Shown one piece after another: positions 1 to 64,000 of a stretch of 64,000 nucleotides of DNA. The stretch lies in assembly GCF_030655665.1 (NCBI RefSeq), contig NZ_JAUSPQ010000004.1:130948-194947 (forward strand), in the 5' to 3' direction. Source of the DNA: Methanocorpusculum sp. GTDB taxonomy: Archaea > Halobacteriota > Methanomicrobia > Methanomicrobiales > Methanocorpusculaceae. Position 1 is the first letter of the stretch. Each line of letters opens with the position of its first letter. The position numbers and the translations under genes are program-made. Below the pieces are notes generated by a model, which made no database searches, had not been told where the DNA came from, and saw only the letters and a program-made list of their open reading frames with translations.

Positions 1-2
1 TG

Positions 3-122
3 ATCACCCTCTCGCTCTGGTTCGAGCAGCCGGTGTTCATCGATGTGGCGATCGTCTATGCTCTTCTCTCCTTTGTAGGAACACTCTACGTCGCAAAACT
101 CATCATGGGGGATCTCCAATGA
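3..122 (+). CDS. mbhB: MnhF/MrpF-type antiporter subunit (MbhB), 3' end only
   Basis: Only the last 39 codons are in the window; the 5' end lies upstream. The readable part is a single hydrophobic helix ending VAKLIMGDLQ, which fits the C-terminus of MrpF/MnhF subunits of multisubunit Na+/H+ antiporters. The stop overlaps the next start by 4 bases (ATGA). It is therefore the first visible member of a long translationally coupled operon. In Pyrococcus-type Mbh this position is MbhB. MbhA (MrpE-like) would be expected just outside the window. Confidence 0.8.
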   Translation: MTLSLWFEQPVFIDVAIVYALLSFVGTLYVAKLIMGDLQ

Positions 123-496
123 TCGATATACTCGTAACCGTCTGTGTGGTGATCTCACTCATATTCAGCATCCTTGGGGTGATCGGTCTTTTCCGGTTCC
201 CTGACTTTTACACACGCATCCATGCCGCCGGACTGGTCGGCAGTCTCGGATTTCTTTTCATGGGAGCCGCCGTCCTTATCTACGCCGGAGGTCTCCTGCT
301 TGCGGGCGATGAAGCCTGGCTCAACTACGGGGCACACGTTGTTCTGGCCCTCATGGTCGTGGTGATCACAGGGACAACGGCGACCCATGCGATCGCCCGC
401 AGTGCATACCGCTCGGGAAATATGCCGATCGCAAAAATCGACGCCCTGAACGCGGACGAAACAAAAATGAAACACCGGGAGGAACGAAAGAAATGA
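119..496 (+). CDS. mbhC: MnhG/MrpG-type antiporter subunit (MbhC)
   Basis: This 125-aa membrane protein has three predicted helices. Its N-terminal stretch VIGLFRFPDFYTRIHAAG is the hallmark of the MrpG/MnhG (PhaG) family. A charged C-terminal tail (KHREERKK) is probably cytosolic. It should sit in the ion-translocating arm of the membrane-bound hydrogenase complex and help form the Na+ path. It overlaps both neighbours by 4 bases, as expected for an obligate complex made in fixed ratio. Confidence 0.88.
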   Translation: MIDILVTVCVVISLIFSILGVIGLFRFPDFYTRIHAAGLVGSLGFLFMGAAVLIYAGGLLLAGDEAWLNYGAHVVLALMVVVITGTTATHAIARSAYRSGNMPIAKIDALNADETKMKHREERKK

Positions 497-765
497 TCGA
501 ACTGTTTCCCGAAAGCTATGTGGTTTTACACCTTCTCTTCCTCGCAGCAATACTTTTATCTGCAGTGACGGTATTTTTCCTGAAAGATCTGATAGCGGCC
601 GCGATAGCGTTTTCCGCATTCAGTTTCCTTCTCGCTCTTGAGTTCTTCCTTCTGCAGGCACCCGATGTGGCGATCGCAGAAGCAAGTATCGGAGCAGGGA
701 TCTCGACGGCGATCATGATGATCGCCATACGCGGGACAAAACGTAAGGAAGGTGAAGAGGAATGA
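493..765 (+). CDS. mbhD: MbhD-type subunit (DUF4040, MrpA C-terminal-like)
   Basis: A 90-aa protein with three hydrophobic segments and the conserved LLQAPDVAIAEASIGAG motif found in the C-terminal part of MrpA and in MbhD. The DVAxxE acidic pair is thought to take part in cation movement in Mrp antiporters. In Mbh and Mrp systems the large MrpA C-terminal region is split into separate small subunits, and this is the first. It overlaps the next gene by 4 bases. Confidence 0.85.
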   Translation: MIELFPESYVVLHLLFLAAILLSAVTVFFLKDLIAAAIAFSAFSFLLALEFFLLQAPDVAIAEASIGAGISTAIMMIAIRGTKRKEGEEE

Positions 766-1046
766 AAGAAGCAGGTTCCATCTTCCAGCCAAGATTTGCG
801 ATCGTTCTGATCGTCCTGGTAACAATAATCTTCCTTCTGCCGGCATTCGGTCTGACCTTCGGCGCTCCGGAGGCCACGATGACGGACCAGTATTACATCG
901 ATCACTCGCAGACCGAGACCGGAGCGAACAACGTGGTCTCTGCAGTCGTCTTCGATTTCCGTGGATTCGATACGCTTGGTGAAGCGACCGTTCTGTTCAT
1001 TGCGGTCCTCGGGGTCGCGATGATCTTTCGGAGGACACACAAATGA
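762..1046 (+). CDS. mbhE: MbhE-type subunit (MrpA/MrpB-like)
   Basis: A 94-aa protein with an N-terminal helix, an extracytoplasmic loop and a C-terminal helix. The loop carries NNVVSAVVFDFRGFDTLGE, the signature seen at the very C-terminus of MrpA and in MbhE. It follows MbhD directly, reproducing the split MrpA arrangement. It is translationally coupled at both ends through 4-base overlaps. It probably stabilises the junction with the MrpB-type subunit. Confidence 0.84.
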   Translation: MKEAGSIFQPRFAIVLIVLVTIIFLLPAFGLTFGAPEATMTDQYYIDHSQTETGANNVVSAVVFDFRGFDTLGEATVLFIAVLGVAMIFRRTHK

Positions 1047-1576
1047 CGATCGGTCTTATTGTCAAAACAGCAGGCCGCCTGCTCGTTCCGTTCATCTTCA
1101 TCTTCGGTTTCTACATCGTGGCACACGGTCACCTGACACCAGGCGGAGGATTCCAGGGAGGAGCCGTTATCGCGACAGGCGTTGCACTGATCCTCGTCTG
1201 TTATTATTACCGCGAGTGTATGGAGAAGTTCATCCCTGTCTCGAGCTTCAAACTCGTCGAATCGGCAGGTCTTATGCTCTTCATCTGTACGGCACTTGCC
1301 GGACTCGTGGTCGCATCGGGCTTCCTCTTCAACTGGCTGAACGCCACGGGAGGACTCTTCGGGAATGCGGTCGCCTACGGAATAAATCCCGGCGATCTCT
1401 ACACCGCCGGAATCATCCCGATCCTGAACTTCGCTATCGGGATCGAGGTGTTCGGTGCCCTTTCAGCCGTGCTGATGTTCATGTTCGCCGGTCTGAAAGA
1501 ACCCACACAGGAAGAGGACGATGCAAAAGCACCGGTCCAAAATATGCATAAGGGCAAAAAAGGAGTGAGAAAATGA
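1043..1576 (+). CDS. mbhF: MnhB/MrpB-type antiporter subunit (MbhF)
   Basis: This 177-aa membrane protein begins with an amphipathic stretch and carries FYIVAHGHLTPGGGFQGGAV, a near-invariant MnhB/MrpB motif. About four helices are followed by a charged cytosolic tail rich in Lys and Asp. It belongs to the sodium-translocating half of the complex. Its length is close to the 140-170 aa usual for the family, with a slightly longer tail. It overlaps the next start by 4 bases. Confidence 0.88.
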   Translation: MTIGLIVKTAGRLLVPFIFIFGFYIVAHGHLTPGGGFQGGAVIATGVALILVCYYYRECMEKFIPVSSFKLVESAGLMLFICTALAGLVVASGFLFNWLNATGGLFGNAVAYGINPGDLYTAGIIPILNFAIGIEVFGALSAVLMFMFAGLKEPTQEEDDAKAPVQNMHKGKKGVRK

Positions 1577-1920
1577 TAGCAAATCTGCCGTTTATTGCGG
1601 TGGCATTACTTATCGGCATCGCGCTTGCCACCATTCTTCTCAAGAAGAATATGATCAAAATGGTGATGGGTCTCGCGATGCTGGAAGGAGCGGTCAATCT
1701 GTTTCTGGTAACTCTTGGCTACCGGGAAAACGGGATCGCCCCGATCTTCACGAATGCACCGGAAGGCGCCGATATGGTTCTCCCGACGGTCCAGGCGCTC
1801 ACGCTGACAAACATCGTTATCGGTGTTGCAACGACTGCCCTTCTGCTCGTTTTAGTGATGGTCATCTATAAAAAATACGGTACGGTCAATGCGGATAAGA
1901 TGCGGAGGCTCAAGGAATGA
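1573..1920 (+). CDS. mbhG: MnhC/MrpC-type (NuoK-like) subunit (MbhG)
   Basis: A 115-aa three-helix protein of the NuoK/MrpC family. It shows KMVMGLAMLEGAVNLFLVTLG in helix 2, where family members carry the buried Glu, and DMVLPTVQALTLTNIVIGVA before helix 3. In complex I-like systems this subunit lies between the large antiporter subunit and the membrane anchor. The four-base overlaps on both sides place it firmly in the operon. Confidence 0.88.
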   Translation: MIANLPFIAVALLIGIALATILLKKNMIKMVMGLAMLEGAVNLFLVTLGYRENGIAPIFTNAPEGADMVLPTVQALTLTNIVIGVATTALLLVLVMVIYKKYGTVNADKMRRLKE

Positions 1921-3488
1921 ACGTTCTTTTCGATAATCTGCCGGCACTGCTGATCGCGGTTCCGCTGTTCTGCGCATTCCTCGTCCCGATCATCGGAAGA
2001 TTCCTTCCGCAGATCCGCGATGCCTGGATCATTTGTGCCTCGTTCGCTTCAAGTCTTCTCGCCGTTATTACGGCGTTCACGGTCTACACGAAGGGAACGA
2101 TCGTGTATGTCTTCGGAGCGGCTGCAGGCTCGCCCGCGGCTCCGATCGACTCAGGAGGGATCCCATTCAGGATCATCTTCACGATCGACGGATTCGGCGT
2201 ATTCATGCTGCTTTCAGCGGCGATCGTTTCTTTCGCGGTCGTTCTCTACCTCGTTTCATCCCAAAAGGAACGGAGCGGAAAATCCGAGTTCTATGCACTG
2301 TATCTTTTGCTGACCGCAGGCATCTTCGGCATGGTCTCAACCGGGGACATGTTCAACTTCTTCGTGTTCCTGGAGATCAACTCCCTTGCCGGCGCAGCGC
2401 TCGTCTCCTATCACCGGAGAGGCGGAATCGCGGCCGAAGGAGCGCTCAAATACCTGATCGTCAACACCGTCGGCGGACTCATGGTCCTGTTCTCGATCGG
2501 TCTCCTGTATGCCCAGTATAATTCGCTGAACATGGCAGTGATCGCGTCGCAGATCTCGCTTTCGACCCTGAACATCATCGCACTTGTCCTCTTCATCGCG
2601 GCTCTCGCCATGAAAGCAGGATCGGTCCCGTTCCACTTCGCAACGCCCGATGCATACTCGGTCGCCCCCTCGGGGATCACCGCAGTCATGATCGTTGCAA
2701 GCCAGGCAGGTCTGTATGGTCTGTTTAGGATCCTCTTCACGCTCTACGGCGACACGTTCAACACCGTTACGCTTGGCTGGGTCATCATCGTTCTTGGTGT
2801 CCTCTCAATGGTCATCGGCGTTACGATGGCGATTCCCCAGAAGGATGTCAAACGTCTGCTGGCATATCATGCCGTTTCGCAGACCGGATACATGCTTCTC
2901 GGCGTGGGCGTAGCGTTGGCAGTTTTAGGAGATCCCATCGCGATGGCCTCCTATGGTCAGACGGCCATGGAAGGAGGTCTCTTCCATATCATCAACCATG
3001 CGATGTACAAGGGTCTCCTGTTCCTCGCGGTCGGTGCCGTTATTTATCGGACCGGTGTCTGGAGTCTGAACAAGATGGGAGGTCTCGGCCACAACATGAA
3101 ATGGACGATGATCTTCTTCCTGATCGGAGCATTGGCGATCGCAGGCATCCCGCCCTTTAACGGATTTGCCTCGAAGCTGATGATCTATGAGTCGGTCTTT
3201 GCATTCAACCCGGCCCTTTCGATCATCGCGATGGTCGTTTCCATCCTAACGCTCGCATCCTTCATGAAAGTGTTCCACTCGATGTTTATGGGACCTCAGC
3301 TCCCCGAGTATGCAGAAGTAAAGGAAGTCCCGAAGCTCATGATCGCAGGAATGGTCATCCTGACGATATTCGTCATCGGATTTGGTCTCTTCCCGGATCT
3401 AGTGGTGAACAATCTCGTTGCCCCGGCGGCTGATGCCCTCATTAATAAAGGTGCATATATCACCGCGGTCTTTGGAGGCGGATTATGA
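1917..3488 (+). CDS. mbhH: MrpD/NuoN-like proton-sodium antiporter subunit (MbhH)
   Basis: This 523-aa, roughly 14-helix protein is the large ion-pumping subunit, related to MrpD and NuoL/M/N. Visible family features are the STGDMFNFFVFLEI segment with its conserved Glu, AALAMKAGSVPFHFATPDAY with the conserved Lys, and RLLAYHAVSQTGYMLLG. It would couple hydrogen evolution or uptake to H+/Na+ movement. It is full length for the family and overlaps the next gene by 4 bases. Confidence 0.92.
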   Translation: MNVLFDNLPALLIAVPLFCAFLVPIIGRFLPQIRDAWIICASFASSLLAVITAFTVYTKGTIVYVFGAAAGSPAAPIDSGGIPFRIIFTIDGFGVFMLLSAAIVSFAVVLYLVSSQKERSGKSEFYALYLLLTAGIFGMVSTGDMFNFFVFLEINSLAGAALVSYHRRGGIAAEGALKYLIVNTVGGLMVLFSIGLLYAQYNSLNMAVIASQISLSTLNIIALVLFIAALAMKAGSVPFHFATPDAYSVAPSGITAVMIVASQAGLYGLFRILFTLYGDTFNTVTLGWVIIVLGVLSMVIGVTMAIPQKDVKRLLAYHAVSQTGYMLLGVGVALAVLGDPIAMASYGQTAMEGGLFHIINHAMYKGLLFLAVGAVIYRTGVWSLNKMGGLGHNMKWTMIFFLIGALAIAGIPPFNGFASKLMIYESVFAFNPALSIIAMVVSILTLASFMKVFHSMFMGPQLPEYAEVKEVPKLMIAGMVILTIFVIGFGLFPDLVVNNLVAPAADALINKGAYITAVFGGGL

Positions 3489-3823
3489 TCGGAGATCTTT
3501 TAACAGGATACGGATTCTGGAATCCGCTCGTCTGGATCGCCGTTATGGCCACGGGACTTCTGGTCGCCTGGCTTATCTGGCGCTGCGGCGAGTCGGACTA
3601 TGACATAGGAACCGAACAGACGAAACCCTACCTCTCAGGAAACGACGAGCCCGAAAAAGGCGCAGTCCATATCAGAGGCGGGAACATGTACTGGGGATTT
3701 ACGCATGCCCTCAAAGGATACTATGACAAACTCATCCCGCTCCATTCCGGTGTGGTGAACGATTACCTCGCATGGTTCCTGATAGGAGTCATTGTTATTT
3801 TCGTGGTGGTGATCATGGTATGA
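3485..3823 (+). CDS. mbhI: MbhI-type connecting subunit
   Basis: A 112-aa protein with an N-terminal helix, a polar middle segment (residues about 40-75) and a C-terminal helix (IGVIVIFVVVIMV). The length and gene position, between the MrpD-type antiporter and the hydrogenase small subunit, match MbhI of Mbh complexes. In those complexes it tethers the antiporter module to the hydrogenase module. No catalytic residue is expected. The assignment rests partly on gene order. It overlaps mbhJ by 4 bases. Confidence 0.75.
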   Translation: MIGDLLTGYGFWNPLVWIAVMATGLLVAWLIWRCGESDYDIGTEQTKPYLSGNDEPEKGAVHIRGGNMYWGFTHALKGYYDKLIPLHSGVVNDYLAWFLIGVIVIFVVVIMV

Positions 3824-4251
3824 AGCTCACACCATCCTTAAACAGATCTCTCTGGGTCTTCCACTTCAATGCGGGGTCATGCAACGGCTGCGATATCGAG
3901 ATCGTGGCGACCCTGACCCCCAGGTATGACCCTGAACGCTTCGGCGTAAAACTCGTGGGTTCTCCCCGCCATGCGGACGTATTACTCGTAACGGGACCCG
4001 TCACGAACCAGATGGCCGACAGACTCCGCAGGGTCTATGCCCAGATGGCCGGACCAAAAGTGGTGATGGTCGTTGGAACATGCGGCCAGTCAGGCGGCGT
4101 GTTTTCGACATCATACAATCTGGCAGGCCCGGTCGATCAGATCATCCCGGTGGACGTGTATGTCCCGGGATGTGCCCCAAGACCTGAGGCGATCATCAAC
4201 GGCGTTGTCACGGCGATCGCGAAGCTCGAACGACTCGAAGGAGGAAAATAA
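3820..4251 (+). CDS. mbhJ: [NiFe] hydrogenase small subunit (MbhJ, NuoB-like)
   Basis: This 143-aa subunit carries the proximal [4Fe-4S] cluster. Ligand cysteines are visible at C21 and C24 (GSCNGCD), C88 (GTCGQSGG) and C118 (PGCAPRP). A longer in-frame start exists at 3772, but the ATG at 3820 gives the family N-terminus and a 4-base overlap with mbhI, so it is preferred. The subunit passes electrons between the ferredoxin-like MbhN and the NiFe site of MbhL. Confidence 0.92.
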   Translation: MKLTPSLNRSLWVFHFNAGSCNGCDIEIVATLTPRYDPERFGVKLVGSPRHADVLLVTGPVTNQMADRLRRVYAQMAGPKVVMVVGTCGQSGGVFSTSYNLAGPVDQIIPVDVYVPGCAPRPEAIINGVVTAIAKLERLEGGK

Positions 4252-4832
4252 TGGACGAAATATATACCCCCGCGGAAGTGGTGGATAAACTCAAAGCCTC
4301 ACTCGGCGATTCTATGCTGGACTCCTCCATCAGGGTAAGAGCCGAAGGAGTGAAGAAACGGGAGAACAGCAATATCTGGATCACGATCCAAAAGGAAGCG
4401 ATCCATCAGGCAGTCGAAGAGCTGATGAAGATCCGGTACCCCCACTTGTCCTGCATTTCAGGATACGACAAAGGACCAAACGATCCAAATCTCAGGGTCC
4501 ATTACATTTTCTCCCTCTACGGCGGGATCGAAAACACCGAATGTATGGTCATCTTTTCGACTGATATCCCGAAAGCAGACCCGCATATCCCAACGATCAC
4601 CGATCTGATGGAAGGTGCAGCGTTCACCGAGCAGGAGAAAAGGGAGTATCTCGGCATCGTTGTCGACGGTCTGCCGCCGGCAAAACACAAATTCTTCCTG
4701 CCGCAGGATTTCCCGGCAAACGTCTATCCTTTACGAAAGGATGAGAAGAAGATCCCCGACTCGATGATCAAAAATCTCTGGGCATGCGGCAGACCGGATA
4801 ACCGGCCGCCTGCACCTCTGGAGGATGAGTAA
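4251..4832 (+). CDS. mbhK: Hydrogenase subunit MbhK (NuoC-like)
   Basis: A 193-aa soluble subunit of the 30-kDa NuoC/HycE-N family. The C-terminal half shows DGLPPAKHKFFLPQDFPANV, resembling the tail shared by archaeal MbhK proteins. It is not catalytic; it bridges the small and large hydrogenase subunits on the cytoplasmic face. The start overlaps the mbhJ stop by one base (TAATG). mbhL begins immediately after its stop with no gap. Confidence 0.85.
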   Translation: MDEIYTPAEVVDKLKASLGDSMLDSSIRVRAEGVKKRENSNIWITIQKEAIHQAVEELMKIRYPHLSCISGYDKGPNDPNLRVHYIFSLYGGIENTECMVIFSTDIPKADPHIPTITDLMEGAAFTEQEKREYLGIVVDGLPPAKHKFFLPQDFPANVYPLRKDEKKIPDSMIKNLWACGRPDNRPPAPLEDE

Positions 4833-6053
4833 ATGGCCGGAAATGCGCCATACATCGTCCCGGTCGGTCCGATCCACCCGGCACTCAAAGAGCCGGTCCA
4901 CATCGAACTGACCGTCGTCGGCGAAGAGGTCATCTCGGCCGACTTCACGCCCGGACAGACCCACCGCGGTATCGAGTGGATGGGTCTGTCCCGAAACCCG
5001 GTCCAGATCGTGCATCTCACCGACCGGATCTGCGGTATCTGCGGTGTGACCCACTCGCTTGCATTCGCACGGGCGGTCGAACAGATCGCGGACATCACCG
5101 TCCCCGAACGCGGAGATTATGTCAGAACGATCATCGCCGAGTTCGAGCGTATCCAGTCCCACCTGCTTTGGGCAGGAGTCGCCGCCCACGAACTCGGATT
5201 CGACACGCTGTTCTATCTTGCGTGGAGGGTCCGCGAAGAAGCGATGGATGCGATAGAAGTGATCACCGGAAACCGGGTGAATTATGATATCATCCAGATC
5301 GGCGGGACACGCCGGGACATCACAGAGGATCAGTATGTAAAGATCCGCAAATGTCTGAACACCTACAAGGACCTGTTTGCGAAACTGAAAAAACTGTTCC
5401 TGGAAGACGCGGTCATCAAATCCCGCTGCGTCGGAACAGGCCTTCTCTCATTCGAAACCGCGATGGCGTATTCCGCCGTCGGTCCGACCTCGCGGGCATC
5501 GGGCGTTACTGCCGATCTCCGTGTTGATTATCCCTACTGCGCCTACGGAGATCTGGATATCAAACCAGTCATGCCCACCATCTACGGAAGCGATGTGAAC
5601 GGAGATACCTATGACCGGATCGTGGTCCGTATCTTTGAGATCGCTCAGTCAATCGAGATCGTCGAGACATGCCTCGACAACATGCCTCCGGGACCCGCCC
5701 TCTGGGAAGAGAAAGTCGCAAAGATCCTCTCGACCTGCAAGAAAGCATCGGGCGAAGCAGTCGGACGTCACGAAGCCCCGAGAGGAGAAGCAGTCCATTA
5801 TGTAGCGATGGACGGGGCAGAAGCTCCGATCGCCTGGAAGGTCAAAGCCTCATCATACAGTAATCTGCATGTCTGGCCAATCATTCTGAAAGGCGCTCAG
5901 CTTGCCGACATCCCAGTCATCGTTGCCTCGGTCGATCCGTGCATGTCATGCACTGACCGTGTCGCCATCACGGATAACGGATCCACGAAGATCTTCACGA
6001 AAGAACAGCTCGCAAAGATGTCCTACGAGAAGTCCCGGAGGATGATGCAATGA
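4833..6053 (+). CDS. mbhL: [NiFe] hydrogenase large subunit (MbhL, NuoD-like)
   Basis: This 406-aa catalytic subunit is of the group 4 energy-converting type. All four NiFe ligand cysteines are present: C67 and C70 in DRICGICG, and C370 and C373 in DPCMSCTDR near the C-terminus. The tail after the second motif is 33 residues. It should interconvert 2H+ and H2 using reduced ferredoxin, coupled to the antiporter arm. It ends with a 4-base overlap into mbhM. Confidence 0.95.
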   Translation: MAGNAPYIVPVGPIHPALKEPVHIELTVVGEEVISADFTPGQTHRGIEWMGLSRNPVQIVHLTDRICGICGVTHSLAFARAVEQIADITVPERGDYVRTIIAEFERIQSHLLWAGVAAHELGFDTLFYLAWRVREEAMDAIEVITGNRVNYDIIQIGGTRRDITEDQYVKIRKCLNTYKDLFAKLKKLFLEDAVIKSRCVGTGLLSFETAMAYSAVGPTSRASGVTADLRVDYPYCAYGDLDIKPVMPTIYGSDVNGDTYDRIVVRIFEIAQSIEIVETCLDNMPPGPALWEEKVAKILSTCKKASGEAVGRHEAPRGEAVHYVAMDGAEAPIAWKVKASSYSNLHVWPIILKGAQLADIPVIVASVDPCMSCTDRVAITDNGSTKIFTKEQLAKMSYEKSRRMMQ

Positions 6054-7051
6054 ATATCATCCTTTCCGCAGTCGGCGGAACGGTGGTCCTCGCGATCATC
6101 GCGATCATCGTCGGCCTGTTCCTCGCCGGGATTGACCGAAGGATCGTCGCCCACATGCAGGCACGCATGGGTCCCCCCCTTACCCAGCCGTTCACTGATG
6201 TTCGAAAACTGTTTGCAAAACAGAGCATCGTGCCGGCAAACGCGATCCCCTGGCTCTTTAATCTGATGCCGATCGTCGCTCTCGCCTCCTCGATCGCTGT
6301 GCTTTTGTATCTGCCGTTCGGCAGCCTGGCCCCGATCCTCGGCGATGCCGGCGATATGATCCTCGTGCTCTATCTCCTGATCGTTCCGTCACTTGCCCTC
6401 GTGATCGGCGGATTTGCCTCGGGCTCTCCGTATGCAACGATCGGCGCTCAGCGTGAAATGGTCTCGATGATCGCCTACGAATTACCGCTCGCAGTGTCCG
6501 TTATCATCATCGCCTGGAGACTCATGACCGCGAATGTTGCCGACCCGTTCTCCTTTACAACGCTGATGCAGACTTCCGTCTGGGATGTCGTCGGACCTCT
6601 CGGAGTCATCGGTCTTCTGATCCTTTTGATCCTTTTTGCCTGGATCACACCCGGAGAACTCTCGAAGGTCCCGTTCGATACGCCAGAAGCGGAAACGGAA
6701 CTCGCAGGAGGAATTCTCGTCGAGTACTCGGGCAGAAACCTCGGTGTCTTCTCACTTGCTCAGGCAGTGAAAACGGTCGCGATGATCGCTTTTGGCGTCA
6801 TCATCCTGCTGCCCTGGAATCTTTCCCCGGTCTTCGGCCTCACCGGGGCCGGAGCTGCGGTGATCGATATTCTGTTCTTCTTCGCAAAAGTCATCGTCGT
6901 CTCGATCTTTTCGGTGACGGTGATCAGAACGATGATGGCAAGGTTCCGTATCACGCAGGTCGTGAAAGTCTACTGGTTCATCTTCGGCGGGCTTGGGATC
7001 GCGGCGATCATTCTTCTGATGCTGGATGCTTTTCTGATGGGGGGGATCTAA
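6050..7051 (+). CDS. mbhM: Membrane anchor subunit MbhM (NuoH-like)
   Basis: A 333-aa, eight-helix protein of the NuoH/EchB family. Family features include LAGIDRRIVAHMQARMGPP after helix 1, GAQREMVSMIAYELPL with its Glu residues, and FDTPEAETELAGG. It forms the membrane docking site for the hydrogenase module and links it to the ion-pumping subunits. It is full length. One base separates its stop from the mbhN start. Confidence 0.92.
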   Translation: MNIILSAVGGTVVLAIIAIIVGLFLAGIDRRIVAHMQARMGPPLTQPFTDVRKLFAKQSIVPANAIPWLFNLMPIVALASSIAVLLYLPFGSLAPILGDAGDMILVLYLLIVPSLALVIGGFASGSPYATIGAQREMVSMIAYELPLAVSVIIIAWRLMTANVADPFSFTTLMQTSVWDVVGPLGVIGLLILLILFAWITPGELSKVPFDTPEAETELAGGILVEYSGRNLGVFSLAQAVKTVAMIAFGVIILLPWNLSPVFGLTGAGAAVIDILFFFAKVIVVSIFSVTVIRTMMARFRITQVVKVYWFIFGGLGIAAIILLMLDAFLMGGI

Positions 7052-7052
7052 G

Positions 7053-7493
7053 ATGTTCCCGATGCTCAAAGAGATCCTCGTCCAGTCGGTGAAAAAGCCG
7101 GTCACAAATCTTTTCCCGGCAGCTCGTCTCCCAAAAACCATAACCGGATTTTTAGGGAAAGTGAGCGAGGGAAAAGCAGCGCTGATCCCTCCGGTGGAGA
7201 CGCCGGAGAATATGCGGGGTAAACTGCTCTATGATCGAAACCTCTGCAACGGGTGCGGCCTGTGTATGAAGGTCTGTCCGGCCCATGCGATTGAACAGGT
7301 CACCTATCCCGTGCCTCCCGCAAAAGAAGGAGAGGACAAGCCGCGTGTCCAGAAAAGGGTCCGTATCTATGTTGGAAACTGTATTTTCTGCGGTCAGTGT
7401 ATCGATATCTGCCCAAAGGACGCCATCTCCCAGTCGTCGGAGTTCCTGCTTGCAACGGAAGACCGATTCGCTGAAAGCCAGATCATAGAGTGA
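7053..7493 (+). CDS. mbhN: 2x[4Fe-4S] ferredoxin-like subunit MbhN (NuoI-like)
   Basis: A 146-aa polyferredoxin subunit with two complete CxxCxxCxxxCP motifs: C65/C68/C71/C75 and C110/C113/C116/C120. The N-terminal 50 residues are family-typical and contact the membrane anchor. The protein takes electrons from soluble ferredoxin and delivers them to MbhJ. It is the last hydrogenase gene. Its TGA overlaps the GTG start of the following acetyltransferase, which is unusual for Mbh operons. Confidence 0.93.
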   Translation: MFPMLKEILVQSVKKPVTNLFPAARLPKTITGFLGKVSEGKAALIPPVETPENMRGKLLYDRNLCNGCGLCMKVCPAHAIEQVTYPVPPAKEGEDKPRVQKRVRIYVGNCIFCGQCIDICPKDAISQSSEFLLATEDRFAESQIIE

Positions 7494-7972
7494 GAGCTTT
7501 GCAGATCAGTTTACGAACCTGGGAAGAGCGTGATGCTCCTTCCCTTGCTTTTTTTGCGAATGAACCTTTAATTGCAAAGAATCTGCGGGCAGGGTTTCCT
7601 TCGCCGTATGGTCTTGACGATGCGAAAGCCTATATCGCGTTTTGCCATCAGCCGGACTTATCGGAAAATCTCTACCTCGCGATAACCGATGACGATACGG
7701 CAGTCGGCAGTATCGGTGTGTTCTGCCGGGGCGAAAGAAAGGCGGAGCTCGGCTACTGGCTCGGCAAACCTTACTGGGGCAAAGGGATCATGACGAAGAT
7801 GGTCACAGAGATATGCGATCTGGCATTTCGTACATTTCCGATCGACGAGATCTTCGCCGAGCCCTATGAATGGAATGCTGCATCGCAAAGGGTACTCGAA
7901 AAGGCGGGCTTCGTATATGCCGGAGCTAAGGGAAAATCCCGGGTGTATACGCTTGCAAAGGTTCGAGCGTAA
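7490..7972 (+). CDS. GNAT-family N-acetyltransferase (RimJ/RimL-like)
   Basis: A 160-aa protein read from a GTG that overlaps the mbhN stop. It has the GNAT layout: an N-terminal strand (LQISLRTWEERD), the acetyl-CoA loop LGYWLGKPYWGKGIMTKMV at about residues 83-101, and the late NAASQRVLEKAGFVYAG motif. The substrate is unknown; relatives acetylate protein N-termini or small amines. The coupling to mbhN means co-transcription with the hydrogenase, though the function may be unrelated. Two T-runs follow the stop. Confidence 0.82.
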   Translation: MRALQISLRTWEERDAPSLAFFANEPLIAKNLRAGFPSPYGLDDAKAYIAFCHQPDLSENLYLAITDDDTAVGSIGVFCRGERKAELGYWLGKPYWGKGIMTKMVTEICDLAFRTFPIDEIFAEPYEWNAASQRVLEKAGFVYAGAKGKSRVYTLAKVRA

Positions 7973-7997
7973 CTTTCGATAGAAATCTCTGCAATTA

Positions 7998-8039
7998 TTT
8001 TTTTGGTGTACACTTCAGTTTCATGTAGGGGATTTTTTT
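7998..8039 (+). terminator. Two T7 runs ending the mbh/GNAT transcript
   Basis: After the GNAT stop there are runs of seven T at 7998-8004 and 8033-8039. Archaeal RNA polymerase terminates at oligo-T stretches, so these are plausible tandem terminators of the 8-kb rightward operon. No strong hairpin precedes them. Confidence 0.5.
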
Positions 8040-8053
8040 GGGTTGGTACCATC

Positions 8054-8087
8054 CATCACACGAAAACGACGAAACAAAATACGAAAA
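8054..8087 (-). repeat. Dispersed TTTTCGT-rich intergenic repeat, copy A
   Basis: Read on the minus strand, this stretch combines TTTTCGTATT, TTTCGTCG and TTTTCGTGTGATG. A close relative in the opposite orientation lies at 29154-29186. Both copies are intergenic. The function is unknown. Confidence 0.5.
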
Positions 8088-8188
8088 TAATGTGCTGCAA
8101 AATTTGGATTTAGACTTAGTATTAGGTTATTTCCAAGGCAGGGATACGAAAATTTCCGATACATACCAATCAAACGAATTGTGAAAAG

Positions 8189-8226
8189 AAAAAAAATGTG
8201 CCTAGGAGTTGATCACACCTAGGAGA
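8189..8226 (-). terminator. Terminator of the nif operon
   Basis: On the minus strand just beyond the AnfO-like gene are two CCTAGG blocks 17 bases apart (8201-8206 and 8218-8223). They can pair to form a 6-bp stem. A run of eight T follows after a few bases (8189-8196). This is a sensible end for the nine-gene nif transcript. Confidence 0.55.
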
Positions 8227-8232
8227 TGCAGG

Positions 8233-8868
8233 TCAGATCCCGCTGGCACAGGTCTTTTTGGTAAGGAACAGCCGAAACTTTGACGAGCCAGTGAGTGGTT
8301 CGACGCGGGAGTCGAACCTCTCACCCGCAAGTTCGCCCTCCAGCCATGGGGGAATATGGCAGCAGTCGATCTGCAGTTCGTAGAACGTTCCGGCAGAGAG
8401 AATCGGCATCAGGATCTGTTTGGAGGTGATAGTGCCGTTCTGTCTCTGAATCTCGGTTAGGGATATCTGATAGACACCGTTCCCGAGGTATGTGACAAAG
8501 TTATGTTTCGTCTCAACTGTTTCGGAAACATCTTGGTCTGCTTCATCTTTGGAAAGGATGTCATCGAGACTGAACAGGTCAGCATCTAAAGATTCCCACA
8601 GGTGAATACCGTTCCTCTCCAGATGATATGCCGCCGCCCCGATAAAGGAGGAGGCAACCAGAATTTTGCAGCCGTCCAGCAGTTCAAGAATCGATGCTAC
8701 TGCTTTCCTGAGATCAGCAATGCCGCTGATGTCCCCGAGAGTTATCGGCAGGACGCCGACAAGTTCCCAGACACCCTGTTCACGCCGGAACTTTTTGATA
8801 TGTGTTGTCGCAGAAAGTGTCGCGACCGCGTCCGTATCCTCGCAGCATACTGCAATCTCTTTTGCCAT
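8233..8868 (-). CDS. anfO: AnfO-like nitrogenase-associated protein
   Basis: This 211-aa protein resembles the AnfO family, originally defined as an accessory protein of Fe-only nitrogenase. Family-like segments are MAKEIAVCCEDTDAV at the start, DLRKAVASILELLDGCKILVA, and a FIGAAAYHLERNGIHLWES stretch near residue 85. A strong SD (GAGGAGG) precedes the ATG. It is the last gene of the nif operon, 14 bases after the ferredoxin gene. No anfG/vnfG or second nifDK set is present here, so its role with an apparently Mo-type enzyme is unclear. Metal-cluster insertion or maturation is an inference. Confidence 0.68.
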   Translation of the reverse strand: MAKEIAVCCEDTDAVATLSATTHIKKFRREQGVWELVGVLPITLGDISGIADLRKAVASILELLDGCKILVASSFIGAAAYHLERNGIHLWESLDADLFSLDDILSKDEADQDVSETVETKHNFVTYLGNGVYQISLTEIQRQNGTITSKQILMPILSAGTFYELQIDCCHIPPWLEGELAGERFDSRVEPLTGSSKFRLFLTKKTCASGI

Positions 8869-8882
8869 TGGATCCTCCTCTC

Positions 8883-9191
8883 TTATGTGATCACAAGACG
8901 TTCCACGACGGTGCCGTCAAGGACAGCGGAAACTATGTCCTCCGCATCTTCAGACGCAACACCGCCATACCAGACATTGTCCGGATACACAATTACGATT
9001 GGTCCCTGATCACACAGGTTTAGGCAGCCTGTCGTAGAGACCATGATCTCATCTGAGACTCCGCGGTTGTCAATCTCTTCTACAATCATCTGCACAATCT
9101 CTGCGGCATCTTTGCCCTGGCAGAAACCTTTCTGCTGGCCGGTCAGCCGGAAACTTGCACAGACGAATATGTGGTGTTTGGGTTTCTCCAT
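8883..9191 (-). CDS. Thioredoxin-like [2Fe-2S] ferredoxin
   Basis: A 102-aa protein of the Clostridium-type 2Fe-2S ferredoxin family with thioredoxin fold. Candidate ligands are C11 (FVCASF), C24 (KGFCQGKD), C56 (TTGCLNLC) and C60. Such ferredoxins often sit in nif clusters and are proposed to interact with MoFe protein. It starts at an ATG one base past the nifN stop region, with SD GAGAGG inside the end of nifN. It is probably an electron donor or cluster carrier for the nif machinery. Confidence 0.85.
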   Translation of the reverse strand: MEKPKHHIFVCASFRLTGQQKGFCQGKDAAEIVQMIVEEIDNRGVSDEIMVSTTGCLNLCDQGPIVIVYPDNVWYGGVASEDAEDIVSAVLDGTVVERLVIT

Positions 9192-9193
9192 TT

Positions 9194-10600
9194 TTACCTC
9201 TCGATTTGTGGAAAATACTGATCATACATTCTTTTCCGGTACGTGCTGAACTTTCGTTCAAGGAGCGTGTTCACGCAGGTATCCAGTAGCCGGTTTGTTC
9301 CCGCATACAGCGTGGAACAGATACGCTGGCCGCCGATACGGTCATGTATCGGAAAGCCCAGACGGACGAGGGGGATGCCCGAATGCTCTTCCAGATACTT
9401 CCCGTCAGAGTGACCGATCGCGATGTTCGATCCACCGATCTCGCTTTCTCGGCGAACTGTACCAAAATCAGTATCACTGAAGATTGTTACCGGTTCACCT
9501 ATATCTGCGGTAATCGCAGAAACGGCTTCTTTCCAGTGTCTGTTCCGACTGTCGGAGGCAATAACTCTTGGATACATACCAATTTCTGTGGTAAATCCAG
9601 CGAGTGCATACGTTAAGTCCGCATCGCCGAACAGCGTGCACCGGCCGGAAAATGCATGTTTGTGGCCGTCGATCATGGCATCCATCAGCCGTCCGCGTTC
9701 GGCAGCCGTCTCGTGTGCCATGGATTTACCGGTGATCTTTTTCAGCAGGGAAAAAAACTCATCCGTTTGCACAAGTCCGATGGGCGATGCAATGCGGTAG
9801 TAGGGAACACCGAACTTTTCCTCCAGATATTTTCCCGGGAACTTTCGTTCGTCTCCCGGGGAGCCGAACTCAATTGTGGCCTTTGCTCCGCCCATATTGT
9901 GGAGCACCGCAACTGGTGTTCCGCCTGATGACATTTTGGTGTAGGTGGCACCATACGGACGATCCATCGTTTCGCTGATATCAGGAAAGATGGTGTAGGG
10001 TATATCCATTGCACTGAGAGTTCTTTTCATCTCCCGGACATCAGCAGGAGAAAACGTGATCGGGACGATGATGTTCACTCCTTCATGAGGTGTCGCCTGC
10101 TCCAACGGCAGGACAAGCTGCTCAACTACGCAGCGGAGGGTGTACCAGTAACCATCTCCATGACTCCCTCCGTAACCGGGAGTTGGTGCCGTGATGAACA
10201 TCGACCTCGAAACCCCGCGTTCACGACAGTACTCTTCCACAATCCGGTGAACGTCCTCGCCGGTTGTTTCGGCAAGACAGGTGGTCAGAACACCGATGAC
10301 TGCGGGGTCGTAGGCTTTGCGGATATTGTCGATCGCGGTCTTCAACTGATCCGATCCGCCGTAGATAGTACCCTTCTCATTTAGCGAGGAGGAGCCAACA
10401 TCCACAGGTTCGTCAAAGTGTTCAGCGATGTGACGGCGCATATACGTACTGCAGCCCTGTGACCCATGCAGGATAACCATTGCTCCTTCGATTCCTTTCA
10501 GGGCAATGATTCCTCCCATCGGCATGCACATATTGCAGGGGTTTTCTGCGATTGAACGGGATTGGGTTCCCTGCTGAACGGGAACGTCAGAGATCTCCAC
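9194..10600 (-). CDS. nifN: Nitrogenase cofactor scaffold NifN
   Basis: A 468-aa NifK-like protein. It has ENPCNMCMPMGG, a GSQGCSTYMRRH segment and LTTCLAETTGEDV, which are NifN/NifK family signatures. Its position directly after nifE supports NifN rather than NifK. The GTG start at 10600 has an ideal SD (AAAGGAGGT) lying inside nifE, and the two genes overlap by 14 bases. With NifE it forms the tetramer on which FeMo-cofactor precursor matures before transfer to NifDK. Confidence 0.9.
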   Translation of the reverse strand: MEISDVPVQQGTQSRSIAENPCNMCMPMGGIIALKGIEGAMVILHGSQGCSTYMRRHIAEHFDEPVDVGSSSLNEKGTIYGGSDQLKTAIDNIRKAYDPAVIGVLTTCLAETTGEDVHRIVEEYCRERGVSRSMFITAPTPGYGGSHGDGYWYTLRCVVEQLVLPLEQATPHEGVNIIVPITFSPADVREMKRTLSAMDIPYTIFPDISETMDRPYGATYTKMSSGGTPVAVLHNMGGAKATIEFGSPGDERKFPGKYLEEKFGVPYYRIASPIGLVQTDEFFSLLKKITGKSMAHETAAERGRLMDAMIDGHKHAFSGRCTLFGDADLTYALAGFTTEIGMYPRVIASDSRNRHWKEAVSAITADIGEPVTIFSDTDFGTVRRESEIGGSNIAIGHSDGKYLEEHSGIPLVRLGFPIHDRIGGQRICSTLYAGTNRLLDTCVNTLLERKFSTYRKRMYDQYFPQIER

Positions 10601-11957
10601 GGACTACACCTCCTTTGACTGCGTTCCAAACCGGTGAACATATCGTCGTGTACACTTCATGGGCGAAATTTACCGCACCTTCAAAGCCTGCGAGCGGATG
10701 TTTCCGGTCATGATTGTGATCCACAAATGCAATGCCAAGTTTGTAGGCAAGCGGTCGCTCTTTTACACCGCCCACCAGCAGATCCGCCCCCTGTGTCAGC
10801 ATGAATCTTTCCAGCTCCGCAGGGTTTGCATCATCGAGAATGATCGTGCCGTCATTGGCAATGTCGCCAATGATCTCGTAGTCCTCGCGGCGGCCGGTCT
10901 GCGTTCCGACCATCACTACTTCCATACCGATCTCCCGGAACTGGCGGATCAGCGAAATTGCCTTAAACCCGCCTCCCACATACACTGCAGCCTTCTTTCC
11001 AGAAAGTGCGGTGCGGTATCCGGAGATATCCGGCATCACACGACGCAGCTCTGCTGCAATCACTTCTTCTGTTCTTCGGATAATTCCCGGATCATTAGTG
11101 AACCGGGCAATCTTTCGAAGCGAGTCTGCAGTATCTTCCACGCCGAGGAAGGAAACCTGCATGAAGGGAATATGATAGGCTTCCTCCAGTTTTTGGGCAA
11201 GGTAGAACATGGATCCTGCGCACTGAATGATGTTCAATTCAGCGTTTGCGGCGCGGCGGATCTCTTCATACCTTGAGTCTCCGGTGAAGACCACGTTCAC
11301 GTCAATTCCGATCTTCTTAAGATAGCTGCGGATTATCCAGGCTTCTCCGGCGAGGTTGAAGTCGCCGAGATAGTTGATCACCGGGCGTCTGCGAAGCAGC
11401 AGCTTCGTTGTCGGCGGTTCAATCAGTTTGAACAGCACGTCGCATGCCGTCTGATAGCCAATCGATTTAGTCCCCACAAATCCGCTGGACTGCACCGGCA
11501 GCACGGGTACGCCGTACTTTTCAGCGGCTGCTTTACAGACCGCGTCCAGATCATCGCCGATGATGCCTACCACACAGGTCGAGTAGACAAACACGACAGG
11601 CGGCTGATACTTTGGAATCAGTTCATCAAGGGCCGCGGCAAGTTTGGTCTCGCCGCCGAAAATGATGTCCTTCTCCCGCAGGTCCGTGGAAAATCCCTCA
11701 CGGTAGAGGGATTTTCCACTGTTCAGACTCCCCCGGATGTCCCAGGTATAACTGGCGCATCCGATCGGGCCGTGTACGAGGTGAAGAGCATCAGCAACCG
11801 GGTTCAGGACCACACGTGCCCCACAATATACGCAGGCACGCTGGCTGACGCAGCCGGCAACACTTTCCGCCCCGCAACTGATGGGGAGCGTCTGATGACG
11901 CTCCCCTTTCTGGCGGACAAATTGTTCCCGTCCTTTGAGTAGTACTACATCCTCCAT
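10587..11957 (-). CDS. nifE: Nitrogenase cofactor scaffold NifE
   Basis: A 456-aa NifD-like scaffold. It shows SQRACVYCGARVVLNPVADA and HLVHGPIGCASYTWD near the N-terminus, then VYSTCVVGIIGDDL, the cluster-binding cysteine pattern of NifE. The ATG at 11957 is preceded by GGAGGA and lies 35 bases past nifK. It pairs with NifN as the cofactor assembly platform. No nifB or nifX is in the window, so the cofactor precursor source must be encoded elsewhere. Confidence 0.9.
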   Translation of the reverse strand: MEDVVLLKGREQFVRQKGERHQTLPISCGAESVAGCVSQRACVYCGARVVLNPVADALHLVHGPIGCASYTWDIRGSLNSGKSLYREGFSTDLREKDIIFGGETKLAAALDELIPKYQPPVVFVYSTCVVGIIGDDLDAVCKAAAEKYGVPVLPVQSSGFVGTKSIGYQTACDVLFKLIEPPTTKLLLRRRPVINYLGDFNLAGEAWIIRSYLKKIGIDVNVVFTGDSRYEEIRRAANAELNIIQCAGSMFYLAQKLEEAYHIPFMQVSFLGVEDTADSLRKIARFTNDPGIIRRTEEVIAAELRRVMPDISGYRTALSGKKAAVYVGGGFKAISLIRQFREIGMEVVMVGTQTGRREDYEIIGDIANDGTIILDDANPAELERFMLTQGADLLVGGVKERPLAYKLGIAFVDHNHDRKHPLAGFEGAVNFAHEVYTTICSPVWNAVKGGVVRGDL

Positions 11958-11992
11958 CTCTGGATCCTCCCGATGATTATATCGTGTTCTTC

Positions 11993-13387
11993 TTACATTA
12001 CCAGTTCAAAGTCTTCGTCGGCTGCATCCCGATCGCACCGGTCAAGCAGTGCATCGCTGATCTGTTCGATCAAACGGAGTGCACCGCGGTAGCCGGTAAC
12101 CGGCATGTACGGGTGAATCGCACGGTCAAGAATCGGGAACCCGAACCGCACGAATGGAATGTCTTCCGCCCGGGCGATGTACTTACCGTAGGTGTTGCCG
12201 ATTAAGAGATCAACCGGCTCGTTCTTGATCCACTGGTGAAGCGTGAACAAATCACCTGCTGCCTTCACGTTTCCGCAAACTCCTGCCTCATTAAGCATTG
12301 CCTTGACTTCCTGTTCAAAACCGCCGAGACCGCTGCCGAGAGCGCCGCCCGGCGTTCCGGTCAGCACGTGAACCGGCAACATGCCAAGACTCAGGCAGAA
12401 CTCGGTCATCGCGGTTACAACGTCCGGATCACCAAAAATTGCCACCTTCTTTCCATGGAAATGGAAGTGGGTGTCGGTCATCACATCAACCAGCTGACCG
12501 CGTTCGCACTCAAGACTTTCAGGAATCTCGGTTGCGAATGCTCCACGAAGAGCCATCAGGAACTCATCTGTTGCCTTGATGCCGATCGGCTCCTTTAGAC
12601 TCACAAATGGGATCTTGCACTTCTTTTCAAGACTTTCTGCCGCCATCTGTGAAGCAAACCTACCGAGTGAGATCGTGAATTTCGCATCTCCGGTCTTCTT
12701 CAACTCCGGAATCGTCGTTCCTCCGGAAGGATACATCTCGAACTTACCAGTCATTGGTGAGTCAACAACACCTGAGGTGTCCGGGAACATGATGTATTTG
12801 ATACCCATCTCCTCGGTCAGGCGTTTGATTTCCCGCATGTCCGCCGGGTTGACAAAACCCGGGATGATGTTTACGAACTTCTCTTTCTTCCCATCGGCAA
12901 GCTTCGTCTCTGAGAAGTAGGTCACCATCGCATTGGTCATGTTGGAAAATCCCGTAATGTGGGATCCCTGATAACTCGGCGTGTTTGCATGGAACACCAC
13001 TTTTCCCTCGGGAATCTCCGACTGGCGGATGGCTGTCGGAATGTCGTCGCCGATCGTTTCCGAAAGACACGTGGTGTGAATGGCAATCACATCCGGGTTG
13101 TAGATGGCAAACACGTTCTTGATGGATGTCTTGAGGTTTGCGCCGCCGCCGAAGACCGAAGCTCCTTCAGTAAATGAACTGGTCGAGGCCATGATCGGAT
13201 CACGGAAATGCCGCGTTAAGTGCATCCGGTGAAACGAACAACAGCCCTGTGAACCATGACTGTGCGGCAGACAACTGTGAATGCCGAGAGCCGCATACAT
13301 TGCGCCGACCGGCTGGCAGGTCTTAGCCGGATTGATCATGCCGCCGCTGTCGCGTTTGATCATCTCTTTGGGTGTGTATTCAAGCAT
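11993..13387 (-). CDS. nifK: Nitrogenase MoFe protein beta chain NifK
   Basis: At 464 aa this NifK lacks the N-terminal extension of proteobacterial forms, as is common in methanogens and clostridia. P-cluster ligand cysteines are visible at C24 (KTCQPVGA), C49/C50 (GSQGCCSF) and C107 (TTCLSETIGDD). The start overlaps the nifD stop by one base (TAATG), with GGAGGT as SD. It forms the alpha2beta2 dinitrogenase with NifD. Confidence 0.93.
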   Translation of the reverse strand: MLEYTPKEMIKRDSGGMINPAKTCQPVGAMYAALGIHSCLPHSHGSQGCCSFHRMHLTRHFRDPIMASTSSFTEGASVFGGGANLKTSIKNVFAIYNPDVIAIHTTCLSETIGDDIPTAIRQSEIPEGKVVFHANTPSYQGSHITGFSNMTNAMVTYFSETKLADGKKEKFVNIIPGFVNPADMREIKRLTEEMGIKYIMFPDTSGVVDSPMTGKFEMYPSGGTTIPELKKTGDAKFTISLGRFASQMAAESLEKKCKIPFVSLKEPIGIKATDEFLMALRGAFATEIPESLECERGQLVDVMTDTHFHFHGKKVAIFGDPDVVTAMTEFCLSLGMLPVHVLTGTPGGALGSGLGGFEQEVKAMLNEAGVCGNVKAAGDLFTLHQWIKNEPVDLLIGNTYGKYIARAEDIPFVRFGFPILDRAIHPYMPVTGYRGALRLIEQISDALLDRCDRDAADEDFELVM

Positions 13388-15000
13388 TACTGGTCACCTC
13401 CGTTGATCGTGGCGTTTAAGAACGGCTGATTCTTCCATGGCGGAACAATATAGTTCCAGGTCGGTGATGCAAAGGACATGCTGATGTCGCGTGCGAAGAT
13501 TACCGCCCCGTTGAACCCGGAGTATGGGCCGCTGTAATCGTAGGAGTGCAGCTGTTTGGATGGGATTCCCATCTTCTGAATTACATACTTGTCCTTGATT
13601 CCCGAGGACACGATGTCAGGATGCAGGATTTTGATAAACTCCTCGGTCTCGAAGTGGTTGAGATCGTCCACAACGATGGTTCCTTCCTTCATGTCGACGA
13701 TCAGTCCCTTGTACTCGTTAAACGGGAACTTTTCCTTGAGTTTGGCGAGACGTTCAGGAGCAATCTTGATTCTGAAACGTTTGGGGTCAGCCTCAACGTG
13801 CAGATCGGGGATATTCTTGGAATCAGCATCCTTTTTGATCGTGGGGATTACCAGTCTTCCCTCGTAGTCGTCACGATGGGCGAACTCGTATCCCGCAAGA
13901 ACCGTCTCGATACCGATCTCAGAGAAAAGACCCTGATAGTGGTGACCTCGCGAGCCTCCTACGAAACAGAACGCGGTCTTGCCTTCGCAGACTTTCCTGT
14001 ACTGATCGATAACCGGCTGGATCCTTGCCAGTTCACGGGCGATGATCTCTTCGGTCTTCTGCATGAGATCCTTGTTACCGAAGTAGGCGGCCATCGCACG
14101 CAGTGAATCGCAGGTGGACTTGATGCCAATGAAGTTGACCTTCAACCATGGCGTGCCGTATTTGATCTCCAGCATTTCTGCGATGTAGTTGATCGAACGG
14201 TGACACTGCACGAGGTTGAGGTCAGCGGTGTGGGCGAGCTTCATATCTTCGTAAGATCCGTCACCAGTCATCACACAGACCACGTGATATCCGATGTCTT
14301 TGAGAATACGGGCAATTTCCCAGCCGTCGCCGCCGATGTTGTATTCACCGAGCAGATTGACCGCATACGGTTCATCGCATGTCTCCACATCGCTGTTGCC
14401 GATGACTTTGTCCATCAGCATGTTGTTGGCAATATGGTGACCTGCGGACTGGCTGACGCCCTTATATCCCTCACATTGGAAAGCAAGTACCTGAATGCCG
14501 TGACGCTCTTCTGCAGCACGGGCGACCGCTCCGATATCATCACCAATCAAACCAACCGGACAGGTTGCTGCAATGGAGATTGCGTTCGGATGAAAAATCG
14601 CAACCGCCTCATCAATGAGTTTGGCGAGCTTTTTTTCTCCGCCGAAGACGACGTCGGACTCCTGCATGTCGGTAGTGAAACAATAGTTGACATAGTTTTT
14701 GCCGTCATCTCCAGCCTTTGCCTTGTTTCTGCGTGTGCCCCAAGTATAGAAGGCGCAGCCTACCGGCCCGTGAACGATGTGAACCATGTCCTTGATAGGG
14801 CCGACCACCACGCCTTTGCATCCAGCAAAAGCGCAGCCGCGGTTTGTGATGATTCCCGGCAGTGTCCGGGTGTTTGCTTCTATCTGCTGTGCGGTCTCGG
14901 TATCCGGTTCCTTCAGCACAATATGACGTCTGCGGTTGACCAGTACTTTCTCGGGGTATACACCGAGTACCTCTCCTAACTTCTCTTCCGTTATCGCCAT
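13387..15000 (-). CDS. nifD: Nitrogenase MoFe protein alpha chain NifD
   Basis: The ATG at 15000, with SD GGGAG close upstream, gives 537 aa; a TTG at 15015 is less likely. P-cluster cysteines correspond to C56, C82 and C147. FeMo-co ligands correspond to C266 (NLVQCHRSINY) and H485 (QLHSYDYSGPY). The second-shell Val65, Gln184 and His188 of Mo enzymes are kept. An insert of about 50 residues near 385-440 is like that of clostridial and archaeal NifD. No anfG/vnfG lies nearby, so a Mo-type enzyme is favoured. Confidence 0.93.
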   Translation of the reverse strand: MAITEEKLGEVLGVYPEKVLVNRRRHIVLKEPDTETAQQIEANTRTLPGIITNRGCAFAGCKGVVVGPIKDMVHIVHGPVGCAFYTWGTRRNKAKAGDDGKNYVNYCFTTDMQESDVVFGGEKKLAKLIDEAVAIFHPNAISIAATCPVGLIGDDIGAVARAAEERHGIQVLAFQCEGYKGVSQSAGHHIANNMLMDKVIGNSDVETCDEPYAVNLLGEYNIGGDGWEIARILKDIGYHVVCVMTGDGSYEDMKLAHTADLNLVQCHRSINYIAEMLEIKYGTPWLKVNFIGIKSTCDSLRAMAAYFGNKDLMQKTEEIIARELARIQPVIDQYRKVCEGKTAFCFVGGSRGHHYQGLFSEIGIETVLAGYEFAHRDDYEGRLVIPTIKKDADSKNIPDLHVEADPKRFRIKIAPERLAKLKEKFPFNEYKGLIVDMKEGTIVVDDLNHFETEEFIKILHPDIVSSGIKDKYVIQKMGIPSKQLHSYDYSGPYSGFNGAVIFARDISMSFASPTWNYIVPPWKNQPFLNATINGGDQ

Positions 15001-15017
15001 TTTCTCCCTTCCCAATA

Positions 15018-15437
15018 TCAGAGTGCTGCAGATCCGGTTTCTCCTGTCCGCACGCGGACAGCGTCTTCGAGCGGCAGGACGAAAATCTTTCCGTCACCCA
15101 TTTTGTAGCTGGTTTTGTTCACGTCGATGATTGCTTTGACAATTTTTTCAACTTCGTCGTCTTCACAGACGACCTGGAACATTCTGCGGGCAAACATGCG
15201 GGAGTCGTCAAGGAATCCCTCGACCAGGGTCTCGACCTCCTGCATGTCGTCGATGTCGTCGAACTGTCCTTTTGCCATGAGATCGTTTTTCAGGCCTGTA
15301 AGACTTTCGCGATCAGTGACCAGTTTGCCGCGACCTTCCACCTTCATAGCAATGAAACCTGCTGCTTTTGCATTGAGGAGAGCGCGTTTGGTTGCATTGG
15401 TTTTGTTCATCCGGACAAAGGCTAAGATCTCTTTCAT
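15018..15437 (-). CDS. nifI2: Nitrogen-regulatory PII-like protein NifI2
   Basis: The 139-aa form from the ATG at 15437 has a GGGGTGA SD; a GTG nine bases earlier is the alternative. The protein has PII/GlnB folds with an extended T-loop region (about residues 40-80) typical of NifI2, and ends with GDGKIFVLPLEDAVRVRTGE. With NifI1 it forms a complex that inhibits dinitrogenase when ammonia is present and is relieved by 2-oxoglutarate and ATP in Methanococcus. Its place between nifH and nifD is diagnostic. Confidence 0.93.
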   Translation of the reverse strand: MKEILAFVRMNKTNATKRALLNAKAAGFIAMKVEGRGKLVTDRESLTGLKNDLMAKGQFDDIDDMQEVETLVEGFLDDSRMFARRMFQVVCEDDEVEKIVKAIIDVNKTSYKMGDGKIFVLPLEDAVRVRTGETGSAAL

Positions 15438-15451
15438 CTGATTCACCCCGT

Positions 15452-15778
15452 TCAGAGTCCCGGCTTGCCCGAGGACACGGTGTAGATTTCGTCGATTGCA
15501 CTGATGAAGATCTTTCCATCACCGTACGCTCCCTTCTCGCCGGTCTTTGCGTAACGGAGGATGACATCGATAACGTCGCGTTTGTCCTCTTCGCGGATTG
15601 CAATTAGGATCATGACCTTCGGAATCTCGTCATAGACGATTCCTCCGAGGTTGATGCCTTTCTGCTTTCCGCGGCCGACGACTTCAACAACGGTTGCCGC
15701 GTGAAATCCTGCTCCTGCAAGTTCATAGAGGATTTCATCCTTCTTTTCCGGACGAACAATTGCTTTAACGAGATACAT
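15452..15778 (-). CDS. nifI1: Nitrogen-regulatory PII-like protein NifI1
   Basis: A 108-aa PII-family protein with an N-terminal strand YLVKAIVRPEKKDEI, a T-loop region around residues 38-52, and GAYGDGKIFISAIDEIYTV at the nucleotide-binding end. The T-loop lacks the canonical GlnB uridylylation Tyr context, as expected for NifI1. GGAGG precedes the ATG. It acts with NifI2 in ammonia switch-off of nitrogenase and is co-transcribed with nifH. Confidence 0.93.
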   Translation of the reverse strand: MYLVKAIVRPEKKDEILYELAGAGFHAATVVEVVGRGKQKGINLGGIVYDEIPKVMILIAIREEDKRDVIDVILRYAKTGEKGAYGDGKIFISAIDEIYTVSSGKPGL

Positions 15779-15794
15779 GTTTTTGTTCCTCCGT

Positions 15795-16990
<1,196 letters not shown>

Positions 16991-17022
16991 ACCATGCCAT
17001 ATGTCAACCAGTGTCACGCAAA

Positions 17023-17032
17023 CTATATATAC
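17023..17032 (+). promoter_or_regulatory. TATA box for nifV-like gene
   Basis: CTATATATAC is a strong archaeal TATA box on the plus strand. It predicts a start near 17055 and a leader of about 130 nt before the TTG at 17185. It lies only about 35 bases from the TATA proposed for the divergent nif operon, so the two could be controlled together. Confidence 0.5.
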
Positions 17033-17184
17033 AATAATGCGAAGGGGACCTCACGCGCATGAGATTACTGTCAATAATGATCTCTGCGGATCTCCTCTTC
17101 AGAAAAACCAGGATTATTTCGAAACTCCGTATGCTATTATTCCTGCAAAGAACCAATAATACTCATTACAGGGAGGCGAAAAAA

Positions 17185-18303
17185 TTGAGCGGATGGCAGG
17201 TGGAAATATGTGATGTAACACTGCGGGACGGAGAACAGGCACCGGGAGTGGTGTTTTCTTCTGAGGAGAAACAGGAGATCGCCGGACTTTTGGACGAGGC
17301 AGGTGTCAACTGCATTGAAGCGGGTTTCCCTGCGGTTTCGACCGGCGAACTGGCTTCCGTTCGTGCTGTTGCATCCCTTGGACTTGATGCAAAGATCTCC
17401 TGTCTCTGCAGAGCAGCTGCCGCTGATGTGGACGCGGCACTTGATGCGGATGTTTCGATGGTAAACATCTTTCTCGGCGTCTCGGATCTGCATATGTGGT
17501 GCAAGTTCCATGAGCCGCGTGAGAAAGTGGTTGCATCCGCGATGGATGTGGTCGAGTATGCAAAGGATCACGGGTTATTCGTGCGATTCGCAGCAGAGGA
17601 TGCATCCCGCACCTCAATGAATGATCTCCTGGTGGTGTATACGGCGTGCGAAAACAGCCGTGCGGATATGATCGGATTTTCAGATACAACCGGTTGTCTC
17701 ATCCCGACCGAAATTGCGGCAGCTGTTGAAAATATTACGCATTCCTCGCGGCTGCCGCTGAGCGTTCACTGCCATAACGATCTCGGGTGTGCAGTTGCAA
17801 ACACAATCACTGCAGCCTCTGCCGGAGCATTCCAGCTGCACACCTGTGTGAACGGAATTGGGGAACGTGCCGGCAATGCGGCGCTTGATGAGGTCCTGGT
17901 AATTCTCCGGTGCAAAGGAGGAGTTGACCAGTATGATCTCTCCCTGATGCCAAAACTTTCCTCGGTTGTTGCCGAGGCGTCGGGGATTCAGATCAGCAAA
18001 AGTAAACCGCTGACCGGAGAGTATGCGTTTTCGCATGAAAGCGGGATCCACGTCGCGGCAATGCTGGAGGATCCAGTTACGTATGAATATGTGCCTCCGG
18101 AACTTCTTGGCCGTCAACGGCAGTTTCTGATCGGCAAACACAGCGGAAGAAAAGCGCTCGAGTATGTCCTTCGTGAGATGGGAATTACGGCAAACGATGA
18201 GCAGATTACCAGAATTCTTGAAGAGATCAAAGCCCGGAGCGAAAAAAAATGCTCGATCACGTTTCCGGCACTGCGGGAACTGATTGAGAAACTGCAGAAA
18301 TAA
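17185..18303 (+). CDS. nifV: Homocitrate synthase-like protein (NifV)
   Basis: Starting at a TTG with an excellent SD (GGGAGGCG) gives 372 aa; the longer ATG at 17059 lacks family similarity in its first 42 residues. HMGL-like TIM barrel motifs are CDVTLRDGEQAPGVVF, VHCHNDLGCAVANT, NGIGERAGNAAL and the C-terminal HESGIHVAA and GKHSGRKAL. Homocitrate is the organic ligand of FeMo-co. Divergent placement beside nifH supports NifV. A role as an isopropylmalate-type or (homo)citramalate synthase in biosynthesis cannot be excluded. Confidence 0.82.
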   Translation: MSGWQVEICDVTLRDGEQAPGVVFSSEEKQEIAGLLDEAGVNCIEAGFPAVSTGELASVRAVASLGLDAKISCLCRAAAADVDAALDADVSMVNIFLGVSDLHMWCKFHEPREKVVASAMDVVEYAKDHGLFVRFAAEDASRTSMNDLLVVYTACENSRADMIGFSDTTGCLIPTEIAAAVENITHSSRLPLSVHCHNDLGCAVANTITAASAGAFQLHTCVNGIGERAGNAALDEVLVILRCKGGVDQYDLSLMPKLSSVVAEASGIQISKSKPLTGEYAFSHESGIHVAAMLEDPVTYEYVPPELLGRQRQFLIGKHSGRKALEYVLREMGITANDEQITRILEEIKARSEKKCSITFPALRELIEKLQK

Positions 18304-18435
18304 CGGTTCCGCCGCCGCTGAAATCTATGAGTACCAAGACACTCGAATTAAGAATGTATATTAAAGAGAATGTGAAATCATTATAGATATCAATATCCGA
18401 CCCATACGGCAGGAATACAGATACTACAGGAATAT
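18304..18435 (+). promoter_or_regulatory. Promoter region of the DUF362 gene
   Basis: TGTATATTAAAG near 18356 is a candidate TATA element for the rightward gene at 18436; a second AT-rich block (TTATAGATATC) lies at 18381-18391. AGGA stands 5-6 bases before the ATG. Confidence 0.35.
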
Positions 18436-19584
18436 ATGAAAAGTATAACCGGTTCGGCAAAATGCGACACCTACGACAGGGAAAAAGTTCTTGAAGCGGT
18501 AGCAAAAGCGATAAAAGCTTCCGGCGGCCTGCCGCGGGTCGACGGCAGAAAAGTCCTGTTAAAACCCAATCTCTTATCCGATGCCGGAATCGACCGTGCG
18601 ATCACCACGCATCCCGAAATCGTCTACGCTGTCGGAAAACTGATCCTCGAAGCAGGCGGGGTCTTAACGATCGCCGACAGTCCGGGTGCCGGTATCATCT
18701 ATTCTCCGAGAGTCCTCAAGAGAGTCTACCACAAATGCGGCATTGAAAAAGTCGCAGAGGAACTCGGCATCAAACTCTCCTATGATACCGGATATCAGGA
18801 ACGATCCTGCATCAAAGGGAACGTGATGAAACGGTTCACCGTCATCAATCAGGCGTGCAATGCGGATGTCATCATCTCGGTCTGCAAATTAAAGACCCAC
18901 ATGTTCACGCATTTTTCCGGCGCCGTGAAAAACACCTTCGGGGTCGTCCCTGGTCTGGACAAACCGGTATTCCACTCCAGATTCCCGGATGCGATCGACT
19001 TTTCTGAGATGCTCGTTGATTTAAACGAACTCATCGAGCCTGACTTCGTCGTTATGGACGCGATAGTCGGGATGGAAGGAAACGGTCCGATGGGCGGCCA
19101 GCCGCGAGATGTCGGCTACATCCTTGCTTCGCACTCAGTCTATGGGCTCGACATCTCCGCCCAGACCCTCGTGAACATGCGGCCCGAATCCATCGGAACA
19201 ACGATGGCCGCCCTCAGACGCGGACTGGTCGATGAAGTCGAGGTCGAAGGGGACGAGATCATACCGATCACGGATTATGTCCATCCGTCCACCTACCACG
19301 GAAACCAAAGGGATTCGTGGCACAAGAAAACGATATACCGCAAACTGCAGCGTGTCGGCAAGATGTACGAACCCTCGCCTGTCGTAAACAACAAAAAATG
19401 CATCGGGTGCGGCCAGTGTGCACGGATCTGTCCGGTAAAAGCCGTCGAGATCATACAGGGAAAAGCGATTTTCGATCTGACCAACTGTATCAGATGTTAC
19501 TGCTGCCACGAAATGTGCCAGTATCATGCGATCGTCATGAAACGATCCATCAGCGGAAAAGTCATCCACAAAGTCATCCACTGA
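18436..19584 (+). CDS. DUF362 protein with two [4Fe-4S] sites
   Basis: This 382-aa protein has an N-terminal DUF362 domain (VLLKPNLLS, ADSPGAG and CKLKTHMFTHFSGAVKNTFG segments). A C-terminal ferredoxin domain carries CIGCGQCARICP and a second set, CIRCYCCHEMCQ. DUF362 proteins are common in anaerobes, but their reaction is poorly defined; an electron-transfer or redox maturation role is plausible. It stands alone, between the nifV-like gene and a glycosylation cluster. Confidence 0.85.
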   Translation: MKSITGSAKCDTYDREKVLEAVAKAIKASGGLPRVDGRKVLLKPNLLSDAGIDRAITTHPEIVYAVGKLILEAGGVLTIADSPGAGIIYSPRVLKRVYHKCGIEKVAEELGIKLSYDTGYQERSCIKGNVMKRFTVINQACNADVIISVCKLKTHMFTHFSGAVKNTFGVVPGLDKPVFHSRFPDAIDFSEMLVDLNELIEPDFVVMDAIVGMEGNGPMGGQPRDVGYILASHSVYGLDISAQTLVNMRPESIGTTMAALRRGLVDEVEVEGDEIIPITDYVHPSTYHGNQRDSWHKKTIYRKLQRVGKMYEPSPVVNNKKCIGCGQCARICPVKAVEIIQGKAIFDLTNCIRCYCCHEMCQYHAIVMKRSISGKVIHKVIH

Positions 19585-19678
19585 CGACCCTTTTTTACGT
19601 GCTCGTTCCCTCTCGGTATTCTCTCATCAGAGACAGACGTACTCATCTTATTATTGTTAAGCCCCCAAATATATACTC

Positions 19679-20992
19679 GTGAAATGGGCAATTTTAGGCG
19701 GAGGTCTGACCGGGGTCACTCTCGCCCGTCTCCTCAAGGAAAAAGGACATGAAGTCACGGTTCTCGAAAAGGAACCAAAGATCGGTGGTCTGTGCAAATC
19801 CGAAGTGAGAAACGAATTTACGTTCGACTGCGGAGGATCGCATATCATCTTCTCCCGTGATACCGATGTTCTCGCGTTCATGCAGAACGCTCTGGCCGAC
19901 AACCGGGAATTTAGAAACAGAAACACCAAAATATTCTATAAAGGTCAGTATGTTAAATACCCGTTCGAAAACGGACTATCAGCTCTGCCAAAGGAAGACT
20001 TATTCTTCTGCATCAATGAATACGTCAAGAATCTGGTAGCGGTCGAAAAAGGCGAGGTCGCAGAGCCAACGAGCTTCAAGGACTGGATCTACTACACGTT
20101 CGGCAAAGGGATCGCTGAATGTTATCTCGTTCCGTACAATGAGAAGATCTGGAACTATCCCACCGACAAAATGTCGAAACACTGGATGGACGGACGCGTT
20201 CCCCGCCCGCCGGTAGAGGACATCATCAAATCGGCGATCGGTATCGAGACCGAAGGCTACACCCATCAGGCGGTCTTTTCCTATCCGATCGAAGGCGGTA
20301 TCGAAGCCCTAATCCACGCCATCGCGAAGCCGATCGTGCGTTCGATCAAGACAAACTACACCGTCACCTCGGTCGTGAACACAGGCGACGGATGGGCGGT
20401 CTCCAACGGAAAAGAGACGATTTTGGCCGACCGGGTCATCTCGACACTGCCACTCCAGACGCTTCTTCCGATGCTGGATGTTCCATCCCAAATACAGGAG
20501 GCATGCGACGCTCTTCGATACAACTCCATCGCCTGTATCTCAGTCGGATTCAAAGGGACCCTTCCGGACATCTCCTGGATGTATGTGCCGGAAGAAAAAT
20601 GGGGGGCTTTCAACCGCCTCTCCTTCCCGTCCAACTTTTCGAGCAAGGTCGCGCCCAAAGGCTGCTCGGCGGTCCTCGCCGAGATCACCTACAACGAAGG
20701 CGACAACGTCTCAAAGATGAACGATGAGGAGATCATTATGCACACGGTCGACGGTCTCGTCAGAATGGGGATCATCCCCTCGAGCGATGACGTCGTTCAT
20801 ACGGCGGTCGATCACTTCAAGTTCGCGTACGTCGTCTACGATCTCGATTACCTGAAAAATATTAAAATCGTCCGGGAATATCTTGAAGGAACTCTTGGCA
20901 TCGACCTTGTTGGCAGGTTCTCCGAGTTTGAATACATCAATATGGACGGCTGCATCAGGAGCGCCATGAATTTTGTGGAGAAAAAGGCATGA
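19679..20992 (+). CDS. FAD-dependent oxidoreductase, UDP-galactopyranose mutase/PPO-like
   Basis: A 437-aa flavoprotein starting at GTG. The N-terminal dinucleotide-binding fold shows ILGGGLTGVTLARLLKEKGH, ending in VTVLEKEPKIGGLCKS. The QYVKYPFENGL motif and the C-terminal INMDGCIRSAM segment fit the NAD(P)-binding-8/amine oxidase group that includes UDP-galactopyranose mutase. Two glycosyltransferases follow with 4-base overlaps. A role in making or modifying a nucleotide sugar for a glycan is inferred; the exact substrate is unknown. Confidence 0.72.
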   Translation: MKWAILGGGLTGVTLARLLKEKGHEVTVLEKEPKIGGLCKSEVRNEFTFDCGGSHIIFSRDTDVLAFMQNALADNREFRNRNTKIFYKGQYVKYPFENGLSALPKEDLFFCINEYVKNLVAVEKGEVAEPTSFKDWIYYTFGKGIAECYLVPYNEKIWNYPTDKMSKHWMDGRVPRPPVEDIIKSAIGIETEGYTHQAVFSYPIEGGIEALIHAIAKPIVRSIKTNYTVTSVVNTGDGWAVSNGKETILADRVISTLPLQTLLPMLDVPSQIQEACDALRYNSIACISVGFKGTLPDISWMYVPEEKWGAFNRLSFPSNFSSKVAPKGCSAVLAEITYNEGDNVSKMNDEEIIMHTVDGLVRMGIIPSSDDVVHTAVDHFKFAYVVYDLDYLKNIKIVREYLEGTLGIDLVGRFSEFEYINMDGCIRSAMNFVEKKA

Positions 20993-21963
20993 GAGTAAAT
21001 ATCCGGGTCGAGAATTATTCGGTATTCAAATATGTCGGCTGTGCGACGGTCGCAATGATGCTGTACAATGGTCTGCAGAAGACCCCGGGCGTCGAGGTAG
21101 AGCTCAACAGCAAAAAGCATGACCACGACATAACCCACTGTCATACCCTTGGTCCGGGAGCAGTCTGGTCGATGCTGCGGGCAAAACATGTCAAAGTGCT
21201 GACCGCCCACTCGACCCCGAGCCTGAACGCCAATAATCTTGCCGGAGCCTCACTCATCAATAAGATCTACAAGCCGATGTACGGCAGATATGATCATATT
21301 ATCACGATCACAGGAGACAACGAACGGGAGATCAAAGAGATGCTCCCCGATATGCCGACGACGAGGATCCCAAGCTGCGTGAACATGGAGAAGTTCCGCC
21401 CCGACGCAGAAAAACGCCGGATCTTCCGGGAAACCTACGGCTTTTCGGACGACGACAAGGTGATCCTGCAGGTCGCCCAGCAGACCCCGAGAAAAGGCAT
21501 CTATGATTTCCTGGACCTGGCTGATGCTTTGCCGGAATACAAGTTCATGTGGGTCGGCGGGTTCCCGTACGGTCCGATCTCGGACAACAGGAAAAAGGTC
21601 GAGGCACGGAAAGCCAAAGCCGGCGACAATGTGATCTTCCCGGGATTCGTCCCGGACATCACCGGCGTATATGCCGGAGCCGACGTATTTCTGTTCCCGT
21701 CCTACGGGGATCTTATGTCGATCTCGATCATGGAAGCGCTTTCGAGCGGTCTTCCGGTCATATCGCGTGATCTCTCCGAATACCGGGAACTTTTCCCGGG
21801 GATCGCCGGATTCTTTACCAAAAACGAGGACATCGCCCCCCTGCTCGCAGACGATGCGATGCTGAGAAACGCTGCGTCCCATGCACGGGCATCGGTCGAG
21901 CCGTATGATATATACAAAGTCGCAAAGATGCATGCAGATCTTTATGCGGAGTTATTAGCATGA
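20989..21963 (+). CDS. Glycosyltransferase family 4-like
   Basis: A 324-aa GT-B enzyme. The C-terminal donor domain has VAQQTPRKGIYDFLDLADAL, FPGFVPDITGVYAGADVFLFP and SISIMEALSSGLPVISRD, which is the GT4 EX7E-type region. The N-terminal domain includes DHDITHCHTLGPGA and LTAHSTPSLN. It is cytoplasmic and overlaps both neighbours by 4 bases. It likely adds a sugar to a lipid-linked or surface glycan. Donor and acceptor cannot be read from sequence. Confidence 0.87.
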   Translation: MRVNIRVENYSVFKYVGCATVAMMLYNGLQKTPGVEVELNSKKHDHDITHCHTLGPGAVWSMLRAKHVKVLTAHSTPSLNANNLAGASLINKIYKPMYGRYDHIITITGDNEREIKEMLPDMPTTRIPSCVNMEKFRPDAEKRRIFRETYGFSDDDKVILQVAQQTPRKGIYDFLDLADALPEYKFMWVGGFPYGPISDNRKKVEARKAKAGDNVIFPGFVPDITGVYAGADVFLFPSYGDLMSISIMEALSSGLPVISRDLSEYRELFPGIAGFFTKNEDIAPLLADDAMLRNAASHARASVEPYDIYKVAKMHADLYAELLA

Positions 21964-22667
21964 TTTCAGTCGTAGTTCCATCATTCAATGAAGAGGAAGG
22001 CATCGAAGCCTTCCTGAAAAGTCTCTGTGACCAGACACTCCCAAGAGATCAGTATGAGATCGTCGTGGTCGACGGCGGATCCAAGGATAAGACCCGCGAG
22101 ATCGCAGAGAAATACGCGGACAAGGTGTTCATCCAGACAAGCAAAAAAGTCGGCGGAGCCAGAAACGACGGCGTTCTTGCGAGCAAATATGATCTGATCG
22201 TGACGACCGATGCGGATTGTTTCCTGCCGAGACCCTGGCTCGAAACGATCGTAAAGGACTTCGAGAAGTATCCTGATGCATCCACGATCTACGGACCGAT
22301 CTATCCGCTGGAACCCGGATTCAAGCATAAATTCGAGGTGTTCCTGTACAATATCGTGGTCCGGATCGGAGGACGGACAGGTATTTTCTATGCGACGCTT
22401 GGAGCGAACACGGCGTTTAGGAAAAACCTCTTCATCGAGGCAGGGATGTATAAGGTCTGCGATGCCGGAGACGACTGGGAGCTGCCTAAACGCATGAAAA
22501 ACTACGGACGCGTCGTTCTCGATATGAAGATGATCATCGGCTTTTCGATGCGGCGGTACATCAACTTCGGTCTGTTCCGCTCGGCGTTCCAGTGGTTCTA
22601 CGTGGTCGCAAAAGGCGGATTTTCGGACAAACACCAGTATATGGGTAAGGATTATACGAAAAAATAA
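21960..22667 (+). CDS. Glycosyltransferase family 2
   Basis: A 235-aa GT-A enzyme with the N-terminal ISVVVPSFNEEEGIEAFLKS, the VVVDGGSKDKT motif and the metal-binding TTDADCF. Helices at about residues 118-135 and near the C-terminus may associate with the membrane. It is co-transcribed with the GT4 and the flavoenzyme. Its ATAATG junction overlaps the next, ThiS-like gene by one base, an odd linkage to sulfur transfer. Confidence 0.88.
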   Translation: MISVVVPSFNEEEGIEAFLKSLCDQTLPRDQYEIVVVDGGSKDKTREIAEKYADKVFIQTSKKVGGARNDGVLASKYDLIVTTDADCFLPRPWLETIVKDFEKYPDASTIYGPIYPLEPGFKHKFEVFLYNIVVRIGGRTGIFYATLGANTAFRKNLFIEAGMYKVCDAGDDWELPKRMKNYGRVVLDMKMIIGFSMRRYINFGLFRSAFQWFYVVAKGGFSDKHQYMGKDYTKK

Positions 22668-22858
22668 TGGTTACTCTGTATCTCCCTGACGATCTGGTCA
22701 TGACGACCTTTGCCGGAACGCTTGAGGAGATCCTTCTCCGCCTGGATATGAATCCGTATGAGATCCTCGTAACAAGGGACGGCGAGCTTTTGCTTGCCGA
22801 TGATCCCGTGGATGAGGACGATATCCTGCGTGTTACGTCGATCGTGCACGGAGGATAA
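22667..22858 (+). CDS. ThiS/MoaD/SAMP-type ubiquitin-like sulfur carrier
   Basis: A 63-aa protein with a beta-grasp pattern, ending in the Gly-Gly (IVHGG) that is adenylated and thiocarboxylated in this family. It directly precedes a TtuA/NcsA-type thiolase (stop TAA followed by ATG). The pairing mirrors the SAMP2-NcsA partnership in archaeal tRNA 2-thiouridine formation. It may also act as a protein modifier. No E1-like enzyme is in the window. Confidence 0.82.
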   Translation: MVTLYLPDDLVMTTFAGTLEEILLRLDMNPYEILVTRDGELLLADDPVDEDDILRVTSIVHGG

Positions 22859-23761
22859 ATGACGAAAGGGTGCGATCACTGCGATAAAAAGGCGGTGTAC
22901 GTCGATCCTGTCACGAAACAGCGGTTCTGCGGCGAGCATTTTTCCGCATGGTTCGAGAACGGCGTTTCGGCCGCGATCGAAAAATACCGGATGATCGAAC
23001 CGGGCGACCAGATCGCGGTGGGTCTTTCGGGCGGGAAGGACTCGACGGTGCTTTTGACGGTTCTTGGAAAACTGGATCTGGATGCCGAGCTTATCCCGAT
23101 CACGGTGGATGAGGGGATCGGCGGGTACCGGGATGATACGATCCTCGCGGCGACCAGGCTCTGCGATAAGCTTGGTCTCGCCGATAAACTGGTCTCTTTT
23201 ACTGATATCTGCGGGAAAACGCTGGATGAACTGCTGGCAAATGACCCCAGGCAGGCGTGTTCGGTGTGCGGAACGCTGCGCCGACGTGCCCTGAATCAGG
23301 CTGCCCGCGAAGTAGGGGCAACGAAGATCGCGACGGGGCATTGTCTGGATGATGAGGCACAGTCTGTTTTGATGAATTATCTGCGGGGGGATGTGACCCG
23401 GGTGACGGGGTCGTTTCAGACGAATGCGGACACGATGTTTTTGCCGAGGATCAAACCGCTCTGCCGTTCAACTGAGCGGGAGACCGTTGCCTACGGACTC
23501 GTGAACCATCTGCTCACCGATCTGCCGGAGTGCCCATACACAAAGTACGCTCTGCGTGCGGGGGTCCGGACAGGGCTTGGGAAGCTGGAGTACAAAAATC
23601 CCGGGACGATGATGAAGATCGTGACCGGCCAGGAGAAGCTTCTCGCAAAGCTCGGACCCCGGGAAGGGGAGATTACGGCGATGGGCCGCTGCGAGATCTG
23701 CGGGGAGCCGACGAGTCATCGGCTGTGTGCGGCGTGTACGCTGATCGAAAAGCTGGAGTGA
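22859..23761 (+). CDS. ncsA: tRNA 2-thiolation protein, TtuA/NcsA family
   Basis: A 300-aa PP-loop ATPase. Features in order are an N-terminal zinc site (CDHCDKKAVY...FCGEHF), the PP-loop VGLSGGKDSTVLL at about residue 56, a CSVCGTLRRRALN motif and ATGHCLDDEAQS, then a C-terminal CEICGEPTSHRLCAAC zinc ribbon. It should activate U34 of tRNA and insert sulfur delivered by the adjacent ubiquitin-like carrier. Three inner cysteines may hold an Fe-S cluster, as in TtuA. Confidence 0.87.
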   Translation: MTKGCDHCDKKAVYVDPVTKQRFCGEHFSAWFENGVSAAIEKYRMIEPGDQIAVGLSGGKDSTVLLTVLGKLDLDAELIPITVDEGIGGYRDDTILAATRLCDKLGLADKLVSFTDICGKTLDELLANDPRQACSVCGTLRRRALNQAAREVGATKIATGHCLDDEAQSVLMNYLRGDVTRVTGSFQTNADTMFLPRIKPLCRSTERETVAYGLVNHLLTDLPECPYTKYALRAGVRTGLGKLEYKNPGTMMKIVTGQEKLLAKLGPREGEITAMGRCEICGEPTSHRLCAACTLIEKLE

Positions 23762-23793
23762 GGGTTATGTCCCGAAGGGGCAGCCTTAGCCGA

Positions 23794-23816
23794 GCAAGTT
23801 TTCGAAGGAAACTTGC
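23794..23816 (+). terminator. Hairpin downstream of ncsA
   Basis: A perfect 8-bp stem GCAAGTTT/AAACTTGC with a 7-nt loop lies 33 bases beyond the ncsA stop. There is no immediate T-run, so it could stabilise the 3' end or be a repeat element rather than a classical terminator. Confidence 0.4.
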
Positions 23817-23972
23817 GAGCGGGTAGGATCTTGGGAGGGAATGCTCTCCTGAGATTGTATGTTCGTATGATATTCACAGCACCGCCATTTTTCAAAAGAA
23901 TTATTCCGGCAGTTTTCTGACTTTTTGAAAAAAAAGGATAATAATCATTTATTTGATGGACAAATGTGACAT

Positions 23973-23981
23973 GTTTATATG
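23973..23981 (+). promoter_or_regulatory. TATA box of the beta-helix surface protein gene
   Basis: GTTTATATG lies 45 bases before the ATG at 24026 and predicts a start near 24003. It lies downstream of an alternative in-frame start at 23966, so the later start is favoured. Confidence 0.45.
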
Positions 23982-24025
23982 TCATCATTATGGATGTACT
24001 GATTATTGTTTTTGGTGGTAAAATA

Positions 24026-26182
24026 ATGAAAAACAAAGATTCATTACAAACCAGCGGGCAGACGTATCGAATCATGCCCGCTGAATTCAGTTACCGAATG
24101 TTGATCCTATTTTTTGTTTTGCTTATGGCTGGAGGAGTTTTTTGCGGTTCTGCGGCTGCTTATGACGATATTCAATATGCACAGAATCTCTCGGATGCCC
24201 TGAATATTTCGGTCACAGGTGCGGCATATGCAAATGGTAATACTGTGTATCTCCTGCAGGACGTGCCGCTCAATTATACGATCAACATCACTGCCGAGAA
24301 TCCCATCACTCTTACAACTGTGGATAGTGCCCCTTACACAATTTTCCGTAATGTGAGCAGTGTCTCTCTGTTCAATATAAGTTCAGGTACATTTATTCTG
24401 GAAGGTAACAACGAGTATAATCTTACCATTGACGGAAACATGACGACATATGGTGGTGCAAATGGGAACTCCCTCATTTATGTAAATGGAGGAATATTCA
24501 CTATGAATGCCGGGTCTGTTCTGCAGAATAGTACTACATCTTCCGTTGGAGGCGGCGGGTTGTATTTGAATGACGGCACGTTCAACATGAATGGTGGAGA
24601 CATATCCAACAACAATGCAGACAACTGTGGCGGCGGGGTGTATGTGAATGACGGCATGTTCAATATGACCGGTGGAAACATTTCCGGGAACACTGGTGGC
24701 GACTTCGGCGGAGGGGTGGAGGTGTATTCCGGTACGTTCAATATGACCGGCGGGAACATATCCAACAACACCGCGATCGAAGGCGGCGGGGTGAATCTAG
24801 ATAATGGTATTTTCACAATGAACGGCGGGAACATATCAGAAAACACCGCTGGAACCGGAGGAGGAGGGGTGGAAGTGAATGGAGGCACGTTCAATATGAT
24901 CCTTGGGAATATATCCAACAACACAGCTGAATCCGACGGCGGTGGGGTGCTTGTGAATGGCGGAACGTTCAATTTGGACGGCGGAAACATATTTACCAAC
25001 ACAGCTGAATCCGACGGCGGTGGGGTAGATGTGAATGGCGGAACGTTCAATATGAGAGGTTCTGCAACTGTTGATTCAGACAATGATGTGTATCTGGACG
25101 TCGGCACTATATTTGACCCAATAAAAAGCTATATCAATGTAACCGGTGTTCTTGCCTCAGGATCCGGGACGCTTAACATTACGCCGTGGTATACAAACGG
25201 CACTGTTATCAGCTATAATAACGGGGTTTCACTTGGAACATGGACCAGCAATTTTGCATTGAACCAAACGTGGGCAAGCAGCAATCCCACGCTGGCTCTT
25301 GGACAATCCGGCAGCGATATTTTACTTGGAACGAATTGTACCGTCAATTTCAGCATCAATGACGCAACATTATATCTCAGCCAGTACAATGTCTCCGGGG
25401 CTTTGCTTGCACAACCGGCAGATCCTGCGAGAACGGGCTATACGTTCAACGGCTGGAACAATACCAGTGCTTCCGGAACTCCATGGAACTTTACTACTGA
25501 CAGGATAGTTGGAAACACGAACCTCTACGCAAACTGGAGCGTGAATCCGACGCCGACACCAACGCCGGTGCCGACAAGCAGCGGCGGAAACGGAGGTAAC
25601 ACCAATAATAACGCCGATGCCGGTTCCGTTTCACCTGACGGCACATTCACCACGAACGACGGCGGTCTTACTATCTCCTATCCTGCCGGATCATCCATTA
25701 TTGTAACGGTGTTCCCGGATTATTTTGGGGAAACAACTGCTCCCTCGGGCATTTCCTACCTCTACGAATATGATGTTTACAGCACTGCAGGTTCAGGAAC
25801 ATCGGTCACACTCGTGTTCAGGGTAAATGAATCGGTACTCAAAGAAAAGGGAGTGGCCCCTGAGAATATTTCCATCCTCCACTACTTTGACGGAAAGTGG
25901 TATAACATGACGATACTATCGATCGGACATGTCGATGGAGAATATCTGTACACCGTCACGTCGACCCATACATCACCGTTTATGGTCGTCTACAACATCA
26001 ATGCATCCTTGTTCCCTTTAGAGGGAGCAAGTACCCCGACGTTGACGCCGACCACCGGTCCAACCATTGAACCGATATCGACGACGACGCCAACCCCGAC
26101 ACAAACACCGTCTTCACCCGTGCCGATCATCGGTATTATTGCAGGACTGGGAGCTGTCGCTCTTCTCATGAGAAGAAAATAA
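24026..26182 (+). CDS. Large secreted beta-helix surface protein with C-terminal sorting signal
   Basis: A 718-aa exported protein from the ATG at 24026, after GGTGGT. Residues about 20-50 form a signal peptide (MLILFFVLLMAGG...SAAA). Residues about 150-350 are tandem 22-26-residue repeats of the type GGGVxVNGGTFNMxGGNISxNT, predicting a parallel beta-helix. An InlB-like GYTFNGWNN repeat, a Thr-Pro linker, a PGF-pre-PGF-like domain and a tail of helix plus RRK follow. The tail resembles archaeosortase substrates. Many NxT/S sites suggest S-layer type glycosylation. Adhesion is inferred. Confidence 0.82.
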   Translation: MKNKDSLQTSGQTYRIMPAEFSYRMLILFFVLLMAGGVFCGSAAAYDDIQYAQNLSDALNISVTGAAYANGNTVYLLQDVPLNYTINITAENPITLTTVDSAPYTIFRNVSSVSLFNISSGTFILEGNNEYNLTIDGNMTTYGGANGNSLIYVNGGIFTMNAGSVLQNSTTSSVGGGGLYLNDGTFNMNGGDISNNNADNCGGGVYVNDGMFNMTGGNISGNTGGDFGGGVEVYSGTFNMTGGNISNNTAIEGGGVNLDNGIFTMNGGNISENTAGTGGGGVEVNGGTFNMILGNISNNTAESDGGGVLVNGGTFNLDGGNIFTNTAESDGGGVDVNGGTFNMRGSATVDSDNDVYLDVGTIFDPIKSYINVTGVLASGSGTLNITPWYTNGTVISYNNGVSLGTWTSNFALNQTWASSNPTLALGQSGSDILLGTNCTVNFSINDATLYLSQYNVSGALLAQPADPARTGYTFNGWNNTSASGTPWNFTTDRIVGNTNLYANWSVNPTPTPTPVPTSSGGNGGNTNNNADAGSVSPDGTFTTNDGGLTISYPAGSSIIVTVFPDYFGETTAPSGISYLYEYDVYSTAGSGTSVTLVFRVNESVLKEKGVAPENISILHYFDGKWYNMTILSIGHVDGEYLYTVTSTHTSPFMVVYNINASLFPLEGASTPTLTPTTGPTIEPISTTTPTPTQTPSSPVPIIGIIAGLGAVALLMRRK
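24920..25075 (+). repeat. 78-bp near-identical tandem repeat inside the surface gene
   Basis: The 26-codon unit starting NTAESDGGGV occurs at 24920 and again at 24998 with almost identical DNA. Earlier units have diverged more. This points to recent unit gain by slippage or recombination, a route to length variation of the beta-helix. Confidence 0.65.
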
Positions 26183-26389
26183 AAATACACCATATCATTT
26201 TCAATCCCCAGATATAATCCACGGGATATAGGGATCCGGACTCGGTATAAAATATCGTGACCGGACAGAATTGCGGGACAGGGGTGGATGTCCGGTTTCC
26301 AAAACACATCCACCCGTTCATCTATCCGACTCTTTTTTTACCAGCTCTTTTCACTCTGAATCGACACGCGCATCTTCAAAAATGAGCAG

Positions 26390-26965
26390 TTATTCCTGCA
26401 TTTCCGGAATATCCGGAGAATCAGGTGCGAAAAACAGACATCCCCACCCCATCCCCCAATCGTCTTCGGTTCCCAGATAGATGAACGTGTAGCCGGCCGT
26501 TTCGCCTATCCGGCCGTCGGATTCGAAAAGCAGATACGTATCCACGCTCTCTCCTTTGGGTATGTGTATGACTTCATCCGGCAGGGAAAGATGCAGGCCT
26601 TCCGGGAGGTCAACGATCTCTTTCAGATACACATCGATATCCTGCTCAGGGGCGGAGATGGTGATCGCAATCTTTCCAGGAGAATCCGGATCCACAACGA
26701 ACACCGGGACGCGATTTGAGACCGCATCAACGCGGCCGACCTTTTCAAACCCGGAGCAGTTATCCAGATCGAACTGCCAGATCAGGGTGTAAACCTCAGG
26801 CGCTTCGTCATTTATGGGGAAGATGGGGAGCCCTTTGTCGAACATGCCCGGCATAAAGTCGGGAAGGTCCGGTTCCGGGTGATCGGTCCCGGGAAAAACA
26901 CAGCCCGCCGTGCAGAGTATTCCAAAACACAGGAGGGTAATGACGAGCGGAATGATGATTTTCAT
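26390..26965 (-). CDS. Predicted lipoprotein, unknown function
   Basis: A 191-aa protein with signal sequence MKIIIPLVITLLCFG and lipobox CTAGC, after which a Pro/Asp-rich linker leads to a soluble domain. The domain has a beta-sandwich-like strand pattern and ends in an acidic tail. It lies 4 bases downstream of the membrane protein at 26970-28355 on the same strand, so the two are probably one transcript. I do not recognise the family. Confidence 0.65.
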   Translation of the reverse strand: MKIIIPLVITLLCFGILCTAGCVFPGTDHPEPDLPDFMPGMFDKGLPIFPINDEAPEVYTLIWQFDLDNCSGFEKVGRVDAVSNRVPVFVVDPDSPGKIAITISAPEQDIDVYLKEIVDLPEGLHLSLPDEVIHIPKGESVDTYLLFESDGRIGETAGYTFIYLGTEDDWGMGWGCLFFAPDSPDIPEMQE

Positions 26966-26969
26966 GCGA

Positions 26970-28355
26970 TCACGGCTTTGGAGGCTCCGGGACCACCCGC
27001 ACCACCGTAAAGTTCACGGTTTTTTCCGCGGTGTTGCCGAAAACATCGGTGACCACAAGGGTGATACTGGTATTACCCGGCGTTGTCGGATACTGATCGA
27101 CGACCCATGGGTAGGGATCCAGCGGCGTGATTTTTTCATCACCGTAACTGTCTGACCGGACGAAGACGTCGGCGATCTCGTTTTGCGACGAGATGAACGC
27201 CCGAACGACTCCCCACGGCGGAACGACATCCCCATAGGAGGCTTCGCCGCCTTCGGCCGGGAAGAAGATGTTGATGGAGATAGTTTCGTCTCCTGCGGAT
27301 ACTGCGTAGCGCGGAGCGAGCCAAGCAAGAGTTTGTGAGAGGTTTTCGCCAAAGTCATACACGTACTTTGCAGGAATCATGACACGCTCCGGCGGTGTGT
27401 GCAAGATCAACGAAACATACTCATCATAATCCATCACGATAAGAATAACAGGATCGTCCAGTTTCAGCGTTTTCACCACAGATACAGAAGGGTCCCCCGG
27501 GTTCCCCGCCAGGGTCACATACTCTTGCGGGATGATCGATCCCGGAAAAGAGACGGTCATATAATTTTCATTTTTCATCTCATCGATCACCGACGCCGGT
27601 AGAATAAGCGTTTGCCCTGCATCCATTCCTTCATCACCAGTTGTTAAGAAAAAAACACAACATGCGGATAGAAGTATTGCGACAATTCCGAGTGACAGCA
27701 GGATTCGTAGTATGCCCTTCGTGCCGGAACTGTTTTTTACTGACCGAATCAAAAACACTGCCGTTAGAACTCCCATAACTGCCCATGTCAGATAAAGAAG
27801 GATCATGAGTACGGGTGAATAAAGAGGCGGATCGGAAAAGGGAGGGACATCACTGCCGCCTATAGATGCAGCTATCTCATAAACGACGAATACAAGTCCG
27901 GTAATGAGGAATCCAAGGGAGATCCGGCGTTCCCGAATACCTGCTTCGCGAATACCGAAGACGACAAATCCAAAGAACAGGGCCGCGATCGGAAGGATAG
28001 TGATGGGCATGAAATTATAATGCGTGACAATGTTCAGGGGTCTCACCGGATTTTCGGGGGTAGTCAGGATACAGAGAAGAATGAGAAGGGCCGCTCCGAT
28101 ATCAAAGAGAATAAATACTGCCCAGTTCGAGGGTTTTTCTTTTATCTGATAGCGTATCGATCCGATAATGGAGAGAAGAACTGCCATGCCCGATAACACG
28201 GCTGCGAGAACGAAGATCGCGATGAAAATGACAGGTGTAGTATCGGGGTTTGAGTTCAGACGATAAAGCCCTATAGGGAGGAGGAGAAGAACAGGGATGA
28301 GGTAGATAAGGGATATGAGGATGATGTTGGGATTTTTTGTGTAGGTATCGGTCAA
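26970..28355 (-). CDS. Multi-helix membrane protein with C-terminal extracytoplasmic domain
   Basis: I start this at a TTG (28355) with GAGG eight bases upstream. The longer ATG at 28427 lies upstream of a good TATA box and so is unlikely. The 461-aa product has about seven hydrophobic helices up to residue 240. A roughly 220-residue soluble domain follows, ending in an Ig-like stretch (NTSITLVVTDVFGNTAEKTV). The family is unknown. It is probably co-transcribed with the lipoprotein gene downstream; an envelope sensor or assembly role would be a guess. Confidence 0.65.
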   Translation of the reverse strand: MTDTYTKNPNIILISLIYLIPVLLLLPIGLYRLNSNPDTTPVIFIAIFVLAAVLSGMAVLLSIIGSIRYQIKEKPSNWAVFILFDIGAALLILLCILTTPENPVRPLNIVTHYNFMPITILPIAALFFGFVVFGIREAGIRERRISLGFLITGLVFVVYEIAASIGGSDVPPFSDPPLYSPVLMILLYLTWAVMGVLTAVFLIRSVKNSSGTKGILRILLSLGIVAILLSACCVFFLTTGDEGMDAGQTLILPASVIDEMKNENYMTVSFPGSIIPQEYVTLAGNPGDPSVSVVKTLKLDDPVILIVMDYDEYVSLILHTPPERVMIPAKYVYDFGENLSQTLAWLAPRYAVSAGDETISINIFFPAEGGEASYGDVVPPWGVVRAFISSQNEIADVFVRSDSYGDEKITPLDPYPWVVDQYPTTPGNTSITLVVTDVFGNTAEKTVNFTVVRVVPEPPKP

Positions 28356-28400
28356 TTGTCTGCCTCTATTGTGATAAATGGTATGTGGGCATTGAGGTGC

Positions 28401-28413
28401 CTTAAATATATTG
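28401..28413 (-). promoter_or_regulatory. TATA box for the membrane protein/lipoprotein pair
   Basis: CAATATATTTAAG on the minus strand is a strong TATA candidate. It predicts a start near 28380, 25 bases before the TTG start codon at 28355. Confidence 0.5.
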
Positions 28414-28560
28414 AGCGTAGTATCCAATTGTTCGCGGGGGAGGGATGAGGGAAAAGGTATTTTTCAGCTTAGAGACGTGGAAATACCGGGGAAAGCACAA
28501 GTGTTATAATAATAAAAAAGAGATATAGCCACAAATTGAATTTTTCGGAGGAAAGAACGA

Positions 28561-29049
28561 ATGAATTTCGATAAAAATCTTTTAATGACCTATAAGAAAT
28601 TAATACAGACAACGGAACTGGAAAGAAGTTATCAGGAGTTTCTCAGACTCTTTCGGTTTTTACGGGTTGAACTGGAAAAAGAGCTGGGAGATTATCGGTT
28701 TCAGGGGAATATCATAGAGAACGGTATGGATTATTCCTATTTTCAGTTTACCAATGACGCCTTGAAAAAGAAAGGATTGAAAATTGCGGTTACTTTTGTC
28801 CACAGAAATTTCCAATTCGAAGTATGGCTTTCCGGATTCAACCGAAAAATTCAGTGCAACTATTATGAACTGCTGAAAGATACTCGGCAGCCTTTTTCGC
28901 TGACTGAGGATCCTAAGAGGAGTGATTACATTTTGAGGATTCCATTGGATCAGAATCTGGATTTGTCCGATGGAAAGCGTGTGCTTTCTGAAATTAAGGA
29001 TGCTTCATTACGGCTTTTGGGGTATATGGAGGGCGTTGAAGCGACGTAA
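28561..29049 (+). CDS. DUF7000-like protein
   Basis: A 162-aa soluble protein with an N-terminal helical half and the conserved-looking block LKIAVTFVHRNFQFEVWLSG at residues 78-97. This resembles the small family now called DUF7000, known mainly from bacteria and of unknown function. GGAGG precedes the ATG. The gene is AT-richer than the housekeeping genes, hinting at horizontal gain. It stands alone, followed by a 400-bp gap. Confidence 0.55.
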   Translation: MNFDKNLLMTYKKLIQTTELERSYQEFLRLFRFLRVELEKELGDYRFQGNIIENGMDYSYFQFTNDALKKKGLKIAVTFVHRNFQFEVWLSGFNRKIQCNYYELLKDTRQPFSLTEDPKRSDYILRIPLDQNLDLSDGKRVLSEIKDASLRLLGYMEGVEAT

Positions 29050-29448
29050 ACTCTGGTTTTGCCTGGCTGAGGTCGGCCACTTTCAGCGTCCAACCCGGGT
29101 CCGAAGATCAGAAATAATCTCCCATCCTTCCGGCCCTGTCCCCCCTTTTCATGTTTTCGTATTATTTTCGTGCTTTTCGTGTGATGATGAAACACACCCG
29201 AAGTTCCCCTCTCCCACATTCAAACAAGGATCATGAGCTGCGCATTATTCAGCGTAAACAACACACGGCATTCTCCCGTGTGATGAGAAAAGAAAGCATT
29301 TTGGCACAGACTTTTGACTGCAGCAATGCAGGGAATTGTTGCCTGACTATTTGGGTGGTGAGGTAAAAACGGCTGGAGAATATAATGAAACAAAGCGAAA
29401 TAGTTTCAGGACATACAAATATACATACAGTAAAAATGGAGGAAATAT
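29050..29448. other. Intergenic stretch of 399 bp
   Basis: No convincing gene is seen here. It holds the second copy of the TTTTCGT repeat (29154-29186) and, near its right end, a short leader with GGAGG just before the DJ-1/PfpI-family start. Short open frames in it have no recognisable protein features. Confidence 0.5.
29154..29186 (+). repeat. Dispersed TTTTCGT-rich intergenic repeat, copy B
   Basis: TTTTCGTATT, ATTTTCGTGC and TTTTCGTGTGATG follow one another here. The same series, with small changes and inverted, is at 8054-8087. Confidence 0.5.
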
Positions 29449-30087
29449 ATGTTTACGATCTATGTTTATATTCTTGATACTTTAGCCGACTGGGAACTGG
29501 GGCATGTTACTTCTGAGTTGCATTCCGGCCGGTTTTTCAAAAAAGGCGCGGAACATGTATCGCTGAAAACGGTTAGTTATTCAAAAGAGCCGGTCACTAC
29601 AATGGGCGGGATGAAAATCATACCCGATTGCGTAATTGATGATATCGTTGTGAGTGATACAAGCGTGCTGCTGTTACCGGGCGCAAATACCTGGAACGAC
29701 CAAAAGCACTGCGCTATTATCGAGAAAGCAGGCGAACTTCTCTCTATTGGCGCTATGGTGGGTGCTATTTGCGGAGCTACCGCGGCTCTTGCCAACTTCG
29801 GGCTCTTGGATACGCGTCCGCATACCAGTAATGGACCGGGATTTCTTGAGATGTTTTCCCCCGGGTATAAAGGGCAGAATTTCTATATAGACGAGCCGTC
29901 CGTAGCGGATAACAACCTTATTACTGCAGGTTCCACCGGGGGTTTGTTGTGGGCAAAACAGATCATTGAGCATTTAGGTGTTTTTGAGTCAAACACGCTG
30001 GAATCCTGGTATGCATATTTTAGTACCGGTAAGCCGGAACATTTCTTTGCCCTCATGCAAAGTTTGCAGTCCGGCAATGAAAACTGA
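29449..30087 (+). CDS. DJ-1/PfpI-family protein
   Basis: A 212-aa class I glutamine amidotransferase-like protein. The likely nucleophile Cys is in GAICGATAALA (about residue 108) at the expected nucleophile elbow, and LLLPGANTWND gives the preceding strand. Relatives include YdeA/PfpI-type proteases, chaperones and glyoxalases. SD GGAGG is close to the ATG. Activity cannot be set from sequence. It is monocistronic and convergent with the dehydrogenase beyond. Confidence 0.8.
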   Translation: MFTIYVYILDTLADWELGHVTSELHSGRFFKKGAEHVSLKTVSYSKEPVTTMGGMKIIPDCVIDDIVVSDTSVLLLPGANTWNDQKHCAIIEKAGELLSIGAMVGAICGATAALANFGLLDTRPHTSNGPGFLEMFSPGYKGQNFYIDEPSVADNNLITAGSTGGLLWAKQIIEHLGVFESNTLESWYAYFSTGKPEHFFALMQSLQSGNEN

Positions 30088-30111
30088 TCAACTTTTTTCA
30101 GAAACAGAACG

Positions 30112-30151
30112 AGGGTTTTTCATTCCCAGATTGGCTTTTCGATTCGATTTT
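30112..30151 (+). repeat. Dispersed intergenic repeat, copy 1
   Basis: GGTTTTTCATTC, CAGAT and TTTTCGATTCGA blocks occur in the same order and spacing again at 31819-31859. Both copies are noncoding and flank the dehydrogenase gene. Confidence 0.5.
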
Positions 30152-30247
30152 TATTTTTTTGAGGGTAGGCTGAATGAGCAGGTAAAAAATACAAATAGGT
30201 ATTCCAATACTCCCCCGTCTTGGAGTAATTTTTCAGATATGACGTAG

Positions 30248-31252
30248 TTAGACTACCTGATTAATGCAGGATCCAGTATTGAATATATCCACGATATTTT
30301 GCAAGGCGATCCTGTCTACCTCTCTATTACTGCTCACCGTGTTATATGCAGCATGCGGGGTGAGAATAAATTTATCGTCCGGCAAATTCATCAGACCAAA
30401 GGTATCTTCTGATGTATCAGCGGGTACCTTTCCGGAATAATAACAGTCAAAGGCAGCAGCATTAATCTTACTCGAAACTAAGGCGTCTCGTAAAGCAATT
30501 GGTGATACCAGCTCGGCCCTGGCGGTATTAATTAAAATTGTGTCCCGATTCATGAAATTAATACATTTTTCATCAATTATATATCGAGTCTCCGAAGTAT
30601 AAGGGGTGTGCAGCGTAATTACATTCGATAAACGACATAATTCATGCAGTTCTACAAATTTTGCATCTAATTCCTGTTCAATATCAGACTCACGAGTTCT
30701 GCTGTAATAGAGTATTTTACACCCAAACCCGTAGTACATTTTCTTTGCAACCAACCTGCCTATACTTCCCATGCCAACAATACCTATCGTTTTACCAGAC
30801 ACATCCTGGGATACATACTTGTGCCATAAACCGGATTTCGTCTCTTTATTCATAATAAGTATTTTTTTCATGAGAGTCAGGATAAGGGTCACGGTGAATT
30901 CGGCAACTGCTAATGAATTGGCATGCGGAACATAGGTCACGGCGACATTATGTTTTTTTGCTGCAGTTATATCCACATAATATCTATATCCCACGCCATT
31001 AAACGATATTACTTTGAGGGTATTTTTCGCTGATGCGATAATTTTTTCAGTAACCATGTCTTCCCCGCCGGGAATATAAGCATCCACCCCCACTAATGCA
31101 TCGATGATCTCATCTTCACTGAGTACTCCGGGAGAGAGGATCTCATAGCCCTGATTTTTCATTAACGTCATCATTTCGTCCGAAGGAGAGGGGCCGGTTA
31201 TTAGTATTTTTTTCATTTCTGTTTTCGTGGATGCAATGGGAGGGCTGATCAT
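30248..31252 (-). CDS. D-isomer-specific 2-hydroxyacid dehydrogenase family protein
   Basis: A 334-aa NAD(P)-dependent enzyme; the ATG at 31216 is an alternative giving 322 aa. The Rossmann motif is GKTIGIVGMGSIGRLVAKKM, and the catalytic His lies in TPHAAYNT. The Arg region, usually NTARGE, here reads LINTARAELV, with Arg kept and Gly replaced by Ala. The substrate is unknown; phosphoglycerate dehydrogenase-like and lactate dehydrogenase-like relatives exist. It is monocistronic at the edge of the AT-rich island. Confidence 0.85.
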   Translation of the reverse strand: MISPPIASTKTEMKKILITGPSPSDEMMTLMKNQGYEILSPGVLSEDEIIDALVGVDAYIPGGEDMVTEKIIASAKNTLKVISFNGVGYRYYVDITAAKKHNVAVTYVPHANSLAVAEFTVTLILTLMKKILIMNKETKSGLWHKYVSQDVSGKTIGIVGMGSIGRLVAKKMYYGFGCKILYYSRTRESDIEQELDAKFVELHELCRLSNVITLHTPYTSETRYIIDEKCINFMNRDTILINTARAELVSPIALRDALVSSKINAAAFDCYYSGKVPADTSEDTFGLMNLPDDKFILTPHAAYNTVSSNREVDRIALQNIVDIFNTGSCINQVV

Positions 31253-31397
31253 ATGTTTGTTTAGTATTGATTATTCTCTTTGATAAAATACTATCTGAAT
31301 CTTTGATTCAAGAAGTATTTCGTAGCGAAATGCTCCTGATGAATATTTCTGCCCTTTGCATTTAACGGATTCTCATTATCCCCAACTCGTTGTATCC

Positions 31398-31440
31398 ATC
31401 TATGTGTCTATCTATGTGTTTATCTATGTGTTTATCTATA
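31398..31440 (+). repeat. 12-bp tandem repeat, three units and a partial
   Basis: The unit ATCTATGTGTTT is repeated at 31398, 31410 and 31422, followed by a diverged partial unit. It is noncoding and lies 80 bases left of a TC tract. Confidence 0.85.
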
Positions 31441-31517
31441 CATATTCGAAAAATGATGTCCCCCTCCAGACTACGTCCGGACGGAAGGAAAGACGTACTT
31501 ACATACACACATAAATG

Positions 31518-31554
<37 letters not shown>

Positions 31555-31818
31555 GTACAAAACAAAGTATATACTATACTTATAAAAAAAAAGTGATTGA
31601 TGAGCAGCTTTTCTTCCCGTATTTACTTACTTACGGACGGACTTTTCCCCCCTGTCTTTTTTTTCAACACGTATAGATATGTAGATACACATCTGTATAG
31701 GGGATTTTTCCAGACGAAATACTGATCCAATGGGCGGAAATTGAGAAGAGCGGCAGGAGAGGGGAGCATTGAGGGGCTTTTTCCGGGCTTTCGCCAAGAG
31801 AACGTGTGTGGAGAGATG

Positions 31819-31859
31819 CGGGTTTTTCCATTCGCAGATGGGGTTTTCGATTCGAGTTT
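31819..31859 (+). repeat. Dispersed intergenic repeat, copy 2
   Basis: This is the partner of 30112-30151: a GGTTTTTCCATTC block, CAGAT and TTTTCGATTCGA in the same order with a few changes. A G-rich tract follows within 10 bases. Confidence 0.5.
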
Positions 31860-31865
31860 GATGTG

Positions 31866-31889
31866 TTGAGGGGGGTGGGGGTGGGGGGG
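31866..31889 (+). other. G-rich tract, possible G-quadruplex
   Basis: Three runs of 5-7 G separated by single T residues, with further GG and GGGG runs just downstream (31895-31902). This fits a G-quadruplex-capable sequence. No function is shown. Confidence 0.4.
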
Positions 31890-32003
31890 ATTTTGGTGGG
31901 GTGAAGAGGTTTTTGGAGTTGAAATGGTGATTTTCGTGGTGTCGTAAAAATTACAATATAAAATTATATAAGTTACATCGGTCATGTTGAAATTAAAAAA
32001 AAA

Positions 32004-32033
32004 ACTTCACATAGTTATATATGTAGATGAAGT
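32004..32033 (+). promoter_or_regulatory. TATA box inside an imperfect palindrome
   Basis: ACTTCA (32004) and TGAAGT (32028) flank a TATA-like GTTATATATG at 32014-32023, with an inner CATA/TATG pairing. A repressor site over the promoter of the 330-aa gene (start 32123) would look like this; the reading is inferred. Confidence 0.3.
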
Positions 32034-32122
32034 GGTTATTTATTATTGAAAAAGTATCGAAATATGTGATGAACAGTTGAAAGATCCACTTCGAACAACC
32101 TCTTACCTATGTTATCAGATAA

Positions 32123-33115
32123 ATGACTACAAATAATTGGATTTCAAATAATTCGAACCAGAAATTCTCTATTAAATTTGATTTTATCCCTGCATTATCT
32201 GATAAACACTCCATCAATATAAAGATCTATCGAACATCATTAAAAGGAATTGAAACAGTTATAAGAAGAGCAAATAAGCTCACAAATGGTCAACAAAATA
32301 ATCTTAAGATAGATATTCTCGCAAACGATGAAGGCTCATTCATTTCTGAATTCACCATATATTTTGTTAATAATTTAATAGATTACCCCATAGAAATTCT
32401 CAATTTGTTGGGTTTTTCTGGAAATTTAATTGATGATGCGAGTAAACTTTCAGGTATTTTAGCTACCCCACTTTCACTATTGGCACTCTTTAAAAAAACA
32501 AAGGGTAAACAAATAATGAAGGAGGAGTATCACGGTCCTGATACTCTAATGTTAACCACAGAAGACGAGGAAAACTTGGTTGTTCATAAAGAAGTTGCAA
32601 AATATTATAAAGATCCGGAGATTCGTGAGGGAATAGAAGATACAACAACGTGCCTTGATGATCCTGATTTTGCTGACATACAATTTTATGATGGGAGCGA
32701 ACATTATGAGCCTATAATTATAAATAAGGACGAACGTGGGTATTTTGTCTCTCCTGAATCTGATAAAATATTACGTGAGATAGAATCTTTTGATCATATA
32801 AAATTGGAAGTAATTCTTGCAGATTTTGAAGAGTCTTCAGATAAATGGAGATTCCGTGATGTAAAAACAAAAGTTGCTTTCGATGCAAAACTCGATGATC
32901 AAAAGTATATTAAAAAAGTTAATTTTGGGATTGCATCATTTAAAGCAGGCACGATTCTTGATGTTGATATGGACGTAGCTACCTACGAGTATATCCAGAC
33001 TCACTCTCTCCGATACAAACGTGTCATAACTAAGGTACATGACATGAGTCTAGAAGAAAAAGACAATTTATCAAAGCCAGATCAGAGAGTGCTGACGCTG
33101 GACAACTTTTTCTGA
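32123..33115 (+). CDS. Uncharacterised 330-aa accessory-island protein
   Basis: I do not recognise this protein. The N-terminal third (to about residue 75) alternates strands and helices. Residues about 85-130 form a hydrophobic, possibly membrane-associated segment (SGILATPLSLLALFKK). The C-terminal half (about 180-330) is acidic and strand-rich, like a small beta-barrel, with LEVILADFEESSDKWRF and RVITKVHDMSLEEKD. DNA is strongly AT-rich compared with pth2/truD, pointing to horizontal transfer. It lies 173 bases before the caspase-like gene at 33289, same strand, so the two may act together. Confidence 0.6.
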   Translation: MTTNNWISNNSNQKFSIKFDFIPALSDKHSINIKIYRTSLKGIETVIRRANKLTNGQQNNLKIDILANDEGSFISEFTIYFVNNLIDYPIEILNLLGFSGNLIDDASKLSGILATPLSLLALFKKTKGKQIMKEEYHGPDTLMLTTEDEENLVVHKEVAKYYKDPEIREGIEDTTTCLDDPDFADIQFYDGSEHYEPIIINKDERGYFVSPESDKILREIESFDHIKLEVILADFEESSDKWRFRDVKTKVAFDAKLDDQKYIKKVNFGIASFKAGTILDVDMDVATYEYIQTHSLRYKRVITKVHDMSLEEKDNLSKPDQRVLTLDNFF

Positions 33116-33288
33116 TGTTGAATTGCTTTTATTATCATCCAACACATTCTTGAGACTTTCCAACAGCCATTTTTCACAGAAGGTTACTTTCTATCTTAGA
33201 ACATGTTGATAGTAATTCTCCGGTTTATTTTTGGCATTAATTATTGTTGATAAGTTATTATGTCATAAATATTAAAATATTGAATTTA

Positions 33289-33846
33289 ATGTCATTAGCT
33301 AGATGTATTAGACGATATTGCCTAAAAAATTCTCCAAATAATATATGTGTAAAACATCACGCGATTATTATTGCAATATCAACACGCAGATTGACTCATA
33401 AAATTTATAAATATTTGCCATATTCAGGAGGAGTTGAGAATTTGGTGAAAGTATTCTTAGATAAAAATATTCCATTTAAAGTATATGAATGTTTAAACAA
33501 ATTGGACTTAGAAAAAATAATTATTGATGATAATGCTACCGTATTGTGGATTTTTGGCCATGGACAAAAGAACGGTGTAAATCTTCAAAAAGAATTCTGT
33601 GAATATTCTTATTTTGACACTAATGTATATCGCAAACACCATAAAAAAGAAATTAATCAATTTCATTGCAACAAAGAGATAGGAAAATCATTAACAGAAA
33701 TATTAGCAGATGGAAATGGGATTGATTGGGGATATAAATATTGTTGGTTTAGTGCTAAACAAGATAAAAAAGGTTTGAGATATTGTAAAGAGAATGAAAA
33801 GGACATAAACGAATTGATTGAGAAAAATGATTATTCAATATTATAA
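33289..33846 (+). CDS. Putative caspase/CHAT-like (clan CD) protein, soluble
   Basis: The ATG at 33289 gives 185 aa; a TTG at 33244 is an alternative. A Rossmann-like strand order is visible: HAIIIAIS, FKVYECLN, then TVLWIFGHGQKNGV with candidate catalytic H91 followed by Gly, and INQFHCNKEIGKSL with candidate C127. Hydrophobic strand-HG and strand-xxC are the clan CD protease hallmarks. The same two motifs occur in the membrane protein at 39346-40365. AT-rich DNA and rare-looking codons suggest transfer. Protease activity is inference; it could be inactive. Confidence 0.5.
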   Translation: MSLARCIRRYCLKNSPNNICVKHHAIIIAISTRRLTHKIYKYLPYSGGVENLVKVFLDKNIPFKVYECLNKLDLEKIIIDDNATVLWIFGHGQKNGVNLQKEFCEYSYFDTNVYRKHHKKEINQFHCNKEIGKSLTEILADGNGIDWGYKYCWFSAKQDKKGLRYCKENEKDINELIEKNDYSIL

Positions 33847-34131
33847 TGGGACTTATGCGGCGTAATCTCAACCGAGAAAACAGATATACATATGAGATGT
33901 ACTTTGATTTGATGTACGACATTCTTTATTCATTTCAAAGAGTCTAGTTCAACCAGAATAAAGAGAGTGAAACACAAGTCAAACCATCGTGAACAAAAAA
34001 AATATCCGTTCTCTTTGATCTCCCAAGACATATCACACACTGGTTATGAAGATATCTCCACCGCGGGACGCTCCGCGCCGAAGTCGCGTCCCCGCACCCC
34101 AATTCAAAAAAAGGAATACCATATAAGATGA

Positions 34132-34155
34132 GAAAAACCCGCACGCGGGTTTTTC
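34132..34155 (+). terminator. 11-bp hairpin ending in T5
   Basis: GAAAAACCCGC and GCGGGTTTTTC pair around a 2-base loop and end in five T. The symmetric A5/T5 ends would let it work as a terminator in both directions. It lies 290 bases past the caspase-like gene. Confidence 0.5.
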
Positions 34156-34232
34156 CCCAGCATTTTTCCAGACGGCGTGCGATTCCTGCGCAGGCGATAA
34201 GCCGGAGCAGAGCACGACGACGCAAGAAAAAT

Positions 34233-34262
34233 GCGATTCGCGAAAATTCGCGGAGATTCGCG
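34233..34262 (+). repeat. Iterated ATTCGCG heptamers
   Basis: GATTCGCG, AATTCGCGG and GATTCGCGG occur head to tail within 30 bases. The spacing is irregular and there are no spacers, so this is not CRISPR. The role is unknown. Confidence 0.55.
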
Positions 34263-34596
34263 GTTCTTTTATTTATTGAGCCACACCTAACACTACACGA
34301 AAGCGAAGTACACTCCATAAAACAATAACTCCAAAATCCATCCAAAAATATCATCATGAATCTTCTTATAGCACCCCTCTAAAAATTGCCCGATATAATA
34401 TTTATGCGCGGTTCATTTCATCCCGCATATCTGTTACATCCAAAAAATCGACTTGAAATATTCATATTCTGCTGTTTTGTAATGAAATTCTATTTATATT
34501 CTAATATTTCGCCCCACCAAAAACTATTCAAAAAAAGTAACAGACACAATAAATATCATTTCATTTAAATCTAACGAAATTCGACGTATAAATATT

Positions 34597-34803
34597 ATGT
34601 TAAATGAAACAAACAAATTCTTTGAAATAACAAAAAACAACGTATTAAATGATCAAATAATAACGATAAATCCCGGAGATATTAGATTGATATTCCCAGA
34701 TGTAAGTCTCGAACCAATCAGCAATATTCACATACCCATATGGATAATAGTTTGTGCCATTGTCATTGGGATACTACTTCTATTGTTCGCCAGAACAAAA
34801 TAG
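34597..34803 (+). CDS. Small C-tail-anchored membrane protein, 68 aa
   Basis: The frame encodes a polar N-terminal half of about 45 residues and one strong C-terminal helix (IPIWIIVCAIVIGILLLLFA) followed by RTK. This is a tail-anchor layout. The AT-rich composition matches the island. No SD is obvious. It could be a stand-alone peptide or a partner of the island proteins. Existence as a gene is likely but not proven, since no family is recognised. Confidence 0.45.
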   Translation: MLNETNKFFEITKNNVLNDQIITINPGDIRLIFPDVSLEPISNIHIPIWIIVCAIVIGILLLLFARTK

Positions 34804-34895
34804 GATCAGGGTCACACTGAATCTTAGTTATAAGACGGTTCCCCATTTTGAATATACTACTTTATCCCCCTTCACCCCAAATAGTACCCACACCA

Positions 34896-35261
34896 ATGAC
34901 CGGCGGAGAAGAAGTATTCAAATATAAACAGTGCCTCATCCTCCGAAGCGACCTAAAACTCAGCTGCGGAAAAATGTGTGCCCAGGCAGCCCATGCCTCC
35001 ATCGGCGCCTACGAAAAAGCCTCACTTGCCGACAAAAAAGAATGGCTAAGGGAAGGCCAGAAAAAAGTCGCCCTCAAAGCGGCAAGCGAACGTGCCCTCT
35101 ACGAACTCAAATTCGCTGCAGAAATGGCAGGCGTCCCTGCCTCCCTCATCATCGACGCCGGCTACACCGAGATCCCCCCCGGAACCATCACGGCGCTCGG
35201 CATCGGACCCGCAAAAGCCGAACTCATCAATAAAATAACCGGACACCTCCCCCTCCTCTGA
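34896..35261 (+). CDS. pth2: Peptidyl-tRNA hydrolase 2
   Basis: From the ATG at 34896 the product is 121 aa, the usual length for archaeal Pth2; an in-frame ATG at 34848 adds 16 residues outside the family. Motifs are LILRSDLKLSCGKMCAQAAH, the GKxxAQ-type active-site helix, and IDAGYTEIPPGTITALGIGP. It frees tRNA from stalled peptidyl-tRNA. One base separates it from truD, so they are likely one operon. GC-rich codons mark the return to core genome. Confidence 0.93.
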   Translation: MTGGEEVFKYKQCLILRSDLKLSCGKMCAQAAHASIGAYEKASLADKKEWLREGQKKVALKAASERALYELKFAAEMAGVPASLIIDAGYTEIPPGTITALGIGPAKAELINKITGHLPLL

Positions 35262-35262
35262 C

Positions 35263-36531
35263 ATGAAACCATCCACCCACCCCCTCGAAATCGACCTCGG
35301 CATGCGGTACTATGCCGCCAGCCGGCCGGGCATCGGCGGACGCCTCCGGACCACCCCCGAAGACTTCGTCGTCGAAGAACTCCCCATCACCTTCACCAAC
35401 ACCGGGCCCTACACCATCTGCAAACTCACCAAACGCTCCTGGGAACACCAGCACGCCATGCACGAAATAACCAACCGTCTCCGGATAAGCCAGAAACGCA
35501 TCGGATGGGCAGGCACCAAAGACAAAAACGCCGTCACCACCCAGTACATCTCCCTCTACAACGTCCCGGGAGAAGTCCTCGCCAACCTCAACATCAAAGA
35601 CATGACCCTCGAACCCGTCGCCACCCATCAGTTCTCCCTCGGCCTCGGGCAGCTCCTGGGCAATACCTTCAAAATCACGCTCCGGGACTGCGAACCGGAA
35701 AATCTCGCTGAGATCACCTCCGCCATCGCAGGCGAGATCGCGACCGGGATCCCCAACTACTACGGACTCCAGAGATTCGGCGCCCTCAAACCCGTCACCC
35801 ACAAAATGGGATACCACATCCTTCGAAACGAGTTCAAAGAAGCGGTCGACCTCTACGTCGGAGGCTGCTTCCCGCACGAATCCGAACAGGTCCAAAACGC
35901 CCGAAGAGCATTCGCCGAAACCGGCGACGCAAAAACCGCTCTGTATGAACTGCCGTACTGGCTCTCTTATGAGAGGATCATGCTCGACTCTCTCGCCAAA
36001 AACCCCGGCGACTACGGAGCGGCCCTTCAGGCAATGCCCCCAAAACTCCTCTCCATGTTCGTCTCGGCATACCAGTCCTGGCTCTTCAACATCGCCCTTT
36101 CCAAGAGATGCGAAGACGGAACGCCGCTCAACGATCCGAGAATCGGCGAACATCTCGAGTTCATGAACGACCGGATCGACACGGTCACCGAGAAAAATAT
36201 CGTGACTGCCCGCCAGCACATGAAACGCGGAAGATGTTTCGTTGTCGGCTGGATGCCTGGAAAGACCCTCCCCGTCGCTCCGGGTCCTCTCGAAGAGACC
36301 ATGACTGCCCAGATGGAAAAGGACGGCATCTCCATGCAGAGTTTTGCCGCCGCCGCCGAGTTTGTAAAAACCAACTTCGACGGAGCCCACAGGAGAATAT
36401 CTCTTGCGACCGAAGTACAGACCGCGGTCTTTGAAAACAATGTGGAGCTGACCTTCGTTCTGCCGCCCGGACATTACGCCACGACGGTCGCGAGAGAGTT
36501 CATGCAGGCAGCTCCCGAAAAAATGGTCTAA
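35263..36531 (+). CDS. truD: tRNA pseudouridine synthase D
   Basis: A 422-aa TruD-family enzyme. The catalytic Asp is D87 in GWAGTKDKNAVTTQ. The family FxVEE-type motif appears as PEDFVVEELP, and NYYGLQRFGALKP gives the TRUD-domain signature. It makes pseudouridine at position 13 in tRNA, and archaeal forms can also act on other sites. It is full length and follows pth2 with one base between. A T7 run follows its stop at 36543-36549. Confidence 0.95.
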   Translation: MKPSTHPLEIDLGMRYYAASRPGIGGRLRTTPEDFVVEELPITFTNTGPYTICKLTKRSWEHQHAMHEITNRLRISQKRIGWAGTKDKNAVTTQYISLYNVPGEVLANLNIKDMTLEPVATHQFSLGLGQLLGNTFKITLRDCEPENLAEITSAIAGEIATGIPNYYGLQRFGALKPVTHKMGYHILRNEFKEAVDLYVGGCFPHESEQVQNARRAFAETGDAKTALYELPYWLSYERIMLDSLAKNPGDYGAALQAMPPKLLSMFVSAYQSWLFNIALSKRCEDGTPLNDPRIGEHLEFMNDRIDTVTEKNIVTARQHMKRGRCFVVGWMPGKTLPVAPGPLEETMTAQMEKDGISMQSFAAAAEFVKTNFDGAHRRISLATEVQTAVFENNVELTFVLPPGHYATTVAREFMQAAPEKMV

Positions 36532-36555
36532 CGGCCAATTCCTTTTTTTAAACAA

Positions 36556-36574
36556 CCGGATTTCAAAAATCCGG
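36556..36574 (+). terminator. Hairpin between truD and a lipoprotein gene
   Basis: CCGGATTT/AAATCCGG form a perfect 8-bp stem with a CAA loop, seven bases after a T7 run that follows truD. Together they likely mark the end of the pth2-truD transcript. Confidence 0.5.
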
Positions 36575-36616
36575 GTCCGCGATACATATAAGGTGCCTGC
36601 AGGCAACTCTACACTT

Positions 36617-37060
36617 ATGAGGAAACGTGTACTTCTCCTAGCCGTTATCCTGATTTTTGCCGTAATTTCGACAGCAGGATGCACACATCAGGCCATACAT
36701 CTCGACACGGACAAAAAACCTTACTCATCGAATACGCCGGAGATCGGCGGGGTCTTCAACATGTACGCCTACGATGACTTCGTCATGTGGGAGTACATCA
36801 TTGAGACGGAAGATAAAGTAATCTACGGAATCAATTTTAGCGAAGGAGTCATCCCGGAGAAGGACTGGAAAGCGAAGAGCGAAGAGGCACTCGCTGCTGT
36901 CAAAGAATATCACGCGGCCAAGTACGCGGACGCATTCGAGATGAAAGAGGTGACGATCCTCGGGCAGTATGAAGACGGCCTGCATAAGGGTAAGGCCTAT
37001 TGGACCTATTTATCGCCCGATGAGCTGGCATTCTCGAGGTTAGAAACAGGGACGGTTTAA
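36617..37060 (+). CDS. Small predicted lipoprotein
   Basis: The ATG at 36617 is chosen because a TATA-like ACATATAAG lies about 30 bases upstream, so the transcript is nearly leaderless. The 147-aa product has a signal sequence (MRKRVLLLAVILIFAVIS) and lipobox STAGC. A compact soluble domain of about 115 residues with VMWEYIIETEDKVIYGIN follows. The family is unknown. It converges with and overlaps the radical SAM gene by 4 bases. Confidence 0.7.
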   Translation: MRKRVLLLAVILIFAVISTAGCTHQAIHLDTDKKPYSSNTPEIGGVFNMYAYDDFVMWEYIIETEDKVIYGINFSEGVIPEKDWKAKSEEALAAVKEYHAAKYADAFEMKEVTILGQYEDGLHKGKAYWTYLSPDELAFSRLETGTV

Positions 37061-38160
37061 AATTTATCGTGCCAGTAGCCGGTGACCCGGCCGTTCAACG
37101 CGAGCTTTCCAAGCTGCTTATCGATCTCCGGGAGAATGTCCCGGGGGGTGGAACCCTCGAGCGGCGTTCCCGGAAGGGGAGTCAGGTAATGCACATGGGC
37201 CGTTCCGTATCTGGTCACGTCAGAAACGAGTGAGAGGGTCGCCTCCTCATCCTCGTCTGATGCAAACGGAAAGCCGAAGATCACATCGACCACCGGGGTC
37301 TGCCCGACTTTTTTACAGATATCGAGTGCCGAATAGACATCGGCGACCGTATGCCCCCTGCCCATTTTCGAGAGAACGGCGTCCGAACCGGACTGCGCCC
37401 CGAAATGGAGCTTCGTATTGGAACAGAACTCTGTGACGAGTTCGGCGGTCTCCTGAATAACGAACTCCGGCCTGACCTCGGACGGGAATGTCCCGAAGTA
37501 GATGTTGTTCTTCGGCATCGAAGATAAAAGCCGGCGGAGTTTTTCCACATCGGGAACGCGGCCGTCCGCCGAACCGTAGGCGAACGCGTTTGGCGTGACG
37601 AATCTCGCATCCTGATACTTTTCCGCCATGGAAACTATCGCTTCCCTTGAACGGTGACGCATTCGTCTTCCATGCAGACATGGCGTTTGACAGTAGGCAC
37701 AGGAGAACGGGCAGCCGCGGGAAAGTTCGATATAGCCCTTCATTCGCGAAAACGAGGGAAATGCATCCAGCCTGACCGAATGATCGATCGGAACGAAAAC
37801 GGAGCCACGGGAGGCGACTCCCGGGATCTTCGCATCCTCTCCCTCTCCCGCATCTAAAGCGGCGAGAAGACGCGGGAGGGTCCGCTCGCCTTCACCGACC
37901 ACGACATAGTCAGCGATAAGAGAGACCTCTTCCGGACATGCCGAGGGGTGCGGGCCGCCGACTATCGTGATCTGCTCTGCAGATTCTATCTCATCAACGT
38001 ATTTTGGATAGTCAAGACTATTCAGACTATAACATATCACATCCCCGCCGTCCGAGGGGGAATCAACCGGCTCAAGGATATACCCGTATTTTTCACAGGC
38101 GGCATACAGAGCAGCATAGGAGTTTCGTGCCGCAGCGATGAAACGCCAGGTTATCCGCAT
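37057..38160 (-). CDS. B12-binding/radical SAM protein, MJ_1487 type
   Basis: A 367-aa protein with an N-terminal cobalamin-binding-like domain (VGGPHPSACPEEV and VVVGEGERTLPRL). The radical SAM motif CPFSCAYCQTPC appears as CxxxCxxC near residue 152, with an elongator-like C-terminal half (VDVIFGFPFASDEDEE). The methanogen family TIGR04013 has this layout; the reaction is unknown. It abuts the DUF126 gene (one-base overlap), so the two are co-transcribed. Confidence 0.82.
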   Translation of the reverse strand: MRITWRFIAAARNSYAALYAACEKYGYILEPVDSPSDGGDVICYSLNSLDYPKYVDEIESAEQITIVGGPHPSACPEEVSLIADYVVVGEGERTLPRLLAALDAGEGEDAKIPGVASRGSVFVPIDHSVRLDAFPSFSRMKGYIELSRGCPFSCAYCQTPCLHGRRMRHRSREAIVSMAEKYQDARFVTPNAFAYGSADGRVPDVEKLRRLLSSMPKNNIYFGTFPSEVRPEFVIQETAELVTEFCSNTKLHFGAQSGSDAVLSKMGRGHTVADVYSALDICKKVGQTPVVDVIFGFPFASDEDEEATLSLVSDVTRYGTAHVHYLTPLPGTPLEGSTPRDILPEIDKQLGKLALNGRVTGYWHDKF

Positions 38161-38546
38161 TATGCGAAAGAGACCGTACCGCGGGTTCCGTCAACGGTGA
38201 CGACCCCGTCAGCTGGAAGATCGCCATTTAGGCGGTCGACGGTCGGGATCTCTGAGATGATCGCCCCGGTCGCGATGATCGTTTCGCATTCGGTGTTGAT
38301 GATCGCGGCAGGAGCGACATGGTTTTTCGCGAGGGAATATAAGACATAGGAGCCGACGGTCGAGCCTTTTCCGTACGGGAATACCAGGACTTTTCCGGCG
38401 ATCGACTTACCGAAGAGGGGGTGGGTTTCATCGATGACGATACCGGTTTTCGGATCGACACCTCCTAGGAAGGATATTGGTGTATCGGTTATGAGAAGTG
38501 GACCGGTCCCTGTCCCTTTTGCAATGCTTCGTCCCTGTATTATCAT
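38160..38546 (-). CDS. DUF126 swivelling-domain protein (phosphomevalonate dehydratase small subunit-like)
   Basis: A 128-aa protein with the aconitase X swivel-domain pattern: IIQGRSIAKGTGTGPLL at the start and VLVFPYGKGSTVGSYVLY in the centre, with Ser/Gly of the GxGSxxG loop. In archaea this is the small subunit of phosphomevalonate dehydratase in the modified mevalonate route to isoprenoids. The large subunit is not in the window. It is likely co-transcribed with the radical SAM gene downstream. Confidence 0.87.
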   Translation of the reverse strand: MIIQGRSIAKGTGTGPLLITDTPISFLGGVDPKTGIVIDETHPLFGKSIAGKVLVFPYGKGSTVGSYVLYSLAKNHVAPAAIINTECETIIATGAIISEIPTVDRLNGDLPADGVVTVDGTRGTVSFA

Positions 38547-38606
38547 TGGTTAATAATATGAGAGGGGACATTTTATAGTTTTACTAAGCCAATATCCTAT
38601 CACACG

Positions 38607-39239
38607 ATGACAGCATTTCTGAATGGTTTACTGAATGAGCAGCCGGTTTCCCTGACGGTGAACGGACGTGGGCTCGCGACCGTGATGATGCTGAGAGATA
38701 TGACCGAGGAGTTTGCCGTCGGCTATCTGACGACGGAGGGGATCGTGCCGTATGCGGATATCGAGTCGGTGATGCAGAATGATGCCGGGGTGAGTGTGCT
38801 TACAAAAAATCCGTTCAAGGTGCTTCTCCCCAAGAAAAGCGTGCTCTCCGGATGCGGGGGTACGGCGTCCTATCTGGATCCGGAGAAACTGCCGGTGCTT
38901 GAGTCATGCATCCCGGTCCCGAAAAATATTCTGAAACACGAATTTTCGAGCGACGTGATCAAGGCAGGCGGATTTGGGGTGAAGGCGTTTGCCGATGGAA
39001 AGATCGCGGCATCTGCAGAGGATCTTGGTCAGTTCACTGCGCTGGACAAGGTCGTTGGTCGATTACTCATGGAAGGGATCCCGTCGGAAAGCACCGCCGT
39101 CCTTGTTTCAGGAAAGGTGACGGCAGACCTTGTCAGGAAATGTCTGCATGCAAAGATCTCGGTGCTGGCGTCAAAACTTCCGCCAACGCATCTTGCGGCC
39201 GAAGTGGCGAAGAACGGCAAGCTGACATTGGTTTATTAA
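38607..39239 (+). CDS. fdhD: FdhD-family sulfurtransferase
   Basis: A 210-aa FdhD homologue. EEFAVGYLTTEGIV and the SGCGGT loop (C83) match the family; bacterial FdhD has CxxC in this loop, and here only one Cys is present. FdhD transfers sulfur to the molybdenum or tungsten cofactor of formate dehydrogenase. No fdhAB is nearby. The gene is divergent from DUF126 with a 60-bp shared promoter region. Confidence 0.88.
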   Translation: MTAFLNGLLNEQPVSLTVNGRGLATVMMLRDMTEEFAVGYLTTEGIVPYADIESVMQNDAGVSVLTKNPFKVLLPKKSVLSGCGGTASYLDPEKLPVLESCIPVPKNILKHEFSSDVIKAGGFGVKAFADGKIAASAEDLGQFTALDKVVGRLLMEGIPSESTAVLVSGKVTADLVRKCLHAKISVLASKLPPTHLAAEVAKNGKLTLVY

Positions 39240-39345
39240 ATTGAAAAGAGGGGTGATGGAGTAGAATATTGTTTCCACTTCCTTCCATCATGAAATCTTT
39301 TGATAGATTCTAACGTTTCAGCGTTCATTTGGAGAAAAGAAGATT

Positions 39346-40365
39346 TTATGTTTCCTTTCCAGCTACTCGATCAAGATGCTCTAAATATTTAGTAATGAAT
39401 GTCTTATTTGAATAATCCGTATTTAAATTCTGCAAAAATCCGAACGGTTTCCAGCCAAATATTTTGAAATTTACCAAGTTTCCATTTATTCCCGTTTCTC
39501 TGTAATTTAGAAAATTATCGACTCCTTCATCTAAAACACCTTTTCGTGGCAATAAGAAATCGGCCAAGGACCACCCATAACCACCATTACAATGACACTG
39601 ATAAACAGCCTTCTTTGGGGGAAAAATATGAAGTCCTATTTCCCCATTTTTCTTTTCCAGCATAAATTCAGCATATGATAGATATCCACGTGCTGTGATA
39701 GATACTCCCCCAATATCGCCATGACCAAAAATCCATATTTGTGATATATTAGGATTTAATAAAATGTCCCTCAACATCTCACTGTCCGTACATAGATAGA
39801 ATTGATATGCAAGGTCACGAAGAGCAAGTCCCTTAGCCAAAGTTAGTGCAGTGTAGTCAAATGAATCACGATATACATTTGCATTACGTGCAACAATAAT
39901 TGCCGTATGCATCTCATCTGAACAATGTGAACCGTATTTTTCCATTTTATTATATGCGCTCTTCTCGGAACTTATCTTGGTAATTGATGCCAAAATAATT
40001 AAAAAAGGAAGAAACATGAAAAATAATTCAAGATTATATTCATAGTTTTGGATTGAAATTAGAGAGAAGATCACTCCACAAACTATTATTGATAAGGTAG
40101 TTAAGAAATATGATCGCTTAAGATCATAAAGAAACTTTACAAATAACATACAGATAAGGGCAATAAATATCCAGAAAAGACAGATAATCCCAATTGACTT
40201 GGGTGCTATAAATGGAACAACTATGATTTCATCGTAAACTAATGCCAAAAATACATATAATAGGATAATAATTAGATTAAGATATAATTTGCATTGGTAT
40301 TTCAACTTTTGAGCGACTAGATAATCTTGAAATAATGTTAGTTGTTTAGTAGATTCAGATGTCAT
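39346..40365 (-). CDS. Membrane-anchored putative caspase/CHAT-like protein
   Basis: The ATG at 40365, with GGTGAT upstream, gives 339 aa; a GTG three codons earlier is possible. Four helices span about residues 29-46, 57-77, 89-106 and 114-130. The cytosolic domain runs AIIVARNANV, YQFYLCTD, then SQIWIFGHGDIGGV with candidate H215-Gly, and AVYQCHCNGGYGWSLADFLL with candidate C259. This resembles the CHAT layout of strand-HG followed by strand-C-x-x-G. It is the last gene of a three-gene cassette, on AT-rich DNA. Its homologue is at 33289-33846. An effector role is inferred. Confidence 0.55.
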   Translation of the reverse strand: MTSESTKQLTLFQDYLVAQKLKYQCKLYLNLIIILLYVFLALVYDEIIVVPFIAPKSIGIICLFWIFIALICMLFVKFLYDLKRSYFLTTLSIIVCGVIFSLISIQNYEYNLELFFMFLPFLIILASITKISSEKSAYNKMEKYGSHCSDEMHTAIIVARNANVYRDSFDYTALTLAKGLALRDLAYQFYLCTDSEMLRDILLNPNISQIWIFGHGDIGGVSITARGYLSYAEFMLEKKNGEIGLHIFPPKKAVYQCHCNGGYGWSLADFLLPRKGVLDEGVDNFLNYRETGINGNLVNFKIFGWKPFGFLQNLNTDYSNKTFITKYLEHLDRVAGKET

Positions 40366-40370
40366 ATAGA

Positions 40371-41459
40371 TCACCGTTTATCCAATACGCAATAAAATTC
40401 ATCTAACTTTCCTCTAACAATTTGATGTACTTCCTTAGCCGATTGTTTTTCAAGCGACTGATCCGGAAATGCAGACAGAAGATCTGAATAAAAATTACTT
40501 TCTTTCACAACCATACAAAACTGTTCAAAATCTACATCTTGGATACGGTCATTATCAAACTGTTTATAGAAAGAGCGAGCAAGACGGCATTTGAAAATTA
40601 TCTGCATGATTTCTTTTATTTCTGAAAAATTTTGACTTAAGAATAACACATAGTGATAAGCTACACCATACCTCAAATAAGGAATAATATTATAGGTAGA
40701 ACAAGAGAGAATGACATCCAATGCTTGATAAATAAATCCATATATAGCTGCAAAAAATTTAGATCCATCTAACCCAATTCCATCGATAGAGAGTAAATCA
40801 TCGTTTAATGCAAGCTCTAATCTCTCTCTAAAAGCTTTGGATGGATCATCAGAATCAGAAAGAATCAAACTCTTTTCAAGTTCATTACGTAAACCACTGC
40901 AAATATCATCAATTGTCTCATATGTGGTAAAATATTCTTGAATGGATTTGGGTTTGTTCTTGAATAAATCTAAAAATACATTGGTCGAATTTTTTTGTAT
41001 CAATTTTTGGTGATCCTTATTCAAAGAACGTAATGGCAATATCAGAATATGATTTCCATATTTTGATAGAATCTGAATGTTATTTGTAACAGAATTTATG
41101 ATTTGCTTCTTCACTCTATGCAGAAAATCAGGATCACCACAATTTGCAACAACATTGGCATAAATCGACACTTGGTCATCGAGGATATGAACATCACCTA
41201 AAAGCATGAATGGATAGTGCTCAAAAAGATCTAAATCTAAAAATGTTGCAGCGGTAAATGCGTAGACATCTTGTGAAGAAGAAAGATTGCGCAAATATAA
41301 ATCAACAATTTCCTGATTTGTTGTCCAGAAAATAGAGATTTCATCTAGGATGGGATTCGAAATATCATCGGCAGATATTATATCTACAATTTTTTCCAGC
41401 AGTATTTTATATTCTGTTTGAATAGAACAGATTTTCTCAAGAAGTAAATTCTTATTCAT
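40371..41459 (-). CDS. Uncharacterised 362-aa helical protein of the cassette
   Basis: I do not recognise this protein. It is mostly helical and acidic, with no clear membrane segment and no nucleotide-binding motif. A more strand-like middle part reads LLGDVHILDDQVSIYANVV and HILILPLRSLN. Its start overlaps the upstream gene by 8 bases, and its TGA lies within the SD of the membrane caspase-like gene. It is thus translationally coupled to both. The gene order suggests a regulator or adaptor between an upstream recognition-type protein and the effector. Confidence 0.65.
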   Translation of the reverse strand: MNKNLLLEKICSIQTEYKILLEKIVDIISADDISNPILDEISIFWTTNQEIVDLYLRNLSSSQDVYAFTAATFLDLDLFEHYPFMLLGDVHILDDQVSIYANVVANCGDPDFLHRVKKQIINSVTNNIQILSKYGNHILILPLRSLNKDHQKLIQKNSTNVFLDLFKNKPKSIQEYFTTYETIDDICSGLRNELEKSLILSDSDDPSKAFRERLELALNDDLLSIDGIGLDGSKFFAAIYGFIYQALDVILSCSTYNIIPYLRYGVAYHYVLFLSQNFSEIKEIMQIIFKCRLARSFYKQFDNDRIQDVDFEQFCMVVKESNFYSDLLSAFPDQSLEKQSAKEVHQIVRGKLDEFYCVLDKR

Positions 41460-42924
41460 CAAAATCCAAAACCCCCTTGATTAGAGATTCAGGAATTCCA
41501 TAAAGTTCATCCAGTAACTTCACTGTCTTATTCATTACCATTACACAATCCGGTAAGACATTCTTCAATTTTTGTTCGTCATTTATATCAGGGACACAAT
41601 GATATCTATGAGCTGGATTATTGCATTTTAGTAAAGAACTTTCACGTATTGCCCCCCACAAACCATGTTCAAATGCTGAGTCATAATCATAATATAAATC
41701 ATATAACTCTTTTTCATCAACTTCAATGGCTTTTGGTCGAATAGAGATCTTATCAAAATACGTCGTGTCCATGTCAAGAAATTCTTCTATTTTGAATTCG
41801 TTGATTAATAACTCCAAATAATTATAAGGAACATGAGAGTCCTGACGAATATTTGGATACGATCTTGCCCGTGCAACAATTAATTTATATTGACCTATTC
41901 CATATTCCTGGAACTCTTTCCAAACATCAGGGTGAGTGGTTTCCAGATTGAGCAAATATTTTAACATAATATAATTCTCAATTAGAACTCTGACCGAACT
42001 TCGACCAACAATTGTATTTTGTAATTTGTAATCAGTAATTTCTTTTAATCGTTTGTAGGAATACGTTGCAATGCCAAGTATTACCAGCATCTTATTATCT
42101 AGAGGCGATACTCTTACAAATAAATCAGTTAAATATCCATATACTTCATATAAACGCTCCATATACACGTTATAGTTCTCTATATCATCTTCATAAGATA
42201 GCCCGTATAATTCACATTCTGTCATTTTACTAATTGCCTCCCAAAATAATGTAATATTTTGCTCATTAATTTCCACGAATTCTGCTTCTAAGAATATTAA
42301 TTCCATTGACCGAATAGATGGTCTTATCATCCGCATTTTAGGATCATCATGATCTAATTCTAGATAAGAATTCAATTCATCAAGAAGATTTTTTTGTTCC
42401 TTTTGAAAATGTAGATGACCACTGGAATAAACATAATAGAGAACAATGAATCTGATATCTGTCGAGAAATCCGATTGATGATTAGTTGCTTTTTCAAGAA
42501 TGGAAATAATAATCTCTATCCTATCTTCAATTGATTTTTTTACATTGACAAATGTCTCCGCAAATATCGGTTGAATGCTATATGTATAGATTAGTGTAAG
42601 TGGTGAAAGCGTATCCTTAGAAACCACCTTCAATAATTCCTGATAAAATAAAATTTGTTGTTCATTACTTAATGAAAAAATATCTGAAAGACGAGGGAGA
42701 CTAAGATCAGGAGCAACTTCGTGCAATTTTTTAACAATTACTCCAAGACGTTGTAACCCCTCTTTTCGTTCATACTTATGCAGAATCAATGCAATCCAAA
42801 AATATTCTGGTAATCTGCCATAACTCCAAGATTTTGTGTCTCCAAGTTCGGTTACAAGTTCATTTAAGGGAGCAGTAAATTTTCCTTTATGAAATTTATG
42901 TTGAGATAATTGTATATGGTCCAT
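41452..42924 (-). CDS. 490-aa protein with DUF5677-like C-terminal region
   Basis: The first gene of the cassette encodes an all-helical protein. The N-terminus has PLNELVTELGDTKSWSYGRL and RLPEYFWIALILHKYER. The C-terminal third has RSSVRVLIENYIMLKYLL, a WKEFQEYG stretch and YYDYDSAFEHGLWGAIRES, a set of features I associate with DUF5677 proteins. No TM or P-loop is seen. DNA is AT-rich and unlike flanking core genes. A sensor or HEPN-like function is a guess; the DUF call is moderate. Confidence 0.55.
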   Translation of the reverse strand: MDHIQLSQHKFHKGKFTAPLNELVTELGDTKSWSYGRLPEYFWIALILHKYERKEGLQRLGVIVKKLHEVAPDLSLPRLSDIFSLSNEQQILFYQELLKVVSKDTLSPLTLIYTYSIQPIFAETFVNVKKSIEDRIEIIISILEKATNHQSDFSTDIRFIVLYYVYSSGHLHFQKEQKNLLDELNSYLELDHDDPKMRMIRPSIRSMELIFLEAEFVEINEQNITLFWEAISKMTECELYGLSYEDDIENYNVYMERLYEVYGYLTDLFVRVSPLDNKMLVILGIATYSYKRLKEITDYKLQNTIVGRSSVRVLIENYIMLKYLLNLETTHPDVWKEFQEYGIGQYKLIVARARSYPNIRQDSHVPYNYLELLINEFKIEEFLDMDTTYFDKISIRPKAIEVDEKELYDLYYDYDSAFEHGLWGAIRESSLLKCNNPAHRYHCVPDINDEQKLKNVLPDCVMVMNKTVKLLDELYGIPESLIKGVLDFDE

Positions 42925-43237
42925 AGTTTATCACACATCTATACATGTTCTCCATTTGAATCTCCATTCAATATCCCATGAAAATAAAGTAGCCAATCTG
43001 AGATGATTACCACATCAGATATTTGTTTATTTTTGATATCAAACATATAATTCAGGAACAATTAAGAGAATATGGGAACCTGAAACATATAAACCCCCAA
43101 CCGCGCGGTGCGATAATGCCTTGGGGATGTACAAAAAAGGCGTTCTCACTCAATGAAGACGGCTCAAAAAATGAACAAATCCAAGTCAAATACTGATGCG
43201 TTCTTCACCTGTGTACACTACAGATTCAAAAAAAAAA
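42925..43237. other. 313-bp intergenic region upstream of the cassette
   Basis: It should hold the leftward promoter of the cassette, but no clear TATA was picked. A rightward TATA-like ACATATAAAC at 43084-43093 precedes a short CCCCAA...TTGGGG pairing (43095-43126), which could mark a small transcript. The open frame at 43153 runs antisense through the flavoprotein gene and is rejected. Confidence 0.35.
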
Positions 43238-43807
43238 TTATTTTCTCAGTTGCAGAATCAGCTTCGCAACATTATCGCCGAACTTCTCCAGCGTGGCCAT
43301 ACCTTCCTTATCGTTTGCGACATCTCCCGGTGCATGACCAAACGCGATGTTCCAGTAGGAAGAACCGCAGACGATCATATCTGAGATGAAAAAGGACATC
43401 AGCATCTCCTGCAGGGTCGAGGTCAGACCGCCGCGGCGTGCAACGACAACCGGACCGCCGACTTTCCCTGAAAGCCAGTTCCCATTCACCCGGGCGACCA
43501 TCGAAACACGCTGGATAAGATTCATCACGTCCCCGCGTGCCGTTCCGAAATAGACCGGAGCGCCGATAATAAAACCGTCTGCCGCCTTGATATCATCAAG
43601 CATATCATTCAGCCCGTCCTTGAGACAGCATTTTCCGTTTTTGCCGCATTCGCCGCAGGCAATACATCCCTGGATCGGGTTCCCGCGAAGAGAGATGATC
43701 TTTGCCGAGAGACCCCTCTTTTCGATCGCATCTTTGCATACATTCAGTGCATGCTCGGTGTTTCCTTTCGCCCGCGGGCTTCCGGAAATCAAAATAACAT
43801 CTGCCAT
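43238..43807 (-). CDS. Iron-sulfur flavoprotein (Isf family)
   Basis: A 189-aa flavodoxin-like protein. ILISGSPRAKGNTEHAL binds the FMN phosphate, and the compact cysteine motif CIACGECGKNGKC (CX2CX2CX5C) at about residues 48-60 holds a [4Fe-4S] cluster, as in Methanosarcina Isf. GAPVYFGTARGDV lies in the FMN loop. Isf proteins transfer electrons from ferredoxin, including for O2 or peroxide reduction in methanogens. It is monocistronic or co-transcribed with the bactofilin-like gene upstream (39-bp gap). Confidence 0.87.
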   Translation of the reverse strand: MADVILISGSPRAKGNTEHALNVCKDAIEKRGLSAKIISLRGNPIQGCIACGECGKNGKCCLKDGLNDMLDDIKAADGFIIGAPVYFGTARGDVMNLIQRVSMVARVNGNWLSGKVGGPVVVARRGGLTSTLQEMLMSFFISDMIVCGSSYWNIAFGHAPGDVANDKEGMATLEKFGDNVAKLILQLRK

Positions 43808-43846
43808 ACCTAATACTTGTACGGTAGAAGTAAAAAAAGATGAATG

Positions 43847-44257
43847 TTAGTTCGTAACAACACGAGTGTTTTTGCCCATCAGCTTCCCGCACTGGATCTT
43901 ACCCATCACGAGTATATTGACACCGCGGACCTCGGCAGATACGATGCCCGGACGAAGCAGAACATTCCCGTCCGACCGGATCACCCGGACTTTTGCATTA
44001 TCGCAAACCGTAAGCTGCTCCGCACCTGAATTGAGTTCGCCTTCGATGACCGAGTCATGACAGATCACCGCACCATTGCAGGTCACGTTGCCGGCGACGT
44101 GGGACTCGGAGCATAAAAAGAGTTTCCCGGTAACGACGAGATCACGCCAGAAAAATGTACGGGGAGGTACAAGAAAATCGCCATCGATCATGACTGAGCC
44201 GCGGAAATATGATCCAGGCTCTGCCGTGTGCAGATTATCTTTTACTATTACTTTCAT
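43847..44257 (-). CDS. Bactofilin-like (polymer-forming) protein
   Basis: A 136-aa protein made almost entirely of short alternating strands with Gly and Asn turns (FRGSVMIDGDFLVPP, VTGKLFLCSESHVAGNV and AVICHDSVIEGEL). This is the parallel beta-helix pattern of bactofilins and polymer-forming cytoskeletal proteins. It has no signal peptide. Archaeal members are little studied; a scaffolding role is an inference. It is same-strand with the Isf gene. Confidence 0.65.
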   Translation of the reverse strand: MKVIVKDNLHTAEPGSYFRGSVMIDGDFLVPPRTFFWRDLVVTGKLFLCSESHVAGNVTCNGAVICHDSVIEGELNSGAEQLTVCDNAKVRVIRSDGNVLLRPGIVSAEVRGVNILVMGKIQCGKLMGKNTRVVTN

Positions 44258-44326
44258 GCTACCCCAAGTATGCTTATTAATCCTTCAACGTCAGGGATAT
44301 TAATAGGTTCTGAATTATAAGGCTCT

Positions 44327-45175
44327 TCACAGTAATAGTGAAAGGATTTCCATCAGCAGAAACACAAAGAGAGCGGCAAACATCCCGTATTTGAGAAAGG
44401 TCGTGCAGTTTGACGCGGCAAGATCCTGCGGATCTCGAAATCCAAGCGATCTCGCAGTCACGAGAAAGATGAACACATCCACGACGCCGATCAGGATCAA
44501 ATACACAACACCCCAAGTGAGGAACGGAACAAAGCTGAAGAGTACAGCACAGAGAACAAATATTACGGCGAGGACTGCGGTTCTCCGGACCCCTATCTGC
44601 ATCGGAAGGGTCCGTGCCCCGCCGATCCGGTCCCCCTCGATATCCTCGGCATCTTTCAGCAGTTCACGGGCAAGCGTCCCAAAGAACGTGATCGCAAAGA
44701 GCGGCAGCATGACCAAAAATGATCCGGGGCCGACCAGAAACCCGCCGAAGAGGAAGATGCTCCCTGAAAGATAGGCTACGCTCAGATTACCTAAGAGCGG
44801 GATGCCCTTGAACTTTGCCGCATAGATGATCAGGATCAAGACATTGACGAGAGCGATTCCGAGACACCAGAAGTTCGTGAAACAGGCGGCAAGGATCCCT
44901 GCACCAAAAAGGAACCCTGCCCAGACGACGGCTCCCTTCGGAGAAACTTTCCCTGACGGGATAGGACGGTCAGGCCTGTTCACTTTGTCGATCTCCAGAT
45001 CGAAGTAATCGTTGAGTACGTTCCCTGCCCCGCAGATCACGAGAACGATGAAGAACAGCAGCACTGCAAAAAGCGGCTGCGTGCCTCCAGCGATAAAGTA
45101 GGCGATCCCTGCGGTGACTCCCGAGACGCCCGCGTTCATCGGACGGATGATTTTTCCATAACCAGCCAGACTCAT
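44327..45175 (-). CDS. Digeranylgeranylglyceryl phosphate synthase (UbiA family)
   Basis: A 282-aa prenyltransferase with eight to nine helices. The first Asp-rich site is [20 protein letters not shown] and the second is [17 protein letters not shown], both needed to bind Mg-diphosphate. It adds the second geranylgeranyl chain to glycerol-1-phosphate in archaeal membrane lipid synthesis. Length and motifs are standard. It lies upstream of the bactofilin-like gene on the same strand with a 70-bp gap. Confidence 0.92.
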
Positions 45176-45245
45176 GTATCAGTATGTGTGGGTGTGCCGC
45201 TTCGAAAAAGATATCCCCGTGAAGCCCGAATAATTATGAGAATCA

Positions 45246-45320
45246 GGGCATGTAGCCAAGCCAGGATATGGCGTCAGCCTCCTAAGCTGAATATCTAGGG
45301 TTCGAATCCCTACATGCCCG
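45246..45320 (+). tRNA. tRNA-Arg, anticodon CCT
   Basis: A 75-nt cloverleaf is complete: acceptor GGGCATG/CATGCCC with discriminator G at 45320, D arm GCCA/TGGC, anticodon stem TCAGC/GCTGA with loop CTCCTAA, and T arm TAGGG/CCCTA with TTCGAAT. The anticodon is at 45281-45283 and reads AGG. No CCA is encoded. Position 26 is G (45273), the base modified by the Trm1 enzyme encoded 21 bases downstream. Confidence 0.95.
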
Positions 45321-45341
45321 TTTACATTTTTGGGGTCAATC

Positions 45342-46481
45342 ATGGAATGCAGGGAGATCACTGAAGGGAGTACGACATTTACCGCTCCGGTCCAGGACGA
45401 GACGACACATTTTCCTCCCGGCTCGGCCCCGGTCTTTTACAATACGAAGATGGAGTTCAACCGCGATATGACGGTACTTCTTACGAAGATCATTCAGCCG
45501 GCCGATTATCTGGACGCAATGGCGGCAACGGGCGTTCGCGGCCTTAGGATCGCAAACGAGGCAGGGATCCCGGTCACGATAAATGACCGTGACGAACAGG
45601 CGGTCAGGATAATCAAGGCGAATGCAGAGAAACTGGGCGGCAGTATTACCGTGACCTGCGATGATGCGAACCGGCTGATGTGCACAGAACGATTCGATTC
45701 GATCGATCTCGATCCGTTCGGCACCCCGGTACCTTTTCTCGATGCAGCCTCACGGGCGGCAAAACATTATCTTTTTGTCACGGCGACGGACACGGCCCCC
45801 CTCTGCGGAGCCCATTTCAAGGCAGGGTGCCGCAGATATTTTGCGACGCCGAGAAATACCGAGTATCACGCAGAAGTGGGTCTTAGGATGATGATGGGGA
45901 CTATGGCCAGGGAACTTGTGAAATACGACCGCGGCATGAAGCCGATCCTGAGTTTTGCAAAGTCCCACTACTTCCGTTCACATGTCAGAGTGCTTGGAAG
46001 AGTCTCAGCCGCTGATGAAACTATGGGGCAGATCGGTTTTGTGATGCAGTGCCCAAAGTGCCTCTATCGTGCCGAACAAAAAGGCGCTCTCTACCCAAAA
46101 ACGCATGTTTGCCCGTACTGCGGCGTCGAGAGCGTGCCGGTCGGCCCCTTGTGGATGGGACCTCTGCAGGAAAAGGAGATCCTTGCCGAGATGCTGACCG
46201 TCCTGCCGGATATGCAGTTTGGAACAAAACGGCAGATGGAAAAACTGCTGACGTTCCTGCTTGCAGAACCGGAAACATGCACATATTATGATTACCACAT
46301 CGTTTCCCGAAACATGAAAGTCTCGCCGCCGAATATGGAAGAACTGATTGCGAGCTTAAATGAAGCAGGATACTACACGACCCGGACCCATTTCTGTGAT
46401 ACCGGGATAAAAACGACGGCTTCTCTTCCTCTCATCGAGGAAATGATCCGTCTCTGGAACAAAGAGAATCTTCAGATGTAG
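45342..46481 (+). CDS. trm1: tRNA (guanine26-N2)-dimethyltransferase
   Basis: The ATG at 45342, after GGGGTC, gives 379 aa. The SAM-binding region is LDAMAATGVRGLRIANEAG, and the catalytic-type loop is DSIDLDPFGTP. A C-terminal zinc ribbon shows CPKCLYRAEQ and CPYCGVESV. It methylates G26 of tRNA, and also G10 in some archaea. The gene begins 21 bases after a tRNA gene and overlaps convergent pyrI by 10 bases at its end. Confidence 0.94.
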   Translation: MECREITEGSTTFTAPVQDETTHFPPGSAPVFYNTKMEFNRDMTVLLTKIIQPADYLDAMAATGVRGLRIANEAGIPVTINDRDEQAVRIIKANAEKLGGSITVTCDDANRLMCTERFDSIDLDPFGTPVPFLDAASRAAKHYLFVTATDTAPLCGAHFKAGCRRYFATPRNTEYHAEVGLRMMMGTMARELVKYDRGMKPILSFAKSHYFRSHVRVLGRVSAADETMGQIGFVMQCPKCLYRAEQKGALYPKTHVCPYCGVESVPVGPLWMGPLQEKEILAEMLTVLPDMQFGTKRQMEKLLTFLLAEPETCTYYDYHIVSRNMKVSPPNMEELIASLNEAGYYTTRTHFCDTGIKTTASLPLIEEMIRLWNKENLQM

Positions 46482-46939
46482 TCGCCGATGTCCATCTCAG
46501 AGGAGATGAGAGAATCGCAGTACTGACAGCGGAATCCCCGCGGGTGCACGACGAATTTACTCTGGACAGGCTCTTTTGTATTTGTGATGCAGTTTGGATT
46601 CGGGCATTTGATCACGCCGACGATCCTTTGCGGGACTTCGACGGGTTTTTTGTCCGAGACCTTGAAGTTCCGGATGATACTGATGGTCGCGTCAGGGGCG
46701 ACCAGAGCGATTTTATCCACTTCGTCTTTGAGGATTTCACGATTCTCGATCTTGACCATGTCTTTTCGTCCGCCGCGTGAACTCGTGACATTTGATGCGA
46801 CGATGACCGTAACGTGCGTTCCGTCACGAATCCCAAGGATCCGGAGAACGGTCAGACCCTCACCCGGGGTGATGTGGTCGATGACCGTACCGTTTTTGAT
46901 CGGCGAGATAACGATCCCGTCGGAACTAGTTCGGACCAT
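46472..46939 (-). CDS. pyrI: Aspartate carbamoyltransferase regulatory chain
   Basis: A 155-aa PyrI with the N-terminal allosteric domain (ISPIKNGTVIDHITPG, nucleotide effector site) and a C-terminal zinc domain. The zinc cysteines are seen in CPNPNCITNTKEP and CQYCDSLIS. It assembles with PyrB to give feedback control of pyrimidine synthesis. The ATG overlaps the pyrB stop by one base (TGATG). The 3' end overlaps trm1 tail to tail. Confidence 0.95.
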   Translation of the reverse strand: MVRTSSDGIVISPIKNGTVIDHITPGEGLTVLRILGIRDGTHVTVIVASNVTSSRGGRKDMVKIENREILKDEVDKIALVAPDATISIIRNFKVSDKKPVEVPQRIVGVIKCPNPNCITNTKEPVQSKFVVHPRGFRCQYCDSLISSEMDIGDYI

Positions 46940-47850
46940 CAGTTGATCACCTCGTTCAGCATTGCCATTCTTATCGGAACACCGTTATGCGCCTGTTCAA
47001 AGTATTTGGCACAGGGGAGGTCATCGACCGCCGGATCGATCTCGTCGACGCGGGGGAGCGGGTGGAGAACGATCATACTCGGTTTGGCAAGTTCCAGGAG
47101 TTCGGGCGTGATCCGGTAGGTGGATGCGTAGTTTGCAAAAGCGACCGGGTCGGGGAAGCGTTCGCGCTGAAGACGGGTCACATACAGGACATCGAGTTCA
47201 GGAAGAGCATCCTCGATATGATCATGGACGATCAGTTCGACACCTACATCCTGGAGATCTTCTTTGATAAACTTGGGAAAATTGAGTCCGTCAGGGGCGA
47301 TCGTATGGAGGCGAATGTTATTGTATTTGGAGAGGGCAAACGCAAGAGAATGGACGGTTCTTCCATATCGAAGATCGCCCTGGAGTCCGACGTCGATGTT
47401 TTCGATCGGCATGGATTCGCGGATGGTAAAAAGATCGAGTAAGGTCTGGGAGGGATGCTGACCTGCTCCATCCCCCCCGTTGATAACGGGGACTGACGCG
47501 ACCTCGCCTGCAAGACGGGCGGCACCCTCTTTCGGGTGGCGCAGAACGATCGCGTCGCAGTATCCGGAAATGACGCGGATCGTGTCTGAAAGGGTCTCTC
47601 CTTTGGTGATGGAGGTGGCTTCGACCGAGCCGAGATTGAGGATCTTGCCCCCAAGACGCATCATTGCTGAAGAGAAGGACATGCGGGTCCGGGTGCTGGG
47701 TTCGAAAAAGAGAACGGCAAGAAGTTTGCCGTCAAGTTCGTGGCCGGTGTAGTTTCCACGATCAAATGCGGCAGCGGAACAGAGGAGTTTGTCAATTTCT
47801 TCACGTCCCATATCCCTTACAGATAGGATATTTTTTTGTTCGTGTGTCAT
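46939..47850 (-). CDS. pyrB: Aspartate carbamoyltransferase catalytic chain
   Basis: A 303-aa transcarbamoylase. The carbamoyl phosphate site FFEPSTRTRMSF is at about residue 48, GGDGAGQHPSQTLLD is the HPxQxLxD motif, and HPLPRVDEI is near the C-terminus. It makes carbamoyl aspartate in de novo pyrimidine synthesis. It is the first gene of the pyrB-pyrI pair. Confidence 0.96.
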   Translation of the reverse strand: MTHEQKNILSVRDMGREEIDKLLCSAAAFDRGNYTGHELDGKLLAVLFFEPSTRTRMSFSSAMMRLGGKILNLGSVEATSITKGETLSDTIRVISGYCDAIVLRHPKEGAARLAGEVASVPVINGGDGAGQHPSQTLLDLFTIRESMPIENIDVGLQGDLRYGRTVHSLAFALSKYNNIRLHTIAPDGLNFPKFIKEDLQDVGVELIVHDHIEDALPELDVLYVTRLQRERFPDPVAFANYASTYRITPELLELAKPSMIVLHPLPRVDEIDPAVDDLPCAKYFEQAHNGVPIRMAMLNEVIN

Positions 47851-47920
47851 GAATGGTGCCCAAGAATTTCAGTGTTCAATAGTTGAACTGCACGGAATAA
47901 ATAACCCACGGAAAAATCCA

Positions 47921-48619
47921 CTACACTTTGTGGAGCTCGGCATCGATGTCCATGTCCATGAATTTATTGGTGGTAAGTCCAAGTTCATACGGGTTGACGG
48001 TCATGGTCATGATGTCCCCTTTGATGACAAAGATGATCGATGCGGAACCGTACGTTCCAAGATACCTGCCGCTTCCAAGGTATGACCAGGTTATGGTTTT
48101 GGCAAAGGGAACATTATCATAACCGGGGGCATCCAGCGTACCGGTAACATAGGCCGTGTGATCGGCATTGAAGACGACACGGAAATCAGCCGAAGCTTTG
48201 ATAATGAACAGATTGATGGTTTTTGAACCGACCCAGGTGCCGACGATCTCTTTCGTGCCTTCGGGTAACGGGGTGGGAGTTACGGTCGGAGTCGGAGTTT
48301 TGGTTGGGATCGGCGTAAGCGTGGGAGTTTTGGCGGGGGTAGGAGTCTTCGTAGGAGTTGGAGATATGGTCGGCGTGGGAGTTTTGGTTTGAGTTGGGGT
48401 GATAGTGGGGGTCGCAGTTTTGGTAGGGGTAGAGGTTTGCGTTGGGGTTGGGGTGATAGTAGGGGTCTGAGTCAGCGTGGGGGAAGCGGGATCATCGGAT
48501 CCCGTGAGATCCTGCAGAAATGAAGACAGATGCGGAGCAATACGATCATAATTCATCCCTACCGCTGCACCGCCGGCAACACAGAGAAGACATAAAAATA
48601 GTATCAGAACTTTACCCAT
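47921..48619 (-). CDS. Secreted or anchored Thr-Pro-rich protein with lipocalin-like domain
   Basis: A 232-aa protein with an N-terminal hydrophobic signal/anchor ([14 protein letters not shown]) and a TPTPT-type linker of about 70 residues. A C-terminal domain from [12 protein letters not shown] to the end follows. That domain matches the repeat unit of the two lipoproteins downstream on the map (GTWVG at the start, TMTVNP and a D-x-D-x-D tail), so the three are one family. Function is unknown; a surface-exposed barrel is inferred. Confidence 0.68.
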
Positions 48620-48671
48620 AGTTAATTCCTATTCAGGCTCAGAGACCAAAAAAGTTTGGGTGATATCTCCT

Positions 48672-49421
48672 TCAGACAGGAGATTCGATATAAGGGATGG
48701 GGAGGATAAACGATTTGGTTAAGACCGTGATCGGGCTATCCGATGCCCTCGGAATAAATGTAGATGGGACAATACGTATTATCAACATGTCATCATAAAG
48801 TTCAAGAGGTGCGATACTAGAGCCATACTTTGCCTGATACTCGTTCGCTTTAATATACTCCCAAGTAATATCCTTTTTTTCTTGCGTTGGAATGTCTCCC
48901 TGATAATAGATCACACTAATAGAGCCGGTTCCATCTTTCAGGAATTCCATCATAACCTCATTAGAGACAGTGCCTTCTATCGTACCGTTCCAAAGTCCGA
49001 CAATTGCATCGGGGGAAGTAGCTAAACGATTCATAGTGAGCTCAAAATCGATATCAAAGTCGGCAATACCCATCTTCTTCGGGTTCATCGTAATGGTAAG
49101 CGTATCTCCGGTCAGATAGATCGCCAGTGAACTGTCACCGCTCTTTCCAACATACTGGTTGCCTGATACATACTCCCAGTTCAGGTTTGCATTCAGATTT
49201 TTGCTCATTCCACCGCCGCTGATACTTCCGGTAAGTTTTGCAGTACCATCTTCATTACACTCAAGAGTCAGATCGTAGGAAACAGGCGAACCGCTATCTA
49301 CGCTCACCCAGGTACCAGCTAATTCATACGGGGCTGTATCAGTTGTCGCTGCAATACAACCTGCAGCACTCACGCAGACAAGGAGAGTCATAAGCATCCC
49401 AAAAAGAAGTTTACCATTCAT
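48672..49421 (-). CDS. Lipoprotein with duplicated GTWV domain, copy 2
   Basis: A 249-aa protein with signal sequence and lipobox SAAGC, then two related domains. The first (residues about 30-130) is nearly identical to the corresponding part of the lipoprotein at 49735-50514, while the second has diverged (VGLWNGTIEGTVSNEVMM). The pair arose by tandem duplication that also copied part of the beta-RFAP synthase gene. Function unknown. The extended C-terminus is not shared with its twin. Confidence 0.75.
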   Translation of the reverse strand: MNGKLLFGMLMTLLVCVSAAGCIAATTDTAPYELAGTWVSVDSGSPVSYDLTLECNEDGTAKLTGSISGGGMSKNLNANLNWEYVSGNQYVGKSGDSSLAIYLTGDTLTITMNPKKMGIADFDIDFELTMNRLATSPDAIVGLWNGTIEGTVSNEVMMEFLKDGTGSISVIYYQGDIPTQEKKDITWEYIKANEYQAKYGSSIAPLELYDDMLIIRIVPSTFIPRASDSPITVLTKSFILPIPYIESPV

Positions 49422-49491
49422 ATTATCTATTTTTGGAAGAGAAGGGGGTTAAAACTTTTCTCTGTGGTATTACTCAGGAACCATGCGGCAG

Positions 49492-49683
49492 TTAATTTGT
49501 GGTGATACGGATCCCGGTTGTTGTCGAGTTTAGTGATGACAGATACCTCCAGACCGGCATTGTCATCTTCGACGAATGGGTGCTGGTAAACATGGGTCAG
49601 CTGATTGCCGGGAATATTCATGCCGCCGTAGATCGAGATGGTAGCACCGACACCGATCTCGAAGTAAAACATGATCTCGCCTA
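49492..49683 (-). pseudogene. Remnant of a duplicated beta-RFAP synthase gene
   Basis: This stretch aligns with two blocks of the intact gene at 50585-51664: the ATSIYGGMN...THVYQHPF region and the last codons. Relative to that copy it lacks about 42 bp and 327 bp, each deletion ending at a short direct repeat (TCTTCG and AGACCG in plus-strand sequence). A one-base insertion near the end shifts the frame. The 5' two thirds are absent. It is not expected to be functional. Confidence 0.85.
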
Positions 49684-49734
49684 GCTGAGAGATGAAAATA
49701 GTTTGAGTAAACTGATGCGAAAAAAAAGATTGGG

Positions 49735-50514
49735 TTATACTTTGCTCGTCGGGATCGAGAGCGGATTATCCAGTCCCTCGACACCGAGCTTGGATGGGAT
49801 AAGTGTTACAACAAGCTCCGTACCTACGAGCTGCAGAGGCAGCATCTCAGATCCGTACTTTGCCTGATACTTGTTTTCGTTCAGATACTCCCAGGTAACA
49901 TCCTTGGTAAAGGACTTTTCCTGTCCCATTACATTAAATGTGCCTGCGATAGTACCGGTCCCGTCAGCTTTGTAGACCATGGTAAGGTCATAAGAAACAA
50001 CACCGTCTTCTGTACCTTTCCAGCTTCCTACGACCGCATCAGGAGATGTGGTGGTTGGAACGACTGTTGGCGTCTTCGTGGCAGTAGCAGTCGAAACAGC
50101 GCCGGTCGAACGTTTCATATTGACATCAAAATCGATATCAAAGTCGGCAATACCCATCTTCTTCGGGTTCACCGTAATGGTAAGTGCATTTCCGACCAGA
50201 TAGATCGCAAGTGAATTGTCACCGCTCTTTCCAACATACTGATTGCCTGATACATACTCCCATTTCAGGTTTGCATTCAGATTTTTGCTCATTCCTCCGC
50301 CGCTGAAGCTTCCGGTAAGTTTTGCAGTACCGTCTTCGTTACACACAAGAGTCAGATCGTAGGAAACGAGCAAGCCGCTTTCTACGCCCACCCATGTACC
50401 TACGAGGGCATCCGGAGCAGTTTCCGTTGGTGGGGTTTGGGTTCCGACACAACCCGCGACACACACACAGACCAGAAGGACAACGAACACTCCTCCAAGA
50501 AGTTTAACATTCAT
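49735..50514 (-). CDS. Lipoprotein with duplicated GTWV domain, copy 1
   Basis: A 259-aa lipoprotein with signal sequence and lipobox CVAGC. Two repeats of a lipocalin-like domain start at GTWVGVESG and GSWKGTEDG, separated by a Thr/Pro linker (about residues 136-155). The first repeat contains LTITVNPKKMGIADFDIDFD. It lies 70 bases downstream of the beta-RFAP synthase gene. Its twin is at 48672-49421. It is likely attached to the outer face of the membrane; the ligand is unknown. Confidence 0.75.
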   Translation of the reverse strand: MNVKLLGGVFVVLLVCVCVAGCVGTQTPPTETAPDALVGTWVGVESGLLVSYDLTLVCNEDGTAKLTGSFSGGGMSKNLNANLKWEYVSGNQYVGKSGDNSLAIYLVGNALTITVNPKKMGIADFDIDFDVNMKRSTGAVSTATATKTPTVVPTTTSPDAVVGSWKGTEDGVVSYDLTMVYKADGTGTIAGTFNVMGQEKSFTKDVTWEYLNENKYQAKYGSEMLPLQLVGTELVVTLIPSKLGVEGLDNPLSIPTSKV

Positions 50515-50584
50515 ACATTCTATTCTTGGAAGAGAAGAGGGTTAATACTTTTCTCTGCGGTATTATTTCAGGAGCGATGGGCAG

Positions 50585-51664
50585 TTAATTTTTGGTGATC
50601 CGGATCCCGGTGTTGTCGACTTTCGTGGTGACCGATATCTCCAGACCGATAGCGTCCAGGATCGGTTTCATGTCCTGTTCGATTTTTTCGGTGACCACAC
50701 AGATCGAGGGGCCGACCGAACTCATCGCGACGAACTCAAGACCCGCCTGCCTGAGTGCATTCATGTACTGATATATTATGAATGTGTGGTGCTGGACCTC
50801 TGCACGTTTCGAACCACGGAACTCGATCTCCCACATGATATCCCCCATCTTTTTAAGATCGCCTTTTTCGATCGCAGGGATCATATCCATCATGATCATG
50901 TAGGCTTTGAGTTCACGGTCACGATAGTCAAGGGTCCGTGCACGGTTCATGAGAAGGGAGAACTCTTCGAGACCGGCGTTGTCATCTTCGGCATGGATGT
51001 TGGGTGTGATGATGAAGACATTTTTGTCTTCGGCGAACGGGTGCTGATATACATGGGTCAGCTGATCGCCGAGAATGTTCATGCCGCCGTAGATCGAAGT
51101 CGCTGCACCGACACCGGTCTCGAAGCCGAAGGCTATCTCACCGGGCTCGTTGGTCTCTTCAACATAGTTGTGACCGATCAACCTGCGGATGGTATCATTT
51201 GTGAGCGGCCGTCCTACTGCCTCATTCATGGCAGATACGACCGCCGAGGCGGTTGTACATGTGGACCCGAGACCAACGTGTTCTTTTCCATGATCATGTG
51301 TATGGATGATAAATCCTCCGGAATATCCAGTGATCGCTTTGAATGCGGCAACCAGATGTTCAATCAAAAGAATACGCGGGGAGTCGATGACCGTGCTTCC
51401 CGGAGTACAGGACACGGTCGCACTACTGTATAACTGTAATGCAAACCCAAGGCCTCCACCTCCCGGCATCCCCGGAGAGAAACGATTCATATCCAATACA
51501 GATAGGTGGATACGTGCAGGTACGGTAACGGTAAATGATCCATTTTGCGGAACGGGCGCTTTAACTACAGGAATATCTGTGTAAAGATGTTCACCAGGAT
51601 GAAAGGAGGTGAAATCATACTCGACGAGATCGAGATCGCCACCTCTGATTTTCAGGATTGCCAT
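50585..51664 (-). CDS. Beta-ribofuranosylaminobenzene 5'-phosphate synthase
   Basis: A 359-aa GHMP-superfamily protein. The N-terminal substrate strand reads VPARIHLSVLDMN, the glycine-rich phosphate loop is HVGLGSTCTTASAVVSA at about residues 133-149, and a later block reads GFETGVGAATSIYGGMN. It condenses 4-hydroxybenzoate (or pABA) with PRPP in the first committed step of methanopterin synthesis. Length is slightly above the usual 320-350. The family call is good, but another GHMP-type activity is possible. It is followed by the lipoprotein array. Confidence 0.85.
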   Translation of the reverse strand: MAILKIRGGDLDLVEYDFTSFHPGEHLYTDIPVVKAPVPQNGSFTVTVPARIHLSVLDMNRFSPGMPGGGGLGFALQLYSSATVSCTPGSTVIDSPRILLIEHLVAAFKAITGYSGGFIIHTHDHGKEHVGLGSTCTTASAVVSAMNEAVGRPLTNDTIRRLIGHNYVEETNEPGEIAFGFETGVGAATSIYGGMNILGDQLTHVYQHPFAEDKNVFIITPNIHAEDDNAGLEEFSLLMNRARTLDYRDRELKAYMIMMDMIPAIEKGDLKKMGDIMWEIEFRGSKRAEVQHHTFIIYQYMNALRQAGLEFVAMSSVGPSICVVTEKIEQDMKPILDAIGLEISVTTKVDNTGIRITKN

Positions 51665-52348
51665 GGATGTTCGTCGTTAGATGATGCGGGAGATATAATA
51701 ATGGTTTTCATGCACGAGATGTGCCTGAATAAGAGTTGTTTGAAAACACAGAGCAATATAGCATTATATGGTTTATTACACAACACAATAAGGCAATTTC
51801 CAGTGCAGATTAAGAGAAATTATTGATACAACCATACCCCACCCTGGCACGAACAGACTTGGAAGAGACCCACATAAAGAATACACGCGTGTTAGAATAC
51901 AAAGGAAACCAGATTATCAGCAGCACCAAAAATACCCATAGCCAAACTTTTTTTTCCGAACCGAACAGAGAGGAAGAGGAAACAGAAGTGCCGCCGAGAA
52001 CCTTAAAGCAAATAATTTTCCAGATCGCGAAAAATAGCTCTCCCATATCTTCGTTTTACGGCCATTTTGAGACTCCGGCAATATGATTCATCATTCAAAG
52101 CATCACAACCTCTCAAAAGCCCGTTATTTCCCTGAAGCGATCTGACCCGAAAAAATGACCCTGACGAACATCACGAATTATGCAGAATTCCCCCCAATAA
52201 TCTAAAAACCTTCAATATTCGTTTGATTTCAAAATAAAACCCAATTTGAGCTTATTTTTGAATCAAAAAATCACCAATTTATTGCGCATAATACATATTA
52301 TGCGCAATCATTATCATCACAAAGAACCAAGAGATAATCAGACCCGAT
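51665..52348. other. 684-bp intergenic region with dif-like site
   Basis: Divergent promoter region between the beta-RFAP synthase gene and the recombinase gene. It contains the 28-bp dif-like palindrome (52281-52308). An 87-codon frame at 51823-52086 has no family features or SD and is not accepted. Composition is AT-rich, especially 52200-52300. Confidence 0.55.
52281..52308 (+). other. Candidate dif (Xer recombination) site
   Basis: Two perfectly inverted 11-bp arms, ATTGCGCATAA and TTATGCGCAAT, flank a 6-bp spacer TACATA. This is the 11-6-11 layout of bacterial and archaeal dif sites. The left arm shares TGCGCATAA with the Escherichia coli dif arm, and the inner ATAA/TTAT halves match the archaeal dif pattern. 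It lies 40 bases before the Xer-type recombinase gene. It could instead be an operator for that gene. Confidence 0.7.
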
Positions 52349-53263
52349 ATGGCACCCCCAAAACGAACTTTCAGCATCTGGATACCCAGGTACCTCAGCA
52401 ATCTGCAGACGAAGAACTATGCAGCGAATACGATCGAGGCATACGGAAGGATCCTGAAACTTTTTGCAAAATACGAAACCTATCTGAAGGAGACCGACGG
52501 GGTCGTGCCGACATCCAGCGAAGAAGTGAAAAAATTCGGGATGGGGGCAGAGATCGACACGAACCCGTATGAAATCGGAGATTTTTTTACCATTTTGCGG
52601 GATGAACGGCAGCTGAGCGCGGCAAGTCTGCATCAGTATGACTCGGCACTCAGCTCCTTTTACCGATACCTGATCAATCAGGACATCACCGAAGCGAACC
52701 CCATGACCAAAGTAGACCGGCCAAAAATCAAGGATCGGGAACTCAGATATCTTAAGCACAATGAGGTGATGGATTTCATCAATTCCATTGAAAACCCCCG
52801 GAATGCACTCCTTATTCGGACGATTTATGCTACTGGAATGCGTATTTCCGAGATATGCGGCATTTTGGCGGAACATATAGATTTTGAAGAGGAAACCATC
52901 CGCGTCAGAGGAAAAGGCGGGAAGATCCGGATCGTGTTCTGCGATTCAGACACGCTAACGCAGATCCACGAACATTTGAACGGTAAAAAAAGCGGCCCGG
53001 TCTTCGAAGGAAGAAACGGGAACGCCATCTCGCCGAGAACAGTTCAGCACATCTTCAACCTCTATGCTCCAAAAGGGATCACACCCCATAAAATCAGGCA
53101 TAGTTATGCAAGTGAACTCTACAAACGTTCGCACAATCTCCGCGTAGTTCAGGAAAATCTCGGACATAACTCCATCCAGACAACGGAAATTTACATCCAT
53201 ACCGACATCGACGAGCGCAGAAAAGCGTACCGCAGCTACTTCCCACTGGCAAACGGCGAGTAA
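52349..53263 (+). CDS. xerA: Tyrosine recombinase, Xer family
   Basis: A 304-aa recombinase with a SAM-like N-terminal DNA-binding domain (about residues 10-115) and a C-terminal catalytic domain. Catalytic residues are R165 (ATGMRISEI), K192 (GKGGKIR), H247 and R250 (HKIRHSYA), H273 (LGHNSIQTT) and nucleophile Y282. It would resolve chromosome dimers at dif. The size and the single-domain layout match archaeal XerA rather than a mobile-element integrase. No att repeats or cargo were seen. Confidence 0.85.
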   Translation: MAPPKRTFSIWIPRYLSNLQTKNYAANTIEAYGRILKLFAKYETYLKETDGVVPTSSEEVKKFGMGAEIDTNPYEIGDFFTILRDERQLSAASLHQYDSALSSFYRYLINQDITEANPMTKVDRPKIKDRELRYLKHNEVMDFINSIENPRNALLIRTIYATGMRISEICGILAEHIDFEEETIRVRGKGGKIRIVFCDSDTLTQIHEHLNGKKSGPVFEGRNGNAISPRTVQHIFNLYAPKGITPHKIRHSYASELYKRSHNLRVVQENLGHNSIQTTEIYIHTDIDERRKAYRSYFPLANGE

Positions 53264-53441
53264 CACCCCCTTTTTTTCAGAATTTTTGTAGAGACTGCAG
53301 CATTGCACATCAAATATCCACACGAATCTACCTTTTTGTGTTGTGAAATAAACCGCATGATGCTATACGAAAACGTGATGTGTAATTACGAATCAGCAAA
53401 CCCTAAAATACACATAACACCCCTATATTCTGATTACAGCA

Positions 53442-54041
53442 ATGGACGAATACGAACATCTCATTGAAGACACCCCTTCGGTCGGGAACGACCGCTTTGC
53501 CGAGGAAGACCGCAGTGAAGAGATCAACAAATACCAAAAATTCAAAAAAGTTGATGGAGCCACCTACAGAAAAGTCAACATCTTCCTTAGAAAACGAACC
53601 TATATAACCGCCCGTGAATGGGCGATCGCCCGTCTGTGTTCAGATTTCAAAACTCCCTACGGCGCCGAGATGACATTCATCGGAGAACATCTGCCCGAAC
53701 TCTGCCCCTTCATGGAGGAGCCGTACAGTCCCCAGGCAGTAAATCAAGCACGTAACGCATTCAAGAGAAAGGTCAGAAAATCCGGAGCGACCTTCTTCTA
53801 CGGGGCGATGTGTGGATTTTTCACGCTGGATGAACTGGACGACATACTCTTCGAATCAAGCGAAGTCGCGAGATTCCTGCTTGAGATCGAAGGGACCTCT
53901 CTTGAGATCGATGATGAGATCGACATTGAAGATAAGATCAGCGAGATCATGCGAAAACTCGGTGAATCCGCAAACGTGCTCTTAAGCAGCAGGCGGGGAG
54001 AAGTAGAAGACGACGAGGATGACGAAGAAGACGAACAATAG
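53442..54041 (+). CDS. DUF5806-family protein
   Basis: A 199-aa soluble protein. The core KYQKFKKVDGATYRKVN, FLRKRTYITAREWAIARLC and SPQAVNQARNAFKRKV is like the haloarchaeal DUF5806 family. The C-terminal 50 residues are very acidic (EDDEDDEEDEQ). Function is unknown; conservation across Euryarchaeota suggests a core role. It lies 77 bases upstream of the sugar mutase on the same strand. Confidence 0.75.
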   Translation: MDEYEHLIEDTPSVGNDRFAEEDRSEEINKYQKFKKVDGATYRKVNIFLRKRTYITAREWAIARLCSDFKTPYGAEMTFIGEHLPELCPFMEEPYSPQAVNQARNAFKRKVRKSGATFFYGAMCGFFTLDELDDILFESSEVARFLLEIEGTSLEIDDEIDIEDKISEIMRKLGESANVLLSSRRGEVEDDEDDEEDEQ

Positions 54042-54118
54042 TATTCCTATCAGCAAACTCTTTTTCTCAACCCTTATTATTATCAACCACCCATACTCTT
54101 ACAGAGACGGTAGTTATC

Positions 54119-55495
54119 ATGGCACTCGAAAAACGTGAAAAGAAATACTTCGGCACAAACGGTGTACGCGGAGTGACCGGGGTCGATATGACGCCGGTTT
54201 TCGCTCTCAGCGTCGCCGAAGCATTCGGAACAATGCTCGGCGAAGGCAAAAAGGTAGGTATCGGCCGCGACACCAGGACCTCCGGGCCCTCGCTGGGTGC
54301 CGCGGTTCGTGCCGGTCTTATGGCATGCGGGTGCGACGTCATCGACTTCGATATTATCCCAACACCCGGTCTCCAGTACCTCGTTCTTGATCACAAACTC
54401 GACGGAGGCGTTATGATCACCGCATCACACAACCCGCCGGAGTATAACGGTATAAAGATCATCGAAGCAGACGGCACCGAAATGGGCGATGACCGGACTA
54501 TCGAGCTTGAAGAAATAATGATCCAAAACAAATCGGTCGTGTCGGCATGGGACAAAGTTGGCGACTGCACGGAAGAACCGCAGGCACGTAAACTCTATAT
54601 CGATTCAATCGTCGCACAGTTCCCAAAAGACTGCGGGAAAGGGATAACTGTCGTAGTCGACCCAGGAAACGGTCCTGCTGCCGCGACGACACCGGATATT
54701 CTCCGAAGACTTGGATGCAATGTTCACACCATCAATGCAGAGTTCAACGGACTTTTCCCGGGAAGACTGCCCGAACCAAGTCCTGAGGGACTTGCGAACC
54801 TTTCAGCCATGGTCCAGGCGACCGGCGCTGCATTCGGCGTGGCTCATGACGGAGATGCCGACCGGGCGATCTTCGTTGATGAAAACGGGACCTTCATGGA
54901 CGGAAACATCACGTTTGCCCTGCTTGCTTCCTACTTCTGTGAGAAAAATACCGGAGGCATCATCGTAACACCGGTCAGTACATCAGGCATCGTAGAAGAA
55001 GTCGGAAAAAAATATAACTGCACGACCACCTACACGGTTGTCGGGAGCATCTACGTGGCACGGACCATGCGTGAACTCATCGCGAACGGAGAAAACATTA
55101 TCATTGGCGGTGAAGGAAACGGCGGGATAATTTATCCGAACCACCAGTTCTGCAGAGACGGAGGGATGAGTGCCGCAACGATGCTCGGATTTGTGGCAGG
55201 AAAGACCGAACCGCTTTCAAAGCTCATCGCAGGACTTCCTGCATTCACCATGTATCAGGAAAAACGAAAAACCGCCCAGGCAAAAGAGATCGTCATCCAT
55301 ATGAAAACCTATTTTGCAGACTGCCCGATCGATGACCGTGACGGGATGCGGATAACACGCGGAGGAGCATGGGCTTTGATCAGACCATCCGGAACAGAAC
55401 CCCTAGTCAGAGTCTTTGCCGAATCACAGGACCCGGCAGAGGCAAAGACCCTGCTCGATGAGATTTTTGCCGAGATAAAACCCTATCTCGAATAA
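54119..55495 (+). CDS. glmM: Phosphoglucosamine mutase-type phosphohexomutase
   Basis: A 458-aa alpha-D-phosphohexomutase. The phosphoserine loop is TASHNPPEYNG (S103), the metal site is HDGDADRA (D244, D246 and D248), sugar binding is GGEGNGG and the phosphate site is RPSGTEPLVRV. It starts KYFGTNGVRG, typical for archaeal GlmM. It likely makes glucosamine-1-phosphate for UDP-GlcNAc, and some members also accept glucose or mannose phosphate. A T-run follows at 55497-55504. It overlaps the convergent NTPase gene by 13 bases. Confidence 0.9.
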   Translation: MALEKREKKYFGTNGVRGVTGVDMTPVFALSVAEAFGTMLGEGKKVGIGRDTRTSGPSLGAAVRAGLMACGCDVIDFDIIPTPGLQYLVLDHKLDGGVMITASHNPPEYNGIKIIEADGTEMGDDRTIELEEIMIQNKSVVSAWDKVGDCTEEPQARKLYIDSIVAQFPKDCGKGITVVVDPGNGPAAATTPDILRRLGCNVHTINAEFNGLFPGRLPEPSPEGLANLSAMVQATGAAFGVAHDGDADRAIFVDENGTFMDGNITFALLASYFCEKNTGGIIVTPVSTSGIVEEVGKKYNCTTTYTVVGSIYVARTMRELIANGENIIIGGEGNGGIIYPNHQFCRDGGMSAATMLGFVAGKTEPLSKLIAGLPAFTMYQEKRKTAQAKEIVIHMKTYFADCPIDDRDGMRITRGGAWALIRPSGTEPLVRVFAESQDPAEAKTLLDEIFAEIKPYLE

Positions 55496-56007
55496 CTTTT
55501 TTTGAATACTGCAAGGACCTGTTGGAAAATTTCTTCACGATTCTCCTTCGTTACAATAATGACATTCACATTCGGATGTGCCCTGACCTGATCCAGAAAA
55601 GGTGTCTGCATATTTCTGACGACACCAAGGACCGGGGCGGATTTGTTCAGGGTGGACAAGACAGCATTCTGAAATCCCGCGGCATCCTTCTCAATGAATC
55701 CAAGCTCGTCCATTATGATTAGAGAAGAGGACGTAGCCTCAGCAAGCAGACGGGAACCGACCGCATCGAAAATCTCCGGGAACGCGGTTATGCCGCGGCC
55801 GGAACCAAACCGGCGGGCGGCGATCCTGTCTGATGAAGGAGCTTCGTTCATTCCTAAAAGAAATAGATCCGAACTTCCATCCGGGAGAGGATCTCCCCAA
55901 CTCGTCCGAAAGCCGCCGGGACTGATGTCAAGTTCATGAATGACTTTTTGGATGATGGTGCTTTTTCCCACCTGGATATCACCTGTGAGAAAGACATGAC
56001 GCTGCAT
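55483..56007 (-). CDS. Nucleoside-triphosphatase, THEP1-like
   Basis: From the ATG at 56007 the product is 174 aa, the family size; the longer frame to 56190 runs into the upstream gene. Walker A is FLTGDIQVGKSTII at the N-terminus and Walker B is SLIIMDELGFIE. THEP1 family enzymes hydrolyse NTPs with low specificity; biological role is unclear. It overlaps glmM tail to tail and lies 25 bases after the surface-protein gene on the same strand. Confidence 0.85.
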   Translation of the reverse strand: MQRHVFLTGDIQVGKSTIIQKVIHELDISPGGFRTSWGDPLPDGSSDLFLLGMNEAPSSDRIAARRFGSGRGITAFPEIFDAVGSRLLAEATSSSLIIMDELGFIEKDAAGFQNAVLSTLNKSAPVLGVVRNMQTPFLDQVRAHPNVNVIIVTKENREEIFQQVLAVFKKSYSR

Positions 56008-56032
56008 ATAGTAAAAAAAGGGTTGCTCTGGT

Positions 56033-57667
56033 TTAGAGTTTTCGAATGATGATGACCGAACAACCAATGGTAAGTACCGCAATAAGAATGGAAAGCGGGA
56101 GCATACATGCCTGAGGCTCTGCTTCCTCAGGCAAAACCGTAATCGTGATATTTGTACGCGTATTCTCCACATACCTGCCGTTTGCATCATACCCTTTCAC
56201 TTCATAGGTGCATGTTCCAACCGACATGTTTGCCGTATCCTCTGCGGTGAACACGTGACCGAATTCATAGTTCGTATTGGTCGCTGGGTAAAGTGAACCA
56301 TCAGGATTCACAAACACCCGAGTCAGAAGTCCTTCAAACGTATATTCAGCATCGCCGCAGGTATAGGTGAACCTCAGGATCTGGTCATCGACCGTAAACC
56401 GGTACGGTGTCCCCGCATCCGATAACGTCGTTGTGATAGGCCGGGTCAGTCCGTACAGTGCCAAATACTCGCCGCGGATCACGGTGACATCATACGGCGA
56501 GGTATCAACCGATTTCGTCAGATTCGGCAGAAGCGAAACCGTGTTTGGTGAGATCGGATCCTCTGAACTGTCGGCGCGTGTATAGATCACACGGAAATCC
56601 GGGTCGGAGATATCCGGATATCTGGTGAGCACCCCGCAAAGCGTTTTCGAGATTCCATCGTCCACATCGATCCATGCATAGGAGATCTCTCCGGTGTCAT
56701 AATAGGTGTACGTCGTTTTGTCACTGTCCTCCAACCCGGCAAGAAGGATCTGGGCGAGTTCCACCTGAACAGTGGTACTTGAACTTCCGAGATTGTACAT
56801 CAGAAGAGTATTTTCTGCAGATCCCGACGTGTCCAGGATCGTTCCTTCAAGAGAGTTAACTACCTCGATACCATTGTTCGGCTGCCAAATGGCGGGTATC
56901 TGATAACCGGCAGAGCCGCCTGAGATCTGGAAGTATCCTGGGAACCAGTCAATATATGACCGAAGATCATTCAGCCGTGCATAGCTGATGACATTCTCAC
57001 GATTTTGATCCGGTCGGAACATGCCAAGCGAGGCATGGGTCAGCCCAAACGAGATCGGAAGTTCAATTGAATCAACCTGCTCCCCAGTCCCGTTGATAAA
57101 CCGGATATTGTTTCCGTTTTTATCCAGAACATCGACAACGATCCGGTAAACTCCGGCGGTTAAATCTTCGCTGTACGGAATCAGATTCCCGTTATCATCA
57201 GCTTCACTGTACATGCCGGAACTATTCTTGGTTACACCACCCTGAACCAGAGCAAGGTAGTAACCCCACTTTTTACTTACGAGGACTTTATTTCCTCCGT
57301 TTGCATATCCATAGGGTTCAGTGATCGCCTCCACTGCCAAAATATCACCCCACTGCAGGTTCTCAGGGACCAATCCCATATCGACCGAAGATGACGGCGT
57401 CTCACCGTTCATATCGACTTGGCTCTGCAGCGTTCGTATAATCTCACCATCCGGATTGTAGATCCGCACGCGGACATCGACCGGATCGCCGGTGTTTGCA
57501 AAACTGCCGTACACATACAGATCCCGCATTTCTGCAAAATGAGTTTCATCTGCAGACGGCTGAATGATATCCAGCGACACCTCGCCGGCAGCCGGAATGA
57601 TACACAGGGATGCAGTCATCAGCAAAATCAGAAAAAGATAGTTGGCTTTCAGGATAAGACACCTCAA
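56033..57667 (-). CDS. Secreted, C-terminally anchored surface protein
   Basis: I propose a TTG at 57667; the ATG at 57739 lies upstream of a TATA-like GGTATAATTATC (57697-57708). A CTG after GAGGTG is another option. The roughly 544-aa product has a signal peptide (LFLILLMTASLCIIPAAG), several Ig-like or beta-sandwich segments with NxT/S sites, and a C-terminal helix LPLSILIAVLTIGCSVIII ending RKL. It is probably an S-layer-associated or cell-surface protein. The family is not recognised beyond that. Confidence 0.7.
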   Translation of the reverse strand: MRCLILKANYLFLILLMTASLCIIPAAGEVSLDIIQPSADETHFAEMRDLYVYGSFANTGDPVDVRVRIYNPDGEIIRTLQSQVDMNGETPSSSVDMGLVPENLQWGDILAVEAITEPYGYANGGNKVLVSKKWGYYLALVQGGVTKNSSGMYSEADDNGNLIPYSEDLTAGVYRIVVDVLDKNGNNIRFINGTGEQVDSIELPISFGLTHASLGMFRPDQNRENVISYARLNDLRSYIDWFPGYFQISGGSAGYQIPAIWQPNNGIEVVNSLEGTILDTSGSAENTLLMYNLGSSSTTVQVELAQILLAGLEDSDKTTYTYYDTGEISYAWIDVDDGISKTLCGVLTRYPDISDPDFRVIYTRADSSEDPISPNTVSLLPNLTKSVDTSPYDVTVIRGEYLALYGLTRPITTTLSDAGTPYRFTVDDQILRFTYTCGDAEYTFEGLLTRVFVNPDGSLYPATNTNYEFGHVFTAEDTANMSVGTCTYEVKGYDANGRYVENTRTNITITVLPEEAEPQACMLPLSILIAVLTIGCSVIIIRKL

Positions 57668-57742
57668 TACACGTTGAATGATACTTGTACTGATGAGATA
57701 ATTATACCTTCCGGGCGGGAAAACACGGATACTGACCAATCC

Positions 57743-57750
57743 TTTATATT
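57743..57750 (+). promoter_or_regulatory. TATA box of the BofA-like gene
   Basis: TTTATATT lies 23-30 bases before the ATG at 57773, giving a nearly leaderless transcript. Confidence 0.5.
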
Positions 57751-57772
57751 CTGGTCAGGTACATCTAATTAC

Positions 57773-58027
57773 ATGGATATTTTTGCAACAGTCATCATGA
57801 TCATAATTGCTGTCGTGATCTGCGCGGTACTGTTTTTCTTCCTGAGAAACGGTCTTAAACTCTTGATCAACGCAGTCTGCGGTGTGGTTATTCTCTTTAT
57901 AGTTTCCTGGCTGAATCTAGCACCAATCGGTGACCTTTCCATTGCTCAGGTAATCGTGTGTGCAGTTGGCGGGATTCTCGGAGCGGCCCTGCTGATCATT
58001 CTTTCGTTCTTCGGGATTATTATCTGA
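57773..58027 (+). CDS. BofA-like small membrane protein
   Basis: The ATG at 57773 gives 84 aa with three hydrophobic helices and the central NGLKLLINAVCGVVILFIVSW. This resembles the pro-sigmaK processing inhibitor BofA family, which also occurs in methanogens without sporulation. In bacteria BofA inhibits an intramembrane metalloprotease; the archaeal role is unknown. It is divergent from the surface-protein gene and converges with the gene at 58035. Confidence 0.72.
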   Translation: MDIFATVIMIIIAVVICAVLFFFLRNGLKLLINAVCGVVILFIVSWLNLAPIGDLSIAQVIVCAVGGILGAALLIILSFFGIII

Positions 58028-58034
58028 ACAAACC

Positions 58035-58772
58035 TTATTTTTCGATGACAGAAATTTCAAACTCTATCCGTTTACCCGTCATCTCTATCGTGTAGTTTCC
58101 CTGCGTAAGGAAAGTTATCACATCCTTCATTCCGGTATCATACTGGCCCCCGAATCCCTCATTTGCCACCAAGACACCGGCCTCATCATATACTTTGATC
58201 TCAAACCTCGCTTCAGGATCAGGATATGTGACATAGACTGTTTTGTATGTTGTATCTGTTAGAACGCCGTTCGTGATGATCCATTTGTCTACGATAACTT
58301 TTTTGACCGTTACATTAGGAACAAGATAATCGATCACCAATACCGTCACCGGATAGATATTCACTGCCTTGAGAGACGTGTGCCCGTAAACTGAGTAATA
58401 GGGATACGTTATGTTATTATGGTAAATTAATGTCGCATTTCCGAGAACTGTGTCGGTATATATCGGCTGGAAAAATACTGACGGATCGTCTGCATCACAT
58501 ATCTTCCCTATTGATGAACATGGGATCGTATTATTGGTTATCACAACAGCGATCGTTGGAGACGGAGTAATATTAATAATACCGGGCGGCGGGTAATCTT
58601 CAGAGAAAAATCCGACAGCGCTGGACATAATCAGCAAAACACCAATCAGGGTGAGTAGAACAGCCGTCAGGAGAAGCAGCACCGTCGGTGTAAAAAAACC
58701 TTCCTTCCTTCTCCTTCTTGGAACCGGACGGCTCCCTATTGCAGAACCGGGCACCCCACCCTCCTGATACAT
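58035..58772 (-). CDS. Single-helix membrane protein with extracytoplasmic beta domain
   Basis: A 245-aa protein. A basic N-terminus (RPVPRRRRKEG) is followed by one helix (about residues 29-53, TVLLLLTAVLLTLIGVLLIM) and about 190 extracytoplasmic residues rich in strands with several NxT sites. The C-terminal part, VYDEAGVLVANEGFGG, is beta-sandwich-like. The positive-inside rule places the N-terminus in the cytosol. No family is recognised. It lies upstream of nothing clearly linked; the RecA-like pair is 70 bases away on the same strand. Confidence 0.65.
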   Translation of the reverse strand: MYQEGGVPGSAIGSRPVPRRRRKEGFFTPTVLLLLTAVLLTLIGVLLIMSSAVGFFSEDYPPPGIINITPSPTIAVVITNNTIPCSSIGKICDADDPSVFFQPIYTDTVLGNATLIYHNNITYPYYSVYGHTSLKAVNIYPVTVLVIDYLVPNVTVKKVIVDKWIITNGVLTDTTYKTVYVTYPDPEARFEIKVYDEAGVLVANEGFGGQYDTGMKDVITFLTQGNYTIEMTGKRIEFEISVIEK

Positions 58773-58844
58773 ATGTGATATTAAATTGAATCTAATCTAT
58801 TAATAAGATACTTCTGATGGATCACAGCCAAAAAATAGAGAGTT

Positions 58845-59561
58845 TTACTTGATCGGCGAATGCAGCGTAAACAACCCTGATTCATCATATTTGATCAGTT
58901 TGGCTGTCTTTGTGATAAGACCGCGGGATTTCAGAAGAACAAACGGCATGCGGTATGGTCTCAGATGATCGTTGTCAGGGAACTCACGGAACATACATGC
59001 AACTCCGTCGGCAAATACCTCGGAAAAACCGAATTTGCTGGAGAACACATTCGCGAGACCTGAGTTTACATGTAATATCGTTGTCGCGCCGGTTGAACGA
59101 AGAGATGAATACACCATATTCAGATCGGTTGATCTAAATCCTGTCGACGTGACCAGTGTCTCCTCCAGAACCGAAAATGGATTCACGACAACACGGCTCA
59201 CCCCAAGCTCCTTAATCATTATCGCCACATTGTTGCCAAGACGGGAAGAGAATGTGAGAAAGATCTCCGGGGGAAGCTGTACAATATACATGTCCTTATT
59301 GATCCTGTCAGTCATTTCGGGGTACATTGAAAGGAAACTCGCTGTCAGCTGTTCTACAGGATTGAACAAACTGATGTACATCACTTTCTCCCCTTCAAGC
59401 AGACCCTGATGAAGATACTGCAGTGAGAACATCGTTCTGCCGGTACCGGTCTCACCGATCAGGACGAAAACCGAACCTTTGATGAAACCTCCGCCGATCA
59501 TTTCATCCAGCCCGGGGATACCTGACGGAATCATTTTTTTAGATTGCAGATCGTGATCCAT
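58845..59561 (-). CDS. RecA/KaiC-like ATPase with Arg in the P-loop
   Basis: A 238-aa single-domain protein of the RecA superfamily. It begins IPSGIPGLDEMIGGGFIKGS, the KaiC-type entry, followed by the P-loop GETGTGRT, where the usual Lys is Arg. Later strands VMYISLFNP and VSRVVVNPF fit the fold. The Arg change may reduce ATP hydrolysis. It follows the related gene at 59563 by one base, so they are probably a heteromeric pair. KaiC-like proteins often regulate signalling or motility in archaea. Confidence 0.78.
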   Translation of the reverse strand: MDHDLQSKKMIPSGIPGLDEMIGGGFIKGSVFVLIGETGTGRTMFSLQYLHQGLLEGEKVMYISLFNPVEQLTASFLSMYPEMTDRINKDMYIVQLPPEIFLTFSSRLGNNVAIMIKELGVSRVVVNPFSVLEETLVTSTGFRSTDLNMVYSSLRSTGATTILHVNSGLANVFSSKFGFSEVFADGVACMFREFPDNDHLRPYRMPFVLLKSRGLITKTAKLIKYDESGLFTLHSPIK

Positions 59562-59562
59562 A

Positions 59563-60423
59563 TTATGCTACCCTCCTGAGATTCGAGATCTCAAAGCCCG
59601 TTTCAGGTGATATAGAGACGTTATAGGTGGCAATATCTCTTGAAGAGAGCATTGGAAGTACACCGGCAAATTTTTCGATGTACATCTGCCGCTGTCTTGA
59701 CATGGATTCCTGACTTTTTTGCCAGGCGAGACGTATGATCGCATCAAATGCATTGCCGAGTGCTATTTCCCTGTTCTCCGGAAGAATTCCGGTGGTCAGT
59801 AATATCACAAAGGTGATTTTTCGTTTCTTTGCTGCACGGGAGAGACCATATATGAGAAAAACCAGATTCTGCCACTTTTCAGAATCAGAGAAGTACGGGA
59901 GATACGGAGTGAGTGAGTCAATAAACACCATACTATTCTCAGGGGCCGTCTCCACCATACCTGCAAGATATGCGAGACCCCCGTAATCGTCATACGGCGG
60001 CAGGTTCCTGAGATGCTCGGAGATTGTCTTCTGGGAATACCAGGAGAGAGGAACGATCGATCTGGCAAAATAGACGTCGCCCATATCCATATGAAACACA
60101 CGTTTATCCAGAATTTCACCTTCAAAATCGATACTATTCAGATAACTGAACTGCTGCTTCATCATCTCGACAAACTGTCCGCGTGATGTCTTTGGAGTAA
60201 TATAATAGATTGCTGCGGGCTGCATGGCGTGTTTTGTTATCTGGTAATCACCCATTATTTCCCGACAATAATTCACCAGAGAGGTGAAGAGGAACTCGGG
60301 TCCTCCTGCGCCTGGCTCCGTGAAGAGTATTATCGTTGAGCCTGTTGGAACGCCACCGCCAAGAATTTTATCGACTGAGGGGATGTACGTCGGAACACGA
60401 ACCATGGTATGATCGTCTGACAT
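59563..60423 (-). CDS. RecA/KaiC-like protein with degenerate P-loop
   Basis: A 286-aa relative of the preceding protein. It starts VPTYIPSVDKILGGGVPTGS, but the P-loop region reads FTEPGAGGPEFLF and lacks both Lys and Thr/Ser, so ATP hydrolysis is unlikely. The Walker B-like strand is NSMVFIDSLTPYLPYF. It is the first gene of the pair with the 238-aa protein. It is best read as a structural or regulatory partner; the target is unknown. Confidence 0.72.
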   Translation of the reverse strand: MSDDHTMVRVPTYIPSVDKILGGGVPTGSTIILFTEPGAGGPEFLFTSLVNYCREIMGDYQITKHAMQPAAIYYITPKTSRGQFVEMMKQQFSYLNSIDFEGEILDKRVFHMDMGDVYFARSIVPLSWYSQKTISEHLRNLPPYDDYGGLAYLAGMVETAPENSMVFIDSLTPYLPYFSDSEKWQNLVFLIYGLSRAAKKRKITFVILLTTGILPENREIALGNAFDAIIRLAWQKSQESMSRQRQMYIEKFAGVLPMLSSRDIATYNVSISPETGFEISNLRRVA

Positions 60424-60472
60424 ATATGTGATTGATACTATCTACACGAATAGGGATATAATTAACCCAGAT

Positions 60473-61774
60473 CTAGCCGATAACCTGCATACTTTCGATA
60501 CGCATCTTCGGGACGACGGCCCCCTCGAACGTCTTTGTTTCTGCCGAGATGCTGACACCCCCTCTAAGGATCTCAAAGATATTCCCGGAGATCATTGCCT
60601 TCTTCACCGGGTGGACAAACTTTCCCGACTCGGCAAAGAATGCGTTGGCCACCTCCACAGAAAACTCGCCGGTAAGGGAGTTTGCCGTATGCGCTCCGAT
60701 GACCTCACGAACAAACAGACAGGGTTTATCCATGACATCAGATACCGGAGCGGCGATCCGCATACAGTGCGGGTGAATATACGTCGCCCCATTGCCTGAC
60801 CGGTGGGCATGTCCCGTCGAGGTCGTCTTTGCCTGGGATGCTATCTTTGCATCATACAAAAATGCGGAAAGCACACCGTCTTGAACGATTGAGAGATCCG
60901 AGGTCACCGTTCCTTCAGAATCGAACCTTTTCCAGGCTGAACCCTGTTTGTCCATAGGGATATCCGAGATTGAGATCGCCGGATGAAGAAGCTCCTCACC
61001 AAGTTTACCGGCAAAAACCGATTTTCCGGAAAGAACGTTCTTCCCATTCACAGCCTCCGTAAACAGATCGAGGATAAGGGATTCCACCACATGTTCCGAA
61101 AAGACCACATCATATTTCTTCGTCTCAACATCCACGCCGTTTCTGGAAGCGGTCGCCCAGAAAGTGGTCTCCTCACCGATCTTCTCCGGATCGATACGGT
61201 CCAGGAAGGGGCTCGAATCATAATCATACCCGGTGGAGGTGTCGCAAATGGCATCCATGCCAAGCGATATGCCGGACATATCACGCATATAATACACTCC
61301 GTTTGAGTTCGCGATTACAGCATTACCGGTAGATAGGGAAACGCCCCCGGTCACCACGCGCGCTTCGGGATGCTTCGCCGCCCCTGCATTCATCCGGTCA
61401 AGATACTTGGCAGCAAGGTCCGGAGTCACCGTGATGTTTTTGTCACATGGATCCTGACCCTCCGGCAATACGGCTTTGGCTGGAAAACCGGCCCAACCGG
61501 GAACCGGCTCGGAGAGTTTGGCTGATGACAAGGCAACATCCACACAATCCTTCCACCTTGCGGCATCGGAGGTCCCGGATATTCCAATGCGGTTATCCTT
61601 TACCACCCGGAGATAAATGGAACTGCCCGCATGTTCGAAGACGGATGATATGGCCATCTCCCGCTGTTCAAGGGAGATGTCGGTGTAATCCAACATATAT
61701 ACCTCAACCTCGTCGGCCAACTTCTCACCGTACGAGAGGATCCGGTCGATATCGAGTTCAGACACTTCCGCCAC
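60473..61774 (-). CDS. TldE/PmbA-type protease subunit
   Basis: A 433-aa member of the TldD/PmbA family without the HExxxH motif, which defines the TldE (PmbA) partner. Family features include SIYLRVVKDNRIGIS, GVVYYMRD-like strands and the C-terminal SLTGEFSVEV and GNIFEILRG blocks. It forms a heterodimeric metalloprotease with TldD, encoded just upstream with a 17-base overlap. The complex degrades or trims unfolded peptides; the substrate here is unknown. Confidence 0.9.
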   Translation of the reverse strand: MAEVSELDIDRILSYGEKLADEVEVYMLDYTDISLEQREMAISSVFEHAGSSIYLRVVKDNRIGISGTSDAARWKDCVDVALSSAKLSEPVPGWAGFPAKAVLPEGQDPCDKNITVTPDLAAKYLDRMNAGAAKHPEARVVTGGVSLSTGNAVIANSNGVYYMRDMSGISLGMDAICDTSTGYDYDSSPFLDRIDPEKIGEETTFWATASRNGVDVETKKYDVVFSEHVVESLILDLFTEAVNGKNVLSGKSVFAGKLGEELLHPAISISDIPMDKQGSAWKRFDSEGTVTSDLSIVQDGVLSAFLYDAKIASQAKTTSTGHAHRSGNGATYIHPHCMRIAAPVSDVMDKPCLFVREVIGAHTANSLTGEFSVEVANAFFAESGKFVHPVKKAMISGNIFEILRGGVSISAETKTFEGAVVPKMRIESMQVIG

Positions 61775-63095
61775 CTCCGACCAACGCCTCGGTCAGATAC
61801 ACGTGGGGAGCTCCGTCCGATACGGGGACTGACTGGCCTTTCCCGCACATACCTGAGGACATCTTGCGTTCTTTGCCGCACAGAGCGATGTTGTGCAGGA
61901 CCGAGAGGATATCGCCAGACAGGGACACGTCACGGATCATTTTAGTGGTTTCTCCATTTTCGATCAGATATCCATACTTTGCATTGAACTGGAAGGCTCC
62001 GCGGCCAGGATCAACCTGCCCTCCTCGCGAACCGATCAGGAGAACGCCTTTCTTACATTCGGCGATGATCTCATCATACGAGGAGTCGCCTTCTTTGATG
62101 TAGGTATTACTCATTCGAACCAAAGGCTGCATACCCGGTTCGGCTCTGGCATGTCCGGCATCTCCAGTCTCCAGACCAACTGCTGCCAGGGTCTCGCGGG
62201 AATGCATGTACTTGTGCATGATCCCGCTTTTGATCAGCTCAGTCGGACCAGTGGAAACACCCTCTGCATCGAAGGGTTCGTATCCATATCCGTGCATAGA
62301 AGGATCATCTATGATGGTGACGAGAGAGGAGCCCACCTGTTCACCCAGTTTGCCGGCAAGGACGGACACGCCATCTCGTACGGCATCTCCTTCGCTTGCA
62401 TGACCTACCGCTTCGTGGGCAAACACGCCGCCGATGGCAGGGTCCAATACGGCGGGCATACGTCCGCCGGAGACGACGGATGCATCCAGAAGTTCAACTG
62501 CGCGTTTCGCACACTTCTCGCCGTATGGAATATACTCTTTTAATGAGAGGGGGCCGACTACCGCCTCCTGCTCATAGTTCATCTGCATGTCGGCACCGCG
62601 GTTTGCTATCGCCGAGATAGTAAAGAGCGTGCGGCAGACCGAGGAGGTTGCCGAGTATCCATTACAATCTTCGAAGATGACATCCTGATACTGCTCAGAA
62701 TATCGTGCTGAGGTGCTGCTGATCCCCGGAATTTTTGCGGACGATTCGAGAAGAAGAAGCTGCGCGGCTTTTTCCTCAAGCGGGGTTTCTGCCTGATCTT
62801 TTGCCGAACATACCCAGGAACGCGGAGATCCCAAAGGAATATCGGCGATTTCTGCATGGACACCGGCAAGTCGTGCCGAGGCTGCAGCTTTTTGGATGCA
62901 GGCATCCTTCATTTTTTTATCGTTCATATCGATCGATGAAGCACAGTAGTACCCCCAGCCGTTTTCACCTAATACCCGGAAGAGAGCTTTTCCGTAAAAA
63001 GAGGAGCCGGCGTTTTCGATTACCCGGTTCTCGGTCTGGATGGATGTGATCGTCCCCCTGACGTAACGGATGTCAAAGTATCGTATTTTTTCCAT
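61758..63095 (-). CDS. tldD: TldD-type metalloprotease subunit
   Basis: A 445-aa TldD. The catalytic metal-binding motif is HEAVGH (H227, E228 and H232) in GVFAHEAVGHASEGD, and a C-terminal Cys is expected as third ligand. It pairs with the TldE-type protein encoded next. In bacteria the pair matures modified peptides such as microcin; no peptide precursor was found nearby. Confidence 0.93.
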   Translation of the reverse strand: MEKIRYFDIRYVRGTITSIQTENRVIENAGSSFYGKALFRVLGENGWGYYCASSIDMNDKKMKDACIQKAAASARLAGVHAEIADIPLGSPRSWVCSAKDQAETPLEEKAAQLLLLESSAKIPGISSTSARYSEQYQDVIFEDCNGYSATSSVCRTLFTISAIANRGADMQMNYEQEAVVGPLSLKEYIPYGEKCAKRAVELLDASVVSGGRMPAVLDPAIGGVFAHEAVGHASEGDAVRDGVSVLAGKLGEQVGSSLVTIIDDPSMHGYGYEPFDAEGVSTGPTELIKSGIMHKYMHSRETLAAVGLETGDAGHARAEPGMQPLVRMSNTYIKEGDSSYDEIIAECKKGVLLIGSRGGQVDPGRGAFQFNAKYGYLIENGETTKMIRDVSLSGDILSVLHNIALCGKERKMSSGMCGKGQSVPVSDGAPHVYLTEALVGGGGSV

Positions 63096-63179
63096 GATTG
63101 TCTGAGGTACTATTTGATCCTGAAGAATAACATATCTTCTGATATTTCAGGCAGAATAGTTTTGTAAAAAAGAAAAGGA

Positions 63180-63758
63180 TCAGGATCCTATGACATCCGC
63201 ATCAAAGACATCGTCCTCTTCTTTAAGGATGGGGACTGCCTTATCAAAAACGATCGTCTCGTCCTCCGGCGGTTTGATTTCAAACGTGATAAGCCCGACA
63301 ATAGCATTTCTGGTCGCATACGGATCAAGAATCGGACCAAACTTTATCACTTTGGTTCCCCCTGCAGAGATGATGATTGTATGTTTTTTTACCAGGATCG
63401 CATCGATCTTGTCAAAACGCACCTCTTTATATGATCCAGTTCCCGCCATGAGACACAGTCTTCGCGGCGTCAGATATAAACGCGGGCGGTTGAGTTTCAC
63501 GAACCCTGAGATGAGGATGATCAAAGCGATAACTCCGGCCACAGCCGAAACAAGGATCTTTGTCAGGAGCTCAGGTGAAACAAGCCAAAGCGGGAAGACG
63601 GTTTCCAGCACGGGAATAAGAGCGAAGAGAGGTGTAGTTATCCAGATCAACACCGCGATCACTGCGAATATGATGAAGATGATGATATAAGGGAGCAGAT
63701 ACGACCCCTTCCGGCGGTCTTCCCAAACTATGCCTTCATTAAACAAATATTTCGTCAT
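63180..63758 (-). CDS. Two-helix membrane protein with PH-like cytosolic domain
   Basis: A 192-aa protein with two hydrophobic segments (about residues 20-55 and 68-88). A C-terminal domain follows whose pattern (RLYLTPRRLCLMAGTGSYKEVRFDKIDAILV) resembles bacterial PH/YdbT-like domains. The end is acidic. No enzyme motif is seen. It is monocistronic, 84 bases upstream of tldD. Confidence 0.68.
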   Translation of the reverse strand: MTKYLFNEGIVWEDRRKGSYLLPYIIIFIIFAVIAVLIWITTPLFALIPVLETVFPLWLVSPELLTKILVSAVAGVIALIILISGFVKLNRPRLYLTPRRLCLMAGTGSYKEVRFDKIDAILVKKHTIIISAGGTKVIKFGPILDPYATRNAIVGLITFEIKPPEDETIVFDKAVPILKEEDDVFDADVIGS

Positions 63759-63928
63759 AGCATCACGTAAATGAAATAAAATACGACGTGGGGATAGATA
63801 TACCTTAGGTTATTACCTAGGGAGTGAGATCCGGCCGGGATGAGTGCCAAGTTGTCAGTATTTCCTCTATTTCCATCACTGTGGAAAAAGGGATATATTA
63901 TTTCAAACCGGAGAGGTTAAACTAACTC

Positions 63929-63937
63929 AAAAAAAAA
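63929..63937 (-). terminator. T9 run after the last, partial gene
   Basis: On the minus strand nine T follow a C-rich stretch about 20 bases beyond the stop at 63955. An oligo-T terminator is likely. Confidence 0.5.
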
Positions 63938-63954
63938 GGAGAGGGGGGAGGACT

Positions 63955-64000
63955 TCACGCATCAACTTTTTCAACAGGCATCGGCATCTTCGGGATGTCC
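63955..64000 (-). CDS. 3' end of an unidentified gene
   Basis: The last codons read DIPKMPMPVEKVDA followed by TGA. The terminator-like T9 run just downstream supports a real gene end. Too little is present to name it; the rest lies beyond the window. Confidence 0.5.
   Translation of the reverse strand, partial: DIPKMPMPVEKVDA

Follow-up and report, generated by a model that had tools for sequence, protein, structure and literature searches.

A probable dif site directly upstream of xerA in Methanocorpusculum and the polar motifs, promoter half-sites and integrated elements associated with dif in Methanomicrobiales

The 64,000-nucleotide stretch of Methanocorpusculum sp. DNA analysed here (the window) possesses a 28-bp palindrome directly upstream of xerA that is very probably dif, the site where XerA would separate fused chromosomes. 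The whole account, to which we give a probability of about 0.92, comprises a chromosomal dif, repression of xerA by XerA and a protein bound to polar motifs around the site; the features of the sites are read from the sequence, and binding, catalysis, repression and the role of the motif are inferred. Archaeal Xer/dif is established (Cortez et al. 2010, PMC2958812), and the novelty lies in the system around dif, not in the existence of archaeal Xer/dif. To account for FtsK-independent control of Xer recombination in archaea, Cortez et al. could suggest only a partner that binds in the vicinity of dif or regulation of xerA transcription (PMC2958812); the present locus offers a lead on both. It contains the following features:

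51756 to 51776, minus strand: left copy of the 21-bp motif, one of only two in 64 kb, polar with respect to dif and absent from the background
52281 to 52308, plus strand: dif 28-mer, a perfect 11-6-11 palindrome, unique in the genome and present upstream of xerA in relatives
52281 to 52291 and 52298 to 52308: arms of dif, separated by the spacer TACATA (52292 to 52297)
52298 to 52308, plus strand: xerA-proximal right arm, proposed operator half-site, the same half being kept where dif has moved
52349 to 53263, plus strand: xerA, archaeal Xer tyrosine recombinase of 304 aa (NF040815, catalytic residues, sole PF00589 gene)
53348 to 53368, plus strand: right copy of the 21-bp motif, recognised on the same basis as the left copy
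53442 to 54041, plus strand: DUF5806 gene adjoining xerA (PF19122, 234.6 bits)

The probable dif site and its recombinase

The 28-mer, ATTGCGCATAA-TACATA-TTATGCGCAAT (G000:C4), consists of two inverted 11-bp arms, both perfect, and a 6-bp spacer, with symmetry at 26 of its 28 positions. It ends 40 bp before the xerA ATG, so that the original prediction of a perfect palindrome at this distance from a Xer gene is exact. A genome-wide search allowing up to three arm mismatches recovered a single copy, as had been expected, and dinucleotide shuffles of the window yielded no comparable 11-6-11 site. About 21 of 28 positions agree with the E. coli dif. The XerA protein passes the equivalog model NF040815 (244.5 bits, cut-off 220), is similar to P. 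abyssi XerA (4a8e) and possesses R165, the GKGGK lysine, H247-x-x-R250, H273 and Y282, the full R-K-H-R-H/W-Y catalytic set that had been proposed for the gene, which is intact. It is the only PF00589 gene detected in the genome (98% complete). The DUF5806 gene adjoins the dif/xerA locus in two further genomes (G115 and G042) as well; its product is a candidate partner protein. The minus-strand region adjacent to the dif locus (48672-51664) contains a pair of similar lipoprotein-like genes. A short ORF in the same region (49427-49672) looks like a degenerate, incomplete copy of the GHMP-kinase-family gene at 50585-51664, the result of a local duplication.

Within Methanocorpusculum, dif is found upstream of xerA in 22 of 22 readable loci, at a distance of 64-75 bp from the start codon. 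Across these congeners the arms hardly change (mean pairwise identity 0.94-0.96), the four inner spacer bases vary (0.68 for the spacer), and the 30-bp flanks reach 0.46 and 0.53. Columns 4 and 25 change jointly in three congeners (G to T with C to A), by which the symmetry of dif is preserved. Constant arms next to a drifting spacer are expected of a recombinase site, in which the arms are bound and the spacer need only match that of the partner. In five other Methanomicrobiales families a palindrome matching at 7 or more of 11 positions occurs at the same distance before xerA in 69 of 70 loci, compared with 43 of 280 control windows; at 9 or more of 11 positions the figures are 45 of 70 and 1 of 280. 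Several outgroup loci possess 11-6-11 palindromes upstream of xerA too, and a gene-linked dif is therefore the rule in Methanomicrobiales. The anticipated conservation in relatives thus holds both within Methanocorpusculum and in the other families of the order. The site is present as a single copy in 18 of 18 genomes of one genus (g6), and also in the family genomes; being readable beside xerA, it can easily be annotated throughout the order.

Two groups of candidates were rejected as dif in this survey. Near matches in G014 and G019 belong to a sequence the two genomes have in common, apparently coding, and are attributed to chance. A dif-like palindrome next to the same nreA-like gene in two genera (G114:C1:1895298 and G166:C30:4001; spacer TAATAA, weak right arm) is a separate conserved element, and may be another XerA-bound or regulatory site. 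The near-palindrome TTGCCAATAAACGAATTTATGGGCAA is repeated at places unrelated to dif, four in G012 and two in G017, possibly as the end of a mobile element.

In the mechanism proposed here, XerA monomers would bind the two equal arms of the 28-mer, two such sites would synapse, and strand exchange would take place at the boundaries of the 6-bp spacer, whereby a single recombinase would resolve chromosome dimers. The system described in Thermococcales (PMC2958812; Serre et al. 2013, PMC3646895) likewise has a single XerA, a 28-bp 11-6-11 site in one copy per chromosome and conserved sequences around dif, for which a bound partner was proposed (PMC2958812), but there dif and xerA are unlinked, and no half-site in the promoter is reported. 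The original prediction was right in naming Thermococcales and understated the known range, since dif was also predicted in Methanosphaera, a methanogen, and in Sulfolobales, where it is linked to the gene (PMC2958812). The predicted Sulfolobales site, near xerA as in Methanocorpusculum, is accompanied by a 13-bp conserved sequence on one side only, whereas in Methanomicrobiales divergent 21-bp motifs flank dif to the left and the right at roughly 0.5-2 kb. Among bacterial systems, XerS/difSL and XerH/difH (PMC5357621) also depend on one recombinase, and XerS is genetically linked to its site; their sites are atypical, in contrast to the classical symmetric 28-mer of Methanocorpusculum. xerA/dif modules in some archaea are mentioned by Castillo et al. 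2017 (PMC5357621).

A half-site at the xerA promoter

In a sister genus (g2) the full dif is located 0.6-1.3 kb upstream of xerA, and the 12-mer ATTCTGCGCAAT stands about 41-51 bp before the xerA start in seven of seven species; it is 100% identical among them, the 30 bp to its left 33% identical. In G090 one gene lies between dif and xerA, and the half-site is still found at the xerA promoter. In G115 the full dif is situated beside the DUF5806 gene and a phosphoglucomutase gene, without xerA, which is located on another contig and possesses the half-site. The full dif is thus maintained even where it is remote from the promoter, and the half-site even where the promoter lacks the full dif. 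A search of Rfam returned no family at the displaced loci. The promoter half-site is evidently under selection, and its retention where dif has moved supports autoregulation of xerA.

In the other families a TATA-like stretch directly follows the right arm, with the start codon about 30 bp further on, so that XerA on the right arm could interfere with transcription initiation. Because dif lies just upstream of the promoter core of xerA, we propose that XerA bound to the right arm probably represses its own gene. The suggestion that the promoter site serves autoregulation gains indirect support from the half-sites left at the promoter, with repression as the presumed mode. A promoter element that overlaps the arm would account for the final few bases of the half-site, but hardly for all twelve.

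The palindrome might also be an operator of xerA and nothing else, bound by XerA or another regulator and not a recombination site. Its promoter position, its near-constant spacing to xerA across families and the persistence of the half-site after the full dif moved would all suit such an operator. This alternative is nevertheless very improbable: in g2, G090 and G115 the full palindrome is found 0.6-1.3 kb from the promoter or on another contig, and the elements described below have crossed over inside the palindrome with matched spacers. A recombination site whose right arm probably doubles as an operator half-site is the reading we retain.

Polar motifs around dif and the terminus question

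A 21-bp motif, ATAAACCRYATRATGCTATAY, with information content sharp over the whole 21 bp, flanks dif. The window contains just two copies in 64 kb (TAAACCRYATRATGCTATAY), on opposite strands at either side of dif, 0.5 and 1.07 kb off. The 87 loci in which dif is unique contain 148 copies, of which 145 point away from dif; both sides are occupied in 57 loci, and five have none within the short stretch examined. No copy was found more than about 4 kb from dif, and the background sampled from two genomes away from dif, 780 kb in all, contains none. As the motif was assembled from the same loci, its hit rate there is not independent, and related genomes are non-independent samples; its polarity and the empty background are independent. 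Where dif and xerA are separated (g2, G090, G115), dif rather than xerA is flanked by the copies.

The divergent motifs most likely bind a protein that would mark the dif region or give it an orientation, as functional equivalents of KOPS or the Xer accessory sequences of bacteria, and a motif this sharp and polar across the order is a possible bait for a Xer partner. KOPS and ASPS (PMC2958812, PMC5357621) share with it a polarity that reverses at dif, but they are short and repeated over the whole replichore; a 21-bp motif absent from the 780 kb sampled at a distance from dif is therefore not classed with them. The open-licence literature yielded no motif like it, a finding of little weight.

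Each of the two copies in the window precedes its flanking gene by about 92 bp on the same strand, which leaves room for a promoter role. That the motifs are promoter elements of neighbouring genes, unrelated to dif, is unlikely all the same, given the empty background and the polarity shared by nearly all copies; moreover, the motif stays with dif among other neighbours (g2, G090, G115), and two of the three integrated elements described below have a copy of their own, 0.7-1.1 kb inside the outer dif and in the right polarity.

Bacterial Ter sites are non-palindromic and have opposite polarity on the two sides. The motifs match this layout in lacking symmetry, spanning about two helical turns, reversing polarity across dif and occurring in few copies within about 4 kb, and could thus be polar fork barriers which trap replication forks at dif. 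We know of no archaeal relative of Tus or RTP, however, the position of dif at the terminus is only suggested, and the copies in integrated elements fit recombination control better, all of which makes fork arrest an improbable function.

The terminus itself, which the original prediction had tentatively placed at dif, is compatible with the data and goes no further than a suggested position. In two complete Methanocorpusculum genomes dif and the best orc1/cdc6 gene are 154 and 146 degrees apart, and in 27 genomes the distance is 43-170 degrees, the genus means averaging 119 degrees; against a uniform model this gives P of about 0.02, relatedness being ignored. In 400-kb samples of two congeners (G013, G031), GC and 4-mer skews were evaluated, and a sign change of GTTC brackets dif in G013 only; with agreement in one of two congeners, no terminus is claimed. 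A second orc1/cdc6 gene is found 24-107 kb from dif/xerA in 14 of 27 complete Methanomicrobiales genomes, which may place dif close to a second origin of replication and not at a simple terminus.

Elements integrated at dif in relatives

Provirus-like elements are integrated exactly at dif in three relatives, G102, G132 and G042, which belong to another Methanomicrobiales family, not to Methanocorpusculum; the inserts measure 8,466, 8,697 and 8,759 bp. The G102 element is bordered by ACTTCGCAGAA-TGTCTA-TTCTGCGCAAT as outer site and GTACCTCAGAA-TGTCTA-TTCTGCGCAAA as inner site; empty relatives possess ACTTCGCAGAA-spacer-TTCTGCGCAAA. The outer site consequently joins the host left arm to an element right arm, and at the inner site a left arm from the element meets the right arm of the host. 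G132 has the same arms with the spacer TAGGTA at both ends; G042 has TGACTA at both ends, and its arms differ from those of G102 and G132. The empty relative G143 aligns to G102 with 92.6% and 94.5% identity on the two sides, and these alignments overlap only in the dif core. Insertions exactly at dif show that the homologous site recombines, a natural experiment whose footprints record strand exchange within the site for G102, G132 and G042 only. Together with the unique copy and the conservation of the palindrome, they lend strong support to the chromosome dimer resolution site that had been predicted for the window; with the retained half-sites and the polar motif they bring the dif reading near certainty.

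The three inserts contain no PF00589 match and no XerA-like match, and integration by the host XerA is the simplest reading; the insertions hence point to integrase-less archaeal elements that would use XerA. The elements could once have used a different recombinase supplied in trans, against which stands xerA as the sole PF00589 gene of G102. A serine resolvase gene adjoins dif outside the insert, on the side opposite xerA, in G102 (L175:10913-11515, minus strand) and G132 (L176:11205-11840, minus strand).

The packaging ATPase of the elements was found in only three of 232 genomes searched, in each case within the element at dif, and resembles STIV B204 (E 6e-4). This ATPase and the gene layout suggest that the elements are proviruses. 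Their putative small capsid proteins gave no recognised relative and no detectable solved relative, and IMG/VR yielded neither a relative of the ATPase nor a dif palindrome. Matches in IMG/VR to the element end site are unrelated phage coding sequence, and those to the 21-bp motif were rejected as dif flanks, all being inside ORFs, several of them within a gene region that they share, and none with a convincing dif in the vicinity.

Integration at dif with a dif-like end site, and without a recombinase of their own, characterises these elements as it does the IMEXs described in bacteria (PMC9765430), of which e.g. LME-1, like them, integrates at dif and leaves one intact and one modified site. 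They differ from IMEXs in their archaeal XerA hosts and the STIV-like packaging ATPase. The open-licence literature contained no archaeal element integrated at dif by XerA, which is again slight evidence; the XerA-using elements, the 21-bp motif and the retained half-site appear to be undescribed, the flanking sequences of Thermococcales being known here by description only. A more far-reaching picture, to which we give somewhat less than even odds, is a composite dif locus in Methanomicrobiales whose core is also the xerA operator, whose divergent motifs, at distances of up to a few kb, would recruit an archaeal protein in place of FtsK/KOPS (or cause Ter-like fork arrest), and parts of which integrase-less virus-like elements would copy in order to integrate with XerA.

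The dif spacers of Methanocorpusculum form a small set that includes the reverse-complement pairs TGTCTA/TAGACA and TACATA/TATGTA, even between loci with similar flanks (e.g. L012 and L013). The element-bearing genomes have matched spacers, and elements targeting dif might drive the spacer turnover. An IMG/VR contig, L214 (IMGVR_UViG_3300001567_000010), contains the 21-bp motif inside an ORF, and one of its proteins is related to a protein of the G102 element (40% over 81 aa, E 9e-9); it is possibly a related virus. L137 (G008:C47, 3947 bp) combines a dif-like site, ATTGCGCAGAA-TTACCA-TTTCACGCAAT, with a P4-type primase/helicase gene and no recognised recombinase. Its 127-bp terminal overlap marks it as probably a circular plasmid of about 3.8 kb, which may use the host XerA.
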